64,000 bases of DNA, taken from NCBI GenBank assembly GCA_963920765.1, contig OY987245.1, positions 8,572,727 to 8,636,726 of the forward strand, in the 5' to 3' direction. Of this stretch, positions 1 to 64,000 are shown one piece after another. The notes under the pieces were generated by a model, which was not told where the DNA came from, made no database searches, and saw only the letters and a program-made list of their open reading frames with translations. The position numbers and the translations under genes are program-made. Position 1 is the stretch's first letter. Every line of letters starts with the position of its first letter. Origin of the DNA: Ulota crispa. Lineage: Eukaryota > Streptophyta > Bryopsida > Orthotrichales > Orthotrichaceae.

Positions 1-330
1 TCTTTGAGAATCTTTTTGGAATCTTTGAGAATCTTTTGGAATCTTTCAGAATCTTTTCAAGTTTTTTTGGAATCTTTGAAAATGTTTGAGAACAATTGAG
101 AATCTTTGAGAATCTTTGGGAATCTTTGAGAATCTTTTGGAATCTTTGGAAATCTTTTCAAGTTTTTTTGGAATCTTTGAGAATGTTTGAGAACAATTGA
201 GAATCTTTGAGAATCTTTGGGAATCTTTTGAAAATCTTTTTTGAAATTCAAAAAATCTTTGAAAATCTCTAAGAATTTTCAAGAACCTTTTTGGAATCTT
301 TGAGAATCTTTTTAAAATCTTTATGGAATT
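1..330. repeat. GAATCTTT-type minisatellite with ~99-bp higher-order duplication
   Basis: The stretch is built of short units such as GAATCTTTGA and GAATCTTTTGG, 10 to 12 bases long. A longer block that includes TTTTCAAGTTTTTTTGG and GAGAACAATTGAG occurs at about 51-140 and again at about 150-240, so there is a higher-order period near 99 bases. The array starts before the window. Open frames across it (Lys/Phe/Ser-rich on the minus strand) are by-products of the repeat and not genes. Confidence 0.85.
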
Positions 331-1174
331 TGTTAAAGTACTTCAAAATACTTATAGAAATAGAATCTCTTAGACTGAATTAGAGTCCTTTAGGAATCTT
401 TTTGTAAATCATCAAAATTCTTTCAAAAAAACTATCACAATAGTTTAGGTTTGTTTTTGAAATCTTTCTAAAATCTTTTTGAACCTCATTAAATTTTTTT
501 GAAGTTTTAAAAAATAAAAGAAGTTTTCAAAAAAAATAGAATCTTTTAGAAGTTTGAGTGTACATTGACTGGTTTTATTTTCTTTACTTTTCACAATTTG
601 GTAAGATTTAAAATTAGCAGCCTTTAAAGTCAAGTAAAAACATGACCGTAATAACAAAAAACTCAACAGTTTTTTGTTGATCTACATACTTTTGGACACA
701 ACTTCACTAATTCAACAAAATTTTATACAAAAATTACAACATTTTGTTGTTTTAAATATCAAAATTTCTTTACAAACAAATGTAAATGATGCTCCTCAAT
801 TCTTTGAAGAAATCATAAATGTCCTTTAAGGATTAAAAGTACCAAAAATATCTTTGTGTTACATGATAACCAAGTGTATAGTTTAATGCAAATTCTTACA
901 AGAAACCAAACGTGATTTTTATATTTCAAATAACACAAGGATATATTTAACATTTCAAAATAGAAGAGTTATTTTATTAATTTTCCAAAATAATAGGAGT
1001 ATAATTGATATTCCTACAAAAAATAAGGACTACTTTTTATGTTTCACATATTTTTGGCGTAAACTTGATATTTTGAAAGACTTTAAAGGTATTTTTAGTA
1101 ATTTTCCTTCTATTACTAACCAAATGAATTAAAAAAAAAAATCTTATAAAATATTTTTATAAGCTTTAAAAGAT
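331..1174. other. AT-rich stretch without recognised gene
   Basis: Long A and T runs and short low-complexity frames only. I see no conserved domain, splice pattern or terminal repeats here. Confidence 0.6.
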
Positions 1175-1583
1175 GGGAATTGATATGTGTACCACCCTTC
1201 TAATTACTATACCACACCATGAGGTAAATTTTAGATTTCTACCATCAAAAAGCTGAATTTGAAAATTTTGAATTCAGATTTGGACTTAGAGACCATGGTA
1301 TTGTCTAGAACCATAAAAAAAGTTGCAATTCAACAACCCCCAATGAAAAAGTTTAGTTAGGGAGAAAATTGTTAATTTTACGTTTGTTTGTAAAAAAGAT
1401 AAGCTTTTTCATTGGGTGTTGTTGAATTGCAACTTTTTTTATGGTTTTAGACAATATCATGGTCTCTAAGTCCAAATTTGAATTCAAAATTCTCAAACTC
1501 AAATTTTTGATGGTAGAAATCTAAAATTTACCCCAAGGATGTGGTACAGTAGTTCAAAGGGTGTGGTTCACATATTAATGCCC
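1175..1583. mobile_element. Foldback element (409 bp), two ~185-bp arms
   Basis: The left arm begins GGGAATTGATATGTG and the right arm ends CACATATTAATGCCC, which is nearly its reverse complement. The match continues through about 180 bases on each side, including TACCACA, GGTAAATTTTAGATTTC, GAGACCATGGTATTGTCTA and GTTGCAATTCAACAACACCCAATG. A loop of about 40 bases separates the arms. This is the shape of a foldback or MITE-type DNA transposon. I found no convincing target-site duplication and no coding capacity. Confidence 0.85.
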
Positions 1584-2174
1584 TTACAAAATATCCAAAA
1601 CTATTCAAAAGTCAATAGAATTTTGATTTTATAATTGCAAGGATTTAATTTTGTAACTTTTCACGACTTCATGTTATTTGAAGCTATCAAACTATGGAGG
1701 CTATTTTAACAAAATAAGGTTCTTTTTACAAAAAAACTAGCACTAAATAATAATTATTAATGAATCCAACCTTTGCCTGCAACAATCCTTATGAGATTTG
1801 TGAATTCCAAAAAAAAATTAAAAACAAAATTAAAAGGATGGAAATAAACAATTTATTTAAAATTTCTAAACACCTTCTTTGATTTTAGCTCATAACTTTT
1901 GATAAAAAGATGGAAATCCAAAAAAAATTGTTGGAGGTGAAAGAAAAACACATTTACCAACTTTTCTTAGTTCTAAGTTTTTTGAAAAAAAGTCTTTTAA
2001 TGGGCGGAAATAGCCTCCAAAGTCTACTGGATTACTAAAGACATGAACATTTAATGTACAAATAGAATTAAGATATTAGTATATGCATGTGCATTTGCAC
2101 ATTCTCTAGTGGTTTTGAGAATGTGCTAAGGTTGTGGAGTGTGAGAGGAGAGGTGGAGGGTTCAAACCTCGCAG
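1584..2174. other. AT-rich spacer, nothing recognised
   Basis: Poly-A/T-rich sequence with no open frame of note and no paired repeats seen by eye. Confidence 0.5.
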
Positions 2175-2270
2175 TCGGCAGCTGCCCGGGAGTTCGGGCA
2201 GCTGCCTAAAAAGTTCGGGCAGCTGCCCAAAAGTTTGGGCAGCTGCCCAAAAGTTTGGGCAGCTGCCCAT
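2175..2270. repeat. Tandem array built on the palindrome GGGCAGCTGCCC
   Basis: Units of about 21 to 23 bases, such as AAAAGTTTGGGCAGCTGCCC, occur four to five times in a row. The 12-base core GGGCAGCTGCCC is its own reverse complement. The array is a GC-rich island in otherwise AT-rich DNA. An open frame from about 2134 covers it, but its residues simply follow the repeat. Confidence 0.85.
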
Positions 2271-2362
2271 CCCCCTAAAAAGTTCACATTTTTGTAAAAT
2301 AATAACAAATTCTATGAAAAAAATTTAAAAATGAAAAGAAATAGAATTGAACAACATAAAAT

Positions 2363-2518
2363 ACGTAGTAGAAATCAACAACAAATTTACAGAAAACTAT
2401 AAGTAATTAACAGAAAATCAACAGAAAAGTACCCAAATCAACTTGACCAAATTCACAGAAAAAATCAACAGTTTTTGGTTGAAATTCTGTTGATTTTGTG
2501 CTGAATTTTCTACTAGTG
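2363..2518. mobile_element. Possible CACTA-type miniature element
   Basis: The right end reads TTTTCTACTAGTG, the reverse complement of CACTAGTAGAAAA, which is a typical end of plant CACTA transposons. The left end, CGTAGTAGAAATCAACAAC, is a weaker partner. Internal inverted matches (ATCAACAG / CTGTTGAT) support a small hairpin-like element. The left boundary is uncertain. Confidence 0.4.
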
Positions 2519-4117
2519 TCAAAATTCTAATGCCCATCCAAGGTGACCATGGGCAAAACTAAGAAAATTTGATGAAATCTTCACAATGAGTAGAGTTTAG
2601 AAAGCAACTTCCAATTTTGGGTCTAAGCCCTCCATGGATGTAATTTGACTTTTGCAAAATCGAAGGCTGGACGTCCAGGCTGGATCCCTCCAGCTCCCCC
2701 CTCCCATGGAAACTGGCCCCTAAGACCACTTTACACTATGAGTCAATGTCATAAAAATTTGGAGCCATTTTGGCCAAAATTTCAACCCAAATGGCTTCAA
2801 AAACAGCCCCAAGTGCCCATTATAACATGAACATAGTGGGGGTCAACTCTCTTGTGTGAAATGGCTTTGAGGCCAAAAAATTGAGGCCAATAGAGTAAAT
2901 TTTGAAAATTTCAGGAGAAAAGGGATTAAAAAAAAATAAGGATAATCGTTGAATTTTTTACACCATCCTACGAGGTTGAGTATCTCAAAAGAATGTTTTG
3001 TATTGAAAAAGTCATATTTTAATAAAATCTGAAAACGGCCTCAAGGCCAAAAATTGGCTTCACATTTTTAGGAGACCTAATTTCTAGAGTTGGGATTGTG
3101 TCAGATCTTGCCTTTTAAATTTTAAATATTTTCTCAAAATTTGACCTTAACTCCTAGTGTAAAGGCCTTGAGGCCATTTTCAGGATATGAACCAATCAAA
3201 ACCTCAGATTAGGTGTGTCAAAGGCTGAAACCAGCCTCGGCTCCTAGTGTAAAGCCGGCCTTAGAGTAGCTCCACTGCACATTCAAACAGGGCCTCAACC
3301 GCTACTTTAGCAACAGGAGTGCAAATCGAGTCCTCCATCGCATGCACACAACTCATTTCCAAATATCGTAGATAGCCGCTACAAGTACCCATTCACGCTA
3401 CTCTCTAGGTCTTTTGCATTCATGTTACAACTCATAGGAGGATTCAAATCCGTTGAGGGCTTGTTCTTACTTATTTCCTTTTGGGTGCTAGAGAGAAGAA
3501 GCAACAAAGTAGTGTGAGTGTGCGGTGGAAGTAGTGCTCCCAAAAGGGTAGAGCCGATATGTGAAGTGGCCCACGTGGTAGCCCATCAAATCTCTAGTTG
3601 CGTTCTGTGTTGCGAAAGAGCAGTGACGATGCTCTTATACGAGCTTACCAATCCACACTCCACACTGGCTTGGCAACTTGGAGGTCCATTCATTGAAACC
3701 ATAGAGATGAAGACAACTTACTAGTTTAGAGGAAGCGTTTAACTCCTAAGCGCCTTGCTAAGAAAATTTAGCATACTTCCAATATGGAACCTTCAGCACA
3801 TTCTTTCAATTTTTAGAAAGTTGAACAAGTATTCACACAATCCAAACCGGTTATTCTATACTTAACTATAAATCAAAAGTTTTATGGCTAGTCTAATTTC
3901 AAATCCAAGTAAATATGCAAAATCTCCACCATTGAGAATCTCATATTTTTAATTTGGGTAGCAGTTCACAATGTGGATTTTGGACTCTGACGTGATTTTT
4001 CCCCAAAAATAAATATTACCTAATGGTTGATCCCATGAGACCATGTCTAACTATACTTGATGGCAAAAGAACTCCTCAAATTATGGGAAAAACTCCAAAA
4101 CTTATAGTCATTCAAAG
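2519..4117. other. Unassigned sequence, moderately GC-richer at 3240-3740
   Basis: No open frame here has recognisable homology. At 3253 the sequence TTAGAGTAGCTCCACTG resembles the AGAGCATCTCCA ends of the paired repeats at 25448 and 47822, but I could not find its right-hand partner. A 68-residue frame at 3518-3724 has no support as a gene. Confidence 0.5.
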
Positions 4118-4356
4118 TATAGTAGAACTCCTCTAAACTAATATAGTTGGGACTCCAAGAACTAAATTAGTTTAAGTAAGTTATTAGTTAATTTTGTGGA
4201 AGTGTAAATGAAGTAACCTTGAGGTTAGTGCCGGGATAGCATTATAGGTAGCTTGGTTTTTTTATATTATGGCTCTGGCATTGAGATTTGTATTATACGT
4301 TAGTTTATAGAGCATATTAGTTTAGAGAGGTATTAGTTTAGGGAGGTTCTACTGTA
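4118..4356. mobile_element. Emigrant-like MITE (pogo/Tc1-mariner type)
   Basis: The left end reads TATAGTAGAACTCCTCTAAA and the right end, in reverse complement, reads TACAGTAGAACCTCCCTAAA. The established plant Emigrant MITE has ends close to CAGTAAAACCTCTATAAATT flanked by TA, so the ends and the TA context fit. The element is about 240 bases and has no coding capacity. Family assignment rests on the ends alone. Confidence 0.6.
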
Positions 4357-5610
4357 AGTGGATCTAGCTGGCTCACTACTTTAGAGCTACAAAAACCTTG
4401 CCCAATCAAGAGAAAAAAAAGTGACACATCACCAACCTTCTCCCCTATACATGGGAGTGTGGGCTTCCAACACATCCCATCCAAAATTCCTCCATCCACA
4501 ATGCAATGTACAATGCCTATACACAATCCCACTAACTGTTTTAATATTATAAAGGGGGATTGCAAGAAACACTTGTACTATTTCTTGTCCCCTTTACCTC
4601 CTGCAAGTGCTTTTTGGCTTGTAACTTTTGTGCAGGAGGTTCTTTTGAGCTGAAATTTCAGAGGAAGGTACATGTCATAGTTATAGACCTTTTATAATTT
4701 TTGCAGTTTTTTTAAAATTATTTTACTATTTTTAAATAGCCCCCAAATAGGTATCTACCTTGGCCATTTGGGGGGGTTTTTAGTACTATTTTGGGTCCAA
4801 AAAAGCTTCCTAGGGCTATAAATTAGGGATGTTGTTTATGGAGCATGCTTACATGCATTTGTAAAAGGGTTTTGCAAAATTATGAATTCCATGGCATCTA
4901 CATTGTCTCAAAGTGGGCATCCTATCTCCCTTCATTGGCAAAATACAAAGAAATTCCTTAACAAAGCAATTGTACCATGTGAATGCGTTTAATGGATTCT
5001 CAAATGGCCAATTTTTATTTTATTTTATTGAATTATTTTACTATTTTCTAAAAAACAAGAAAGAAATTGACTTTTTGTTGGTGAATTTGTTTCGCACATA
5101 ACTTTTAGAATAAAAAATTTCTAGGTCTGCATTTTCACAAGTATGCTATTTTAAGTGCTTTACAAATTTTCCATATCTTATTTTATTTAAAAACATGTAT
5201 TCCAAAAGCTCGGTAGTACTACTAGTACTACCAGTACTAAGGGTGTTTGAGACAAAACTGTGAAGTGTTTCTTGCAACTACCCTAAATATAAAATTCAAA
5301 TGTTTGGGTGCAAAATTTAGAGGCTTCAAGGAACAACAAGCCAATCCAAAAGTTTTGTTGGACTTTTAGCTCCGTTTGAACTTGAGTGGCAAACCAAAAC
5401 TTGAGTATGCAATGCCTTTTCTATCTACTTTTACAACTCCAAGAACCCCATTTGGCCATATTGGGCTCTTTGGTCCTTTAGGGGTTAAACTAGAGCAAGT
5501 TACACCCCCCCTGTTTTGTAAAGTAGAAAATAGCAAGTTAAGTTGGAACTATTTTTCATTTGTCTACTTTTAAAATCAGAACACATCCGGTTTTCTTCCA
5601 TACATTGTGA
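4357..5610. other. Unassigned AT-rich sequence
   Basis: No recognisable gene. Short open frames of 60 to 75 codons at 4338-4653, 4913-5101 and 5376-5573 lack homology I can name, and splice or start context. Confidence 0.5.
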
Positions 5611-5853
5611 TTAACCCCTGAGCGCCCAAGGGGCCAAAATATGGCCTCTCGGTTTTCAAAATTTTCCTTGTTTGACCGTTATAATCTTTTCAATGGTATG
5701 GTGAAAGGATGTGTCATTTTCCTTGGAGCTCCGGGCCTATGTTCACTATGGTACGGTCAATTTATGTGGATCTCTTTTAGGTGATAGTTTGATTGAAATG
5801 AGTTCCAAAGGGTTTGGATTTGAGTGAACTAGTGCTGGGCGCTCAGGGGTTAA
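5611..5853. mobile_element. TTAA-flanked short TIR element (243 bp, piggyBac-like ends)
   Basis: Both ends carry the perfect 18-base sequence TTAACCCCTGAGCGCCCA in inverted orientation, with TTAA outermost at 5611-5614 and 5850-5853. TTAA duplication followed by CCC is the established signature of piggyBac-type elements. There is no coding capacity, so this would be a non-autonomous copy. Related ends occur at 6777, 7007, 35170, 38466, 39352, 40693, 41878, 43999, 45947, 46513 and 49484. Confidence 0.75.
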
Positions 5854-6776
5854 GTTTGTATCTTTAAACATGATGATGTGTTTATTTTGCAAAAAACTAA
5901 TTTTTGTGAGGAAATATGTATTTTACTAAATTTGGTCATGATCACCTTAACATTAAAATCTCTACAGAAGAAATTTTGAAACTTTTTGGAAATATTTGTT
6001 TGAAAGAAAGATGTGCATGTGGATGTCTCCTACATACCTATGCAGTCAAATCTCAAAAATTCATCACCAATGTTTTACAATCAACTTTCTTGTAAAACCA
6101 TGATTTTGACACAAAATAATTTATCAAAAATAGAATTTTGATTTTTAGTAACTGAAATTTGGTATGCTTGACCGAAATTGCATGAGGATCACATATCAAA
6201 AATGTGGGAATAAAATGCCCATTGTATTATTCATTGTACAAACTTCTTTGAATACCAAAAGAGGGACTTATGTACTCTTTCTTTAGGGTACTCTACAGTA
6301 TTTAGCATACATGTGAAAAGTTTTCATCATTGTTACAACTGAGGGATGGCTGTTTGTGATTATTATGTAAAGCTCTTTACTTGTGTCCATTATTTTTGCT
6401 ATCTATAGACTAGAAGGGTTTTTAATTAGACAAACACTATAAAACTAAACAAACAAAATGTTCTCTACATCCTTGCACTGTACAGTGGGGAGACACAAAG
6501 ATGGGAATCCTAACCCAACACCCAACTTTAGTGATCTCAAATATGACTTTCATTTTTAGCTAAAATGGGTAAAAATACTACTAAAAAGTTAAACTTCACA
6601 CTGCTAAGTTCATAAGTTTTTTAGTTGCATAAATATTTTGGTAGAAATCCAACAAAATTTAAAAATTTGAAGATTGTTGGCCAATTCCCCATTTCTCAAC
6701 ATTTTTGTACCTCCACTATATAAATAGCCTACATGCTAAAAGTTTGATACTCTACAAAGTATGTAAACAAACAATT
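5854..6776. other. AT-rich spacer, nothing recognised
   Basis: No gene, paired repeat or motif seen. Confidence 0.5.
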
Positions 6777-7010
6777 TTAACCCTTAAATGACCATAGGGC
6801 AGAGTATATACATTGCCATAAAATTGGCATTTGCTACCAATAAGAAGTTTTAACTTGGGATCTCAAGTAGCTCACTAGAACCGCTTTGATCTATTCTCCA
6901 ACTTCTCTGTTAATCTCAACTGTAATAAAGGTGTGAATTTATTCCAAATACAAGAAAAACACCTAGTATTCTACTCATTGGAGCAGCATGCTCAGATGTT
7001 TAGGGGTTAA
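6777..7010. mobile_element. TTAA-flanked TIR element (234 bp)
   Basis: The left end is TTAACCCTTAAATGACC and the right end, in reverse complement, is TTAACCCCTAAACATCTG. The ends agree imperfectly, so this is an old copy of the TTAA superfamily. It shares its right TTAA with the next element, which begins at 7007. Confidence 0.5.
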
Positions 7011-7755
7011 TCCCTAGATGTCCCAAAGGAATAAAAATATCTTTAGCTGATTTTAGAGGCCATCTTGAGGTACCAAATCTAATTTTTGATCTTGCTACAA
7101 ACTACAATTATTAGGGCATTCAAGTGATTCACACAAGTGGAGCAATGGCAGGGCAAGCCAAATGTTGTACAAGTGTCTAGAGAGCTACAATTGAATGGAA
7201 CGCCATACAAGGCAAACAACATTTTATAGGTTGCAAACAATTAGTACTTGTAACAAACTTCCTTGAATGCACTCCATGGTGGTGGGAGACTAGTCAACAA
7301 GGGTTCAAGCATGTTACAATCCTTTGTTGTGGCAACCCTCACTAACAATGCTGGTCATTGTCTTTTGTGCAACAATAATTCAAAGCCTCAAAACTTAACA
7401 TCCAAAGAAGTCTAGCCTTCAATAATTTACAAGTGTGTGAAGTTACATCTAATCTTGTTAATCACAAAGTATGAGGTGCTATAGAGGCGTTTGGAATTTT
7501 GTAGAAAGGAACAAAACAACAACTATCTACCAAAACAAGATTTTGTGATCTCATAATGTTTGATCAAATGTTATAACCTTCCATCTTCCATGGTCAATTA
7601 TTTAATTTTTGCAAGCCATTTTCTAAGTAGGTGTCCTATTATTTTCAATAGTCATTTTTGATGAATCATCCAAATGACTAGTTACAATGCATTAAAGTTG
7701 TGGGTATCCCTGAACCCTAATTTTGGTGAAAATGGCTTTGGCGCTTAGAGGTTAA
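7007..7755. mobile_element. TTAA-flanked TIR element (749 bp), reverse-orientation relative of the 35170 copy
   Basis: The left end is TTAATCCCTAGATGTCCC and the right end, in reverse complement, is TTAACCTCTAAGCGCCAAAG. The interior, read in reverse complement, matches the element at 35170-36549: TTTCACCAAAATTAGGGTT, then TGGATGATTCATC, then TATAACATTTGATCAAAC. It is a third copy of that family and has no coding capacity. Confidence 0.65.
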
Positions 7756-7998
7756 AATACATAATCCTAGGATGTCCTTCAAATTTCCTTTAGATTTTCT
7801 TAGCACATGTCTAATTGACCAAAGCTTCCATGAAATAATGTGCCATGCGCTGCATAGAAGTGCTATAAGGTGACAATTGTCTCAACTATTTTGTTAAGAA
7901 GCACGGCATCCATTTGAACTTTGCAATTAAAATGTAGGCAAAATTTGTGTATTACAAGAGAAGAAATTCCTTACACACAACATTTTTGGTGTACTGTA

Positions 7999-8325
7999 CA
8001 TGCCCTTGCGTCTAGGGATTTGATCGCCACAAATCATGACTCTTATAGGTGGAAAAGATTTGCCGCGTGATAGTCCAACATAAAATTGCCCATGCAAAAA
8101 AATGGGTGTGAAGAGGTGGATGCCTACATATTAGAGAGTTTGGCCTTGCACTTTGTTGATGGTGAAGGCAAAGGCCAACATGATGGAGAGTTGTTTTTGC
8201 TTCAAATGAAATAGTGACTTCTTGTTGTTAGATGGTAGGAGAAGAACGCTAGGGATGAAAACCCTTTGTCCTTGGTGGTTACCCGCCTGATGATTTCTCC
8301 ATCAACCACGTGACAACAGAATGCT
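7999..8325 (-). pseudogene. Helitron helicase (Pif1-like) C-terminal fragment
   Basis: The minus strand encodes the tail of the Helitron Rep/helicase protein, the SF1B helicase that drives rolling-circle transposition. In order I see RVFIPSVLLLPS, FHLKQKQLSIMLAFAFTINK, VQGQTL, YVGIHLFTPIFLHGQFYVG and LSRGKSF. These correspond to the family's conserved helicase motifs V and VI (TINKSQGQTL, HGQLYVALSR). A TAA stop follows GQTL, and a frameshift upstream separates DGEII from the rest. Only about 110 codons remain; an intact protein exceeds 1300. No Rep domain or Helitron terminus (5' TC, 3' hairpin-CTRR) is evident nearby, so this is a decayed fragment. Confidence 0.85.
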
Positions 8326-9426
8326 TATATAACAAATTTCATATGTACTTTTAAATGATTTCTTGTGATATCACATTTGTTCAAATTTGATAAAATTAAA
8401 ATTTGAAATTGGATTACAAATGAAACGCCAAACTTGCTAAAGATTTTTAGAACAAACTTTATGTATTTTTTGTAATTGTTGCTTTTGAAGTTTTTCACAT
8501 GTGACAATTTTTAAAATTTCATGATTTTTATCAAAAAAATATCTAAAAATTTGTGTAATTTTAAGCAAACTGTAATAGAGATTTCAGAATTATTCCTGTT
8601 AGTGAATTCTATTCTAAATTTACAAAAGAAAAAACTATGCCAAATTACAAATACTTTGCTAGATTTGTTCAAGATTTTTGAAACGATTATTTTGTTTTAC
8701 CTAAAATTATTTCTTATGAAATTTCACACATGCAATAAAATGTAAAGCTTCATGAATTTTATGTATAGAGTGTTATTTTCTGAAGATACATCTAAGCAAA
8801 TTATAATAGAGAAATTCCAATACTTGACTTGCAATTATTTATAACAAAGGATTTGTTATTTCTCTTATTTATAAATCATTTAAATTTTTGATGACTTTTC
8901 ATCCTCATTTCTGGTGCTTGGAAGAAAGCACACTACGGTCATCCCCCCAAAGGTCCAAAATTGGTACAAAATGTACACATCTGGTACAAAATTTACACAT
9001 TTTGATACTAAATGGAGCCATAACGTCAATTTAAACCAAAATGCAATGGTGGCCCATTTGGATCAAAAGGCCTTCTTGTAGATTTCTAAATTGAAAAATA
9101 AAGAAATAAATTTTAAAGCCATTTTTAAGTCTTTGTACTCAAACCAAACATTTACAAGTATAGTTTCTTGTAAAGATTTATAAACCCAAATTAAATGCTA
9201 AGGTATAATACCTAAATATTAGGACATTGAATTTAGCTCTTTGAATTGTAAGAATCAAATCCAAAACTTGATCAAGAAAGTACAAACAAGGTACATCTAA
9301 ATTTGTGACAGTATAAAACTTTCATTTTTGTATTTTATAAATAAAATTAATAGATGCAAGTCAAAATTTGTTTTGCAATTTGCAATATATACAAGATATA
9401 AGATTCCAAATAATTTAATTTTTCTT
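8326..9426. other. AT-rich spacer, nothing recognised
   Basis: Sequence is strongly A/T biased. Two 60-74 codon frames at 8325-8745 have low-complexity residues and no domain. Confidence 0.5.
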
Positions 9427-9431
9427 AAAAA

Positions 9432-9575
9432 TGTAGAATAAGCAAGAGAAGAATGATTGCTCTGTTTATTTAGTGGAAAGGTAATTATATATATGCTTGT
9501 GCTTAACCTAATTTGTTTCTGTGGATGAGTTCATCCGATTGCCAAAGGATGTACCTCTAACTATTGATACTAACA
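9432..9575 (-). repeat. 3' LTR of the copia element (144 bp)
   Basis: It matches the right LTR at 24550-24696 over its full length with substitutions and small indels. Shared landmarks are AGCAAGAGAAGAATGATTGC, TTGTGCTTAACCTAATTTG and CTAACTATTGATACTAACA. The LTRs are unusually short for a plant copia element. Confidence 0.92.
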
Positions 9576-9592
9576 CCCTCTCTCAATCTCAG
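9576..9592 (-). other. Polypurine tract of the copia element
   Basis: Read on the minus strand it is CTGAGATTGAGAGAGGG, purine-rich and directly abutting the 3' LTR. This is where plus-strand DNA synthesis of an LTR retrotransposon is primed. Confidence 0.8.
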
Positions 9593-10139
9593 ATTAGGTT
9601 TTGTTTTTATTGTTAGCAAGGAACAGTCATGGCTTGAGTCAAGAAATACAGGTTGAGTAGTTTCCGTAATCTGGTTGATAATTTCTCGTTTCTAGGGTTT
9701 GTCTTCTTGTCACTGTGGTCTTGTTGTGGTGTGCTGAGTCGCGTGGTGTCATGGTGTATTTGCCAATTAGATGAGGTTTTGGAGTTGCACCTACAATCTA
9801 GAGACTTCAAGGCTGGCATACGCGTAGTGGACGTTGAGTCTCAGTTGTTGCAAATGGTTCATGATCTTGGTGTATTGGAGGAGGTGGTGCAACAGAACGA
9901 TAGTCGGATTGATAGCTGGGGTGATGGTCAAAGTGACAGTTGGAGGGAAATTGCTTCTAGAAAATTTTACGTTGTACGTTGAGGGAGGGTTCTAGGCCTC
10001 TATTTTTCCTAGGAGGCTTGCTTGCGTGAGGTGACGGGATTCAAAGGAGCGGAGCACAAAAGCTTCAAGACATTAGCGGAAGCTAAAGATTATCTCTTTA
10101 GGATTTAGAGATAGAGTTTGGGATTTATGGAGATCACAA
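9593..10139. other. Extra copia 3' region with an opposite-strand open frame
   Basis: This ~550-bp segment lies between the pol stop and the polypurine tract. A plus-strand (antisense to pol) frame at 9653-9982 is open for about 109 codons, but it begins with TTG and the first ATG comes late. Its residues (LDEVLELHLQSRDFKAGIRV) look protein-like but match nothing I recognise. It could be a captured fragment, a remnant extra ORF of the retrotransposon, or chance. Confidence 0.35.
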
Positions 10140-10294
10140 TTAGGGTTTTTTGAGGTCAATAAGTCTATATAACCCTAGCGCACTTCTATGTTGCTCAAAT
10201 CTAATACGACCCAAAGGTTTTGTAAGTGCATCCGCTGGTTATGTCTTTGTATGAATGTATTGCAAGATGATTTCTCCCCCTAGCACTCTCTAGC
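10140..10294 (-). pseudogene. Copia pol, C-terminal end of RNase H region
   Basis: The minus strand encodes GGEIILQYIHTKT, then a TAA where the family has glutamine, then PADALTKPL, then a short tail to a stop at 10140-10142. PADALTKPL is the near-invariant closing motif of copia Pol. The segment is cut off from the rest of RNase H (from 13656 on) by insertion of the 3.4-kb unit, and the two sides join in frame once that unit and one target-duplication copy are ignored. Confidence 0.88.
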
Positions 10295-13200
10295 TGTGAG
10301 TCCCAGATTCAGCACCAAAAGTCTTGAATTTCTTTTTTCTTTTACTTAGCGTTGAAATAACATTAATATAAGTGGAATATCCATTTATGTTGATTTAGAT
10401 TAGCTAAACCAAATGGTTAGCGGTACGCCATTTACCCTACTCCATTTGGTAAGTTATTAAGAGAGATTTAGTGAGATTTAGTAGGTTTTAGTCAGTTTGA
10501 GCAACTTGGCTATTAGGGGCTTGGGATCTCCTCCAAAAGTCTCCACTAACCTAATTACAAAGGGTTAGTTTAGGTTGGTTACATGGGGCTTGGGATCCCC
10601 TCCAAAAGTCCCCCCTAGCCTAATTAGAGAGGGTTAGTTTAGGATTGCTCAATTATGCCATGGCCAAAGGCCATATCCTCAATTACAACCCAACAATTAT
10701 CGACAACAACATTTGATGCATCTATACCTAAGGTTCCCAAGACCTTCTGCTTTTCAAAGAGCGTAATTCCAAGCAGTCAACTCTGTTAGGCTATTAGTCA
10801 ACCCCAGTCAAAGGAGGTTGACAAATGGCAGTAAAATGCCACCAAAATTTATAGAAAAATATCTCAAGGATTTTTGACAACCCCCAAGTTTCAAGTCGTT
10901 TTGATAGCGGCAAGGCCTTGAACAACCACATCCAGCTTATTTCAAGAATGAGCTCAACATCCAATTTCAAGATTGTATCCATTTATAGCCCAATTGGTGG
11001 AAGCAAGAATTGTTTCCCGGCTTCCCCAACAATGTTGGAAGACCTCAAGAAGTCAATTTCTCATTTTTGGATGAATTCCCAATTTTGGATTTTTTTATAT
11101 CCACCCCTAATCCTTCATTCAAGTTTCCCAACTCCTTGTAGCTTGGAATTGGAAGTGTGAACAATTAAAACCGGCTATTTTGGGTCCAAGGAATCCAGTG
11201 CCACCATCCATTTGTTGTTTGGAGCTAGGCTCTAAAAGTTATGGCAAATTCATCTAGATTTCATCCGTTTTAAGGTTTTCTTAGACTTTATGTAGATTTC
11301 AAGGGATCTATGGATCTCCTAGATAGAGGGCTGAGGGGTCCTCCTCCAAATGTATATAGGGAGGCCTACCTCCTCCCAAAAACATTGGACTTGTCACTTT
11401 CATCATAGTTTTAGGGCTCTTCTCACTTGTACCCTCCCCATGAGTTTTTTTGGTCACTTGTCTTCTCTCTTTGGTTGCTTATCACTTGTGTCACTTAGGC
11501 CCATCATCATCCTTTGTTTTAGACCATTCTCCCCTCATTCCCAATTGTCCTCACCAAGCCTTAGTTCCCATTGTCTTTGGTCATACTAACCCCTAGGAAG
11601 TTGGATTATGACTGGCAATGCCGCTTTTCTACACTTCTTAGAAGTCCTAGTTACCATCCAAGTCACTTAGTTATTAGAACCCCTTAGCTAAGATAGAGCC
11701 TCTTTGCTGATATTTTAGCTTACCAGTACCGCTACGAGAACTCTTGCACCAGCCCAAGCCCTCCTAGAAGTTCTTTCGGAACCCTCACAGCTCAGCTTTG
11801 ACTTGGCCAGCTGTCTTGGTTCCTAAGGCAACTCTCTGAGAAACCACTTTGCTAATTGATTCTACCAGCTTGAGGTTCTGCCTCGTTCATAGAATCCCTT
11901 AGCTAGTGGCATCGCCTCACACACAGCTCCTACGAGCTAACAGCCTAGTTCATCCCACTCTGTAGCCTGTCTGCCTTAGTCACTCTTCTCTCGGAATTCC
12001 AGAAGCCCAGCTGCTTGATCCTTGAGGTTCAGAGCCTAGCCTTTGAGCCAGCCACCCTTCTCTCAGAATCCTAGAGCTCACATTCTCTCTTAGTCTCTCA
12101 AAGTTTTGCCCCAGTCACCATTCTCTTGGAATTCCAGAAGCAGCCCCCTCTCTCTTGAGTCTCGAAGCTCACTCAGTCTCTCAGAGTTCCGTCCTAGTCA
12201 CCAATCTCTCGGAATTCCAAAGGTCAGCCCCTCACCCTCTAAGTCTAGAGCTCGGCCTTCGAGCTAGTTACCATTCTCTCAAAACTCCAGGGGCAGCTCT
12301 CCCTCTTGAGTCTTGGAGCTCACTCAACCTCTCAGAATTTCGTCCCAGTCACCCTCCTCTCAAATTCTAGAAGTCCAGCCTTTGAGCTAGTCACCATTCT
12401 CTTGGAATTCCCGAGGCCAGCCCCTCACCTTCTAAGTCCAGAGCTCGGTCTTTGAGCTAGTCACCATTCTCTCAGAATTCCAGAGGCCAGCCCTCTCTCT
12501 TGAATCCTAGAGCTCACATTCTCTTTCTCAGTCTCTCAGAGTCCGTCCCAGTCACCCTCTTCTCGAATTCCAAAAGTCCAGCCTTCAAGCCAGTCCCTCT
12601 CTCGGAATTCCAAAGGCCAGCCCTCTCCCTCGGTCTCTCAGAGTTCTGTCCCAGTCACCCTCATCCTCAAAGTCCAGAACTCACAGCCCTCTCTCTCGAG
12701 TCTCAAAGCTCACATTCCTCTCTTAAACTCCAGAGCTCACAGTCCCTCCTCTTGAAGTCCAAAGCTTGGCTTCAATGCCTGTCACGCGGCCGTCGTTAGC
12801 AATGCCTGCTAGTACCCGGGCCTGCCGATACCCGGTCCTGCCGATACCCGGCCTGCCGGCAAAGGGTCCTCAACTTGCCTCAAACTCCGGAGCCCTGCCT
12901 TTGGGTGATCAACAGGTTCGGCCTTACAATTTCAGTGATTTCTTGACTTTTAAGAAAATGGAGGGGAACACTTAAACACCCCACTAACTCTTGGATTGTC
13001 ATATTTACTAATCTACGCTCCCAAATTACAAAGAGATCTTGTTGGATTAGAACTTGCATCATAACGGGTACGTAAACCGATATCCATCATATTATAGTTA
13101 CTAGTGGAGCTAGGAGACGTCCCTAGGAATTAAGGATATTGTTTTGCTTACCCAAATTAGGAGATTTCCTCCTCAATCTTGGACCTTTGAAACCGACTTA

Positions 13201-13655
13201 TGTTGTGATTATTCGTCACACGGCCATAGCCTAGCCCAATACAATAGGAAGGGTTGATCTAGCAGCCCACTAGAGTGTTGTGATTATTTGTCCTTAGATT
13301 AGAGTCACCACATGATCCCTTCAACACCACCCCTTGTATATGCTCAAGAGCAATGGATGCCATCCACAACCAAGCCATCAGGTATGAGAACCTCCATGAC
13401 AAGGTATGATTACTGACGCTCCTATTTCAATTAGATACAAAACCCAACGTGTGGAGTGCGAAGCCAATTGTTCCCTTCATTGCTCATCATTGTATGTTGT
13501 AGGCTATTAGTAAAGATCCATTGCTAGGAAAGCACATTTAGTTGGAAATCTACAACCAAACCCACCCTCTTGCTGCTATAGCTCATTTTCCAGTTTTTGT
13601 TAAAACCCGGTTGTGCTTGCGCTTACTTCTCAAGGGGGAGGTTTGAGCACTCATA
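10295..13655 (+). mobile_element. 3.36-kb solo-LTR-like unit, copy 1, inserted in copia pol
   Basis: It begins TGTGAGTCCCAGATTCAGC and ends GAGCACTCATA (CTCACA in the other copies). It is flanked by CTAGC (10290-10294) and CTTGC (13656-13660), a 5-bp target duplication with one mismatch. TG...CA ends, 5-bp duplication, length and lack of coding suggest a solo LTR of an otherwise absent retrotransposon. A promoter-like TGTATATAGGG lies at about 11350. Copies 2 and 3 share the first ~1.1 kb and the last ~0.6 kb; the middle is variable tandem-repeat sequence. Confidence 0.75.
11990..12770. repeat. Degenerate minisatellite inside LTR-like copy 1
   Basis: The motif around CATTCTCTCAGAATTCCAGA followed by GGCCAGCCC recurs roughly every 60 to 120 bases, with CTCGGAATTCC and CTCAGAATTCC variants. 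The frames over it (Ser/Leu/Pro-rich, 71 to 99 codons) are repeat-derived. The equivalent parts of copies 2 (21480-22340) and 3 (19130-19720) hold different arrays, so the middle of the unit evolves by repeat turnover. Confidence 0.75.
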
Positions 13656-15030
13656 CTTGCATACAAAGTGATAGTGTATTTTGATGTGTTTGCTCTTGGC
13701 GTGGAATACCAGATTGTGCGCCAATTTCATTGCCGCTTGACTGGTCACAATGAATTGTGATGCTTGGCTAGGGCAATGTTGGTGGGGGTGTGTAGGAGCT
13801 CGTGCAGAAGCCTGTGGAGCCAAACCGCCTCTTGAGCTGCATCACTGAGTGCTTTGTACTTGAATTCTATGGAAGATCAAGAGATAGTAAGTTGATGCTT
13901 GCTTTGCCAAGTTATGGGACCACTTGCTAGAGTGAGAACGTAAGCTCTTGTTGAACGTCTTGTTTTGGGACAAGACCCCCAATCTGCATCAGCGTAACAT
14001 GTTATCTCAATTGGGGCTGATGATTTGTAAAGGATCCCAAGGTCTTGTGTGCTTTGTAGGTAGCGAAGCATGTGTTTTGCAGCTTCAAGGTGGGAGGCTT
14101 CGGGCTGTGTCATGTAGTTGCTCAATTGACTAACTGCGTATGCAATGTCTGAGCAAGTCACTACAAAGAAAATAAGTTTTCCTACTAATTGGCAGTATGT
14201 GTGTGGATCACTTGGCGGGGATTGCATATCTGCTTGCAAGACATGGCCTTCAGGCAAAAGGGTGGCTGCTGGCTTGCAATCAGCCATACCAAAGTCTTGA
14301 AGGATGGACAAGGTGTACTCCCGTTGATGGAGCAGTGTGCTTGTTGGGACGGTTTCAAAAGATATACCAAGGTAAGTAGGTAACACTTGATTCTACCCAA
14401 GTCGACCATCTCAAATTCTTTGTGAAGAAATGCTTTCAACCATAGGATGAGTTTTTTAGAATTGCCACTGATGAAGAGATCATCCACGTAGAGCATCAGC
14501 ATCAAGGTTTGTCCTTTGATGTGCATGTGGTACATATTACCGTCATGTTGACTTTGAACAAGTCATATTACTTGAAGGGCAGAGTTGATGCGGTCATACC
14601 AGGCACGGGGGATTGCTTAAGACCATATAAAGATTTCTTTAGGCGACATACTAGTTTCTCTTGGCCATGTATATTGAAACCCAAAGGTTGTCGCATGTAG
14701 ACTGTTTCTTTCAGGGAACCTTGGAGGAAGGTTGTTCTTACGTCCATATGATGAATATGCTAGCCTTTTGCTGCGGCTAGCTCAATTTCTATGCAGATAG
14801 TACTCCATTTGATGACGGGTGCAAACGTCTTTGTGAAATTGATCCTAGGTCTTTGCTTGAAATCGAGATCAACAAGGTGAGCTTTCTTCACAAGTGGGCA
14901 GCCTTGGATGCCGGGCTTCACTTTGTATACCCATTTGCATGAAATTGGATGTTTGTGGAGTGGCAAAGGTTGAAGCTCCCAAGTTTGGTTCTTCCATATT
15001 GATTCCATCTTTGTGCGCATTGCTTATGTC
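13656..15030 (-). pseudogene. Copia pol: reverse transcriptase and RNase H
   Basis: Minus-strand frames give the N-terminal RT block at 14760-15020 (CKWVYKVK, KAHLVDLDFKQRP, TKTFAPVIKW). MDVRTTFLQG and CRLKKSLYGLKQ follow near 14650-14750, the catalytic YVDDLFISGN near 14480, and RNase H at 13877-14386 (ADADWGSCPKTRRST, YLQSTQDLGILYK). The last block, TSQAAMKLAHNLVFHAKSKH and HYHFVCK, ends where the LTR-like unit is inserted. A TAG stands where the family has tryptophan just before HIHHMDV. At least two frameshifts are needed to connect the pieces. In an intact element RT and RNase H copy the RNA into DNA; here the enzyme is dead. Confidence 0.93.
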
Positions 15031-15440
15031 CAACCTAGATCATTTTGTGCTTGTTTGAAGGAAATCTCTGCAACATCAGGTTCAGCCGGGGTTGACTGTC
15101 GTTGGACAAGCTCTGGAGAAGAAGGCATGGATGTAAGCAGGCACTTGACAAAGTTATATGTGGAGATAGCGAGTTGGTATTTGTCCAAACGCACATTTTG
15201 CCTTTGCGGTCGCCCGGAGCAACAAGGAATGTGAGCAACAAGTTCAGGCTAATTGGAGGAAGGCTGGGTTTATGACGGGTGTTGTAAGGGAGGTATAATT
15301 GGGGAGCTGGGGCTAGGGTGTGGCGGGCTGGGATCAGCAGGTGGTGGAAAGTCATGGATGGGGTTTCGGGCTGGGAAGGTGGGTAAGTGCGGGTGTGTGG
15401 ATGTGGGTACTGTGCTAGTGTGAGGGTGATCAAAGAGTGG
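15031..15440 (-). pseudogene. Copia pol: Pro/His-rich linker between integrase and RT
   Basis: The minus-strand frame over 15035-15433 and the alternative frame at 15270-15452 are rich in Pro, His, Thr and Ser (TSTHPHLPTFPARNP). Copia polyproteins commonly have a poorly conserved proline-rich linker after the integrase. No catalytic motif is expected or seen. Confidence 0.7.
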
Positions 15441-16345
15441 GGGATCTATCAAGGTTCTGTAGCTTCCGATAGGTTGGGTTGCAAATTGCTCTCGTCAAAG
15501 TGTACGTCACGCAAAATTAGTATTTTTTGTGTCTTAGGATTGTAGCACTTGTAGGCTTTTTTTTCTTTGTCATAGCCTAAAAGAATAGTGGGAACAGCCT
15601 TAGGATCAAATTTCTGCCGTTTGTGATCCGGGATATGGCAATAAATTAGGCAGCCTATCACACGAAAGTGGGATAAATTGGGCTTTATTATGATAAAAGC
15701 CTGCTCTAGAGTACTAGTTTTGAGAGCCTTTGAGGGGAGCTTGTTTAGAAAGTAGTTTAGGGCTTTTGCTAATTTGTGCCAAAAAGACTTGGGAATCTTT
15801 GTACCTGTAACAATGCTGCAAATGCCCTCCAGGATTGTTCAATTCTTCCGCTTGGCAACGCCGCTTTGGTGCAGTGTGTGTGCTGGAGTAAGCTGGCGCG
15901 TGATGCTGTGCTTTGAACAATATGCCTAGAATGTAGGAGACATGTACTCACCGCTGCGATCAATTTGCAGAGCCTGGATTCAAAGGTGAGGTTGTTCCAC
16001 CAATTTTTGGAACTGCTTGGAGTCAAATGTCTAGGATTTTTCTGCCAGAAGGTAAATCCAAGATTTTTGGGAGAATTTGTCAACAAATGTGAGGATATAA
16101 CGATGTCCCTATTGAGATGTGATCAGCATAGGACCACAAAAGTCATTGTGGACTAGCTGCAATGGTGTGGTGGGGTTGGTGTGTCTGTTCTTGGGTATGG
16201 GTTCTCAGGGTAATTTGCCAACCATGCAAGAGTTGCAGGTGTGCTTGATGAGCGGAATATGGGGTAGGCCGATACCTAATTGTCATTGGGAGAGGCGGTA
16301 AAGACCTTGGTAATTTATATGACCAAGTCTATTTGTGCCACAAAT
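15441..16345 (-). pseudogene. Copia pol: integrase
   Basis: Read right to left, the minus strand gives LGHINYQGLYRLSQ, then CNSCMVGK (zinc-binding half-site). The catalytic core follows: VHNDFCGPM (first Asp), FVDKFSQKSWIYLL, IDRSGEYMS (second Asp) and HQSGVAKRKN. The C-terminal block is IGCLIYCHIPDHKRQKFD, GYDKEKKAYKCYNP and ILRDVHFDES. In HQSGVAKRKN the family's catalytic Glu (VAERKN) is replaced by Lys, a G-to-A change, at about 15850. I count about seven in-frame stops, including TGA where the family has Arg after KN. The enzyme would have inserted the DNA copy into the host genome; this copy is inactive. Confidence 0.92.
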
Positions 16346-16703
16346 TGATCGTGTTTGCAGGAGTGTGTTTAGGTGGAGGTGTAGGAACCGGGGAGGCAAC
16401 ATTTGAAGCAAGGGGTTGTGTAAATGGAGTTGTAGGGGCATATGCCAGGATTACTAAGCATGCGGTTGTGTTGATCTTGTAAAGATTGTTCTTGGATTCC
16501 CTTGTTTCTTGGAGGATCAGTTTACTAGGGCTAAAGGAGTAAAAAATCTGACCGTGAGTGGACTGGAATAAAATTCGAAATCTTATGTCAATAAGCTTGC
16601 CAACAGAAAGTAGGTTAGTTTGAACTCCAAGGACGTATGAAACATTGTGAATATGCTTTATTTTTCCAAAAGCCTGAGAGATGTGTACAATACCCTGTCG
16701 TGT
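16346..16703 (-). pseudogene. Copia pol: GAG-pre-integrase region
   Basis: The minus strand reads RQGIVHISQAFGKIKHIHNV, then YVLGVQTNLLSVGKL, the segment that follows the protease and precedes the zinc-binding integrase domain in copia Pol. It is separated from the protease (23164 on) by the second 3.2-kb unit and its nested third copy. Confidence 0.9.
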
Positions 16704-18273
16704 TGTGAGTTCCAAATTCAACACCAAAAATCTTGAATTTCTTTTTTGCTTTACTTAGCTTTGAAATTACATTAATATAAGTGGAATAGCCCTTTATGTT
16801 GATTTAGATCAGTTAGACCAAATGGTTAGTAGTACGCCATTTACCCTATTCCATTTGGTCAGTCATTAGGAGAGATTTAGTGAGATTTAGTAGTTTTTAG
16901 TTAGTTTGAGCAACAGTGCTACTAGGGGCTTAAGATTCCCTCCAAAAGTCCCCACTAACCTAATTAGAGATGGTTAATTCAGGATTGGCCACTAGGGGCT
17001 TGGGATCCCTTCCAAAAGTCCCCAGTAACATAATTAGAGAGGGTTAGTTTAGGAGTAGATTAGTTACGCCGTGGCAAATGGCCACATCACCAATTCACAA
17101 CCCAACAACTAACAACCACAACATTTGGTGTGTCTATACCTAAGGTTCCCAATGCCTTTTGCTTTTCAGAAAGCAAGATTCCAAGCAATCAACTCTACTA
17201 GACTACTAGTCAACTCTGGTCAAAGGAGGTTGACAAATGGCAGTATAATGCCACCAAAATTCATGGAAGAGTTTCTCAAGGATTTAAAACAGCCCCCAAG
17301 TTTTAAGTTGTTTTGATAGCGGCAAGGCCTTAAACAACTACATCCAACTTATTTCAACAATGAGTGCAATATTTAATTTCAAGATATTATCCATTTGAAG
17401 CCCAATTGATGGGAACAAGAAGTGTTTCTCGGCTCTCCCAACAACATTGGAAGACCTCAAGAAGTCAATTTCTCATTTTTGGATGAATTCCCAATTCTGG
17501 GATTTTCATCCATCCACTTCTAACCCTTCATTCAAGATTCCCGACGCTTTGCAGCTCAGAACTAGGAGCGTGAACAACCAAAACCAGCTATTTTGGGTCC
17601 AAGGAATCCAATGCCACTATCTATTTGTCATTTGGAGCTACACTCCAAAAGTTATGGCAAATTCATCCAGATTTCATCCATTTTGAGTTTTTCTTAGAGT
17701 TTAGGTAGATTTCAAGGAATCTATGGATCTCTTAGATAGAGGGCCGAGGGGTCCTCCCCCAAAAGTACAAAGGGAGGCTCACCTCCTCCCACACCATCAC
17801 TTTCATCATAGTTCTTTGATCTCTCATCACTTTCCTTTTGTTTAGATCTCTTTTTGGTCACCATCACTTGTATCATCTTCCTTGATCACCCCTTGTACTT
17901 CCTTCTCCTCTCATAGCAACCCCATCATTCCCTTGTTCTTGAATTCCCTTGTGTTCCTCCTTAGTAGAGCTATCATGCCTCACCATTAGTTAGAAAAGTG
18001 TCCCTACTTTGCCCCCCTTGTTTACCGGCCCGCTATCAAAAGCCCACCACTATTTGAACAGGTCTTCCTAGCAGTTATTCTGGAATCCTCTCAACTCAGT
18101 CTTAACTTGGCCAGCTCATTTGATTCCTAAATTAGCTCTCTAAGAAGCACTCAATTCATTGAATTCTTCTAACTTGAGGCCCCACTTTGCTTACAAAATT
18201 AGTGGACTAAGTGGCAAAAGCTGCCTTGAATTTCCCCATATTACGGCCTACATCCCCTGCACGCACAAGGCCT
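16704..18273 (+). mobile_element. Solo-LTR-like unit copy 2, left part
   Basis: Starts TGTGAGTTCCAAATTCAAC and follows copy 1 closely for about 1.1 kb. Shared landmarks include GGTTAGTAGTACGCCATTTA, CTTGGGATCCCTTCCAAAAG, CAAAGGAGGTTGACAAATGG and TCTATGGATCTC. It is interrupted at 18273 by copy 3 and resumes at 21474. The right end is at 23158. The flanks CGTGT (16699-16703) and CCTGC (23159-23163) would be the decayed 5-bp target duplication, with two mismatches. Confidence 0.75.
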
Positions 18274-21200
18274 TGTGAGTGCTCAAACCTCCCCCTTGAG
18301 AAGTAAGCGCAAGCACAATTGGATTCTAATCTTAGCTGGGAAATGAGCTAAGCGTGAAAAAATAGCAAGAATGTGGGTTTGGTTTGTAGATTTCCAAATA
18401 AAGATGCCTTCCAAGCAATGGATCTTTTCTAATGAACCTACAACATACAATGATGAGCAAAGAAATAATTGATTTGGTATGCCAAGCTTGGCCAATTGCA
18501 ATCAGAGCACAAGTAATTATACCTCATCAAGGGGCTTGACATACCCTTCAGTTGGATGGTGAACAGCCTCCATTCTCTCGTGCAAGTGCTGGATCAAGCG
18601 TACAATGATTCTACTCTAGGGACAAATAATCACAACACTCTAGTAGGTCGGTAGATCAACCCGTTGTAATGGACCGGTCTATGCTACTGCCTTGTGACAA
18701 ATAATCACAACATAAACCGGCTTTGATGACCAGGAATTGAGGATTATCCTAATCCTTTGGATTAGGCATGGATCTCGTCATGGATGTCTTTGGATACCTA
18801 AAGATATCTCCTTATTTGGTCAATAATGGAAATATGATGGGTTGTGGTTTCTCGTGTGCACTATGACGCAGCTTCTAACTTAAGCAAATCCAAAGATCTC
18901 TATGTGCTTTGGAACAATTGTTTAAATAGTTAGTAAAGCAAAGAAGTGGGTGAGCCCAATTAAGGGACCCAATTTCCCTTCCTTAAGTCAAAATACTCTG
19001 AAATTTTGTAAGTCGAACCTGCTAGCTTGGCAGAATGCAAGGCTCTAGAGTTCAAGGTCAAGGAGGGCTGAGGTTTGGCAAGGCCTAGGTATTGTAGGCC
19101 GGGTATTGGCGAGGGCTGGGTGTGAGGGGCTAGGGGGTCTAACGCCGGCGATTGCACTTCAAGGGAGACTGAGCTCTGGGTCAAAGAGAGACTGAGCTCT
19201 GAACCAAAGAGAACTAAGCTTTGGCTTGAGAGGCAAAGTGCCAACTTGGAAACTAGAGAGGCAGGGGCTAGACTTGGGAATTTGGGAGGAAGAGTGCCGG
19301 ACTTGGGAATTGAGAGGCGAAATGCCATATTTGGGAATTGAAATGCAGAGGCTAGACGTGGGAATTGAGAGGCAGAGGTTGGACTTGGGAATTGAGAGGC
19401 AGAGGCTGAATTTGGGAATTTGAGAGGGAGACTAAGCTGCTGGACTCAAGAGAGAGACTAAGCTGCTGGACTCAAGAGAGAGACTAAGCTACGGACTCAA
19501 GAGGCTGAATTGCTAAACTCAAAAGAACACTGAATTATGAACTTGAGAGAGAGAATAAGCTACTAGACTCAAGAGAGAGTGAGCTGCTGGACTCAAAGGG
19601 AGATTGAGCTATTGGACTTGAGAGATAGACTGAGTTGTGGACTTGAGAGAGACTAAGCTGTGAACTCAAGAGAGAAACTGAGTTGTTGAACTCAAGAGAG
19701 GCTGTGAGCGAGGCAGTGCCACTAGCTGAGGGAGTCTGTGAGCAAGGCTGGGCTTCAAGCTAGTCGAACCAAAGAGCAGGGTGGCTTCTCAAAGAGTTGC
19801 TTCAAGAATCGAGACAATTGACCAGGCTAAAGCTGAGCTGCAAGGATTCCAAAAGAACTGCTAGGAGGCCTTGGGCTGGCGCATAAGTTCTAGTAATGGC
19901 ATTGGTAAGCTAATCCTTAGTGAAAGGGGTCTATTCTAACTAGTGGCTCTAATAACTAACTAAGCAGCTTGAATTATAACTAGGACTTCTAGGAAGTATG
20001 GAAAAGCGGCATTGCCAATTGTAATCCAACTTCCTAGGGGTTAGTATGACCAAAGATAAGAAAAACTAAGCTCTAACTAAGTTCAACGGGAGGGGCTCCA
20101 CCCAAGGTAAAGCACAAGAGTACTTGGAACAAGGGAAGCTAAGGACTTAGTGATGGTGACCAAGAGAGCTCTCAACAAGGGGAAGTGATCTAAACATGGG
20201 AAAACGGTTACAAGTGATGAAAGGGATGGACCCGGGTTAGTATGACCAAATACAAGGAAAACTATGCTCTAACTAAGTTCAACGGGAGGGGCTCCACCCA
20301 AGGTAAAGCACAAGAGTACTTGGAACAAGGAAAGCTAAGGACTTAGTGATGGTGACCAAGAGAGCTCTCAACAAGGGGAAGTGATCTAAACATGGGAAAA
20401 TGGTTACAAGTGATGAAAGGGATGGACCCTAGTGATGGTAAGTGATGAAAAAGATGACTTGGGAGGAGGTGGGCCTCCCTTTGTACTTTTGGGGGAGGAC
20501 CCCTCGGCCCTCTATCTAGGAGATCCATAGATCCCTTGAAATCTACCTAGACTTTAAGAAAAACTCAAAATGGATGAAATCTGGATGAATTTGCCATAAC
20601 TTTTGGAGCCTAGCTCCAAATAACAAATAGACGGTGGCATTGGATTCCTTGGACCCAAAATAGCCGGTTCTAGTTGTTCACACTTCCAATTCCAAGCTAC
20701 AAAGCATTGGGAAACTTGAATGAAGGGTTAGAGGTGGATTAAAAAAAACCCAGAATTGGGAATTCATCCAAAAATGAGAAATTGACTTCCCGCGGTCTTC
20801 CAATGTTGTTGGGAGAGCCAGGAAACACTCCTTGCTTCCGTCAATTGGGCTCCAAATGGATAATATCTTGAAATTAGATGTCTCGCGCGTTCTTGAAATA
20901 AGCTAGATGTGGTTGTTTGAGGCCTTGCTGCTATCAAAACGACTTGAAACTTGGGGGTTGTTGTAAATCCTTGAAAAACTCTTCTATGAATTTTGGTGGC
21001 ATTTTACTGCCATTTGTCAACCTCCTTTGACTGGGGTTGACTGAGAGCCTAGCAGAGTTGACTGCTTGGAATCACGCTCTCTGAAAAGCGGAAGGTCTTG
21101 GGAACTTTAAGTATAGATGCACCAAATGTTGTTGTCGATAGTTGTTGGGTTGTAATTGAGGATGTGGCCTTCAGCCATGGCATAATTGAGCAATCTTAAA

Positions 21201-21473
21201 CTAACCCTCTCTAATTAAGCTAGTGGGGACTTTGGAGGGGATCCTAAGTCCCTAGTATGTGTGTCACTCAAACTAACTAAAAGCTAGTAAATCTCATTAA
21301 ATCACTCCTACTAACTTACCAAATGGAGTAGGGTAAATGGCATACCGCTAACCATTTGGTCTAACTAATCTAAAGCAACATAAATGGCTATTCTACTTAT
21401 GTTAATGTAATATCAAAGCAAAGTAAAACAAAAAAGAAATTCAAGACTTTTGGTGCTGAATTTGGGACTCACA
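18274..21473 (-). mobile_element. Solo-LTR-like unit copy 3, inverted, nested in copy 2
   Basis: In plus-strand reading it begins TGTGAGTGCTCAAACC and ends GGGACTCACA, the exact reverse order of copies 1 and 2. It is 3200 bases long. The flanking GGCCT and AGCCC match at three of five positions. Together with copy 2 it forms a large imperfect inverted repeat (16704-17800 against 20430-21473). It inserted after copy 2, because it splits it. Confidence 0.78.
20041..20431. repeat. 196-bp tandem duplication inside LTR-like copy 3
   Basis: Two adjacent blocks, 20041-20236 and 20237-20431, are almost identical. Each contains TTAGTATGACCAAA, GGGAGGGGCTCCACCCAAGG and GGATGGACCC. The few differences point to a recent duplication compared with the rest of the unit. 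Confidence 0.88.
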
Positions 21474-23158
21474 AGCCCCTCCACTGATCACATTCCCTCA
21501 AAGAGCCGTCTGTCTAGCACCCAACCTTCTCTTGTGATCTCACGATTCCAAGTATTGGCTGCTGAAGCCAAAGTCTCAAAATTGCTTGCCAATGAGCTAG
21601 TTGGTCATAGCCAAGTACTTGGCTCTCTCTCATGATCTCACAGATTGAGTCCTCGACTAGTGGCTAGAACCTCAGAATTGCTCACCAATTAGCCCAGCCC
21701 GTCAGTCATAGTCTTTTGTCTAGCTCTCTTGTGATCTCACAATTTGAGTCCTGGGCTAGAAGCTAGAACCTCAGAATTGCTCATCAATCACCCCGTCAGT
21801 GTGTAGCCTAGTATCCCAGACCCCACATCTTCCCTTGTACTCTTGGTGGTTGTAGCCAGGGCCTCAAAATTACTCCCCAATCCATTAGTCGACAATAGCC
21901 TAGATCCAGCCCTCTCGTAATCCACATACCCAAAGTCCTTGACAGCCGTAGCTAGAGTCTTGGCCCCCCCTTGTGATCTCACAATTTGAGTCCTCGGCAA
22001 CAGGAGCCAAGAGTCTTAGAATTGCTCATTGATCCCCTCATTGTCCTAGCCTAATCCCTCTCACATCAAGCTTCCAGTCAATAGCCTCGGCATTGCTCAC
22101 CAATCAACACATAGCCATAACCAGCATTCTTGGCATCACCCCTGACTGCCGCCGAGACCCCTCATCTTCCCTTGTGAACTCACAATCCTAAACCTCATTG
22201 GTTGCAGCCAGCAGCCTTGGCAATTGCTCACCAATCTCCAATAGTCACGGCAAACCTTCCAACCCTCTCCGTGAGCTCACACTTGAGCTTGTTGCAGCAA
22301 GCACTGGAGTCTCATTTGCAGCGGCCAGTGTTCAAAGTCTTGGTTGCAGCAGCTAGTGTCCGGATTCTTGTTTGCAGCCAAGAGCCCCCCCGGGTACCAA
22401 TTGGATATTAGGGCTTCCTCCAGGGTTCTGCTCCACCCCAAGGCTTTGGTCCAAGGCTCATGCTCTCAAGCAGCCACAGACCCAAGTCCCGAAGCCCAAC
22501 CAAGGGCCTTTAAGGGGAGGACACAAGCTTTTAACTCCCACCAACCTTCCTTGGCTCTTATAAAGGTTATTCTCTATATCCTAATCCTTGGACTACTAAA
22601 AGTAATCATTCTTTGGGTTTAGTCTAAATTGTGTCATAGTGGACATTTGGATATAAACAATCTCAATTTCTAGTTGGACAAGGAGATATCTTTCGGCATC
22701 TTGGGTCACTAAGAAGGTTAAGGACAAGCCTAACCCAGTAATCTAGTGACCGGCTAACGTTGTTATCATTTGACACGCGTGCGTAACCAAGACCCTTCCA
22801 CTAGTGGGTGTTGTCTACCTAATCCACAAGAGTGTGGTGATCATTTGTCAAGTCAAGGAGAAATGGAGGCCATTAACGACCCGGCAGTAGGATATGTGGG
22901 GCCCCATGACGAGGTATGATCACTTTCACCCCTTCATTTAGTTTATTCACGTTGGTTTACCACTCCACTCTTTAAGCAAGTTCTCCTATTTATTTGTTCA
23001 TCACTATATGGTGTAGGCTCATTAGAAAAGATCCATTGCTTGGAAGGCATCTTTAGTTGGAAATCTACAACCGCAACCACCTTTTTGTTATTTTTCTTGC
23101 TTTTAGAACTCAGTTGTGCTTGCGCTTACTTCTTGAGGGGGAGGTTTGAGCACTCACA
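21474..23158 (+). mobile_element. Solo-LTR-like unit copy 2, right part
   Basis: It resumes copy 2 after the nested copy 3. From 21480 to 22340 it is a degenerate tandem array around CTCAGAATTGCTCACCAAT and TTGTGATCTCACAATTTGAG. The end from about 22780 to 23158 (GTTGTGCTTGCGCTTACTTC, then GAGGGGGAGGTTTGAGCACTC) aligns with the ends of copies 1 and 3. Confidence 0.73.
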
Positions 23159-23163
23159 CCTGC

Positions 23164-23310
23164 TACAAGCATACATTGGCCTCCTACGATTGTAATGTAG
23201 GAAGTGGGAGACAAGTCTAGGGCGCCTAACAGGTGACAGCTACTAGTAATGTGCTTAGAAGCACCAGAATCCAAATACCAGTCTTCCTTGATGCTCTCTA
23301 TAATGCAAGC
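23164..23310 (-). pseudogene. Copia pol: aspartic protease active-site segment
   Basis: Minus-strand codons at about 23248-23290 read DWYLDSGASKHI. DSGAS is the active-site loop of copia aspartic protease, which cleaves the polyprotein. The frame continues as TSSCHLLGALDLSP and VGGQCMLVAG before the LTR-like unit copy 2 interrupts it. Confidence 0.9.
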
Positions 23311-23706
23311 ATTGATGAAGGCAGCATTGTCGTCGGTGGTGTCTTTGTCGTCTTCGTTGTCTTTGAATGCATCAATGCAAGACTGCTAGGGATTGGAGGA
23401 ATTAGCCAGAAGTGCGTCTTTGTCTTCACCGGTAACCTCAGTGAGTTTCACCCGGTGCTGTGGCTGATGCTACTCCATTTGTGTAAGTTTGAGCTAGAGT
23501 TGCCAGATTTAGTCACAAATTGTTGCTTGAGCGCAATCCCTTGCATAATGCCTGGGTTTGCCACATTGGTGGCAAGTAATTGATGTTGATGACAGGGTTG
23601 ACGGGGCGCCTTTGTGTGCGGTGTAGGAGGAGTTGTGGTTGGCAGTTGAGCGTCCTTGAGCTGGGAGAGCAGCTGCTAGGTTGGAACTTGTGCTAAGTTT
23701 GCACAT
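23311..23706 (-). pseudogene. Copia gag: CCHC zinc knuckle
   Basis: The minus strand encodes CHQCGKPRHYARDC at about 23533-23576, a perfect C-X2-C-X4-H-X4-C nucleocapsid knuckle that binds the element RNA. Upstream is an Ala/Ser-rich stretch. The frame is open from 23706 to 23509 and then breaks before the protease. Confidence 0.9.
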
Positions 23707-24422
23707 AGTTCACGTCCTCTTCAAAGTCGCGCTTGCTTTTGTTTGTGCAAGTGATTGCCTCTTGGAGCAAGAGACCCTTGAGCTCTAGGAAAGACAGGGA
23801 TCTTGTTGGCCTTTTCAGACCATCCTGGACGTCGACCACGTACAGGGCAGGCTGTTTAGTGTGATGTCTACTAGCTCTTGATCTGGAGTCACAATCCCAA
23901 GATTGGCGAGCTAGGTGACGAGGGAGTTAATGTCATGTAGGTGGTCGGCTACTAGTTTGCCCTCCGCCATGCAAAGGGTGTAAAACTGTTCCTTGAGGCC
24001 AGGCAACAGGAGGAGCCCTTGACATCACAAATTGATTTGAGCCGAAGCCAAAACTCCAAAGGGTCATCAAGATGAACAATGGCCAAGAGGAGTGAATCAC
24101 GTACCATGTTGGTAATAATGCTGGTGGCGTGGGCTCGCAGGTTGATCTTAGTCTCCGTCGACGCAATCACTATTAGGGTGGACTTGGCGGCCTCTTTGTT
24201 CTTCAAAGGAGTCTTTGACGAGGTTTTGCCGGCGACGCCGTCGCTATAATTGCAAACGCTGGAGGCAATGCTGCTAGAGGTGCTGGCGGCTGGGGTGGGC
24301 TCAATGAATCGCCAAAGCTGGTGTTTCTTGAGGTGTTGGCAAACTCTATAAGCCCAGATGACATAATTGCTAGGGCCCAAAAGCTTGTGAGGTTTTGGGA
24401 CCTCTCTTTCAACAGGGTCCAT
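23707..24422 (-). pseudogene. Copia gag: capsid-like domain
   Basis: The reading frame starts with ATG at 24420-24422 (MDPVEREVPKPHKLLGPSNY). It contains NYVIWAYRVCQHLKKHQLW, matching the W-containing N-terminal block of copia Gag, and later LLLAIVHLDDPLEFWLRLKS. Around 24010 the frame shifts. The continuation reads MAEGKLVADHLHDINSLVT, then TAG where glutamine is expected, then LANLGIVTPDQELVDITLNSL. Gag would form the particle around the element RNA. Confidence 0.87.
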
Positions 24423-24532
24423 ACCTGCTAAAAACTAAGACAGAAGATGGAATTTGTACCAACAACGGGTTGCCTGCTAACACGTCTGCGGGAAGAAGGA
24501 GCAAATACATATGAGACACTCTTGAGGTCGTC

Positions 24533-24549
24533 GCCTTGCTCTGCTACCA
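24533..24549 (-). other. Primer-binding site (initiator tRNA-Met type)
   Basis: Minus-strand sequence TGGTAGCAGAGCAAGGC lies immediately inside the 5' LTR. The usual plant site is TGGTATCAGAGC, so there is one mismatch in the first 12 bases. It is where the tRNA primer starts reverse transcription. Confidence 0.9.
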
Positions 24550-24696
24550 TGTAGAATACTAAGCAAGAGAAGAATGATTGCTCTGTTTATTTAATGGAAA
24601 GGTACACATATATATGTTTGTGCTTAACCTAATTTGTTCTTGTGGATCAGTTCATCCGGTTACCAGAGGAAATAACCCTAACTATTGATACTAACA
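24550..24696 (-). repeat. 5' LTR of the copia element (147 bp)
   Basis: Pairs with 9432-9575. It begins (minus-strand end) with TGTTAGTATCAATAG and ends TATTCTACA, so the LTR has TG...CA ends with a short inverted TGT/ACA. A TATATATG stretch near 24610 may be the promoter. Confidence 0.92.
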
Positions 24697-24701
24697 AAAA
24701 A

Positions 24702-25447
24702 GGTGACCACAACTATAGTAAAATTCACTCAAAACTTCCATCCTACGTAGAAATTGTGCCATGACTACAAATTTGTACAACCGTAGTGTGCTTGCATTTG
24801 CTTTTTCTTTTCCCCCTTTTTGAGTTTCATACTTTTGGTGACTCATAGCCACCCAATTCTTCACATCCAATGCTTTATAATGTAGAATTTAAAAAATTCC
24901 AATGACTTTTCACCCTCCATTTGGGTGGCTTCTCCTCTCCCTTCCACCCTCTCTAATATAATCATGAGACAAACAACCCGTTTTTTACAATAGAAATAGA
25001 TAGAAATTGTTACTAATGATATGAGGTTTTGTTTTATTATATACAATTTTTGAAAATTAGTTTTTTAATACATCTAAAAATGGTTTTCATATAAATTAAT
25101 GGACTGTGAAAAATCTTTACTACTACCGGTTACTTTGTTTTTGATCATTTTTTTCTTTTTACTTCCTTTTCCTTTGTTCTTAATTAGCCATTAAATGAAA
25201 CTAAGTCATCTACGTTCGTAAGTTGTGTGTCTAAGTAAAAATTCATAAATTCATAAATCTGCATTGGATACAAGACTGAATCTGAGCAAAGCTATTGAGC
25301 GTAGCTTTTCACAATGCGTAGTAATAATAATAATCAAAAAAATCAGATTGGCCTTTGGTAAAAATGAAGGAAAAAACTGCATCTCCTAAGTTACTCGGGG
25401 TTGAGGACAGGTACCCCGCCCCTTCACCCTCGGTGGCCTGTGCCTCC
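24702..25447. other. AT-rich spacer, nothing recognised
   Basis: A 61-codon minus frame at 24861-25046 has no recognisable content. No paired repeats seen. Confidence 0.5.
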
Positions 25448-25765
25448 AAGGCCATCTCCACTAGTAGTTCAAACACGCTCAAAGTGGATGAAAAGTGTTG
25501 AGGCCTTTCTCAAAACCTTCTCAAGTCATTTTGTCCTATCGTGTCTAGCAAGGGCCTTTCAAGCCACTATTCATTCATTATTCATCTTAAGTTTTAGTGA
25601 GCTTTATCCTCTACTTTTCTTGAGAAATGATCAACTGCTTATTTATGGGGTGTGTTGGAGTGTAAGGCCACGTTCTTGAAGAGCATGGGTGGAGATCAAG
25701 GGGCTTGAAGGCCGGCCAAAACAGGTGGAAAACTTTGAAAGAGCCCAATTTGGTGGAGATGCTCC
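25448..25765. mobile_element. TIR element with AGAGCATCTCCA-type ends, copy A
   Basis: About 320 bases that align along their length with 47822-48139. Shared landmarks are CTCAAAGTGGATGAAAAGTG, CAAGTCATTTTGTCCTAT, CAAGCCACTATTCATTCATT, GGGTGTGTTGGAGTG and GGTGGAGATCAAGGGGCTTG. The ends, CCATCTCCACTAG and TGGTGGAGATGCTCC, are inverted relatives. Frames over this region in either direction are repeat-derived. Confidence 0.75.
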
Positions 25766-26774
25766 AAATCAAGTGACTTGCAATATTAAACGGGAACATG
25801 GTATGGTCATTTTGATACACCCTAGGTAGGGGCGGTGAGGTTATGCTCAGCCCCTGCCCTGACCCGCGGGTTATCCAAGCGTGAGTTACTGGCCACCTCC
25901 AACCAAAGGCGGGCACGGTTTTTATTTGATCATCTGACCAATGGCTATGTGGCATTCTTTGAAATGGTTTGTAGCTTGCAAACTCCATCCTATTTTTGGC
26001 TGGAGTTGAAGGTGGCCCATATACATGAATTTTTGCAACATCATGAGATTTTTTTGTAGGCAAAAAAGTATTCATTGACCTTTTTTGAAAACATCCAAAT
26101 AACCATTGCTTAATTACTGCATGCAATTGGATTGGACAATACCTCAAACAACTTTAAAATGATGGCATCAATTTTCAATTTGATAAGAATTAAATGAAAG
26201 CCTAGGCTGCAATGCAATTTTCATTATTGCAATTTGGCATTTTTTGATTATTTTTTTCCTTTTCTTTCTATAGGCTTGAAGCTAGCTTCTTTCTAATTTT
26301 TTTTAAGGCAATTGGGCCTTAAATTGCCCCAAAAAAAGACCCTAGGGCAGGGTGCCGGACGACGCTATTTGGTGAGCTTAGAGTGGCAAGCCAAGAATAT
26401 GTGAGTAGTGAGCCAAGATTTGATGGGCAGCAAAAATATTTGGAGAAAAAAAAAAAACAAAATTTTAGAGAATGACTTATTTTTGTATAGAGATAACATG
26501 TTTTTTTTAAGTTTTTATGTTGTGTAATATTTTTCCTATGACTATGGAAATTGAAAGCCCTATGACCATGGGCAGATAGCTATGGGTTATTTGGCTTAGT
26601 TGTTGATGAAAAAAACTTGAAATGGTTCTTTGTGTACATTTTTGAATAGAAAGCAATATGGCAAAAAAAACATATTATAGAGAAATCACTAATTGAATAA
26701 TGAAGAAAATGACAAATAAGAAGTAGCCTCCACACAAGAATCACCTTGAAATATATGTTGTACAAAAGCAACTA
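25766..26774. other. Unassigned sequence
   Basis: A minus-strand frame at 25611-26147 is open for 178 codons but covers the right part of the repeat above and has no recognisable domain. The rest is AT-rich. Confidence 0.45.
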
Positions 26775-27389
26775 TCAAGTACAAAGATGCATGGTAGGTG
26801 TCATCAATAGGCGTTTCACCTCCAAAAAACTAAAGGTATGTGCATATATAAAAGGGCCGCTTTTAGGGCCTACCTTACAAACTACGGTGAATATATAATA
26901 GAAATGCTTACAATGCACCCATTGACCACATTTGCCAAGCGCCCCTATAAGCATCTCTTTCAAATAAAAGATATGTGCAGCCAGGAAACAACTCAATGGT
27001 AAGCAAGTATGCTCTATCTTGTTTCCTAATTCTGATTGAAATGTAACTATGCACCCTAATCTTGAATGAGGAATGAGGATGACCTTCTGAATTTGACCAC
27101 AAATCAAATTGGCTAATGCACAATTATTTGATTGTTTGGTCATACACCCCTTCAAACTACGCCGTGTAGGCTTTCCGAACCTTGTTTTAGGGTGCTCATC
27201 TGGAAGTGCAGGAGATGGGTACCTTGACAAGTCAATGGTTACAGATGAGTAGCCAAAAATGAGTCTTGAAGAAATCTTTTGGCATTGAAGGAGTTGAAAT
27301 CTAACTTGCTCAAACGCCAAAATCTCCTTGGTGCTCAAATTTGTACCAAATTTCATTGGCCAAATTTCCGATTTGTACCTTTGACACAA
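26775..27389 (-). CDS. Open frame of 204 codons, function unknown, doubtful
   Basis: This is one of the longer uninterrupted frames outside recognised elements. It starts MCQRYKSEIWPMKFGTN and ends MTPTMHLCT. I recognise no domain, signal peptide or transmembrane segment. Residue use is mixed (several Cys, His and Lys), and no splice sites or neighbouring exons support it. In sequence of this composition a frame of this length can occur by chance, so I list it only as a candidate. Confidence 0.2.
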   Translation of the reverse strand: MCQRYKSEIWPMKFGTNLSTKEILAFEQVRFQLLQCQKISSRLIFGYSSVTIDLSRYPSPALPDEHPKTRFGKPTRRSLKGCMTKQSNNCALANLICGQIQKVILIPHSRLGCIVTFQSELGNKIEHTCLPLSCFLAAHIFYLKEMLIGALGKCGQWVHCKHFYYIFTVVCKVGPKSGPFIYAHTFSFLEVKRLLMTPTMHLCT

Positions 27390-30300
27390 TGGTTGATGTT
27401 ATCGTTGCAAAAATAAAATTTGCATCACTTCCACCTTGTTTTTTCTGAAGTTTGTCATGCCACCAATATATGTTGGAGCTATTGTATTACAATTTTATTG
27501 CACAATTCAAGTTGTGCACTTCTTCATTGTATTGGTTTGTTGTGCAAAGCATGCCTTTCTTGAACATCTAGAGAAACGAGCTATGTGCCATTCACTCTCA
27601 TCACATGTAGTCTCCATAATAGAAATTACATGACCTATAGGAAGTGGAAGACAATTATTGGTTGCAAAACCTAAAACAGGCTCAAAAGGCAAACCATGTG
27701 AAGAACAATCTTCAGAGATATGTGATAAAATGCCATTGTTAGCGTGTACAATTGTCCTTTGAATTCTAGCTCAAGATCGTAAGTAGTTCACTTTGTCTAG
27801 ATGGTGGGATTTTGACTTTGACCCATGAGGAATGTGGGCCTTTTGCTTCAAGGACCCAAAAACTTCCTCCCCTTCAAAATGCAGCTAACGAGTGCAAAAC
27901 TCACTTGCAATGGGAACTTGATCTATCATGACATTTAGTCTTGCAGGGTCTCATGATTGAACGGCAAAACAATGAGCAGCATGCATTTGCAACTCCTCCC
28001 TTCTTAGCCATTGTCCACCATGGTCACCCTGCAAAAATTGATTGTACTGTACAACCTGTAGAGAAGCACAAACATAATCGTCCACAATTGCAACATACAA
28101 ATCAAGACCACAATTTTGTGATTGCTGGAACCACTTGTTGTGGATTGACTTTGCCAAATTACAAGATGACATCTTAGCACATTTGTCATCACTTAGTTTC
28201 TACAGGAAAAACATTAGAATATTAGTAAACAACCAAATGAAAAAACCAAGAAGAAGATTTTGAGAAGCTAAATTACAAGCAGGTCTTTTAGCTAAAGAAA
28301 ACATACTAGGGTCTATAGCGGCAAGGTTTATTGTTATGTACAAGACCACAAGGGACAACGTGGGGACAGCTACGAAGGTGGCTTAGTTTCATGTCACAAC
28401 TTCCAACGTTCTAAAAAGGGTCTCGAGGCCGAGAGGGTTGGCCTTGGCATCAAAGTTGTGCACCAAGTGAGGACATTTGTCAGTTAAAGAAGGGTCTTGG
28501 GGTCGAGAGGGCTTGTCCTCACAACTAAGTTGTGTGCCCATTGCTTAATGAGAACATTTGGCAATAAAGGGAGTATCTCTTGGCCAAGGCAATTGACCTA
28601 TACGGTTAGGTCTTAAAGCCACCGGGAAAACATAATGGATGTGCTTCACGGTAGTACAAATACTTGGCTAATAGAATCAGAGACAAGAAAGAAGATAAAA
28701 TTAAGGTAAAGTTGGAGGGACCAAATTATGTACCAAATGCATGAAACCACCCCACTAGCAATAATAAAAATACTAGAATGCTAACCACAAGTCAAGACAA
28801 GGAATTGCCTCATGGGTTCCAGTGCCAAAAGAAAGCCACTACGCTCGGATTGCATAATATCTTGTCTCCACTTTGGCAAGCATGGGTGAGTTCTTGTATT
28901 GTTTGTAAAGTTGAAAATGTTGGTGTTGCAGATCAAAGCAAATGTCTGCCTTTGTATGTTTTTTTTAAGACTGCATCCAGTGGAGTAAACAAGTGCGCTC
29001 AAGCTCTAGCATGGGAACATTTGGATCACCAAAATTGTAAACTTGGCAAACATCATTCTAATTTGTTTGGGCGTTGTCTGCCATGAATCCTTCAAAATTT
29101 GCAGGGAAGACACCGTTTTGGTAGCAAATTTTGTTCACATTCCTCCAAAAGAGTATTTGAGTTGCAGTCTCTTTTGATTGCATATCACAAAGCTGCACCC
29201 GACATAATGTGGAATCATACACATGGCATGCCATGTGAGTTACCTAGAATCTAGCAACCTGGATTACATTTAAAACTATTTCAAGATTTAGAGGTGCGTC
29301 TTGAACCAAAATTAGTGTTTTGGATTTCTAGAGATTTCAACTTGGAAAGAGAAAAATAAGTATTTGGTTTTGCAAGGTTTGTACGGATAGTGAGAGATAG
29401 TGACTTTGAGTTTCTGTCATTGATGCTTATAAATTTAGGAGGCTGAAAACCAACGTTATGACTTTTGGCTTGGAAGTGACGCTCTCGTATACAAGATAGG
29501 ATTTGCTTTGTTAAAAGTTGTGCCACAAAAGGAGGATACACAAGCTAATCTAGACAACGCCTAATATATTTCATGACAAGGTAGAACTTGCTTGTAAGTC
29601 TCCAATTAAAATTGAGCGTGATTTAGCAATGTTCAAATGCGCAACACGACTTTGAACACCATGGGGCTGCTCTTGTGCCTGAGACAAGGTCTTTGTACCG
29701 TGAAGTTGTGCAACAATTAACTAAAATCAAGTTGGTAATGAAATATGACAGTTTGGAATTAGCAAAATTTGAGCAATTTCTCATAACTTTTCAGCTCAAG
29801 TAATTTTCATCTGGTATATCCAATCTTTGCACAAGTTTAGAAGTAAGAGGGCCAGTCTCATGAACAAGATGGTCTCTTAGTTCCAAAGTCCGGGATCATT
29901 TGCATTACCTACTGCCAATAGCTACACGACTTGGGAGTTAAGTTTGGCACCATCATGTACAAGAGAGGGGCAAGGAACCTTCAAGTCTTGGAGCAACTAT
30001 TGTCAACTAGTCCCACTGTGGCACAACTTGGCAAGCCAGAAGATTACTCTCGTGTGTGAGAGAGGAATCCAAAACCTTCAAGTCTTGGAGAGCATCTTGC
30101 TTGCCATCTCCACCATGGCACAACTTGGCTCTCTAGGAGATCACTCTTGTGTGCAAGAGGGGAGCCCCGGTGGTTCAAGACCTTCTGCCTTTATGGGTCA
30201 CGTGGTCAATTTTGGACCCACTATTATAGCATAGTTGATAAGAGTTCAAGGACGGCATGATTGCGGACAGCATAGTCTTAGCAAGAGAGTGTGTCCATGT

Positions 30301-30430
30301 ATACAATATTATCTAGCAAAATAGGAACTGGAGTATAAGCATGGCCAAATTGTAGGAGTGAAGCAAATCACTTTGATGTTATGTACTCATTGCAGCAAAT
30401 TTGTCGTGATTGCAATATCCAAGGTACCCA
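27390..30430. other. Unassigned sequence with two imperfect tandem duplications
   Basis: No gene recognised. Around 28410-28560, AGGGTCTCGAGGCCGAGAGGG is followed about 95 bases later by AGGGTCTTGGGGTCGAGAGGG. At about 29945-30165 a unit near 107 bases (CTTCAAGTCTTGGAG, later TGGCACAACTTGGC, later CAAGAGAGG) is repeated at least twice. A frame at 29944-30234 follows that repeat and is not evidence of a gene. Confidence 0.6.
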
Positions 30431-31113
30431 CACTTGAGTATTTGATGGAGTTCCAAGTTTAAAGAATGGTTGTGATCTTATCATTCCAAATCTTTTGGAT
30501 GACCTTCCAATTCCAAGGCTTTCTGGACCTAATTCTGAGGTTCCATTATGGAAAGCAAGAAACTTGGGTATCTCGAAAGTATTTTGGATTTTGATGCAAA
30601 TTTTTTATACGACTATGGAGCTGCAATATTATTTCATGCCTCCTTTGATGAGATGGATCACTATGTCAAGCGCTTACTCAAGACATTTGGGTTCAAGTTA
30701 CTCAAAGAGTGGTTTGGAGCAAACCAAATGCATCTAACAAATGCAAGTGACTATGCAAAATCAATAAGTGTATTCTTCTATTGATTTTCAATGTTTGAGT
30801 TTAAGTTGTTCTTCTACATGCTTGGATACTAACAACTTCTTATATGTATTTGCAAACACTTCAATTTACTACCAAGTTACTTGTGCATAATCTGAAAGCG
30901 CCGCTACGGTCCAACTTTCAATTCAGACGAATCCTGAGGCTGAGATTGCATGTATTAATGTTTGCAAAAACAATATTGTCCTGAACTATGTCATAAAGGA
31001 TACACAAGTTCATTTCAGGGGTCAGCCCTTAAGGGGCACAGTCCTCTTATAGCTACTAGTCTAGGCTACTACTCTCCTTGGAGATGTTGTGATTGATTGT
31101 ATAGCTGCATGCG

Positions 31114-31225
31114 GTATGTCATTTATTAATCTTCTATATTTTGTGTCTTTTGATATACTTTATATTTGTAGTATGTGGTTTCTTTACCCTTGTCTTTACC
31201 AATGTTTGCTTGTTGTTGTTTGTAG
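31114..31225 (+). other. Spliceosomal intron in the methyltransferase relic
   Basis: GTATGT donor at 31114 and TTTGTAG acceptor ending at 31225, with a pyrimidine-rich end. Removing it joins GDVVIDCIAAC and GSTQACRDSG inside one motif, with a codon split after its first base. Confidence 0.75.
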
Positions 31226-31442
31226 GAGGTAGCACTCAAGCTTGTCGTGACTCAGGTCGGCACATAGTTGCAATGGAGGAAGACAAGCTTGTTTTTGACA
31301 ATCATTTGTTGCCAATGGCATGAGAGGCTACAGCTAGTTCTGCTAAGAGGCAGCAAGTATCTTCATCTACTCCTTCAGTTGATTCCAAAGAGGCAAATTT
31401 TGACAAAGAAGATGTACATGTTTTCCTCAATCAATTCTGCAA

Positions 31443-31539
31443 GTAAGTTTCTCCCTTCCTTTATTAATGTCTTTTCTTTTTTGATTCTTTATCATGTAAA
31501 TTTGTTCTTGATCCTAATTTCTAAACCATTTTTTTGCAG
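31443..31539 (+). other. Second spliceosomal intron in the methyltransferase relic
   Basis: GTAAGT donor, T-rich tract and TTTTTTTGCAG acceptor. The frame continues across it as NQFC then PSIEDNFVMPCY, with the codon split after its second base. Confidence 0.75.
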
Positions 31540-32077
31540 CCCAAGCATAGAGGACAATTTTGTGATGCCTTGTTATGCACAGGCCACAGTCCATGTCATG
31601 GAAAAATATGGCGTAGTTAAAAATTCTTTGAGGCCTTTTCGTGGAGATTATAGAATGCGTTGCTTTCTCCAAATTTTTGCAATGGAGTCTAATTCAAGCG
31701 AGGCAAAAGCTTATGTGGAAGCTAGCTTGAGTATTAGAGGAATCTCTTTGTCAAGTTCCCTATCACTTTCAGTTGTGAACTTGGACAGCAGTTATGATGA
31801 TTTGGAGATTTTTTCTTCATCAGCCTCATATTAGAGAGTTCAAAAACTCTCTTATTTTGTTTTCAATGAGTTTTTTGGGTGTCTCTAACTATATTAAGTA
31901 TGCTCTCATTTGATTTCTTCTTTATTTCTTGTGTTGATCACTAGTTTTGGAAACTTGCATTTGCTCATTGGAACTACATCATATTACTTCTTCTTTGCTC
32001 TTGAAATTTTCTTCAACATCTTGAATATGCTCACAACCACTACTATGGGTTAATTTTTAAATTTTATGGCTTTTGCT

Positions 32078-32196
32078 CACTACAAGAAAATGGGCATTTT
32101 ATGACTCTAAGTTATGACTATTGTGAGTCATTCAAAATTCTAAATGACTCATGACAATCATAAGTCAGAGTCATAAAATGCCCATTTTCTTGTGAG
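32078..32196. mobile_element. CACTA-derived MITE (119 bp)
   Basis: The left end is CACTACAAGAAAATGGGC, the hallmark end of plant CACTA (En/Spm) transposons. The right end in reverse complement is CTCACAAGAAAATGGGC. Nearly the whole element folds back (GCATTTTATGACTC with its complement, ATGACTATTGTGAGTCATT with its complement). Non-autonomous. Confidence 0.85.
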
Positions 32197-32861
32197 ATCT
32201 TCACCATTGTTTTTATGCAATTTGTCCATTTTATACAAATGATTTTTCCCTAATTTTTACCCTAAACCTTACAGTTTTTTTGGCTTACATCTTCTATTCC
32301 AATGCCCACCCCAAGCCCACGCTTTTAAGTACCACCTTCCACAATTTGAAGAATTCCATTTTTGCAAACAATTTATTCAAATAAACCACTTGCGCAATCC
32401 AATTTTTTGGGCATAAATCATCTAAGTCTTTGCCCAAAGTTTCCCACAATTTTAGGTACTTCAATCCACGGGAATAGGATTTTCATAAAAAATTCTCAAT
32501 AATTTAGGCTCACGGCTCTGTGCTCACTAAATAGCAATCCCTGCGGGGTGCTTGTGGCTAATTGAGCTCTTCAAGTATGCTCTTCTTGTCACCCCTACGG
32601 TTGTGATTCTATTTTGTTTGAACACAGTAGAACTTGGTTTTGGTTCTGAGACCTGTGACCGATTGATTTCTTATCTAACCTATAGCTGCAGGTGTGAGTT
32701 CTGGGCTAAGGGGCTTGGGAAGGACCTCATTTTGCTTGAAATTCATTATCTAAGGTAGAAATACCATAAACAGTTAAAATAAGCCACTTTAGCCTATAAG
32801 ATATAGGAATTTCTTGAGAAATTAAGCTCAATCTGTGAAGAAACAAGGATAAGGAAGAGTG

Positions 32862-32894
<33 letters not shown>

Positions 32895-35169
32895 AAGAAT
32901 GAATATTTTATGCAGTATAAATGTGGATTTAGAGTTTTGACCGATTTTGGTTTCATAAGTGCACCTTAAACGGCTACTTCTAAAACCTTATTCCAAAATA
33001 AGTTTAAACCAACCACATGCAAGGAAAGAGCATCTTTTTAAAATCTTTTTTAAAGCCAACTCTTATTGATTTTAGAACAGTCTACTTTGCCATTATTGGG
33101 AAATAACCGTTTATGATATTTCTACCTCATTATGTGTGTAGTCTCGTGCATATGTGAAGAGCTTGAGTGGTTTTTTTTGACTTACTAGGCCTTGCATGCA
33201 AAGTTGTCTTCTATGTATTCTTGAGAGTTTTTATCTGTCAATCAGTTGGTATATTTTGTTTTTCCTGGTACAGTTTCTAACTGAACCAAATCAACCGACT
33301 GATTTAAATTAAAAGCAAGTCACAAAGTTAGTACAGATATGCATGCTCTACAGTGGGGCCAAAGTATCCTACCAAAAAACCTCTATAGCATGCAGGAATG
33401 GTCTTGATTTGTGGTTTTTTTTATTGTGAGTTGAAAACTTCTTGATATAGGTAGCTTGAATTGCTTCCCCTATGAGATAAGCATTTCATAGGTAGCTCAG
33501 GAAGTGATATGAGGTGGTTCTTGAATGGACCCTCCTTAATCATAAAAGAAAAGGTGTGTTTTTTTGCAAAAGCTAATCATACTCCTTGATTTCATCTCAT
33601 CTTTTTTTAAGTTGCAAGGGAATGGTTTGTGGGAGACCTAGAATCACAAATAGGTACCTACTACAAAAATCTTTGAAAATTCATCAACAACTCAATTATG
33701 CTTCTAAAAAGCCCATGAAAAAGTAGATCAGCCCTTAAATTGTTGCTTTTCAAGCTACCTACCTTAGTTGTGTTTGAGATTCGGCCATGAGCTAATCACA
33801 CATCATGCATTTAAGGACCAAATTTAAATTTGGTCTATATCAGCTATGCACGAATGGCAATACCAGGGTTTTTAGTTTATCATAAAAACCTGCCAACTTC
33901 CTTGGTCCTAGATTGTGTCAAAATAAAAAGACAAATACATTTTCCTTCTTCTAATAGTTAAAACGTATTGAGGTTAAGATCAAGCTTGTTTTGGACTCCT
34001 CTCTTGCTTCGTGAAAAGCAAATGTGCTTTGTAGTGAGGGGTTAAAGGCCCAAATGCATTAGCAAACGTGTTTCTGCTTGTATAAGTTCATATAACGGAC
34101 TTTCAATATGTTTATAAAATATGTGGGAGAACACACAAAGCAATAATGATTTTTTCACAAGATGTATTCTCCTATTTCAAGCAATCATTGATTAGGTTTC
34201 TTATGACCCCCAAAAACTAAAACTAGGCATGTCAAGCGGTTTAAATGATGGATTTTGAAAAGGGGCAATGCCACAATCAGAGTACCCCAAACAGATTGTC
34301 TCACTAGTTTTTGCCCTTGCCTATGATCTTTGTCTTCTCTATGAAGCCCTAATGAATAGAGTTGTGTTGTTAACATTTTGAGAAAAAAATGTTTTTACTT
34401 GTAGATTAGTAAGAGAAAGAAAAATGTTTTTAAGAATTTGGAATGTTATCATGTCTTGATGAGTCTTTTTGTAATAAATTTTGGAATTGTCCCATTTCCC
34501 AAAAATGAAGTAAAGGACTCATGTAGACAACAAATTTGTTTGATAGGATTTGAGAAAACAAAATTATAGTTGTACAAACATGTTTGGCCCATATAATAAA
34601 AATGTATTAGCCCACAAAGTACAAAAATTAGTTGTTATGGATACTTTAAACAACAATTTAGAGTGGATTTTTTCATACCTAATTTAAAATATCAAAAAAT
34701 TACAATTTTACTTTTCTTGTGGCAAAAGCATAAACACATACTTATCTCTAAGTGCACATAAGGTCAAATTACCAAAATGTTAATAATTCATTTGGTATAT
34801 ACAAATAAGTGGTCAATATAAGGAGATAAGGCCCTTTTTGATCATTCCGGATGGTCCTTTTTGGTACCCTAATCGTGCCATTGCCCAAAGACCAATGAAT
34901 TCTAATTTGTTGTCATTCTCTTTTTATTTGTTTCCAGAAATTTTAGTTACTCTCATTCAGTTGACGCTTATTGCTAGTAAGATAGAAAACATGTTATTGA
35001 AATGTTCAATCCTAGGCCATCGACCTTATGGCACAGACTAATGAATTATGCCATCCAATCTTGGGCTATGGAGTATTTTACATGAAATGTTAAATTACCA
35101 AACTTGGACCACCTCAAAACTTGTGAGAGGAATTATTATTTACATGCATGGAGGAAGCTTATTAACCCT
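32197..35169. other. AT-rich sequence without recognised genes; poly(A) run at ~32862-32890
   Basis: A run of about 29 A residues lies near 32862-32890 with no retroposon features that I can identify upstream. Frames of 60 to 68 codons at 32552, 34185 and 34838 have no recognisable content. Confidence 0.5.
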
Positions 35170-35803
35170 TTAACCCCTGAGCGCCCATGCCAATTTCACC
35201 AAAATCAGGGTTTTGGGAGACCTACACTTTTATGTATTGTATCTTAGTTAGTTGGATGATTCACAAAAAAGGACCATTGAAAATAGTGGAACGCCTACTA
35301 AGTAGAAAATGATTTGCAAATTTTGGGAACAATTGATCTTGGGAGATGGGATATTATAACATTTGATCAAACAAAATGTGATGGCAAAATCTCATTTTTG
35401 GGTAGGTAGTTGCTATTTGATGATTTTTACAAAATTCTATAAGCCCTAAATTTGTCTTGAATTTTGTGAGCAACAAGATTAGATGTGAATGCACACACTC
35501 GTAAATTATTGAAGATTGCACTTCTTTTTATGTCAAGTTTTAGGGCTTCAAATTGCTATTGCACGGAAAATAATGACCGGCACAGTTAGTGGCTATTGCC
35601 ATAATAAGGGTCTAGAACATGCTTGAACTTGTGCCAACAAATTTCCCGCTACCACAAAGCACACAAAAGGAAGCTTGCAAGGGATATTGACCAGTTGCAG
35701 CCTGTAAAATGTTGCTTGCCACCACTACCCATATGGTGTTTCACCCAATCAAACCTCCTGTGGCACTTGTACAAGATTTGGCTTTCCTTGCCATTACTCC
35801 ATT

Positions 35804-36417
35804 AGTGGGTGTCAAAATTGGCATTTTTTGAGATTTTGGGATAACTATCCGGATCTTTTTTAAAGTTACAGGGTGGTGGCTAATCTGATTCTGCAAAGTT
35901 ATCACCCTTGCAAAGCTTCACAAACTACTTGATAAAAATTTCAGTAAGTCTTCATAACTTACGTATGAGATAATGTCACAAAGATTGATGTGTGATATTA
36001 AAGAGGGAGGCTGTGATATTAAAGAGGTTAGGATGTGATGTAATTAAGGTTTTAGTAGTATGATTAGTAGTAACACTAACCTCTTTGATATCACACCCTC
36101 TCTCTTTGATATCACACCTTCCCTCTCTAATATCACACCCTCCCTCTCTAATATCACATCCTACCTCTTTAATATCACAAAATTACGTAAATTTGAATTT
36201 AAGATTAATTAGTGAGAGGAGGTTAACGTGCTAGAAGAGAGCTACAAGATCGCTTGATAACTTTTATAAAGAGAGGGCATAACTAGTTAGAGTTGTCAAC
36301 CACCTCTAGAGGTGGGTGATAAAGTTATCATACTTGATAATTAGCAAAAGTGGTTGAGTTATGGGGTGGTCTAAGCCAAAGTTATCTTGTGCCAAATGGC
36401 CAAGTTTGACACCCACT
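35804..36417. mobile_element. 614-bp TIR element, ATT target duplication
   Basis: Ends are AGTGGGTGTCAAAATTGGC and, in reverse complement, AGTGGGTGTCAAACTTGGC. ATT stands on both sides (35801-35803 and 36418-36420). The paralogous empty site near 45820 reads CTCCATTGGTATGG with a single ATT, which confirms the borders and the 3-bp duplication. Repeats of GATAACTTT and its complement fill the subterminal parts. Confidence 0.82.
35994..36178. repeat. Hairpin of tandem TGTGATATTAAAGAGG units
   Basis: The left side has TGTGATATTAAAGAGGGAGG and TGTGATATTAAAGAGG. The right side has four to five complementary units such as CCCTCTCTAATATCACA at about 21-base steps. The two sides would fold into a long stem around TAGTAGTATGATTAGTAGTA. 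Confidence 0.8.
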
Positions 36418-36766
36418 ATTGGCATGGACAACTTGAATGCCTTCGTAATTGTAGTTTATAGCAAGATCAAAAAATGAAATCCAATGCCTATAACAAGCCG
36501 TTGAAATCATGAGCCACGTGGTCTTGTCGATGGGGTGCTCAGGGGTTAAGACACCCAATTGTAATGATGCTAGTTAGAACAGACATTATTTTCTTTTAGT
36601 ATCCAACCCTTACAAGACCTTTGCCGCATTATTCTAAATCTAGACTTTTCATGTAATTCTCCTTCTAATATTTTGAATGTAAATCATTGTTTTTAGATTT
36701 TTGAACTTTAGACTCTTTAGATATAGTTATCTATGACAAACATATTTTAAATGTGGTAGTCCTACA

Positions 36767-36906
36767 CACTAAAAGAAAAATGTGTACTAAATGTCTGGAC
36801 AACTATTGCAAATGTCCTAAATGATTGTACTTGAATCTTTATATAGTTGTTTAAACATTTTTAGTTGTTATGAGCTAGTCATTTTGGACACGCTTTTCTT
36901 CTAGTA
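36767..36906. mobile_element. CACTA-like MITE (about 140 bp)
   Basis: The left end is CACTAAAAGAAAAATGTGT; the right end in reverse complement reads TTACTAGAAGAAAAGCGTGT. Length and the CACTA-like, A-rich ends fit a decayed CACTA miniature element. Confidence 0.5.
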
Positions 36907-38465
36907 ACACAAGGTTTACAACAAGTGGTCTCTTGAGTTTTTAGGTCAATTGAAAATTGACCAATTACAAAAGGACCAACATCTCAACAAGGTATCATTG
37001 TTGCATAGACTTGTTTTTGTTATAAAACATTACTTATTTGTTTTTATTTATCTTCAATCAAACTTCTGAACAATCTATTATTCCTTAATGGATCCTCTAA
37101 TGGTGTATCATCAACTTCTTAAGTGTCCATTGTCACCATCTTGAACCCTTGAAAAACCTTTCCTAGACTAATCAATTTGTATCGATTACAAATTGAAGTC
37201 AATAGATTTTTAAAACATTGATTTTTATCTTTCCTGGTTAATAGCAAAAACGATCAGTTAAACTTCTTTTATTAAATATTCATTCTTCATATCAGAGTCC
37301 ATGTTCATAAAAATAAAACTTTAGTTTACCGTATCAAAATACAAGAAATCATTACAAAAAAGTTGACAGTTAGGTTTATATTTGAAGGGAAACTCTTTCA
37401 ATTTTATTTTAAAAATTGTGAATTATTTTTTCAAAGTTTAATCATATGAAATTTCCAAGATTCATTTGTGTTATTGTAATAAAAAAAGGTTCATTCTTTT
37501 TATTTGATTAAATTGTCATAAAATTTGAAGAAACCATATTAGAACACATCTCAAATTTGTTCAAAATCCTTTATCATTTTGGAGATCCATGTTAGCATAG
37601 CATGTATCATGCCTTGAACCAATGTCCAAAGAAAACCAACCTTTAGTGTAATGGTAGCCAATTGGTCCTTGTAAAAACTAGATTACCAAATAGATGAAAT
37701 CAAACCAAGTTCATAAAATAAGATCACCAAAATCATTGGACGTCCAAATTGTTAGGGACAGGTTTTCTTGTAAGAAGCCTCAAGTAAGGTAGGTGCACCC
37801 ATAAGTGTGGAAATAAGGGTTTTGGAGTAGGTAAAACAATTGACTAACTTTGAAAAAAAATATTGTATGTTAGGAAATGGAAACCAAAAATATTGGTATC
37901 AATTTCAAGGTTCCAACTACAAGCATTTGTTCACAAAGATTTTCAAAGTCCAAAATCACTAAAATTGTAAGAACCATGTGTAAGAGATGCTAATCACAAG
38001 GCTTGTTGGTTCTTAAATAATGAGATGGGTACTCAAAACCTTATGCTAGTCACCCACAATCATCACTTCATCACTCATAACCATCACTCACTCACCCACA
38101 ACCATTTGTTTTTTTATTGATTAGCCCTGCCACTGTCCGATGACGGGCATGGGGACGCAACTCTTATGGATGCTGCTACCTTAAGTGAGTATTTGATTGA
38201 TAGAATCTTATACAAACATATATTTCCCCACGTTTCCAAGGATATGGAAGGTTCTTTTCTATTGTTTTTCATTTTCAGGAGCAAAGACAGTTAAGACACA
38301 CGTAGTTGAGTAAAGTATGGCTCTATCAAAAACAATAGTTTGAGCCAAAAGCAAAGTTTCAATGGTCAAATATTGGTTTTGCCATAGCCAATGGTAACCT
38401 TTGTTGCATATTATTCGAGATATTATTATCTTAGACGTATAGTGCAAATTGGTTGTGTTTAACCC
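36907..38465. other. AT-rich spacer, nothing recognised
   Basis: No gene or paired repeat seen; short frames only. Confidence 0.5.
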
Positions 38466-39355
38466 TTAACCCTTTAAGGACCACGCAATCATATTTTGGT
38501 TGCTGGGAGTGGTTTTTGGCCTGTAGGTTGAAATCGTCCAATAATTTGGAATTTGGTCTTGAAGTATGCATGTGATCACAAGAATTTTGCATTCATCTAA
38601 AAAAATAACAATGCAATTGGGTATGTGAGTTGATAAATAATGGTGTTCATACGGCATGGCTTCAAAATACTTATCCAATTTTTGTTAAAGATGGATCAAA
38701 GCAACAACACAATACATCAAGTATGCAAGAAGAATGTTAAAAATTTCAAATTGCTTAAGAAATATGCTTGTATTGTTTTCCTATATAGTAGTAGTATAAT
38801 TGTAGTATTTGAAGATCTACTGAAACGTTGTTGTCATTTTGGCTTTAAAATTTGTCATCTTACATTTAAGGCCTATTCTTGATTGTTTTCACCAATTTGA
38901 TTTTTCAAAATAATTATCAAATTTCTTGTTGAACCATTTTAGGGTAGCAATGAAAGTGGGTTTTTTGACCCTTTTTGTCCACTTAGTACATTGTGATTGC
39001 TATTTTTATCTATCTTGTGTGAAACCAATCTTATTGTAAAGGTGGGAAACCCTGCTTTCTAGAAATGTAAGGCTCTTTTCAATCAAAGCTTGCATGAAGC
39101 ATTAACATTCAAAACCACACAAGCATGAAACATTAGAGATTTTTTGCATACGGCTCACTCAATCATTGTAATGTTTCACTTACAACGGTAGATCTAGCTG
39201 AAATTTTGGTGCTTTAAAGTAAACAAGGTGTACTTCCCATTTGTACGGTTGGATTATTGAAAGTGGATCCATATTTGAGTCAATTGCACATCTAAGCTTA
39301 CATCCCCTATTTTTAGTGGATTTTGTGAAAATGGGTGTGGTCCTTAAAGGGTTAA
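38466..39355. mobile_element. TTAA-flanked TIR element (890 bp), TTAACCCTTTAAGGACCAC ends
   Basis: Perfect 19-base inverted ends TTAACCCTTTAAGGACCAC. It aligns in reverse with the split element 45947-47737, for example ATTTATCAACTCACATACTC and CAAAAACCACTC. The frames at 38466-38678 and 38640-38882 lie inside the element and have no homology to transposases. Confidence 0.8.
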
Positions 39356-40312
39356 AGGCCCAAGCCTATTTTTTGTGTGAAAGTCATTGAAAATTGTCAC
39401 TTTTAGGAGAATGAGTAGAAAGGTAGGAAAAAAAGTTTTTTAGGAAATCCAACCGTAAGATCTTGCCCTAGACTATGGGAGGTACTTGTGGGAAAAAAAT
39501 CAACTCATTCTAGATGTGGAGGAGTGAGACATTGTCATTTGAAATGAAAAATAAATTTTTTTTCTGTGTTGCCCAAAAATTTCAGAAGCCTTTGACTGCT
39601 CCTATACAAGCTCCTATATCAAAAATATTGCTCTACTCAAAGTTGAGGTTTATTTTTCCCATGTAGAAGACCAAGTTAGGTGTGTGTGGGAGAATTTTCA
39701 AATGAATTGGAGGTGTGAATCATACTTTGTAAAATCTTGCAATGCCATAAGGCCATGAAAGTTGCATATACACTAGGCAAAATTGGAGGATTTATGTAAA
39801 ATTCAGAAATCTAAATGGCTTTGATCCAAACAGTGAAAACCAAGGAATCATAGTCTACAACAACTTGGGAAAAAAAAAGTAAAAATAAATACACAAAGAG
39901 CTCAAAAAAATAAAGCACCAAATTTTTACAAGGGGCAAAAGAAATGGAGGTTTGAGAGTCCCACACCTACTAACAAACTAAAACTTCTCATAACTTTCAT
40001 CTCATTAATTGGAATTGAATGATTCAAAGCTTCCCACATATGTAAAAATCTAAAGAATCAATTTCAAAATTTTATTTATAAAAAATGTAATTTTTTTGTT
40101 GGGCTACTTGATTCTCCTTTGTTTTTTAGTTATTCATGCATAACTCTTCAATAAATGTTAGAATGAAAAAAAAAATTAGATGCTCATGTAGATCTCTAAA
40201 TTCCCCATCTTCCATAAAAGTTTCAAAAAATCACATAAAGTAGTTTAGCTATAGGTACATGCCCAAAACCCCACTTGGCCCCCAAGAGACCACTTGGGCC
40301 TTTAGGGGTTAA
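39352..40312. mobile_element. TTAA-flanked TIR element (961 bp), left tip truncated
   Basis: The right end in reverse complement is TTAACCCCTAAAGGCCCAAG. The left end is TTAAAGGCCCAAG, so CCCCT appears to be deleted. It shares TTAA with the preceding element. The interior matches 46513-47430 (CTCATAACTTTCATCTCA; TTCCCACATA). Confidence 0.65.
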
Positions 40313-40692
40313 ATAATGTGTGTTTGACTAGTGCTGACTCAACTCATGTGCAAGATTATTTGTTCATGTCTCATGTAATTAGTTACTAATCCAATTGATG
40401 ATTAATGGAGTTAGATAATTAAACATGTTCCCAATTTATTCATTATGTTACTAACTTATTCATTATATTACTAATTTATTCATTAGGTTATCAGTTTATT
40501 TACCAATGCTAACCAACAAAATGGAATTAATTTTAGTAGAAGCATTTGGTTGTTAATTGGCAATGAAATGATTTGATGATTTTGACAATTCTTAAAAGGG
40601 GTTAGAAAACAAAATAGTAGATATAGCAAAAAAATTGTTCAAAAAAATGAAAAGAAACATTTGATTTATAAATTGAAGAGCATTAGTTGATG

Positions 40693-41629
40693 TTAACCCC
40701 TAAATGTCCAAAGCACTTTTTGAGCTTTTAGGAATTTGTTCTATGTTGAACAAAAAGCCAAATTTTTGATAAGTTGTATTAGTCTTTTGAAAATTGTAGT
40801 TGTACAAAAACAAACTACATGTGTATTGTGTTGGAGATCACATAGGAAAAGATAATAGAACAACATCATTTATGGATTGAAAGACTATAATGTTTGATCA
40901 AGAGGGTGCTAAAACTACAAAAATGACTTCAAGTCTTTCAATCCTCTTTTCACATGTCAAATTTAAAAAAATGGTCGCATGAAAAATATGGGGTTAAAGG
41001 ACATAACATACATAACTCCAATAAATTTACAAAGCTTTTCAAAATCTCCTCTACAATTTTTTCAAATGAATTTCTAGTATAAATTTTTCTCCAAGGTCAA
41101 GTGTATTTGAGGCTCCTCTCCAAAAGCTCTTAACATTAAAAAAAGTCAAGATTGCAATGGACACCCTTGCATAAAATCTTGAATAGAAAAATCATAATCA
41201 AGAATTTACAAGATTAGTGTTTTGATGCTTAAACTAGATTTCAAAAAGAATAGTTAAAAAATGAAATATACTAAAAATAGAAATTTAGCTAGGTTTTATA
41301 AAAGTTCAAATTATTGTCAACACCATAATGTGGTGCCTTGAACACCATATTTGTTATAATGAGAGAATGGGGACCTCTCAAAATAAACATGTTGATCTCA
41401 ACCAAAATTAGCAATTTCCATTAAAATGAGATTTTTCAACTCAAATTGAGCTCAATTGACATAAAACCTTTCAATTTTAGGTCAAATTTGAAAGGTTTTT
41501 TGTCAATTGACCTAAATCCTATTGTCAAATTGACCTAATTTTTAAAAAAATTTACTTTAAATTACCTCTTATTTCACTAGAAAACTCTCATTATAACAAA
41601 TATGGTGTTTTTGGGCATTTAGGTGTTAA
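40693..41629. mobile_element. TTAA-flanked TIR element (937 bp) with foldback insert
   Basis: Ends TTAACCCCTAAATGTCCAAAG-like and, in reverse complement, TTAACACCTAAATGCCCAAA. The interior is the inverse counterpart of 41878-42534 (GATTGAAAGACTATAATG against its complement near 42350). The length difference is explained by the foldback element at 41341-41609. Confidence 0.72.
41341..41609. mobile_element. 269-bp foldback element with perfect 25-base ends
   Basis: Starts AACACCATATTTGTTATAAT and ends ATTATAACAAATATGGTGTT; the inverted match is perfect for 25 bases (41341-41365 against 41585-41609). A second inverted pair lies inside (ACCTTTCAA with TTGAAAGGT; AGGTCAA with TTGACCT). Probably an independent insertion in the surrounding TTAA element. 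Confidence 0.78.
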
Positions 41630-41877
41630 TTTGCCTAAACAATTAGAGTGTTTTTTTCCAAAAAAGTTACTCTATAAGGTATAAAATTCATCACATGTTT
41701 TTACATATATTATTGTTTTTACAAATAGGGATTTATGACTCTCAATTACAACAACACTAAATTTTAAAGTAGTTTGTATTTGTATAACAACACAAGATAT
41801 TTAAAAAGTGTCAAATATCAAGAAACTAGAGTGGAACAACCTAGTTCTACTATTTAAAATAATTGGTGACTTAAGCC

Positions 41878-42534
41878 TTAACCCCAAAACGACCCTAAGG
41901 ACAAAATGTGTCCTTGACCATTTTTTGAAGTTAAATAAAACCTTATCAAATTACTGTATTTAGTTGTTTGTAATTTTTTTTTTTTTTTTTTTTTGAAGTT
42001 TAGTATTAGCTTCAACAATCTAAGTTTGCAAATGATTGATGATGATTTTCCTATTCAAGATTTTGTGCACGAGTATCCATTGCAACGTTGACTTTACATA
42101 GTGTTGAGGGCTCTTGGGAGTGAGCCTCAAATACACTAGATCTTTGAGAATAATTCACATTAGAAATTCATTTAAAATATTGTAGAGTAGATTTTGAGAA
42201 GTCATAAATTGATCAGGATTATGCAAGTTAAGCCCTTTAACCTCATGTTTTTTTGGTGACCAAACTTTTTAATTTGACATGTGAAAAAAAACTTGAAAGA
42301 CTTTAAACCACTTTCACAATTTTAACACCCCATGATCAAACATTATAAGTTTTCAATCCAAAAGAGATATTGTTGTGTTTTCTTTTCTAATAATAATCTC
42401 TAAAATGTCTAGTTTGATTTTATACGATTACAACTCAAAAAAAATTGATACAACTTATCAAAATGTTGGCTTTTTGTTCAAATTAGAAAAAATTTCTAGA
42501 AGCTCAGAAATTTCTAGGGTTGTTTTGGGATTAA
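41878..42534. mobile_element. TTAA-flanked TIR element (657 bp)
   Basis: Ends TTAACCCCAAAACGACCCTA and, in reverse complement, TTAATCCCAAAACAACCCTA, two mismatches in 20. It is an inverted relative of 40693-41629. A run of about 22 T lies near 41975-41996. Confidence 0.72.
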
Positions 42535-42778
42535 TGATATTCATTACTTATGCTCACTAATTAATAGCTTGGACTCAACATGAATTTATTGCCCTTGCTA
42601 ATTAAATATGGATACACATGAACTAAGTTTAATTAGGATGTGATGAATTAATGGGTACACTAGGGGTGCCCATGCTGGATGGACAAGGGGAAATGATTAC
42701 ACACGGGCCATTGCAGGTGGGCCATGAGTGAAACAGGGTAAGAAATTAGCATACAGATTACTAAAATTATAGTTCCCT

Positions 42779-43003
42779 ATAAGGTTGGCACGTCCAATCT
42801 GGAGCATGGTCCTAATGTGGTGTATATGTACACAGTTAGCATATTTAAGATCTAAAATCCAAACAAGCTGTAAATAGCTTATTTTTTCTAACACAAAAAT
42901 AAGCTATCTATGACTTGTTTAGATTTTAAATCTGAAATGTATTAACTGTGCACATATGCACCACATTAGGATCATGCTCCAGATTGGGTGTGTCTACCTT
43001 ATG
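42779..43003. mobile_element. Foldback element (~225 bp)
   Basis: The left arm from 42779 (AAGGTTGGCACGTCCAATCT, GGAGCATGGTCCTAATGTGG) is complementary to the right arm ending near 43003 (CCACATTAGGATCATGCTCC, AGATTGGGTGTGTCTACCTT). Arms are about 105 bases with a short loop near AAATAGCTTATTTTTTC. Confidence 0.75.
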
Positions 43004-43177
43004 GCCTTGTGGATACCGAACTCAAGTCCTTCATCAGCCGGATTTTGAATAATATTTCGGCATGCAGTTGGTAGGGGGGTTTCTTCCCTATCTGTATGAA
43101 ATCCATCCGGATACAGATAGGGAAGCCCCCTAGTGGAAATGCTCTAAAACTTGTCCTATACAGAAAGATCACATACT

Positions 43178-43607
43178 AGGGGTAGTCACGGGGCTTCTCA
43201 AAGAATGAAAAGAGAATGGAGATTGAGAAGTTGTGGAGAGAAAGGAGGAGCCAAAAGGAGCTCGTTCTTCATGAAGATGTTGTGACACCCCATTTGTGTG
43301 TTTTGAAGAATGAGAATGGAGAATGAAGAATTGTTTACTTAAAGAAAAGTTGCATGGTCAACGATTGGAAGAGCAAAAATAGCTAGCATGAAAAACAATT
43401 CACAAACGAGGAAAACGAGTAGATCACGGTAAGAAGTGCACTCGCTAACTCATTCTCCACTCCATTCTTCACCTCCAGAGGAAAATAATGGAGTTTTAAG
43501 AAGTTTAGCAAGCTAATGAAAAGGCACGCTACGTCAGCTACCAACGACTTGGCACGTCGACATTCTCATTCTTCATACTCGACCGAAGAAGTGCCGTGAC
43601 TACCCCT
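43178..43607. mobile_element. 430-bp TIR element, ACT target duplication
   Basis: Ends AGGGGTAGTCACGGGGCTTC and, in reverse complement, AGGGGTAGTCACGGCACTTC. ACT flanks both sides (43175-43177 and 43608-43610). Structure (A...T ends, G-rich tips, 3-bp duplication) matches the AGGGGG elements at 44073 and 48259. No transposase. Confidence 0.75.
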
Positions 43608-43998
43608 ACTGTATGGCACACTTCTCCTCAACAGTAACTAAGCAAATACACAGCTTTTTAGTGTACCTCGAAGTGCTATAGAGCCTCGGAGTAACATACG
43701 GTGCGTGGGAGTGCCAGCAGGAAAGTTGCCTCACGAGGAAGACCCGTCGCCACTGGCTGCAATTAGGCTCATGGCTGAAGATCACGTCTTTGCCGTATCG
43801 CGGAATACCGGCCACTGCTGAAGTCACACGGACGTCGGTTCCCCAGAAATAGGGTCTCATGCTTCAGCAGACGTCAGCGTTTCCGATTGACTTCCTCCAC
43901 TCCACTTTACACACGTTTCCCAATGAAATTATTCCTGCACCCACTACTCTGACTTGTTCTATTCTCGAGTTTATCATTTCACACTGTACACCACGCTC
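43608..43998. other. GC-richer unassigned sequence
   Basis: An 84-codon minus frame at 43606-43860 (MRPYFWGTDVRVTSAVAGIP) has an ATG start and balanced composition but no homology I can name. I list it as a weak candidate only. Confidence 0.3.
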
Positions 43999-44072
43999 CT
44001 GGGTTTGAGCGCCCATGTCATTTTCACCAAAATCAGGGTTTTGGGAGACCTAACTTACACCTTTGATGTATT

Positions 44073-44669
44073 AGGGGGTTTCAAATATGTGGTTCAGCAC
44101 CAAAATCATTCACGTGAATGAAATTGGTGAACAAGTTAGTCAAGCCACCGTTCATGTCCTTGCGTTCACCCATTCAAATAACCGAATTGTAGTGAACTAC
44201 TCACCACCCTTTCAACTTTGTCCACAATCATCAATCCTGTAAGCTAATCTGAATCCCTTCAATTCCACCATTGTCGCTTCTAATTTGGAACCTTTGGTTC
44301 TACAATTGTTCACTTTTAATCAAGATCTCTTCAGCTCTCCCATCGTTGTTTCTCGCGCATTGCAATTCCTTAAATGACCTTGACCTGACAATCAACTTTG
44401 CATCCAAACTGTCTAAAGGTGCAGAGCCCGAGCCAAGAAGCGGGCAACAACAAAAACAAGTGCGGGCACAGGAGCAATAGGAACCCGAGCTGAGCTTGCG
44501 AAAGAGGCTTGGAGGAAGAGGCTTCACGTCATTCACGCGTGAACGAGCCATGGCGACCTCTTGGAGGTCCTCATGGGTAGTTCACTTTTGTAAATGCATG
44601 TTCACCAGTGAACAAAAATTCGTTCACGACCATCCATTCACCATTTTTTTGAGATATTTGAAACCCCCT
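44073..44669. mobile_element. 597-bp TIR element, AGGGGGTTTCAAATAT ends, ATT target duplication
   Basis: Ends AGGGGGTTTCAAATAT and, in reverse complement, the same 16 bases. ATT stands at 44070-44072 and 44670-44672. The empty site in the relative at 35240 reads TATGTATTGTATCTT with one ATT. Interior repeats around GTTCACC and GGTGAAC. The open frames at 44271-44551 lie in it and are not supported as genes. Confidence 0.85.
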
Positions 44670-45161
44670 ATTGTATCTTCGTCAGTTGGGTGATCCACAA
44701 AAAGTGACCATTGGAAATAGTGAAACATATACTTAAAAAATAGCTTGCAAACGTTGGGAAAATTTGATTGTGCCCAAGAGATGGGAGATTATAACATTTG
44801 ATTAAACAACATGTGATAGCAAAATCTCAATTTTTGGTAGGTAGTTGCTATTTGATGATTTTTACAAAATTCTATAAGCCCCGGATTCATCTCAAATTTT
44901 GTGAACAACAAGATTAGATATGAATGCACACACTTGTAAATTATTGAAGATTGTACTTCTTTTTGTGTCAAGTTTTAGGGCTTCAAATTGCTATTGCACG
45001 GGAATCAATGACCGGTACAATTGGTGACGGTTGCCATAATAAGGGTCTAGAACGTGCTTGAACCTTTGCCAACAAGTTTCTCGCTACCACAAAGCACACA
45101 AAGGAAGTTTGCAAGGGATATTGACCAATTGCATCCTGTAAAACATTGCTTGCCACCACGG

Positions 45162-45741
45162 TGTTGTGATGTAAATCACGGCATATAGTAAATATGTAAA
45201 ATTTGATTAGATTGTAGTTTGTGTGAGGTGTTGTACTCTTTTTCCTTTACTTGCAATTTTACCCTTGATTTACAAGGTTTTCCCAGATAAGGTATTGATG
45301 AGGCAACAACCATATAGAAGTGTTAGTTAACTGAAGACACTAGAGTTTATTTTAGAAAAATAATTCAAGAACCAATAGTAGAGAAGGACTTTTACTTTAT
45401 GTCTTCTCTCTTTAGTATATAAATGAAACCATATTTGGAAGAAATCTTGTCTTATCATATTTTGAGACCAATTTTTATTATTCCATATATGTCTTGTGTT
45501 TTGAGACCATTGTTCTTAGAAACCAATTATTATTTGATATATATTTGTATTTGTTGAAACCAAAATATATTTTCCTACACATTGATTTATATTTTAATTG
45601 ATTTTGCTCTTTTATGTTTTGATCATCTTGGAGAGTTTCTTTAATATTGATTGTGTGCATACTATTTCTCACTAGTTTCTCTGAGACAGATGCAGCAAGA
45701 CACCCTGCGTGTTCCCAAAACGCGCTCCTCTCTACCCAACA
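45162..45741 (+). mobile_element. Solo LTR (580 bp) with 4-bp target duplication ACGG
   Basis: Begins TGTTGTGATGTAAATCACGG and ends TCTACCCAACA, so it has TGTTG...CAACA inverted tips. ACGG flanks it at 45158-45161 and 45742-45745. The paralogous element at 35710 shows the site without it. A promoter-like TATATAAATG lies near 45416. No coding sequence. Confidence 0.85.
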
Positions 45742-45946
45742 ACGGCCCATATGGTGTTTCACCCAATCAAACCTCTTGCGGCACTTCTACAACATTTGGC
45801 TTTCCTTGCCATTACTCCATTGGTATGGACAACTCAAATGCCTTCATAATAGTAGTTTATAGCAAGATCAAAAAATTAGATCTAATGCCTCAAATAAGCC
45901 TTTGAAATCATGAGCGATGGGATCCTGTTGATGGGGCACTCAGGAG

Positions 45947-47737
45947 TTAAGGAACACACACATTTTCACAAAATTCACTAAAAATAAGAGATATAAGCTT
46001 AGATGTACAGTTGAATAAAATATGGACCCCATTTGAAAAATCCAACCATACAAATGTAAAGGGCACCTTGTTTCTTATAATGTAGCAAAATTTTAGCTAG
46101 ATCTATCATTGGAGGTGAAAATTTATAATGGTTGAGTGAAACATATGTGGAAAATCTCTAGTTTTTCATGCTTGAGTGATTTTGAATGTTAATGCTTCAT
46201 GCAAGCTTTGATTTGAAAAGATCTTTATAGTTCTAGAAAGCAAAGTTTTCCACCTTTCCAAACAAGACTAGTTTCACACAAAATAGACAAAAATAGCAAT
46301 CACAAAGTGTGGCTAAGTGGACAAAAAAGGGTAAAAAAACCCACTTTATTTGCTATCCTAAAATGGTACTATAAGAAATTTGATAAATGTTATGGAAAAT
46401 CATATTGGCAAAAATAATTAAGAATTAGCCTTAAATGTAGAATGACTAATTTTAAAGATGAAATCACCACATCATTTCAATAGATCTTCAAATACTACAA
46501 TTACACTGCCATTTAACCTCAAAAGGACCAACCTCAGTTTTTACCAAAAACTCTCAAAAATCGCCTTTTTTAGAGCACCAACCAAATTTGAAAACTAAAA
46601 CACTTTTTTGCATGTGTAATTGCAAAATCTTGTAGTGCAATAGTTTTAGAAGATGTAGAAAAAAATTCAGAATTTTCCACCAAGTGGATTCGAAGATACA
46701 ACAATTTGAAAAGTTTTTTGGGTCATGTGGAAAACCGGGGAGCTATCTTCAAAAGGTGAAATTCCTAAGGGGAAAAGGCCATGTTAGCGGTACTTTGTAG
46801 ATTCCGTATTCCGCCTAAGTAAGGTGCCTATAAAAAAAAATTCAAATCATTTCAAATTGTACAATACATGGGAAAAATTAGGAAGTAAAAAGAATTAGAG
46901 AATGATTCAAAACATTAAATAATAATAATTTAGTTATGGAAATAAAAAAATTCAATCCCAACGGTTGTAATGTTGTAAGTAACAATTTACAACCTTTGGT
47001 CTTACATATTTTCAAAAATATTGAAAATCAAATAAAATAAGAAACTACAAAGTTTATTTTAGAGTAGAGAATCCATAACTGCCTGCAAACAAAAACTCCT
47101 CATAACTTTCACCTCACCAATCCAAATGGAATGATTTAAAGATTTCCACATACATATAAGTCTCTTGAACTAATTTCAAATTTTAGTTTCCAAAAAAAGT
47201 GATTTTTAAAAAACTGCCCAAGCTGCCTACCAAACATAAAAAACAACATATTAGGCCAAAACTTTTTGCTCACTATTCAATACGTCATGAAAGTTAGTGC
47301 AAATGAAAGACATTCCTTGTTCCCACCTTTTGTTAGAATTTCAATCTAAAGTATGAAAATCTCCAATCACAAGCACCTGCCCAAAATTTCTATGGTTCCA
47401 AAAAGGGCAGCTTGGTCCTTTTGGGGTTAAGCAATTTGAATTTTTTTAAGACTACACAATTGAAATGTGGCATTCTTTTTGGATATTTGATGTATTTTAT
47501 TATTGCTTTGATCCATCTTTGACCAGATATGGATACATATTTTGAAGCCACAATGCATAAATACCATTATTTATCAACTCACATACTCAATTTCATTGTT
47601 TTTTTGTTGAATTCAAAATTCTTATGATCTCAAGCGTTCTTCAATAGAAATTTCCAAATTATTGAGCAATATTTCTCTATAGGCCAAAAACCACTCTCTT
47701 GAACCAATATATGGTTTGGTGGTAGCTAAAGGGTCAA
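45947..47737. mobile_element. TTAA-type element split by a nested copy
   Basis: This is the reverse-orientation relative of 38466-39355: TTTTCACAAAATTCACTAAAA at the left and CAAAAACCACTC near the right end. Its right tip, AAAGGGTCAAG, is a decayed GGGTTAA. The element 46513-47430 is inserted in its middle. Confidence 0.72.
46513..47430. mobile_element. TTAA-flanked TIR element (918 bp), nested
   Basis: Ends TTAACCTCAAAAGGACCAA and, in reverse complement, TTAACCCCAAAAGGACCAA, one mismatch. Lies inside 45947-47737. The interior matches 39352-40312. Confidence 0.8.
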
Positions 47738-47821
47738 GTAGAAATGGAAAAGTATTACAATAAATATGAGCGGAGGGATTAGAAAGGGATGGTGGTCAAT
47801 AGACGTATGTAGGTAGTAAGT

Positions 47822-48139
47822 AAGAGCAACTCCACCAGTGACTCCAACACACTCAAAGTGGATGAAAAGTGTTAAGGCGCCTCTCAAAACCCTCTCAAGT
47901 CATTTTGTCCTATTGTGTCTAGCAAGGGCCCTTCAAGCCACTATTCATTCATTATTCACCCTAATTTTAGTGAGCTTTATCATCTGCTTTCCTTGATAAG
48001 TGGTCAATTGCTTATTTATGGGGTGTGTTGGAGTGCAAAACTACCTTTTTGAAGAGCATGGGTGGAGATCAAGGGGCTTGAGGGCCGGCCAAAACAGGTG
48101 AAAAACTTTGAAAGAGCCTGGACCAATGGAGATGCTCTA
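47822..48139. mobile_element. TIR element with AGAGCATCTCCA-type ends, copy B
   Basis: Ends AGAGCAACTCCACCAG and, in reverse complement, AGAGCATCTCCATTGG. Aligns throughout with 25448-25765. No coding capacity. Confidence 0.75.
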
Positions 48140-48258
48140 AGGGTGAGAAATATCAAGTTGGTATGTCCCCTCCAACCTTCTCCTCCCTTGTTTTTCTTCA
48201 CTTAGCTTACTAGTTGCAATTTTGTGGTTCTTGAAGATGTTTCTATGTTGTATCCATT

Positions 48259-48841
48259 AGGGGGTTTCGGATATGTTGTTCACCACCAATTTCATTCATG
48301 CAAATGAAATTGGTGAACAACTTAGTCAAACCACCGTTCATGTCCTTGCATTCACTCATTCAAATATCCAAGTTGTAGTGAATTACTCACCACCCTTTCA
48401 ACTTTGCCCACAATCACCAATCCTCTGAGCTAATCTCAATGCCTTGAACTCCACCATCGTTGCTTCTAATGTGGAATCTTTTGGCTCCACAATTGTCTGC
48501 TTCTAATCAGAGTCTCTACAACTCCACCATTGTCGCTTCTTGCACATTGCAATTCCTTGAATGACCTCAACCTAGCAATCAACTTTGCATCCAAACTTTC
48601 TAGAGACGCGGAGTGAGAGCCAAGATGCAAGCAGCAGGCGCGGGAGCGACAGGAACACAAGCAAAGCTAGCGGGAGAGGTGAGGAGGGAGAGGCTTCACA
48701 TCGTTCACGCGTGAATGAGCCATGAGGACCTCTTGGACATCCTCATGGGTGGTTCACTTTTGTGACTTCATGTTCACCAGTAAACAAAAACTCGTTCACA
48801 ACCATTCATTCACCGTTTTTTTGAGATATTTGAAACCCCCT
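48259..48841. mobile_element. 583-bp TIR element, second copy of the AGGGGGTTTC family
   Basis: Ends AGGGGGTTTCGGATAT and, in reverse complement, AGGGGGTTTCAAATAT. Flanked by ATT at 48256-48258 and 48842-48844. Aligns with 44073-44669 (CCACCGTTCATGTCCTTGC, CACCACCCTTTCAACTTTG). Confidence 0.85.
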
Positions 48842-49483
48842 ATTGTAAGTTTGGAAATGCAAAGGTTTCAAATTGAATGAAGAAGAAGAAAAATTAGAAA
48901 AAAACAGTAGTCAACATTCCATAGTAACACTTAAGTGTCCAAAAAAATTCACCAAAATTAGGGTTTAGAGAGGCATACATTTTGGATGCATTGTATATGT
49001 TTTAGAGCAGAAAACAACTATTGCAAACAAACTTTTCATTCATCTTGTTCTTTACCAAACTGCTCACTTTGTTTTTTCATCAAAAGCTTGGAACAATTGT
49101 AAGCCCCATGGATACTAAGTATAAACATAAGATCGGTAAGTTCCTCTTATAGCAAACCTCATGTGACCAACAATCAATCTAATGCACCTTGATTGAATTG
49201 GAAATTTTATGCAAAAAATCATCAAAACTCCAATTAATTTTGAATGAGAAAACAGAGGTGAATAAGTAGAAAAATCATATCCCAAATTAATATAGAAATC
49301 AAAACAGTTAAAGGAGTTACTCTCAAATTTTATCCAAAATAGATATATTAAGTGTTGAAGTACAACACTTATAAAGGTATTGTGCACTCCTATTTGAAAA
49401 TGATCAAACGGATGTACTAAAAATTGACTCAATAAACGGATAACCTAAACCACAACCTTGACCTAAACTTTGTGACCTGTGAC
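48842..49483. other. Unassigned AT-rich sequence
   Basis: A minus frame at 49115-49432 (105 codons) has no domain that I recognise. No paired repeats seen. Confidence 0.4.
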
Positions 49484-49684
49484 TTAACCCCTAAAGGACC
49501 AACTATCCCCTTGGGGGACAAATGGGCCTTGGGCATGTACTTATGACTAAATCAATTTTTATAAATTTTTGAAATTTTTGAGAGTGGTGGAGAATTCAAA
49601 GATATATGTGCACATTTAATTTTTTCTTCATGCAAACAATTATTGAAGAAGCCGCATGAATTTTTGAAAAACAAGGGAGGGGGG
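49484..49684. mobile_element. Left end of a TTAA-type element, truncated
   Basis: Begins TTAACCCCTAAAGGACCAAC and resembles the right part of 39352-40312 read in reverse. The sequence is cut at 49684 by the gypsy remnant; no right end was found. Confidence 0.55.
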
Positions 49685-50228
49685 TGGCATGACCCTTGAT
49701 GGATGAATGATTGATGAATGAACTAATGCTCAATAAAATATGAATTAGTGAACAAGGAGAACTTGTTATGATGTGTTTTGGACATGACTTGGTGGCATCA
49801 AGTGAATGCTTGGATAGCTTACTAAGATGGAGTTGTCCATGAAAAGTGCCAAGATGGAGAACCTTTTAATATTAAAGGTAAAATATAAGTATCAAATTTC
49901 CCTCTATTTTTTCATTTCCAAATGAAAAGGTCCATCAAGTTGAATTGTGAAGCATATTTAGTACACATTGAAGAAGTGCAGAATGAAATGAAAGGAAATG
50001 ATTTTTAATTGATGTCAAGCCAATTTTTGAATGAACCTAAGGACATGTTTCTGGATGAAATTGATGATTTGCCACCAGTTAGAGAAGTTGATCAAGTTAT
50101 AAGAAATAGTAGCTCATGCGGCTTTAATAGCTAAGGCAGCATATTGAAGTTTTTTTTTGAACTCAAAAAAATGAGATAAAGCATTAGATGAATGATTTAT
50201 TTAAAAGAAATGATGCATTAGACCAAAG

Positions 50229-50432
50229 AAGTCTTCCTGGGGTGTGCTTGTCTTCTTTGTGAAAAAGGACAAAACATTGAGACTTTGTATAGTTTATGGA
50301 TGGTTTAATAACTTAACCATAAGTGAATATTTTTACATAGGATTGATGATTTATCTGACCATATGCATGGTTCAAAAATATATAATAAAACTGATTGCCA
50401 CGGACATCTCCTATTTGAAGGTGGTGTTTTAG
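50229..50432 (+). pseudogene. Ty3/gypsy reverse transcriptase fragment
   Basis: The frame reads VFFVKKDKTLRLCIVYGWFN, then NLTISEYF, then LIATDISY. This follows the gypsy RT pattern (VKKKDGT-R-CIDYR-LN--T, then the D of the first catalytic block). The distinctive YXDD box is not visible. About 65 codons remain. Confidence 0.8.
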
Positions 50433-50924
50433 TTAATTTTTGAAAGATCAAAGTGATTAAGGAATAAACAATATCTAAAGAGAAGAGTGAAATAAGTATT
50501 TTTTTTGGGATTTGGTCAGCCGATATAGACAATTTGTGAAAAGACCATACTTTTATATATGGATGCTAAAGATTTAGCAATTGAAGACATTTTGATGCAA
50601 AAGAGATAGATGATAAAGGATTTTTAAAATCACAAATTGAATCTTGAATATGAAATTTTTGAAAAATACTAAAACTAGAAAGATTATCTAGAAGCTCAAG
50701 CTTCTTGGAAAAGAGAGATTGATTTTTGAAAATGTTACCCTAACTTTTTCATTGAGGACAATGAGACATTTTAAGGGGGAATTGTGTCATGACCCTTGAT
50801 GGGTGAATGATTGATGAATGAACTAACGTACAATGAAATGTGAATTAGTAGACAAGAAGAAAAGTCCTGAAGGTGGATATCTTTGGATGATGAATTTGTG
50901 CATTGGGGTTAGACAACTTCATTT

Positions 50925-51035
50925 GAATGACAAGGGTACGAGATGTACACTTGAGGAGAAGGGTACATGATGTACCTTTGATGACAAGTGTACAGGATGC
51001 ACATTTGATGACAAGTGTAAGAGATGTACAATATC
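50925..51035. repeat. ~27-bp tandem repeat, four units
   Basis: Units resemble TTGATGACAAGTGTAC followed by AGATGTACA and recur about every 27 bases. It lies in the presumed LTR of the gypsy remnant. Minus-strand residues such as TLVIKCASC arise from the repeat. Confidence 0.75.
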
Positions 51036-51290
51036 GTCTCAAAAGTTTTTGTCACCTTGTTTCTCTTGATCAATCAACTTTGCAACATATGGAACATAAT
51101 CAATATTTTGTTGATTTGAATCATACAAACTTGATTCTTATGCAATCCAAACATGCATACCAAATTTTGATTCCTTAAATTCAAAATTCCATTTTTAGTG
51201 AGTTATTTTGTTATAAATTCAAGGTTTTACAAGAAAATAGTTTGAAAAATATCGGTGACAAATTTTTGAGATTTGATTGCACGGATATGT

Positions 51291-51633
51291 AGAAAACATC
51301 CATATGCACATCTTCCATGCTAAAAAAGACCCCCTCAAGTAACAAAATAATTATCTAGTTTATTTTCAATGTGACTTGTGATATGCCCAAATTTTGCAGA
51401 ATAAATATTTCTTTGTTATAATCAAATTTTGTTATTTGGTTCATATATTATGACAAAACTTGTACATTTGAACATGATATTACATTTTCTTGGTGAAAAG
51501 CTAGCTAAAAAATAAAATACATATTTTACAAAATTTGAGCATATCACAAGTCACATTGAAAAAAAACTGGATAATTTTTTTGTTAATTGAGGGGGTCTTT
51601 TTTAGCATGGAAAATGTGCATATGGAAGTTTTC
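51291..51633. mobile_element. Foldback element (~343 bp)
   Basis: The left arm from 51291 (AACATCCATATGCACATCTT, GCTAAAAAAGACCCCCTCAA, CAATGTGACTTGTGATATG) is complementary to the right arm ending near 51633. Arms are roughly 110 bases. Further inner matches surround the loop. Confidence 0.8.
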
Positions 51634-51637
51634 CATA

Positions 51638-52430
51638 TATGCCATATTTAACTACTTTTGGACTATGGCATGTCCAGAAATAATAAATACCAAAAATCCC
51701 CCAATGCAACAGATCATAAGATTTCCGATGGTTAGAGCATACTAAAGTCTTGTACACTTGTTCCTTGGTCGTGCAACAACATACACAGCCATATTGGGGG
51801 ATATTTCCATTGTAAATTGCAAAATCCAATGTCGAGAAATGAAACATTGGATGTGTACTATATAAATTTTGGTTGTATAGGGAGATCCCCCAACATTATC
51901 CCACTAGACATCTCCCAATGTATCCAAGGAGACCCAAAGGAAATTGGTGGATGTATAAAGCTGCTATTACTTGGCTACTCCTTTTGGCATTTTAGGAGAC
52001 TGTGGTGATGGAAATTTGCTCAGCTTAGAATACACAAATAATAACATGATTGAAAAATTATACAGAGCCTGCAACCTCCCAAATAAGAAAACAATGAAGA
52101 ACTCACTATCATTAGAAGAAATTAAGAATGACTGCATTGCTACGGAAAAAACCTTGTTGAAGGACCACATGCATTTGTACATCACAATTAAACTTCAATA
52201 TCAGGAGATAGGCATAAGTGAAAGGTCTCAACACGACATACAACAACCACACAGAGATGACAAAGGGTGCAATTAGTGATTAACAAGATAGTTTTATTGG
52301 CTTTCTCAATTTGAGTGTCCACTGAACAAGTCCTTCAAGGAATTGAAATAAAATGAAATCTAAATTAACCTTGATGATCAATGTACAAAGAACAGTGGGC
52401 CACAATTCCAGAAGCTAGAAAGTAGAGAAA
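51638..52430. other. Left edge of the palindrome-rich compartment; weak open frame
   Basis: Partial copies of the 18-bp palindrome appear at about 51690 (ATCCCCCAAT), 51795 (ATTGGGGGAT) and 51877 (AGGGAGATCCCCCAAC). A plus frame at 51971-52276 (101 codons, TTG start) is rich in Asn, Lys and Glu (LSLEEIKNDCIATEKTLL) and looks protein-like, but I cannot assign it. Confidence 0.4.
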
Positions 52431-52632
52431 CATTGGGGGATCCCCCAATGTAAGTGAATTCCTGACACCACGACCTAGGTAATCATTGGGGGATCCCTCG
52501 ACGACAGTGAGACCTTGACACCCTGACTTGGGAATCATTGGGAGATCCCTGATGAAAGTGAAATTCTATCACCAAAACCTAGGTAATCATTGGAGGATCC
52601 TCGGTTGAAAATGAAATAGTAAACCCAAGTGC
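52431..52632. repeat. 52-bp tandem array, one palindrome per unit
   Basis: Four units start at 52431, 52484, 52536 and 52588. Each opens with a form of CATTGGGGGATCCC and ends with a form of ACCTAGGTAAT. The first unit carries the perfect palindrome ATTGGGGGATCCCCCAAT. This array probably shows the original repeat from which the scattered copies at 56-57 kb and 60-61 kb decayed. Confidence 0.85.
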
Positions 52633-52636
52633 CCGA

Positions 52637-55290
52637 TCAGGGGTCTACCCTGTTGGACCTATTTAATTTCACTAACATTGCTTCATGGCATTTCTTAGAA
52701 ATTGTCCGGGTCTTTGGATTCACAAGCTTAGACCAATTGGAATATACTACACAACTTGCATCCACCCAAGTGGGAGAACTATCTTTAACCACCCATTTTC
52801 CGAACCAGCAGTTACAATATTGTAGTTGAAAACTACTTTCAAAGTTATCTAGTTGCCAATATTGAAGTAGCAACTTCCCGTTATTCTCATCTCTCTCTAC
52901 TCTGCAGACAATGGATAGAGCTCTTCCAAGCCATACAGCACACAACACGGGGTTCTCTAGTCTGAGAAGAACCCAGGAGCCAGGTCGGATATCGAGCCAA
53001 GGATTAAAGCACTGTTGTGGTGCTTCATCTGCAAGGTCGCAATAAGGTTCCGGCTCATCTTCTTCAGGGATGATATCCACGGGATTAACCGTTCTTCCCA
53101 GGCAAGAGATATTGTCAAGAGTCAGCCTCCAATCATGTTTTGGCCAGAAGCCTTCTACTAGTTCAGATGGATTGTCAGGTAGTGGCCTCTTAAGCTCAGT
53201 TAGCATGTGATTCCAATATTCTACATATGGTCCAAATGCAGTAGCAAAGCCCTCACATCTTGATATACCATTCTTCCAAGAATCAATATACTTCTCCACT
53301 CCTACTAACATGAAACTCTTATTTAGTGTAGCTTTGCGTGCCAATTCCATACTCTTGTCTTGGTTTCCTATAGCCTTAGGGATTTTGCTGCCCCACATGT
53401 GCTTGAATGGAACAAGCTTTGGGTTCCCCGGTGGAAGCATAGGCCTGCTGTTGCTATCCCGCTTCCAAAGGCAAGCAGAAGGCTTATCAGCTAGAAGCCA
53501 ATGCAAATCAACAGTTGACTTCTTGTATCTCATAACCACCACCCCCTTATTGTCTACGTAGAACCGGAAGAGGTGCATTTCACCCAACCCAATTAATCTG
53601 GAGGATCCATTGCTTATGTAACCCTTTACATACAATTTGAAGTCTCCAACCTCTTGTACAATCTTCGGCATGAATGCCACTTCTTGCGACTGCATGAAGG
53701 CTTGCATCAAATCAACAAGTACAAAAGTGTTTTTGCTCTTCAAAGCTTTAGAGAGATGATTGAAGTAAGCATCAATGTCCTCATGAGTGTGTCCGACCAA
53801 CAGAAATCCAACTTGGATTTCTTTGAAGACACCTTGAGCAGTGAGGACAAGAATGCCATCAAATACTGGTTCTTGTTGTCCTTGGCAGAATTGTCAAGCT
53901 GAAGGTACAAACTTCTAGGAAATGGTGCACTTCCTAAGCAAGCTCTCGGGTCAGTCAAATTCAAACTATTGATACACCTAGACTTTCTATGGAGAAGTGC
54001 ATCAAACAATGGATTCGCCAGCAAATATGGAAAAGGTTGCTTGTTTCACATATTGAAGGTCCCTCCAGTCAGCAAATTAATCTAGCTAATGAGGAAATAG
54101 TAAAGTTTGAATCACTTGGCCAACAAAAAGGAGCATAATGAGTGTAAGCACCATTACCGTGACCATGTGCTACCATACCAGTTACGCTAATGGGAAGCTG
54201 CCCAAGACCCTGCATGCTTTTTGTTGTCACTCGCATTCTTGGAATAGCGGTTTTTGCTGTGTCCATCTTGTCGTGAATCACACAAAGTATTTCCCTTGGG
54301 TTCCATTTGGACTCTTCATGCCAAGAATAATATAGCCTACGGCACAAATTTTGGTGATTGAGATGTTCAGTACGCTATTTCATGAACTCCACGTACTCCG
54401 GACTCCCTTTTGCAATTTTTAAAAGGACCTGCTAAAGCTGGTCGCAAGTACTACACTTTGCAAACGTGCTTCCAACAGGCTTAATAGTAACATTGTTGAA
54501 GAGTTCCTTCTTAATTTGACTGGTAGTAGACTGGCTCACAGGAGGAAGACCATAATCTGAGTTTAGCTGCAAAACCAAATAGACATGAATTTAGCATTGA
54601 AATCAAATGGAACAAAGCAAAACGTAAAACAGAAGGTACAGTAAAAAAGTTGCACATTAGCATTATAAAGGATAAGAAGTCACCCAAATATTCTATCGGG
54701 GACCCCCCAATGACTCACCACATAGCCTTTAGAGGAAAAACAAACAGACGGATGAACTATTGAGGGATCCCCAATGACTCGCAACAACGGGAGAACGCGG
54801 AACTACCTCATTGGCATCAGCACAAACGCGCTTCCAGTTATTCCCAACTGGGAGATATTTCAAAGTATCCATTATTCCATTACCGATGCTCTGCATTTGA
54901 TGGGGCATTTGATCGGCATTTTTGTCAATGATCGCTTTCATGGTTCCCGTGACCAGAATAGTTGCAACCCTGGGACGTTTAATCCATTTATTTCCATGGG
55001 TCCCAGATATATTGTCGGCCTTATACAATTTGATGTAATTATGATACGTTGACTTTGAAATTCCGTGGATTTTATACCACACCACTGTGGACACCTCTGC
55101 TCCATTGAGTGTGATGAACTTGCAATTTCTTATGCCATCAATGTTATGAATCTGCCCACTAGCAGCAATCCTGTATTCTCGGCGGTCTTCAAATGACCTG
55201 AGATAAAATTTCTGTCTGACCTTCAATAATGATTCTTGAAGGAAAAATTGATAGCACCGACTTTTGCAGCTTTTTAGGGAGCTGACATTC
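52637..55290 (-). pseudogene. DUF7869-family gene relic (DDE-transposase-like context), at least two exons
   Basis: The exon from about 55290 to 54807 carries a CKSRCYQFFL start and an R-QKFYLRSFEDRREYR block. The intron at 54806-54567 is removed in frame. The next exon runs to 52637 with FAKCSTCDQL, ILCVIHDKMDTAKTAIPRM, GMVAHGHGNGAYTHYAPF, RSLYLQLDNSAKDNKNQY, GFLLVGHTHEDIDAYF and an uninterrupted ~387-codon C-terminal part. LQLDN...GHTHEDID is the signature of DUF7869, a family common in streptophyte and animal repeats whose acidic residues suggest a DDE-type nuclease fold (inference). TAG at 54432 and 54375, TGA at 54069, and frameshifts near 54050 and 53840 break it. The long intact C-terminus argues for recent decay. 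Confidence 0.8.
54567..54806 (-). other. Intron of the DUF7869 gene, holding two palindromes
   Basis: Minus-strand borders are GAG|GTAGTT and TTTGCAG|CTAAAC; the frame joins without loss. Palindrome variants lie at 54694 (TATCGGGGACCCCCCAATG) and 54759 (ATTGAGGGATCCCCAATG). Confidence 0.78.
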
Positions 55291-55382
55291 CGAATTTGTT
55301 CTACCTAAGTTTTAATAACATACTAGGAGTCTTTGTTACAGAGACTTGGCTTCCACACAATAAAATGATATGGCGCTTTCAA

Positions 55383-56041
55383 TCATCCACCGAGATATGC
55401 TAGGAGATCTTGAACAATTGGTATAGCTGAGAAATGTTCCAATGTCTCTAGTAGGGAATGTCCATTAGGAAACCAACATGAAGATACTGGCCACCAAGAG
55501 TGAGTCAAAATAGCATCCTTATTTCCCAAAAAAACATTGAGGACAGTCACTCCCACGACCTCCTCACCTAAACTCCCCCTTGGAAATGATTGTCCTGCAT
55601 GCAGCAATTTATTCTGATTGAAGACAAAAATTGTCCCTGTACATCTTTCCAATGGACTTCAAGGCCTACCCACTTCTTTGGATGAAAAAAGGAGATGGGT
55701 CTATCGGGGGATCCCCCAATGATTTCACAACACCAAATACCCGCCACAATACAATTTGGTTGACAACATCCCCTAGCGTCTTCAAATCCCTTTGACAAGG
55801 GTCAACAAGCAAAGAACAAGCAGCCGCCACTATAGGTAGGGTTGGATAAGAATGAACATCCAGGACTGCTACATAATGACCACCCTAAGCCATTGACCCA
55901 TAGGACAAGCTTCCATAACACAATCCTCATCAACTTCCCCAAATCCAACAATGAAGAGGTTGATGGCATCTCTATTACAAATTGATTCCAAATTGTCATT
56001 GGAATTCTAAGATTCCTACTGGAAGGGCGAGACAACTCCAA
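55383..56041 (-). pseudogene. Further minus-strand coding fragments upstream of DUF7869 domain
   Basis: One frame at about 55900-55680 reads GHYVAVLDVHSYPTLPIVAA, later CQRDLKTLGDVVNQIVLWRV, and runs straight through a palindrome (SLGDPPIDP). Another at 55652-55383 reads CTGTIFVFNQNKLLHAGQSF, later WWPVSSCWFPNGHSLLETL. Both look like real protein but need frameshifts to join, and I do not recognise the domain. They lie on the same strand as the DUF7869 exons and could be its 5' exons or a neighbouring gene. Confidence 0.45.
55703..55720. repeat. Palindrome inside an open frame
   Basis: ATCGGGGGATCCCCCAAT, one base from the perfect palindrome. On the minus strand it is read as SLGDPPID within the fragment above, without a stop or frame change. 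Confidence 0.75.
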
Positions 56042-56263
56042 TGGACACTACAACATGTACGATTGATTTGTAGAAGGAATCCATGTTGCCTGCCACAATT
56101 TAGATTTGTGCTGTAATAAGGGTGACTCCAAAATCAAGAATTATAGCCTGCTTAGTACACAATAGTTGTAAATACATTGTTATCCAAAGGCCAAACAACA
56201 TCTTCAGGATTGTAGAGAACATCAACAATAGTGGATTCATTAAGTCAAGAACCACCAACCTCT

Positions 56264-56918
56264 ATCCGGGGATCCCCCGATACCAAATTCCCAAAATCAC
56301 ATATATAAGAATCAACTACAACGCAATGTAAGGAAGCATTACTTTGCAACATGATCAAATACCAGCATGTATCAAGGGATCCCCCGATGAATTGATTCAT
56401 ATGATTGAGCAAGACATATGTCTATCAGAGATCCTCCAATGACAAGATTCCCAAATTTGGGCAAGACATAGGCTTGGAGCAATGGCCTTGGTGCAGTGAT
56501 GCGCAACAATGAGCAAGGCCCATTGGGGGATCCCTGATGCAATGTTGCCCATAAATGAGCAATGCAACGGGGAATCCACCGAAGCTATACGTTTAATAAA
56601 AGTTGAAAGACCTACATCTATTAAGGAATCCCCTAATGAAGCATGGCAAACAAATGAGGTAGACAGATCCTAGAGTAGCCAATGCAGTGTATTAAGAATG
56701 ACGTATCGGGAGATCCCTCGATGAAGTGGTGTCCATAACTAACAATGACCTATTGGGGGATCCCCCAATGCAATTGCTACTTATATGTAGGAAGACCATG
56801 ATTTATCGGGGATCCCCCAATGCAACTAAAGAATCCACCAATTTATAAAGTGATTTGTGAAAGTCCCACATATTCACAAAATTTCATCTGAGCAATTCGT
56901 ATTGGGGGATCCTCCAAT
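56264..56918. repeat. Cluster of ~10 palindrome copies
   Basis: Copies start at 56264, 56371, 56424, 56522, 56566 (poor), 56620, 56705, 56752 (perfect ATTGGGGGATCCCCCAAT), 56815 and 56901. Steps are about 45-63 bases or close to twice that. Spacer sequences between copies do not align by eye, whereas the palindromes remain recognisable. Confidence 0.85.
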
Positions 56919-57485
56919 GTAGTCAATATTGCAAAGTAGAACAACTATATGAAGGTCTTATCAATTTACTAGAGTGTACGGCATAGAAACACCAAGTACC
57001 GTCCCATATCTACTGTACAATAGTCTATACCTTGATGAATTAACATTTTACAGTGAACACGTATGCAAATACAAGACTCATAGCAAGTTTGTGAACCCTC
57101 ATTAGTCCTTACAAAAGAGGACAGTATCCAATGACACACGCAGCTGATATTTACTTATCCTAAAGATATATGCAAATTTCGACACGTGTTGAAGGATTGT
57201 CATTGATTTCTATAATTGCATTCATTGACACTTCAAAATCAAAATCCCTCGCACAATGTGCGTGCCCATTACATCTTAGTGTGTGAGGACCACACCAACT
57301 ACCAATTTAATGCACCCAACAAAGAGAAAACTGACTGTGTCAGCCCCTCTGCAAACCAATAGTTGATCTACTACATCCAACAATAACAGGGGGGCAGTGT
57401 ACTTAATCATCTACTGCACAGTACTGAATATCCAGTGTTAGTTGAACTAAAATATTTGAATCCGACAAGAGGTAAAATGTTACCT
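56919..57485. other. Spacer without palindromes or recognised gene
   Basis: No domain or repeat recognised. It ends at a good minus-strand donor site (TTTGCAG|GTAACA) of the next exon. Confidence 0.45.
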
Positions 57486-57640
57486 GCAAATATCCAATGA
57501 CGATTGTGGATGGCGTCGATGCCTTGCTCCACGTCAGTCTTCATTGCAATCCACAGAGCAACTGTGCGCAAAAGCGCCGTGCCAATTTTGAATGCAAATT
57601 GGGATGCACCTCCTTGTCTTTTTTGTGCCTACCTAAACAA
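57486..57640 (-). pseudogene. Probable minus-strand exon, unknown product
   Basis: The minus frame reads KRQGGASQFAFKIGTALLRT, then VALWIAMKTDVEQGIDAIHN, then RHWIFA, ending at the donor TTTGCAG|GTAACATT. An acceptor-like TTGTTTAG precedes it. Composition is protein-like (alternating hydrophobic and charged residues). Its position suggests a 5' exon of the minus-strand gene that includes the DUF7869 domain. No domain recognised. Confidence 0.45.
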
Positions 57641-57727
57641 TTCTAGACTACAAAACTACAAAGTGAACACTAAGTTTACTAATTCTTTGGCCTGACAATG
57701 TAACAAATCCCTTAGCCACAATAAAGT

Positions 57728-57913
57728 CTACAGGCTGCATGCAACACAACAATGCAAAGCGCTATCAATGACGCACAGAAAGCAAGCAAAGAGCAATAGC
57801 AATTGAGGGCGCACTGCACTATGGGAGTCAGATTCTTGAATTTGGACCCGGGTTGAGAATCTCGCTAGAATTTTCTTGAGGAAGTTCTTGATTTTCAAAT
57901 TCCATCTCGCCAT
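57728..57913 (-). pseudogene. Possible first exon of the minus-strand gene
   Basis: Starts ATG at 57911-57913: MARWNLKIKNFLKKILARFS. It reads basic at first, then hydrophobic (LLLLFACFLCVIDSALHCC), which could be a membrane or signal segment or simply untranslated sequence. The 62-codon frame ends at TAG. Support is position and an ATG only. Confidence 0.25.
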
Positions 57914-60247
57914 TCAAATTTCAAATTTGAAATTTGTCTTGCTACTCTTGCGGCTGTTGCTATCCATGATTGATGAACCACGGTCAGGTGTATTTTACTA
58001 TACGATAACTTTTAGTAAGTGACTAGCCATTCATTATTCTTAGCCAACTAAGGAACAATTAAAATATTTTGTAGGAACCAGTTGGTCCACTTGATTTAAT
58101 CACCGTTCATGGTATACATTCACAATAATTCATTCATTGTATCAGAACTTAAATGTCCAGAGATCCTTGATAATATTTACTGTAAACCATGTCAATTGGA
58201 AGTCAATGATATACATGATTATTTTATAAAACACAATTAAAATTGATTAGTTTAATATGCTTTGCCATAAACACCAGAATCACATAATTCTTTGCCAAAA
58301 TCATACTTAAAGGAGATTAATTTTTCATCATATGGGTTAGTGGGTGAACACTACCTTTTTTAGTATAATTCCACAAGTTTCAGCCCATTGTAATCGTTTT
58401 TGCTATTCTAATTCAATAAAATCCCCAAATCCCCTTAATTAAAAATGTGTAGGATAAAGGGGGTCACCATTCATTTCATGTCAATTAATTCCACAAAAAT
58501 TCCACAATGTCTCTTATGATACAATTAAACATAAGGTGGTAATGTCCACATCTTAAATGCACTCCTTCATGTGAACAAAAATGGGTTAATTGTCCTTTCA
58601 TCTAGTTCTTATAATCTAGAAATTCATGTACACTTAGTGAGTGTTAATAGAAGCCAAAGCTCCATGATTTGATTATGTCCATTGATGGAGTCCTACTCGG
58701 CCGTGGTAATGTGAAAGGATGCTATCATAACAATCATTATGATTGTACACCCACCCAAAACTAGAGTTCTAGTTAACAACCATGATGAGGTGGACAAGTG
58801 GATGCACAATGATGGCGCTCCCAACCAGGAACACCAGCCCGTTCCCAGAAAAGGAATGTCAATTGTCATTTCCCCCCAGATTGGCTTCTAAGCGTCATTC
58901 TCTCCCCCTAATGTTCTTGCAAAAGCGCTGCGGGAGTGTTCAATCTGTAAGCATTGAGCATTGTTTGCGAGATTTGTGTGAGGTTTTGTTGCGGCGCATG
59001 AAAGCATGTTTAGGTTGCAAGAGCAATCCTAGCGTTTGGAGTTGTTTGTGGAATTGTAGAGGCAATCTAGAGTTGTAGTGGTGTTTCTCTCTGCAGATTT
59101 TGTTGTTTGTGTGAGTAATTTGTTGCTAGAGCATTATTGTAATTTTAGAGGAGCAATTGAAGAAGTGTAGCTTTATTTTGGTAATTCATTGCTAGAGCAT
59201 CAATCTGAGTTAAAATCAGCAAGTGTAGAGCTGTAATTTTGTTAGAACCCCGAGGTTTGCTTTAGTGCGGTGTTGTTGTGGAGGCAATTTTGGAAGGCAA
59301 CATGCTGTCTGTCAAGGCAAGTTCTACAAAGGCTTCGCAACAAAGCTGACATTAGCAACACATTCTTCCAAGGTGCGTAGACGCGCGGTGTGGCAAGGAG
59401 AGGCAATTTTCCCTCCATTTCAACTTGGAATTTTGCAAGGATTTTTGCGACAACATTGGTTAGTAACTTTGTGTGCTTCTCAATTCCCAATTAGTAATGC
59501 AATTAGTTTGTTTTGGTTTCCGTGATGGCGCATGCATGATTTCCTTGGCGATGTTACTTGAGTCTGCACAAGATTGAGGAAATGTGGTAGACTCTGCTAT
59601 GTCCATCACGTTATAATCTAGCAAAGAATAGTCTTGCAAATCTTGTCAAAGTAGAAAACAAGTGTTAAGTATGTAATCTCTACAATTTCTAGTCTGAAGT
59701 ACCAGGTTCTCCTCAAGAAATTGTGGGGTATATTCTAGGGCATTAGTTCTGCTCCATTGAAAGAAAGTAACTGTAAAATTCAGCTAATGAAGTTGTATGG
59801 ATGATCCTAACTCAGAGAACGGAGCAAATAATCATGCAACTTCAACATCTTAAGTGATTTATTAGTTACATTTCCATAGTTGGATATGATATTTTGTAAT
59901 AAGACTTCTAGACATCTGTTCTCCTCAATTAAAAGATAGGAAGTTGATATTCTATAGGTGTTTACAATTTTGCAAGATTGAATTTGTCCCACAAAAATCG
60001 AAGTGATTCTTTCAACTTGCAGCAAGAATTTCAATTTCTTTCATTGTAATGGCATCAATGGTAATTACGGCAAAGGAGAATGCTCCATTATGGAATCAGT
60101 GGTAAGCAAACCATAACTTGTAACAAACAATTCCTGAATGCAGGTTGTTTCAGCTATGTACACTATATGGACATGTGGTAAGGTTATGCGCGTAGGAATC
60201 AAAAAAATTCATGGCAAGGCAAAGGGCACGTTATCCCATTTCCCCCT
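57914..60247. other. Divergent intergenic region; weak plus-strand coding segment near 58770-58960
   Basis: Between the minus and plus gene relics. The plus strand at about 58770 reads HDEVDKWMHNDGAPNQEHQP, then VPRKGMSIVISPQIGF, stop, then NVLAKALRECSICKH. This may be a decayed exon. The stretch 59090-59540 is T/G-rich with short frames on both strands. No palindromes occur between 56919 and 60247. Confidence 0.35.
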
Positions 60248-60902
60248 ATTGGGGGATCCCCTAATATAATTATCCTTGTTCTGTAGTATGTCAGTTTCTT
60301 TCCTTGGAGAATATTGGGTAAAATCTCTATTGGGGGATCCCTCGATAACTCCCATGTGGTTTAGAAGTTTTTGTGAGGATTATCCAGGGATCCTCCAATA
60401 AGAATATCCAAATATAATTAGACCACACAGCATAATGTGTATTGGGGGATCCTCGATAACAAAACCCTAATTTAGTTAGACCATACACCAAAAACTCTAT
60501 CCGGGGATCCCTCAATATTCTGCACACAGAAATCATATCCTCCATATCTTTATTGGGGGATCCCCGAATACTCTAGACACAGCCTCAATAGGACATGAGA
60601 TTACTGAATATTAGGATCAGCTCGCGCAATCCATCAGGGGATCCCTCAATGATTTCGCCTTGAATTATAGTTCATAGTATTGGGGGATCCCTGATAATGG
60701 TTCCCTCATTTAGTTAGTCTCTAAGTCAAATACTCTATTGGGGGATCCCTCGATGTTATGTGCCTTGATCATACAATTGCTGGGGAACCTTGCTATGATA
60801 ATTGTTACAGTCATACATAGTCATCATAGTCTATTGGGGGATCCCTCAATAAACTCTTATAGATTTGATCATTCTCTGCAGTTCATTGAGGGATCCCCCA
60901 AT
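60248..60902. repeat. Cluster of 11 palindrome copies
   Basis: Copies start at 60248, 60329, 60382, 60441, 60499, 60552, 60633, 60679, 60737, 60833 and 60885. Common forms are ATTGGGGGATCCCTCGAT and ATTGGGGGATCCCTCAAT. Usual step is 46-59 bases. The cluster ends just before the acceptor (ATTATTCAG at about 60949) of the first clear exon of the plus-strand gene, so it probably lies in an intron. Confidence 0.87.
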
Positions 60903-62252
60903 ATCTTTAATCAAGGAGTGTTCTAATACTTGCTAATTGTATTATTCAGCGCAAATCTAAACCAAAAAGCTCCGAAGGAGCTCTTGCCAAAAAAATTATT
61001 TGGCTTCATCAACCACTGGGTTCCTGTATTTCATTACAAAGGAAACCACCCGCCAGTGGCTATCTTCCACTGCCTGACAAAGGTTACTGCATGGGGATTG
61101 GAGTGGAAGCCGGTGCCTGAGAAGGTGACTCTGATACTTCCACTCCTGATAAACGCAAATAGAAAGAATCAAACCTTCGGGCTAAATGTCTTGGAGATAC
61201 AGGGACTGAATGATCAATCCGCGCTTCTTATTGTCTATGAAAAGATCCCAAAATCAAAGGCAAGTCTAACCTACGGCTTGATCCTGAACTACAAGTCGTT
61301 CAATACAAACCTTTGCAAGACAATGCTAGACGCAGGCTTCTTAATCAATATTGACAATGGCCTCAAATTCTCTCCCAGGGAAATGAAGGAGTAATGGGAT
61401 ATGATTGTAGAGGCTAGCCGATCTGAGGTACCACATTCTGATGCAGTTTCTCCCTCAACGCAAACGAAGCCACCGTAGAAGAAGAGCAGGAAAAGGAAGT
61501 CCTTGGCCGCTGCTCCTGACAATGTTGCGACGATCTCACCTGCTAAGAAGAAACTAAAAGTTGAGCGTGCTCTTCACAATTACGTGAAAATGGAGGAGGG
61601 GGAAATTTCAAAACTCTCTCCATCAGAAATGAAGCAAATGAAAGTGGTTTATGCTAAGCATTTCAGTGGACTCTATAAATGGGAGAAGAAACCGTTTGCA
61701 AACAAAAGCGGTAAACGTCTGTGCGTTGATTTTGATCAGCTGCATAAGGAGGTCCTGAGTACTTGTGTATATAGAGGCATTCAGGAGGATTGGCTGAAGG
61801 GCCTCATAAGTCTTGTGCAAATTGTTGGTGATTATCACTCCAAATAGAGATATATAACGGTGCTTCCCCTCAAATGTGGTCCATATGGTCTTGAGAAGTT
61901 GGTCACGCCCTTTGATTCGGCTCCAAAGAAGTCAAAAATCACAGCAACTACAAACTATTTCATTATTGGTGGGCAGCACACTATCGCAGCTCACAAGACT
62001 CTCAGATCCAATAATGAGATTCCCCATAATGATTTGGAAGCTGCTTCCACATTTAACATTATTCCCGTGTGGGCTCCTAAGAGTAACTGGATTATGTTAC
62101 TCCACCTATCGAAGTTGTTGAATCAAAATATTGCCGGACTCCTATAGGAGTAGTGTTTCACCAAGCAGCTGCTAACCGCAAGGATGAAGTGGAGAGATAT
62201 GAGAAGCCCGCCCCTCGCTATTGGTGGACGAAGACACTCTGAAGAGTACTTG

Positions 62253-62370
62253 GTAATCTCTGCACCCTTCTAAAATGAGTTTCTTTATTGCCTATCAAGG
62301 GATCCCTCTATAGAGAGTGTAACATAATTCCTCACTGTCATAACCCAAATTGCTGTGTTGTATTTTGCAG
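62253..62370 (+). other. Intron of the plus-strand gene, with one palindrome
   Basis: GTAATC donor and TATTTTGCAG acceptor; both sides are phase 0 (EYL, then KFYPCMVII). A palindrome variant, ATCAAGGGATCCCTCTAT, lies at 62294-62311. Confidence 0.72.
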
Positions 62371-63723
62371 AAGTTCTACCCTTGCATGGTTATTATATTC
62401 ACAAGATCCAAGGGTACAAACCTCACTAGCAGACTTCAAATTCCCCTAATGTTTTTAGAGGATGACGCCGACATCAAGCAATGGATCCATATCAAAGACC
62501 AGTACATGAAAGGATTTTATCTAATGGATCTGGAAAAGTTGATCTCTCTAGAAATGCAAAGCGCAAACCACTGACGGAGTTTGACTTTAAAACCTTGTAT
62601 GGACTCCAATGTGAGGACTTTAACTACCTTATGTGTCAAGTAGAGGCAAAGGAAGTCACCGTGAAAAGCTCAAAGGGGAAGATGAAGGGCGTAGGAAATG
62701 GAATCGTTTTACTGAAGGATGCTGGGTCGCGGATTAGGTACGACAAAGCTATGAAGAACAAGCTCATGAATTATTACAAGGACAAGCCATTGTTTAGCAA
62801 GAGCGCAGAATATATACCAAATCTTGATGAAAGTGGGATGAATTGCCGCAAGATTAAGCATATTGGAGAGGGACGTGAAACTCTAGACAGATAGAGCGCT
62901 TGATACCAATGCTAGGAAAGAGTGGCTAAAAGGTTGCCTAGAAACTCTTAACAAGACGAACGACCCAGATGAGTGCCCTGCCTAAGTTATCAAAATGTGG
63001 AAGGCAAAAGTCAATGTTTGTGATGCTTCCACTATGGAAGATGAGACGATAGCTTTTGTTAGGCATTACATGTGCAGAATCATGGATGACAAAGTCTAGA
63101 ATATAAGTGCCATCCTTGCCAATCCAATTATAGCTGATTGGCGGAGATCCAAAAAACATCACATGTACTTTTGCTTCATGTTTGAGAAAGTAGGCAAAGG
63201 TGTCCGTGCAAAGCATCTGGAGGATTGGAAATTATGGAAGCTCTTTGACGCACTAGAAAAAGGGCGTTCCAAGAGTGGCACAATTTTTATTACTTGATCT
63301 CCAGCAATGATTCTGACTGATGTACATGGAGTGACATTGGTGCACAACCATTTGGACACACAGGCTTAAGAAGCAAAATTGAGGGTGTGGTCCATGCACG
63401 TATTCCAGTATTACCCTTCATCAAAGGACAACTTCCCACGTCTTGCTATGGGAAAAAGATTAACTGTGCATATCATCTTCTTGTTTGGGTTGGACACGAG
63501 CAAGACAGAGGAGGAATCCTTTGCCACCTACTTCATGAGAAATAAATGTTTTATGCCTTTTCACGTTGTTGACAATATGGAGGATGTAAACAACCATTGG
63601 AGGCGCAAAAATCTTCCTTGGCTAAGGGTGAAAACTCCAACGACAATATTTCTTCAACACATTGTTGACAACATGGTCATAGTTAATATCAACAGTGGTC
63701 TGTAGTTCACTCATCTTGGAATG

Positions 63724-63820
63724 GTATGTCACCTTCTCCTAGTTTTTTGAGCAAAGCATAGCTGTTCAAAGGGAATGTATGAAACAAAGTATATTAATAG
63801 CTGTGTTGTCAATAATTTAG
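63724..63820 (+). other. Second intron of the plus-strand gene
   Basis: GTATGT donor directly after the codon for M at 63721, and TCAATAATTTAG acceptor. The exon after it (FERGKVLKVVHS) is in phase 0 and stays protein-like to the window edge. Confidence 0.6.
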
Positions 63821-64000
63821 TTTGAGCGGGGGAAGGTGCTCAAGGTGGTCCATTCCTAGGAAGAGAAAACCCCAGCGGAATCAACTGCTTGAGAAATTTG
63901 GGACTTCATTATGGTGGAGTCGGATCCTCTAGAAGACGCTTTTTCTGGTAATCCTACTGTTAACATGGGTGTTGTTGCGGCAAACACAGAAATTAGTCAA

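What the first reader, a model, noticed from the sequence alone, without database searches (positions are those of the whole stretch)
51690..62311. A dispersed 18-bp palindrome, ATTGGGGGATCCCCCAAT, in ~29 copies confined to one 10-kb compartment
Two copies are perfect palindromes and the rest differ by one to a few bases. The centre GGATCC and flanking G/C runs persist while the spacers have lost alignment. A 52-bp tandem array (52431-52632) suggests the copies descend from a satellite in which only the palindrome was preserved. Retention of a symmetrical core can mean binding by a dimeric protein, a cruciform role, or mobility of the palindrome itself. The neighbouring genes encode a DDE-like and a ParB-like protein, either of which could be the binder (inference).
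Basis: partly seen in the sequence, partly recalled or inferred. Interest (0 to 1): 0.8.

Follow-up and report, generated by a model that had tools for sequence, protein, structure and literature searches.

The report
Palindromic address sites in giant transposons
The repeated 18-letter palindrome belongs to a family of large jumping genes in a eukaryotic genome, and looks like a landing site for a paired DNA-binding protein that the jumping gene itself probably makes, with branches of the family using their own versions of the site.

Summary
The palindrome is real: 16 sites at up to 3 mismatches in the window against 0.03 expected, and 29 of the 31 sites at up to 5 mismatches start in 51.6-62.4 kb. 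The "compartment" is a DNA transposon, window 51640 to 68165, with 26-bp terminal inverted repeats and two divergent genes: a DUF7869 protein (gene1) and a large protein with a weakly ParB-like segment (gene2). Twenty of 20 paired-repeat intervals found hold both genes. Of 106 distinct sites listed by two genome searches (capped lists), 104 lie within 25 kb of gene2 or of this family's gene1. One clade uses ATYGTGGGATCCCACRAT, changed in both half-sites, with the same terminal repeats; it is one clade of the gene2 tree (100/99). Half-sites vary nearly independently; hairpin and mobility readings are not supported. Against one sister copy the anchors (AT...GATC...AT) are constrained while the outer arms differ at 48% against 17% in spacers. 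Best reading: binding sites of a two-fold symmetric, probably element-encoded protein, most like VANC anti-silencing targets in Arabidopsis VANDAL transposons. Binding, the binder's identity and anti-silencing are inferred, not shown.

The parts
51640..64000 (.). DNA transposon, left part; continues to 68165 (C4:8624366-8640891, 16.5 kb)
   Evidence: 26-bp terminal inverted repeats at both ends; ends aligned in homologs with unrelated flanks
51640..51665 (+). left terminal inverted repeat TGCCATATTTAACTACTTTTGGACTA; the right copy lies at 68140-68165, past the window
   Evidence: genome 127 + 140 matches at up to 3 mismatches against 0 and 0 for the reversed pattern
52640..56006 (-). gene1: multi-exon DUF7869 protein (putative transposase), frames decayed; exon limits approximate
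   Evidence: PF25273 E 1.2e-20, 8.7e-10 and 3.7e-5 in three ORFs, the last below Pfam's cut-off; exons matched in C7, C1a, C1b, C4b
60927..64000 (+). gene2: large divergent accessory protein, matched exons continue to about 67284; in-frame stop in this copy
   Evidence: tblastn conservation; 36 genome matches of its first segment
61848..62144 (+). ParB/Srx-like segment of gene2 (GQH box), weak similarity only
   Evidence: homolog from C7 hits a PHROG ParB-like family at E 0.019; the window copy itself has no PHROG hit; alignment A1
51793..51894 (+). palindromes at 51793 and 51877
52431..52617 (+). 52/53-bp tandem array with 4 palindromes, just 3' of gene1
54694..54776 (+). two off-register palindromes between gene1 exons
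55703..55720 (+). palindrome, one mismatch, inside or at the edge of a gene1 exon
56264..56918 (+). cluster of 8 palindromes 5' of gene1
60248..60902 (+). cluster of 11 palindromes directly 5' of gene2
62294..62311 (+). palindrome between gene2 exons; the sister copy has the perfect form at this place

Best explanation
The palindromes are recognition sites for a two-fold symmetric (homodimeric) DNA-binding protein, scattered through the non-coding parts of a family of two-gene DNA transposons (17 of 20 paired intervals are 16-33 kb; three are 47-59 kb, perhaps through inserts or mispairing). Shown: the sites, the element, a clade-specific change of both half-sites with unchanged terminal repeats, constraint on the anchors and fast change of the outer arms in one sister pair. 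Inferred: the binder is the element's own accessory protein (gene2). Most likely role: it coats its own element at tens of sites and keeps it open to transcription against host silencing, as VANC proteins do on VANDAL elements; the rapid turnover of sites and protein would then reflect an arms race and separation from sister elements.
For: Dyad-symmetric column profile with nearly independent half-sites. The clade with ATYGTGGGATCCCACRAT changes positions 5 and 14 together; its 7 loci (labelled by eye) are a single clade of the 25-row gene2 tree (100/99, 0 of 500 shuffles). 171 sites of that type genome-wide against 8 for the reversed pattern; all 50 distinct sites in the capped list lie within 25 kb of gene2. 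Five of the 20 paired intervals carry this type and share the terminal repeat, so the change is not in end recognition. 25 of 25 gene2 5' regions examined hold at least two sites. 19 of 19 DUF7869 loci that are not among the family's matches hold none to the window's motif in the 1.6 kb examined. 31 of 33 sites lie outside exons as mapped by tblastn, p 3e-6. Anchors differ in 11/152 and outer arms in 55/114 cells against 1155/6705 in spacers. Gene2 is less conserved than gene1 in 28 of 28 gene2 matches with a gene1 partner within 45 kb; 7 had no partner. VANC21 motifs are likewise in introns, intergenic and terminal non-coding regions, often in tandem repeats, and differ between related families (PMC5735166, Results read).
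Against: No binding, expression or methylation data. Gene2 shows no proven DNA-binding domain: the ParB-like call rests on E 0.019 in one of two copies tested; no Pfam ParB hit; the Protein Data Bank profile search gave only an acetyltransferase at E 0.085 and a lipoprotein at E 0.42. Gene1 and gene2 travel together, so gene1 could be the binder; some gene1 copies without a detected gene2 also keep palindromes (e.g. C3:16874767). A weak within-element pairing excess exists (589 against 562 +- 12, p 0.014). VANC21's motif is not palindromic. Of 20 family gene1 matches of 400 aa or more, 19 have a stop inside and the window's frame also breaks, so present activity is not shown. The fast arms were measured in one pair of copies only. 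Two listed sites lie near neither gene.
Confidence: 0.5

Rival explanations
1. The palindromes are internal binding sites of the transposase (gene1), needed to fold a long element and bring its ends together, like the repeated TnpA sites of En/Spm or the Mu enhancer (both recalled).
For: Gene1 and the sites go together (43 of 56 and 48 of 50 listed sites within 25 kb of family gene1), also in some copies where gene2 is not detected. Spacings are quantised and weakly phased near 10.6 bp.
Against: Sites are spread over the whole element and densest 5' of both genes, not at the ends. The site changed between clades while the terminal repeats did not.
Confidence: 0.2
2. The sites work like parS: a ParB-like gene2 protein loads at them and spreads, to hold, compact or segregate the element.
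For: Palindromic sites plus a weakly ParB-like segment; ParB-like accessory proteins are reported in giant algal transposons (PMC12477816, passages).
Against: The similarity is weak; no ParB DNA-binding helix-turn-helix was found in the pieces scanned; an integrated transposon has no evident need for partition; about 30 scattered sites are unlike a compact parS cluster (recalled).
Confidence: 0.12
3. The sites are targets of a host factor (repressor or methylation machinery), and their fast arms are mutation hot spots from cytosine methylation.
For: Arm changes are 96 of 107 transitions against 750 of 1155 in spacers; CpG-touched columns change most.
Against: Outer arms are fast outside CpG too (48/132 against 1010/6371). 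On a rough three-way polarisation changes run both ways (28 to A/T, 19 to G/C). The symmetric clade-wide switch follows the element's own gene2 tree.
Confidence: 0.1
4. Cruciform or RNA hairpin function, or mobile palindromic mini-elements.
For: Perfect symmetry of the consensus; weak within-element pairing excess (p 0.014).
Against: Half-sites otherwise independent; no wobble bias; 33 of 33 aligned sites have a counterpart at the same place in the sister copy.
Confidence: 0.04

Closest known systems
VANDAL transposons and their VANC anti-silencing proteins (Arabidopsis; PMC5735166, Results read; PMC10398659, abstract and outline seen)
   Same: Short element-specific motifs in introns, intergenic and terminal non-coding regions; partly in tandem repeats; motif differs between related subfamilies; a less conserved accessory gene beside a more conserved (putative) transposase gene.
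   Different: VANC21's motif is 9 bp, not palindromic, arrayed in one orientation; VANDALs are Mutator-like (recalled); VANC carries DUF1985 and DUF287. Here the motif is an 18-bp dyad, the putative transposase is DUF7869 and the accessory pieces scanned have no VANC domain hit. Anti-silencing not tested here.
Giant algal transposons with ParB-like accessory proteins (Sola1-1_Ec32; PMC12477816, passages read)
   Same: A 21.5-kb element with an accessory gene on the strand opposite the transposase gene and a ParB-like domain; such proteins are proposed there to bind their own element.
   Different: That protein has a DNA methyltransferase domain; here a weak NIF-phosphatase-like segment (E 0.056, below cut-off). 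The transposase is Sola-1, not DUF7869. No palindromic target is mentioned in the passages read.
DUF7869 (PF25273)
   Same: Gene1 matches at E 1.2e-20.
   Different: No paper in the library names this domain. Many other DUF7869 copies in this genome are distant (26-39% identity), and the 19 examined lack palindromes in 1.6 kb.

Membership tests
DNA transposon with terminal inverted repeats | terminal inverted repeats at both ends | tested here: met
   26-bp repeats; 20 of 20 paired intervals of 10-60 kb, from the 100 listed of 267 matches, hold gene1 and gene2
DNA transposon with terminal inverted repeats | target site duplication | tested here: inconclusive
   flanks of 4 copies read at both ends; at most a shared AT, which may belong to the repeat; copies are old
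DNA transposon with terminal inverted repeats | encodes a transposase | tested here: inconclusive
   DUF7869 is met, but that DUF7869 is a transposase was not tested
VANDAL/VANC system | element-specific motif concentrated in non-coding DNA | tested here: met
   31 of 33 sites outside exons; 104 of 106 listed sites near the family's genes
VANDAL/VANC system | motif changes between subfamilies with the accessory gene | tested here: met
   tree
VANDAL/VANC system | VANC protein domains (DUF1985, DUF287) | tested here: not met
   no such hit in the gene1 and gene2 pieces scanned; whole proteins were not scanned
VANDAL/VANC system | protein binds the motif and removes DNA methylation | not testable with these tools
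   needs EMSA, ChIP and bisulfite data
ParB-parS | ParB fold in the binder | tested here: inconclusive
   PHROG ParB-like E 0.019 in one of two copies; no Pfam ParB hit; no useful Protein Data Bank hit
ParB-parS | palindromic sites | tested here: met
Hairpin or cruciform element | paired changes within sites | tested here: not met
   observed close to expected at all nine pairs (173 sites; a mismatch cap on sites works slightly against pairing); weak excess p 0.014 in the anchor-selected set; no wobble bias
Mobile palindromic mini-element | presence/absence polymorphism with empty sites | tested here: not met
   33 of 33 aligned sites have a counterpart in the one sister copy compared

The most novel reading that the evidence does not exclude
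A eukaryotic transposon family carries its own ParB-like site-and-spreading system: a gene2 dimer recognises clade-specific 18-bp dyads strewn through the element and spreads to keep it unsilenced, with the arm bases, which set the clade's specificity, under accelerated evolution in an arms race with the host or with sister elements.
Probability: 0.15. Interest if true: 0.85.

Novelty: new variant of a known kind. Interest (0 to 1): 0.62.

Why it matters
If true, element-specific self-addressing, known from VANDAL elements in Arabidopsis, would also exist in an unrelated transposon type, with a palindromic code. The code can be read from sequence: half-sites, a clade switch and constant terminal repeats separate "address" from "end recognition". 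It also gives a natural series of site/protein pairs for testing how a DNA-binding specificity changes without losing tens of sites at once.

Tried and rejected
Cruciform or RNA hairpin: rejected, with the weak contrary signal stated. Mobility of the palindrome: rejected. Simple CpG decay as the cause of fast arms: not enough, since outer arms are fast outside CpG; a three-copy polarisation with L025 is unreliable because L025 aligns badly in places. Satellite origin: plausible for the 52.4-kb array, not shown for the rest. Helical phasing of sites: suggestive, but homologous loci are counted more than once. Protein Data Bank: nothing for gene1's 418-aa ORF at E up to 1; only chance-like hits for the ParB-like segment. 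Other weak Pfam hits of gene2 pieces, all below cut-off: NIF 0.056, DUF7468 0.02, DUF6551 0.19. Host identity was not settled: the land-plant marker search did not complete, and 9 of 10 other window ORFs had no Pfam hit at E up to 0.01. Papers: none with the palindrome letters, none naming DUF7869, none with all five giant-bryophyte-transposon terms; of searches only listings were seen, apart from PMC12477816, and nothing listed fitted by title or abstract start.

Full report
Observation. The palindrome ATTGGGGGATCCCCCAAT occurs 16 times at up to 3 mismatches in the window against 0.03 expected, and 31 times at up to 5 mismatches, 29 of them starting between 51.6 and 62.4 kb. The window lies in a 275-Mb genome of 157 contigs; genome-wide there are 436 sites at up to 3 mismatches against 36 for the reversed pattern. 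Random places come within 25 kb of a gene2 match in 0.6% and of any listed DUF7869 match in 2.3% of cases. The two exceptions are C9:12500770 and C1:11524743; the second lies 65 bp from a terminal-repeat match.

The element. Comparison with copies on C7, C1 (two) and C11 shows homology starting at window 51631-51640 in all four, with unrelated flanks. The right ends of three of them and of the window copy end in the inverted form of the same sequence. The terminal repeat TGCCATATTTAACTACTTYTRGACTA has 127 + 140 matches at up to 3 mismatches and none for the reversed control. Among the 100 listed repeat matches, 20 neighbouring plus/minus pairs 10-60 kb apart were found; each of the 20 intervals holds a gene2 match and a DUF7869 match. 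Seventeen are 16-33 kb; three are 47-59 kb and may hold inserts or be mispaired. Of the same-family places, 21 of 35 gene2 places lie in these intervals, and the rest near unpaired or no listed repeats. A target site duplication could not be settled.

The genes. Gene1 (minus strand, about 52640-56006) matches DUF7869 in three ORFs, one of them below Pfam's cut-off; its exons are matched in the other copies. In the list, matches fall into a family 45-84% identical to the window's and, apart from small pieces, a distant rest at 26-39%. Gene2 (plus strand, 60927 to about 67284) has 36 matches of its first segment in the genome. It has a GQH-box segment like ParB/Srx domains: the C7 copy reaches a ParB-like PHROG at E 0.019, the window copy does not. 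It also has a segment weakly like NIF phosphatases (E 0.056). These are leads, not identifications. In the window the frames of both genes are broken, and 19 of 20 family gene1 matches of 400 aa or more have a stop inside.

The sites across the family. In 25 of 25 stretches 5' of gene2 that I held (20 fetched, 5 from longer regions) there are at least two sites at up to 5 mismatches to the window's palindrome. In stretches 3' of 20 other DUF7869 genes, the one locus that one search puts in the gene1 family has two sites and the other 19 none. Seven of the 25 gene2 loci, labelled by eye, use another dyad, ATYGTGGGATCCCACRAT and kin, in which position 5 and its partner 14 have both changed. The genome has 171 such sites at up to 2 mismatches against 8 for the reversed pattern, and all 50 distinct sites in its capped list are within 25 kb of gene2. 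These seven form one clade of the gene2 tree (100/99; 1 change against 6.3 in shuffles). A third form, ATCCGGGGATCCCCGGAT, has 85 sites against 2; of 50 distinct listed, 46 lie near family genes, and the other 4 lie together at C4:2305622-2316901, next to a terminal-repeat match. Five of the 20 paired intervals carry the second type and are bounded by the same repeat (which by design finds only repeats within 3 mismatches).

Symmetry. In 173 sites from six regions the number of complementary pairs at each of the nine positions is close to what independent half-sites give; the mismatch cap on sites works slightly against pairing there. In 201 sites chosen by their anchors alone from 26 loci, pairing is far above a genome-wide reshuffle of right halves (589 against 516 +- 13) but only slightly above a reshuffle within each locus (562 +- 12, p 0.014). 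So symmetry is mostly a property of the clade's recognition rule and not of the single site. G-T and A-C mismatches are equally common on both gene sides (104 v 115; 44 v 47), so RNA pairing is not visibly selected. This is what a homodimer site predicts.

Evolution. Window and C11 sister copy: of 36 sites found in the window element, 33 lie in the aligned part, and all 33 have a counterpart at the same place, some of them decayed, so the palindromes are not themselves mobile on this time scale. Thirty-one of 33 lie outside the exons, which make up 44% of the aligned element (p 3e-6). In the 19 of 33 sites that are in register, ungapped, non-coding and well flanked, anchors (1, 2, 8-11, 17, 18) differ in 11 of 152 cells, outer arms (3-5, 14-16) in 55 of 114 and inner arms (6, 7, 12, 13) in 18 of 76 (not different from spacers), against 1155 of 6705 in spacers; none of 2000 random spacer sets reaches the arm-anchor contrast. 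With the less strictly chosen non-coding sites anchors are 18/247 and outer arms 78/184. Arm changes are mostly transitions (96 of 107 against 750 of 1155), and outer arms are also fast outside CpG (48/132 against 1010/6371). Whether this is hypermutation, conversion between sites or selection is open, and it rests on one pair of copies.

Mechanism. The best reading is a self-address: a symmetric protein, probably gene2, coats the element at tens of non-coding sites. Gene2 is less conserved than gene1 in 28 of 28 gene2 matches that have a family gene1 match within 45 kb (27 elements; 7 further matches had no partner), although the compared segments are not equivalent. The nearest described system is VANC on VANDAL elements, whose motifs sit in introns, intergenic and terminal non-coding regions, often in tandem repeats, and differ between families (PMC5735166, Results read; PMC10398659, abstract seen). 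A ParB-like accessory protein is described in a 21.5-kb brown-algal transposon, and such proteins are proposed to bind their own element (PMC12477816, passages). Anti-silencing, binding and the binder's identity are inferred here.

Verdict. The novelty is a palindromic, clade-specific address code in a DUF7869 transposon family with constant ends and fast-changing arms.

Noticed in passing
window 51025-51291 and 68166-68433 (L005 4166-4433): The element is flanked by inverted copies of a 268-bp sequence at 92% identity; a foldback (51285-51640) lies between the left copy and the element. Perhaps insertion into a hairpin element.
   Followed up: partly
G000:C11 (6.3 Mb): 31 of the 135 DUF7869 places and 10 of the 35 gene2 places entered lie on this small contig, about 2% of the genome; perhaps a sex or other repeat-rich chromosome.
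   Followed up: no
window 51640-68165 and related loci: Distances between neighbouring palindromes are quantised (25, 53, 81, 95-97, 106-107), with none between 26 and 41.
   Followed up: partly
G000:C4:2305622-2316901: Four listed sites of the third palindrome form beside a terminal-repeat match but without a listed gene1 or gene2 match: perhaps a deleted or non-autonomous copy.
   Followed up: no
window 2177-2269: Tandem repeat of 20 bp holding another palindrome, GGCAGCTGCC.
   Followed up: no
window 20038-20429: Two 196-bp tandem copies at 96% match.
   Followed up: no
window 16329-16727: Weak match to the retrotransposon Pol_BBD domain, below Pfam's cut-off.
   Followed up: no
G000:C6:288986 and C6:354832; C10:628702 and C10:833456: Pairs of DUF7869 copies with identical scores in opposite orientation on one contig: recent duplicates or an inverted duplication.
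   Followed up: no
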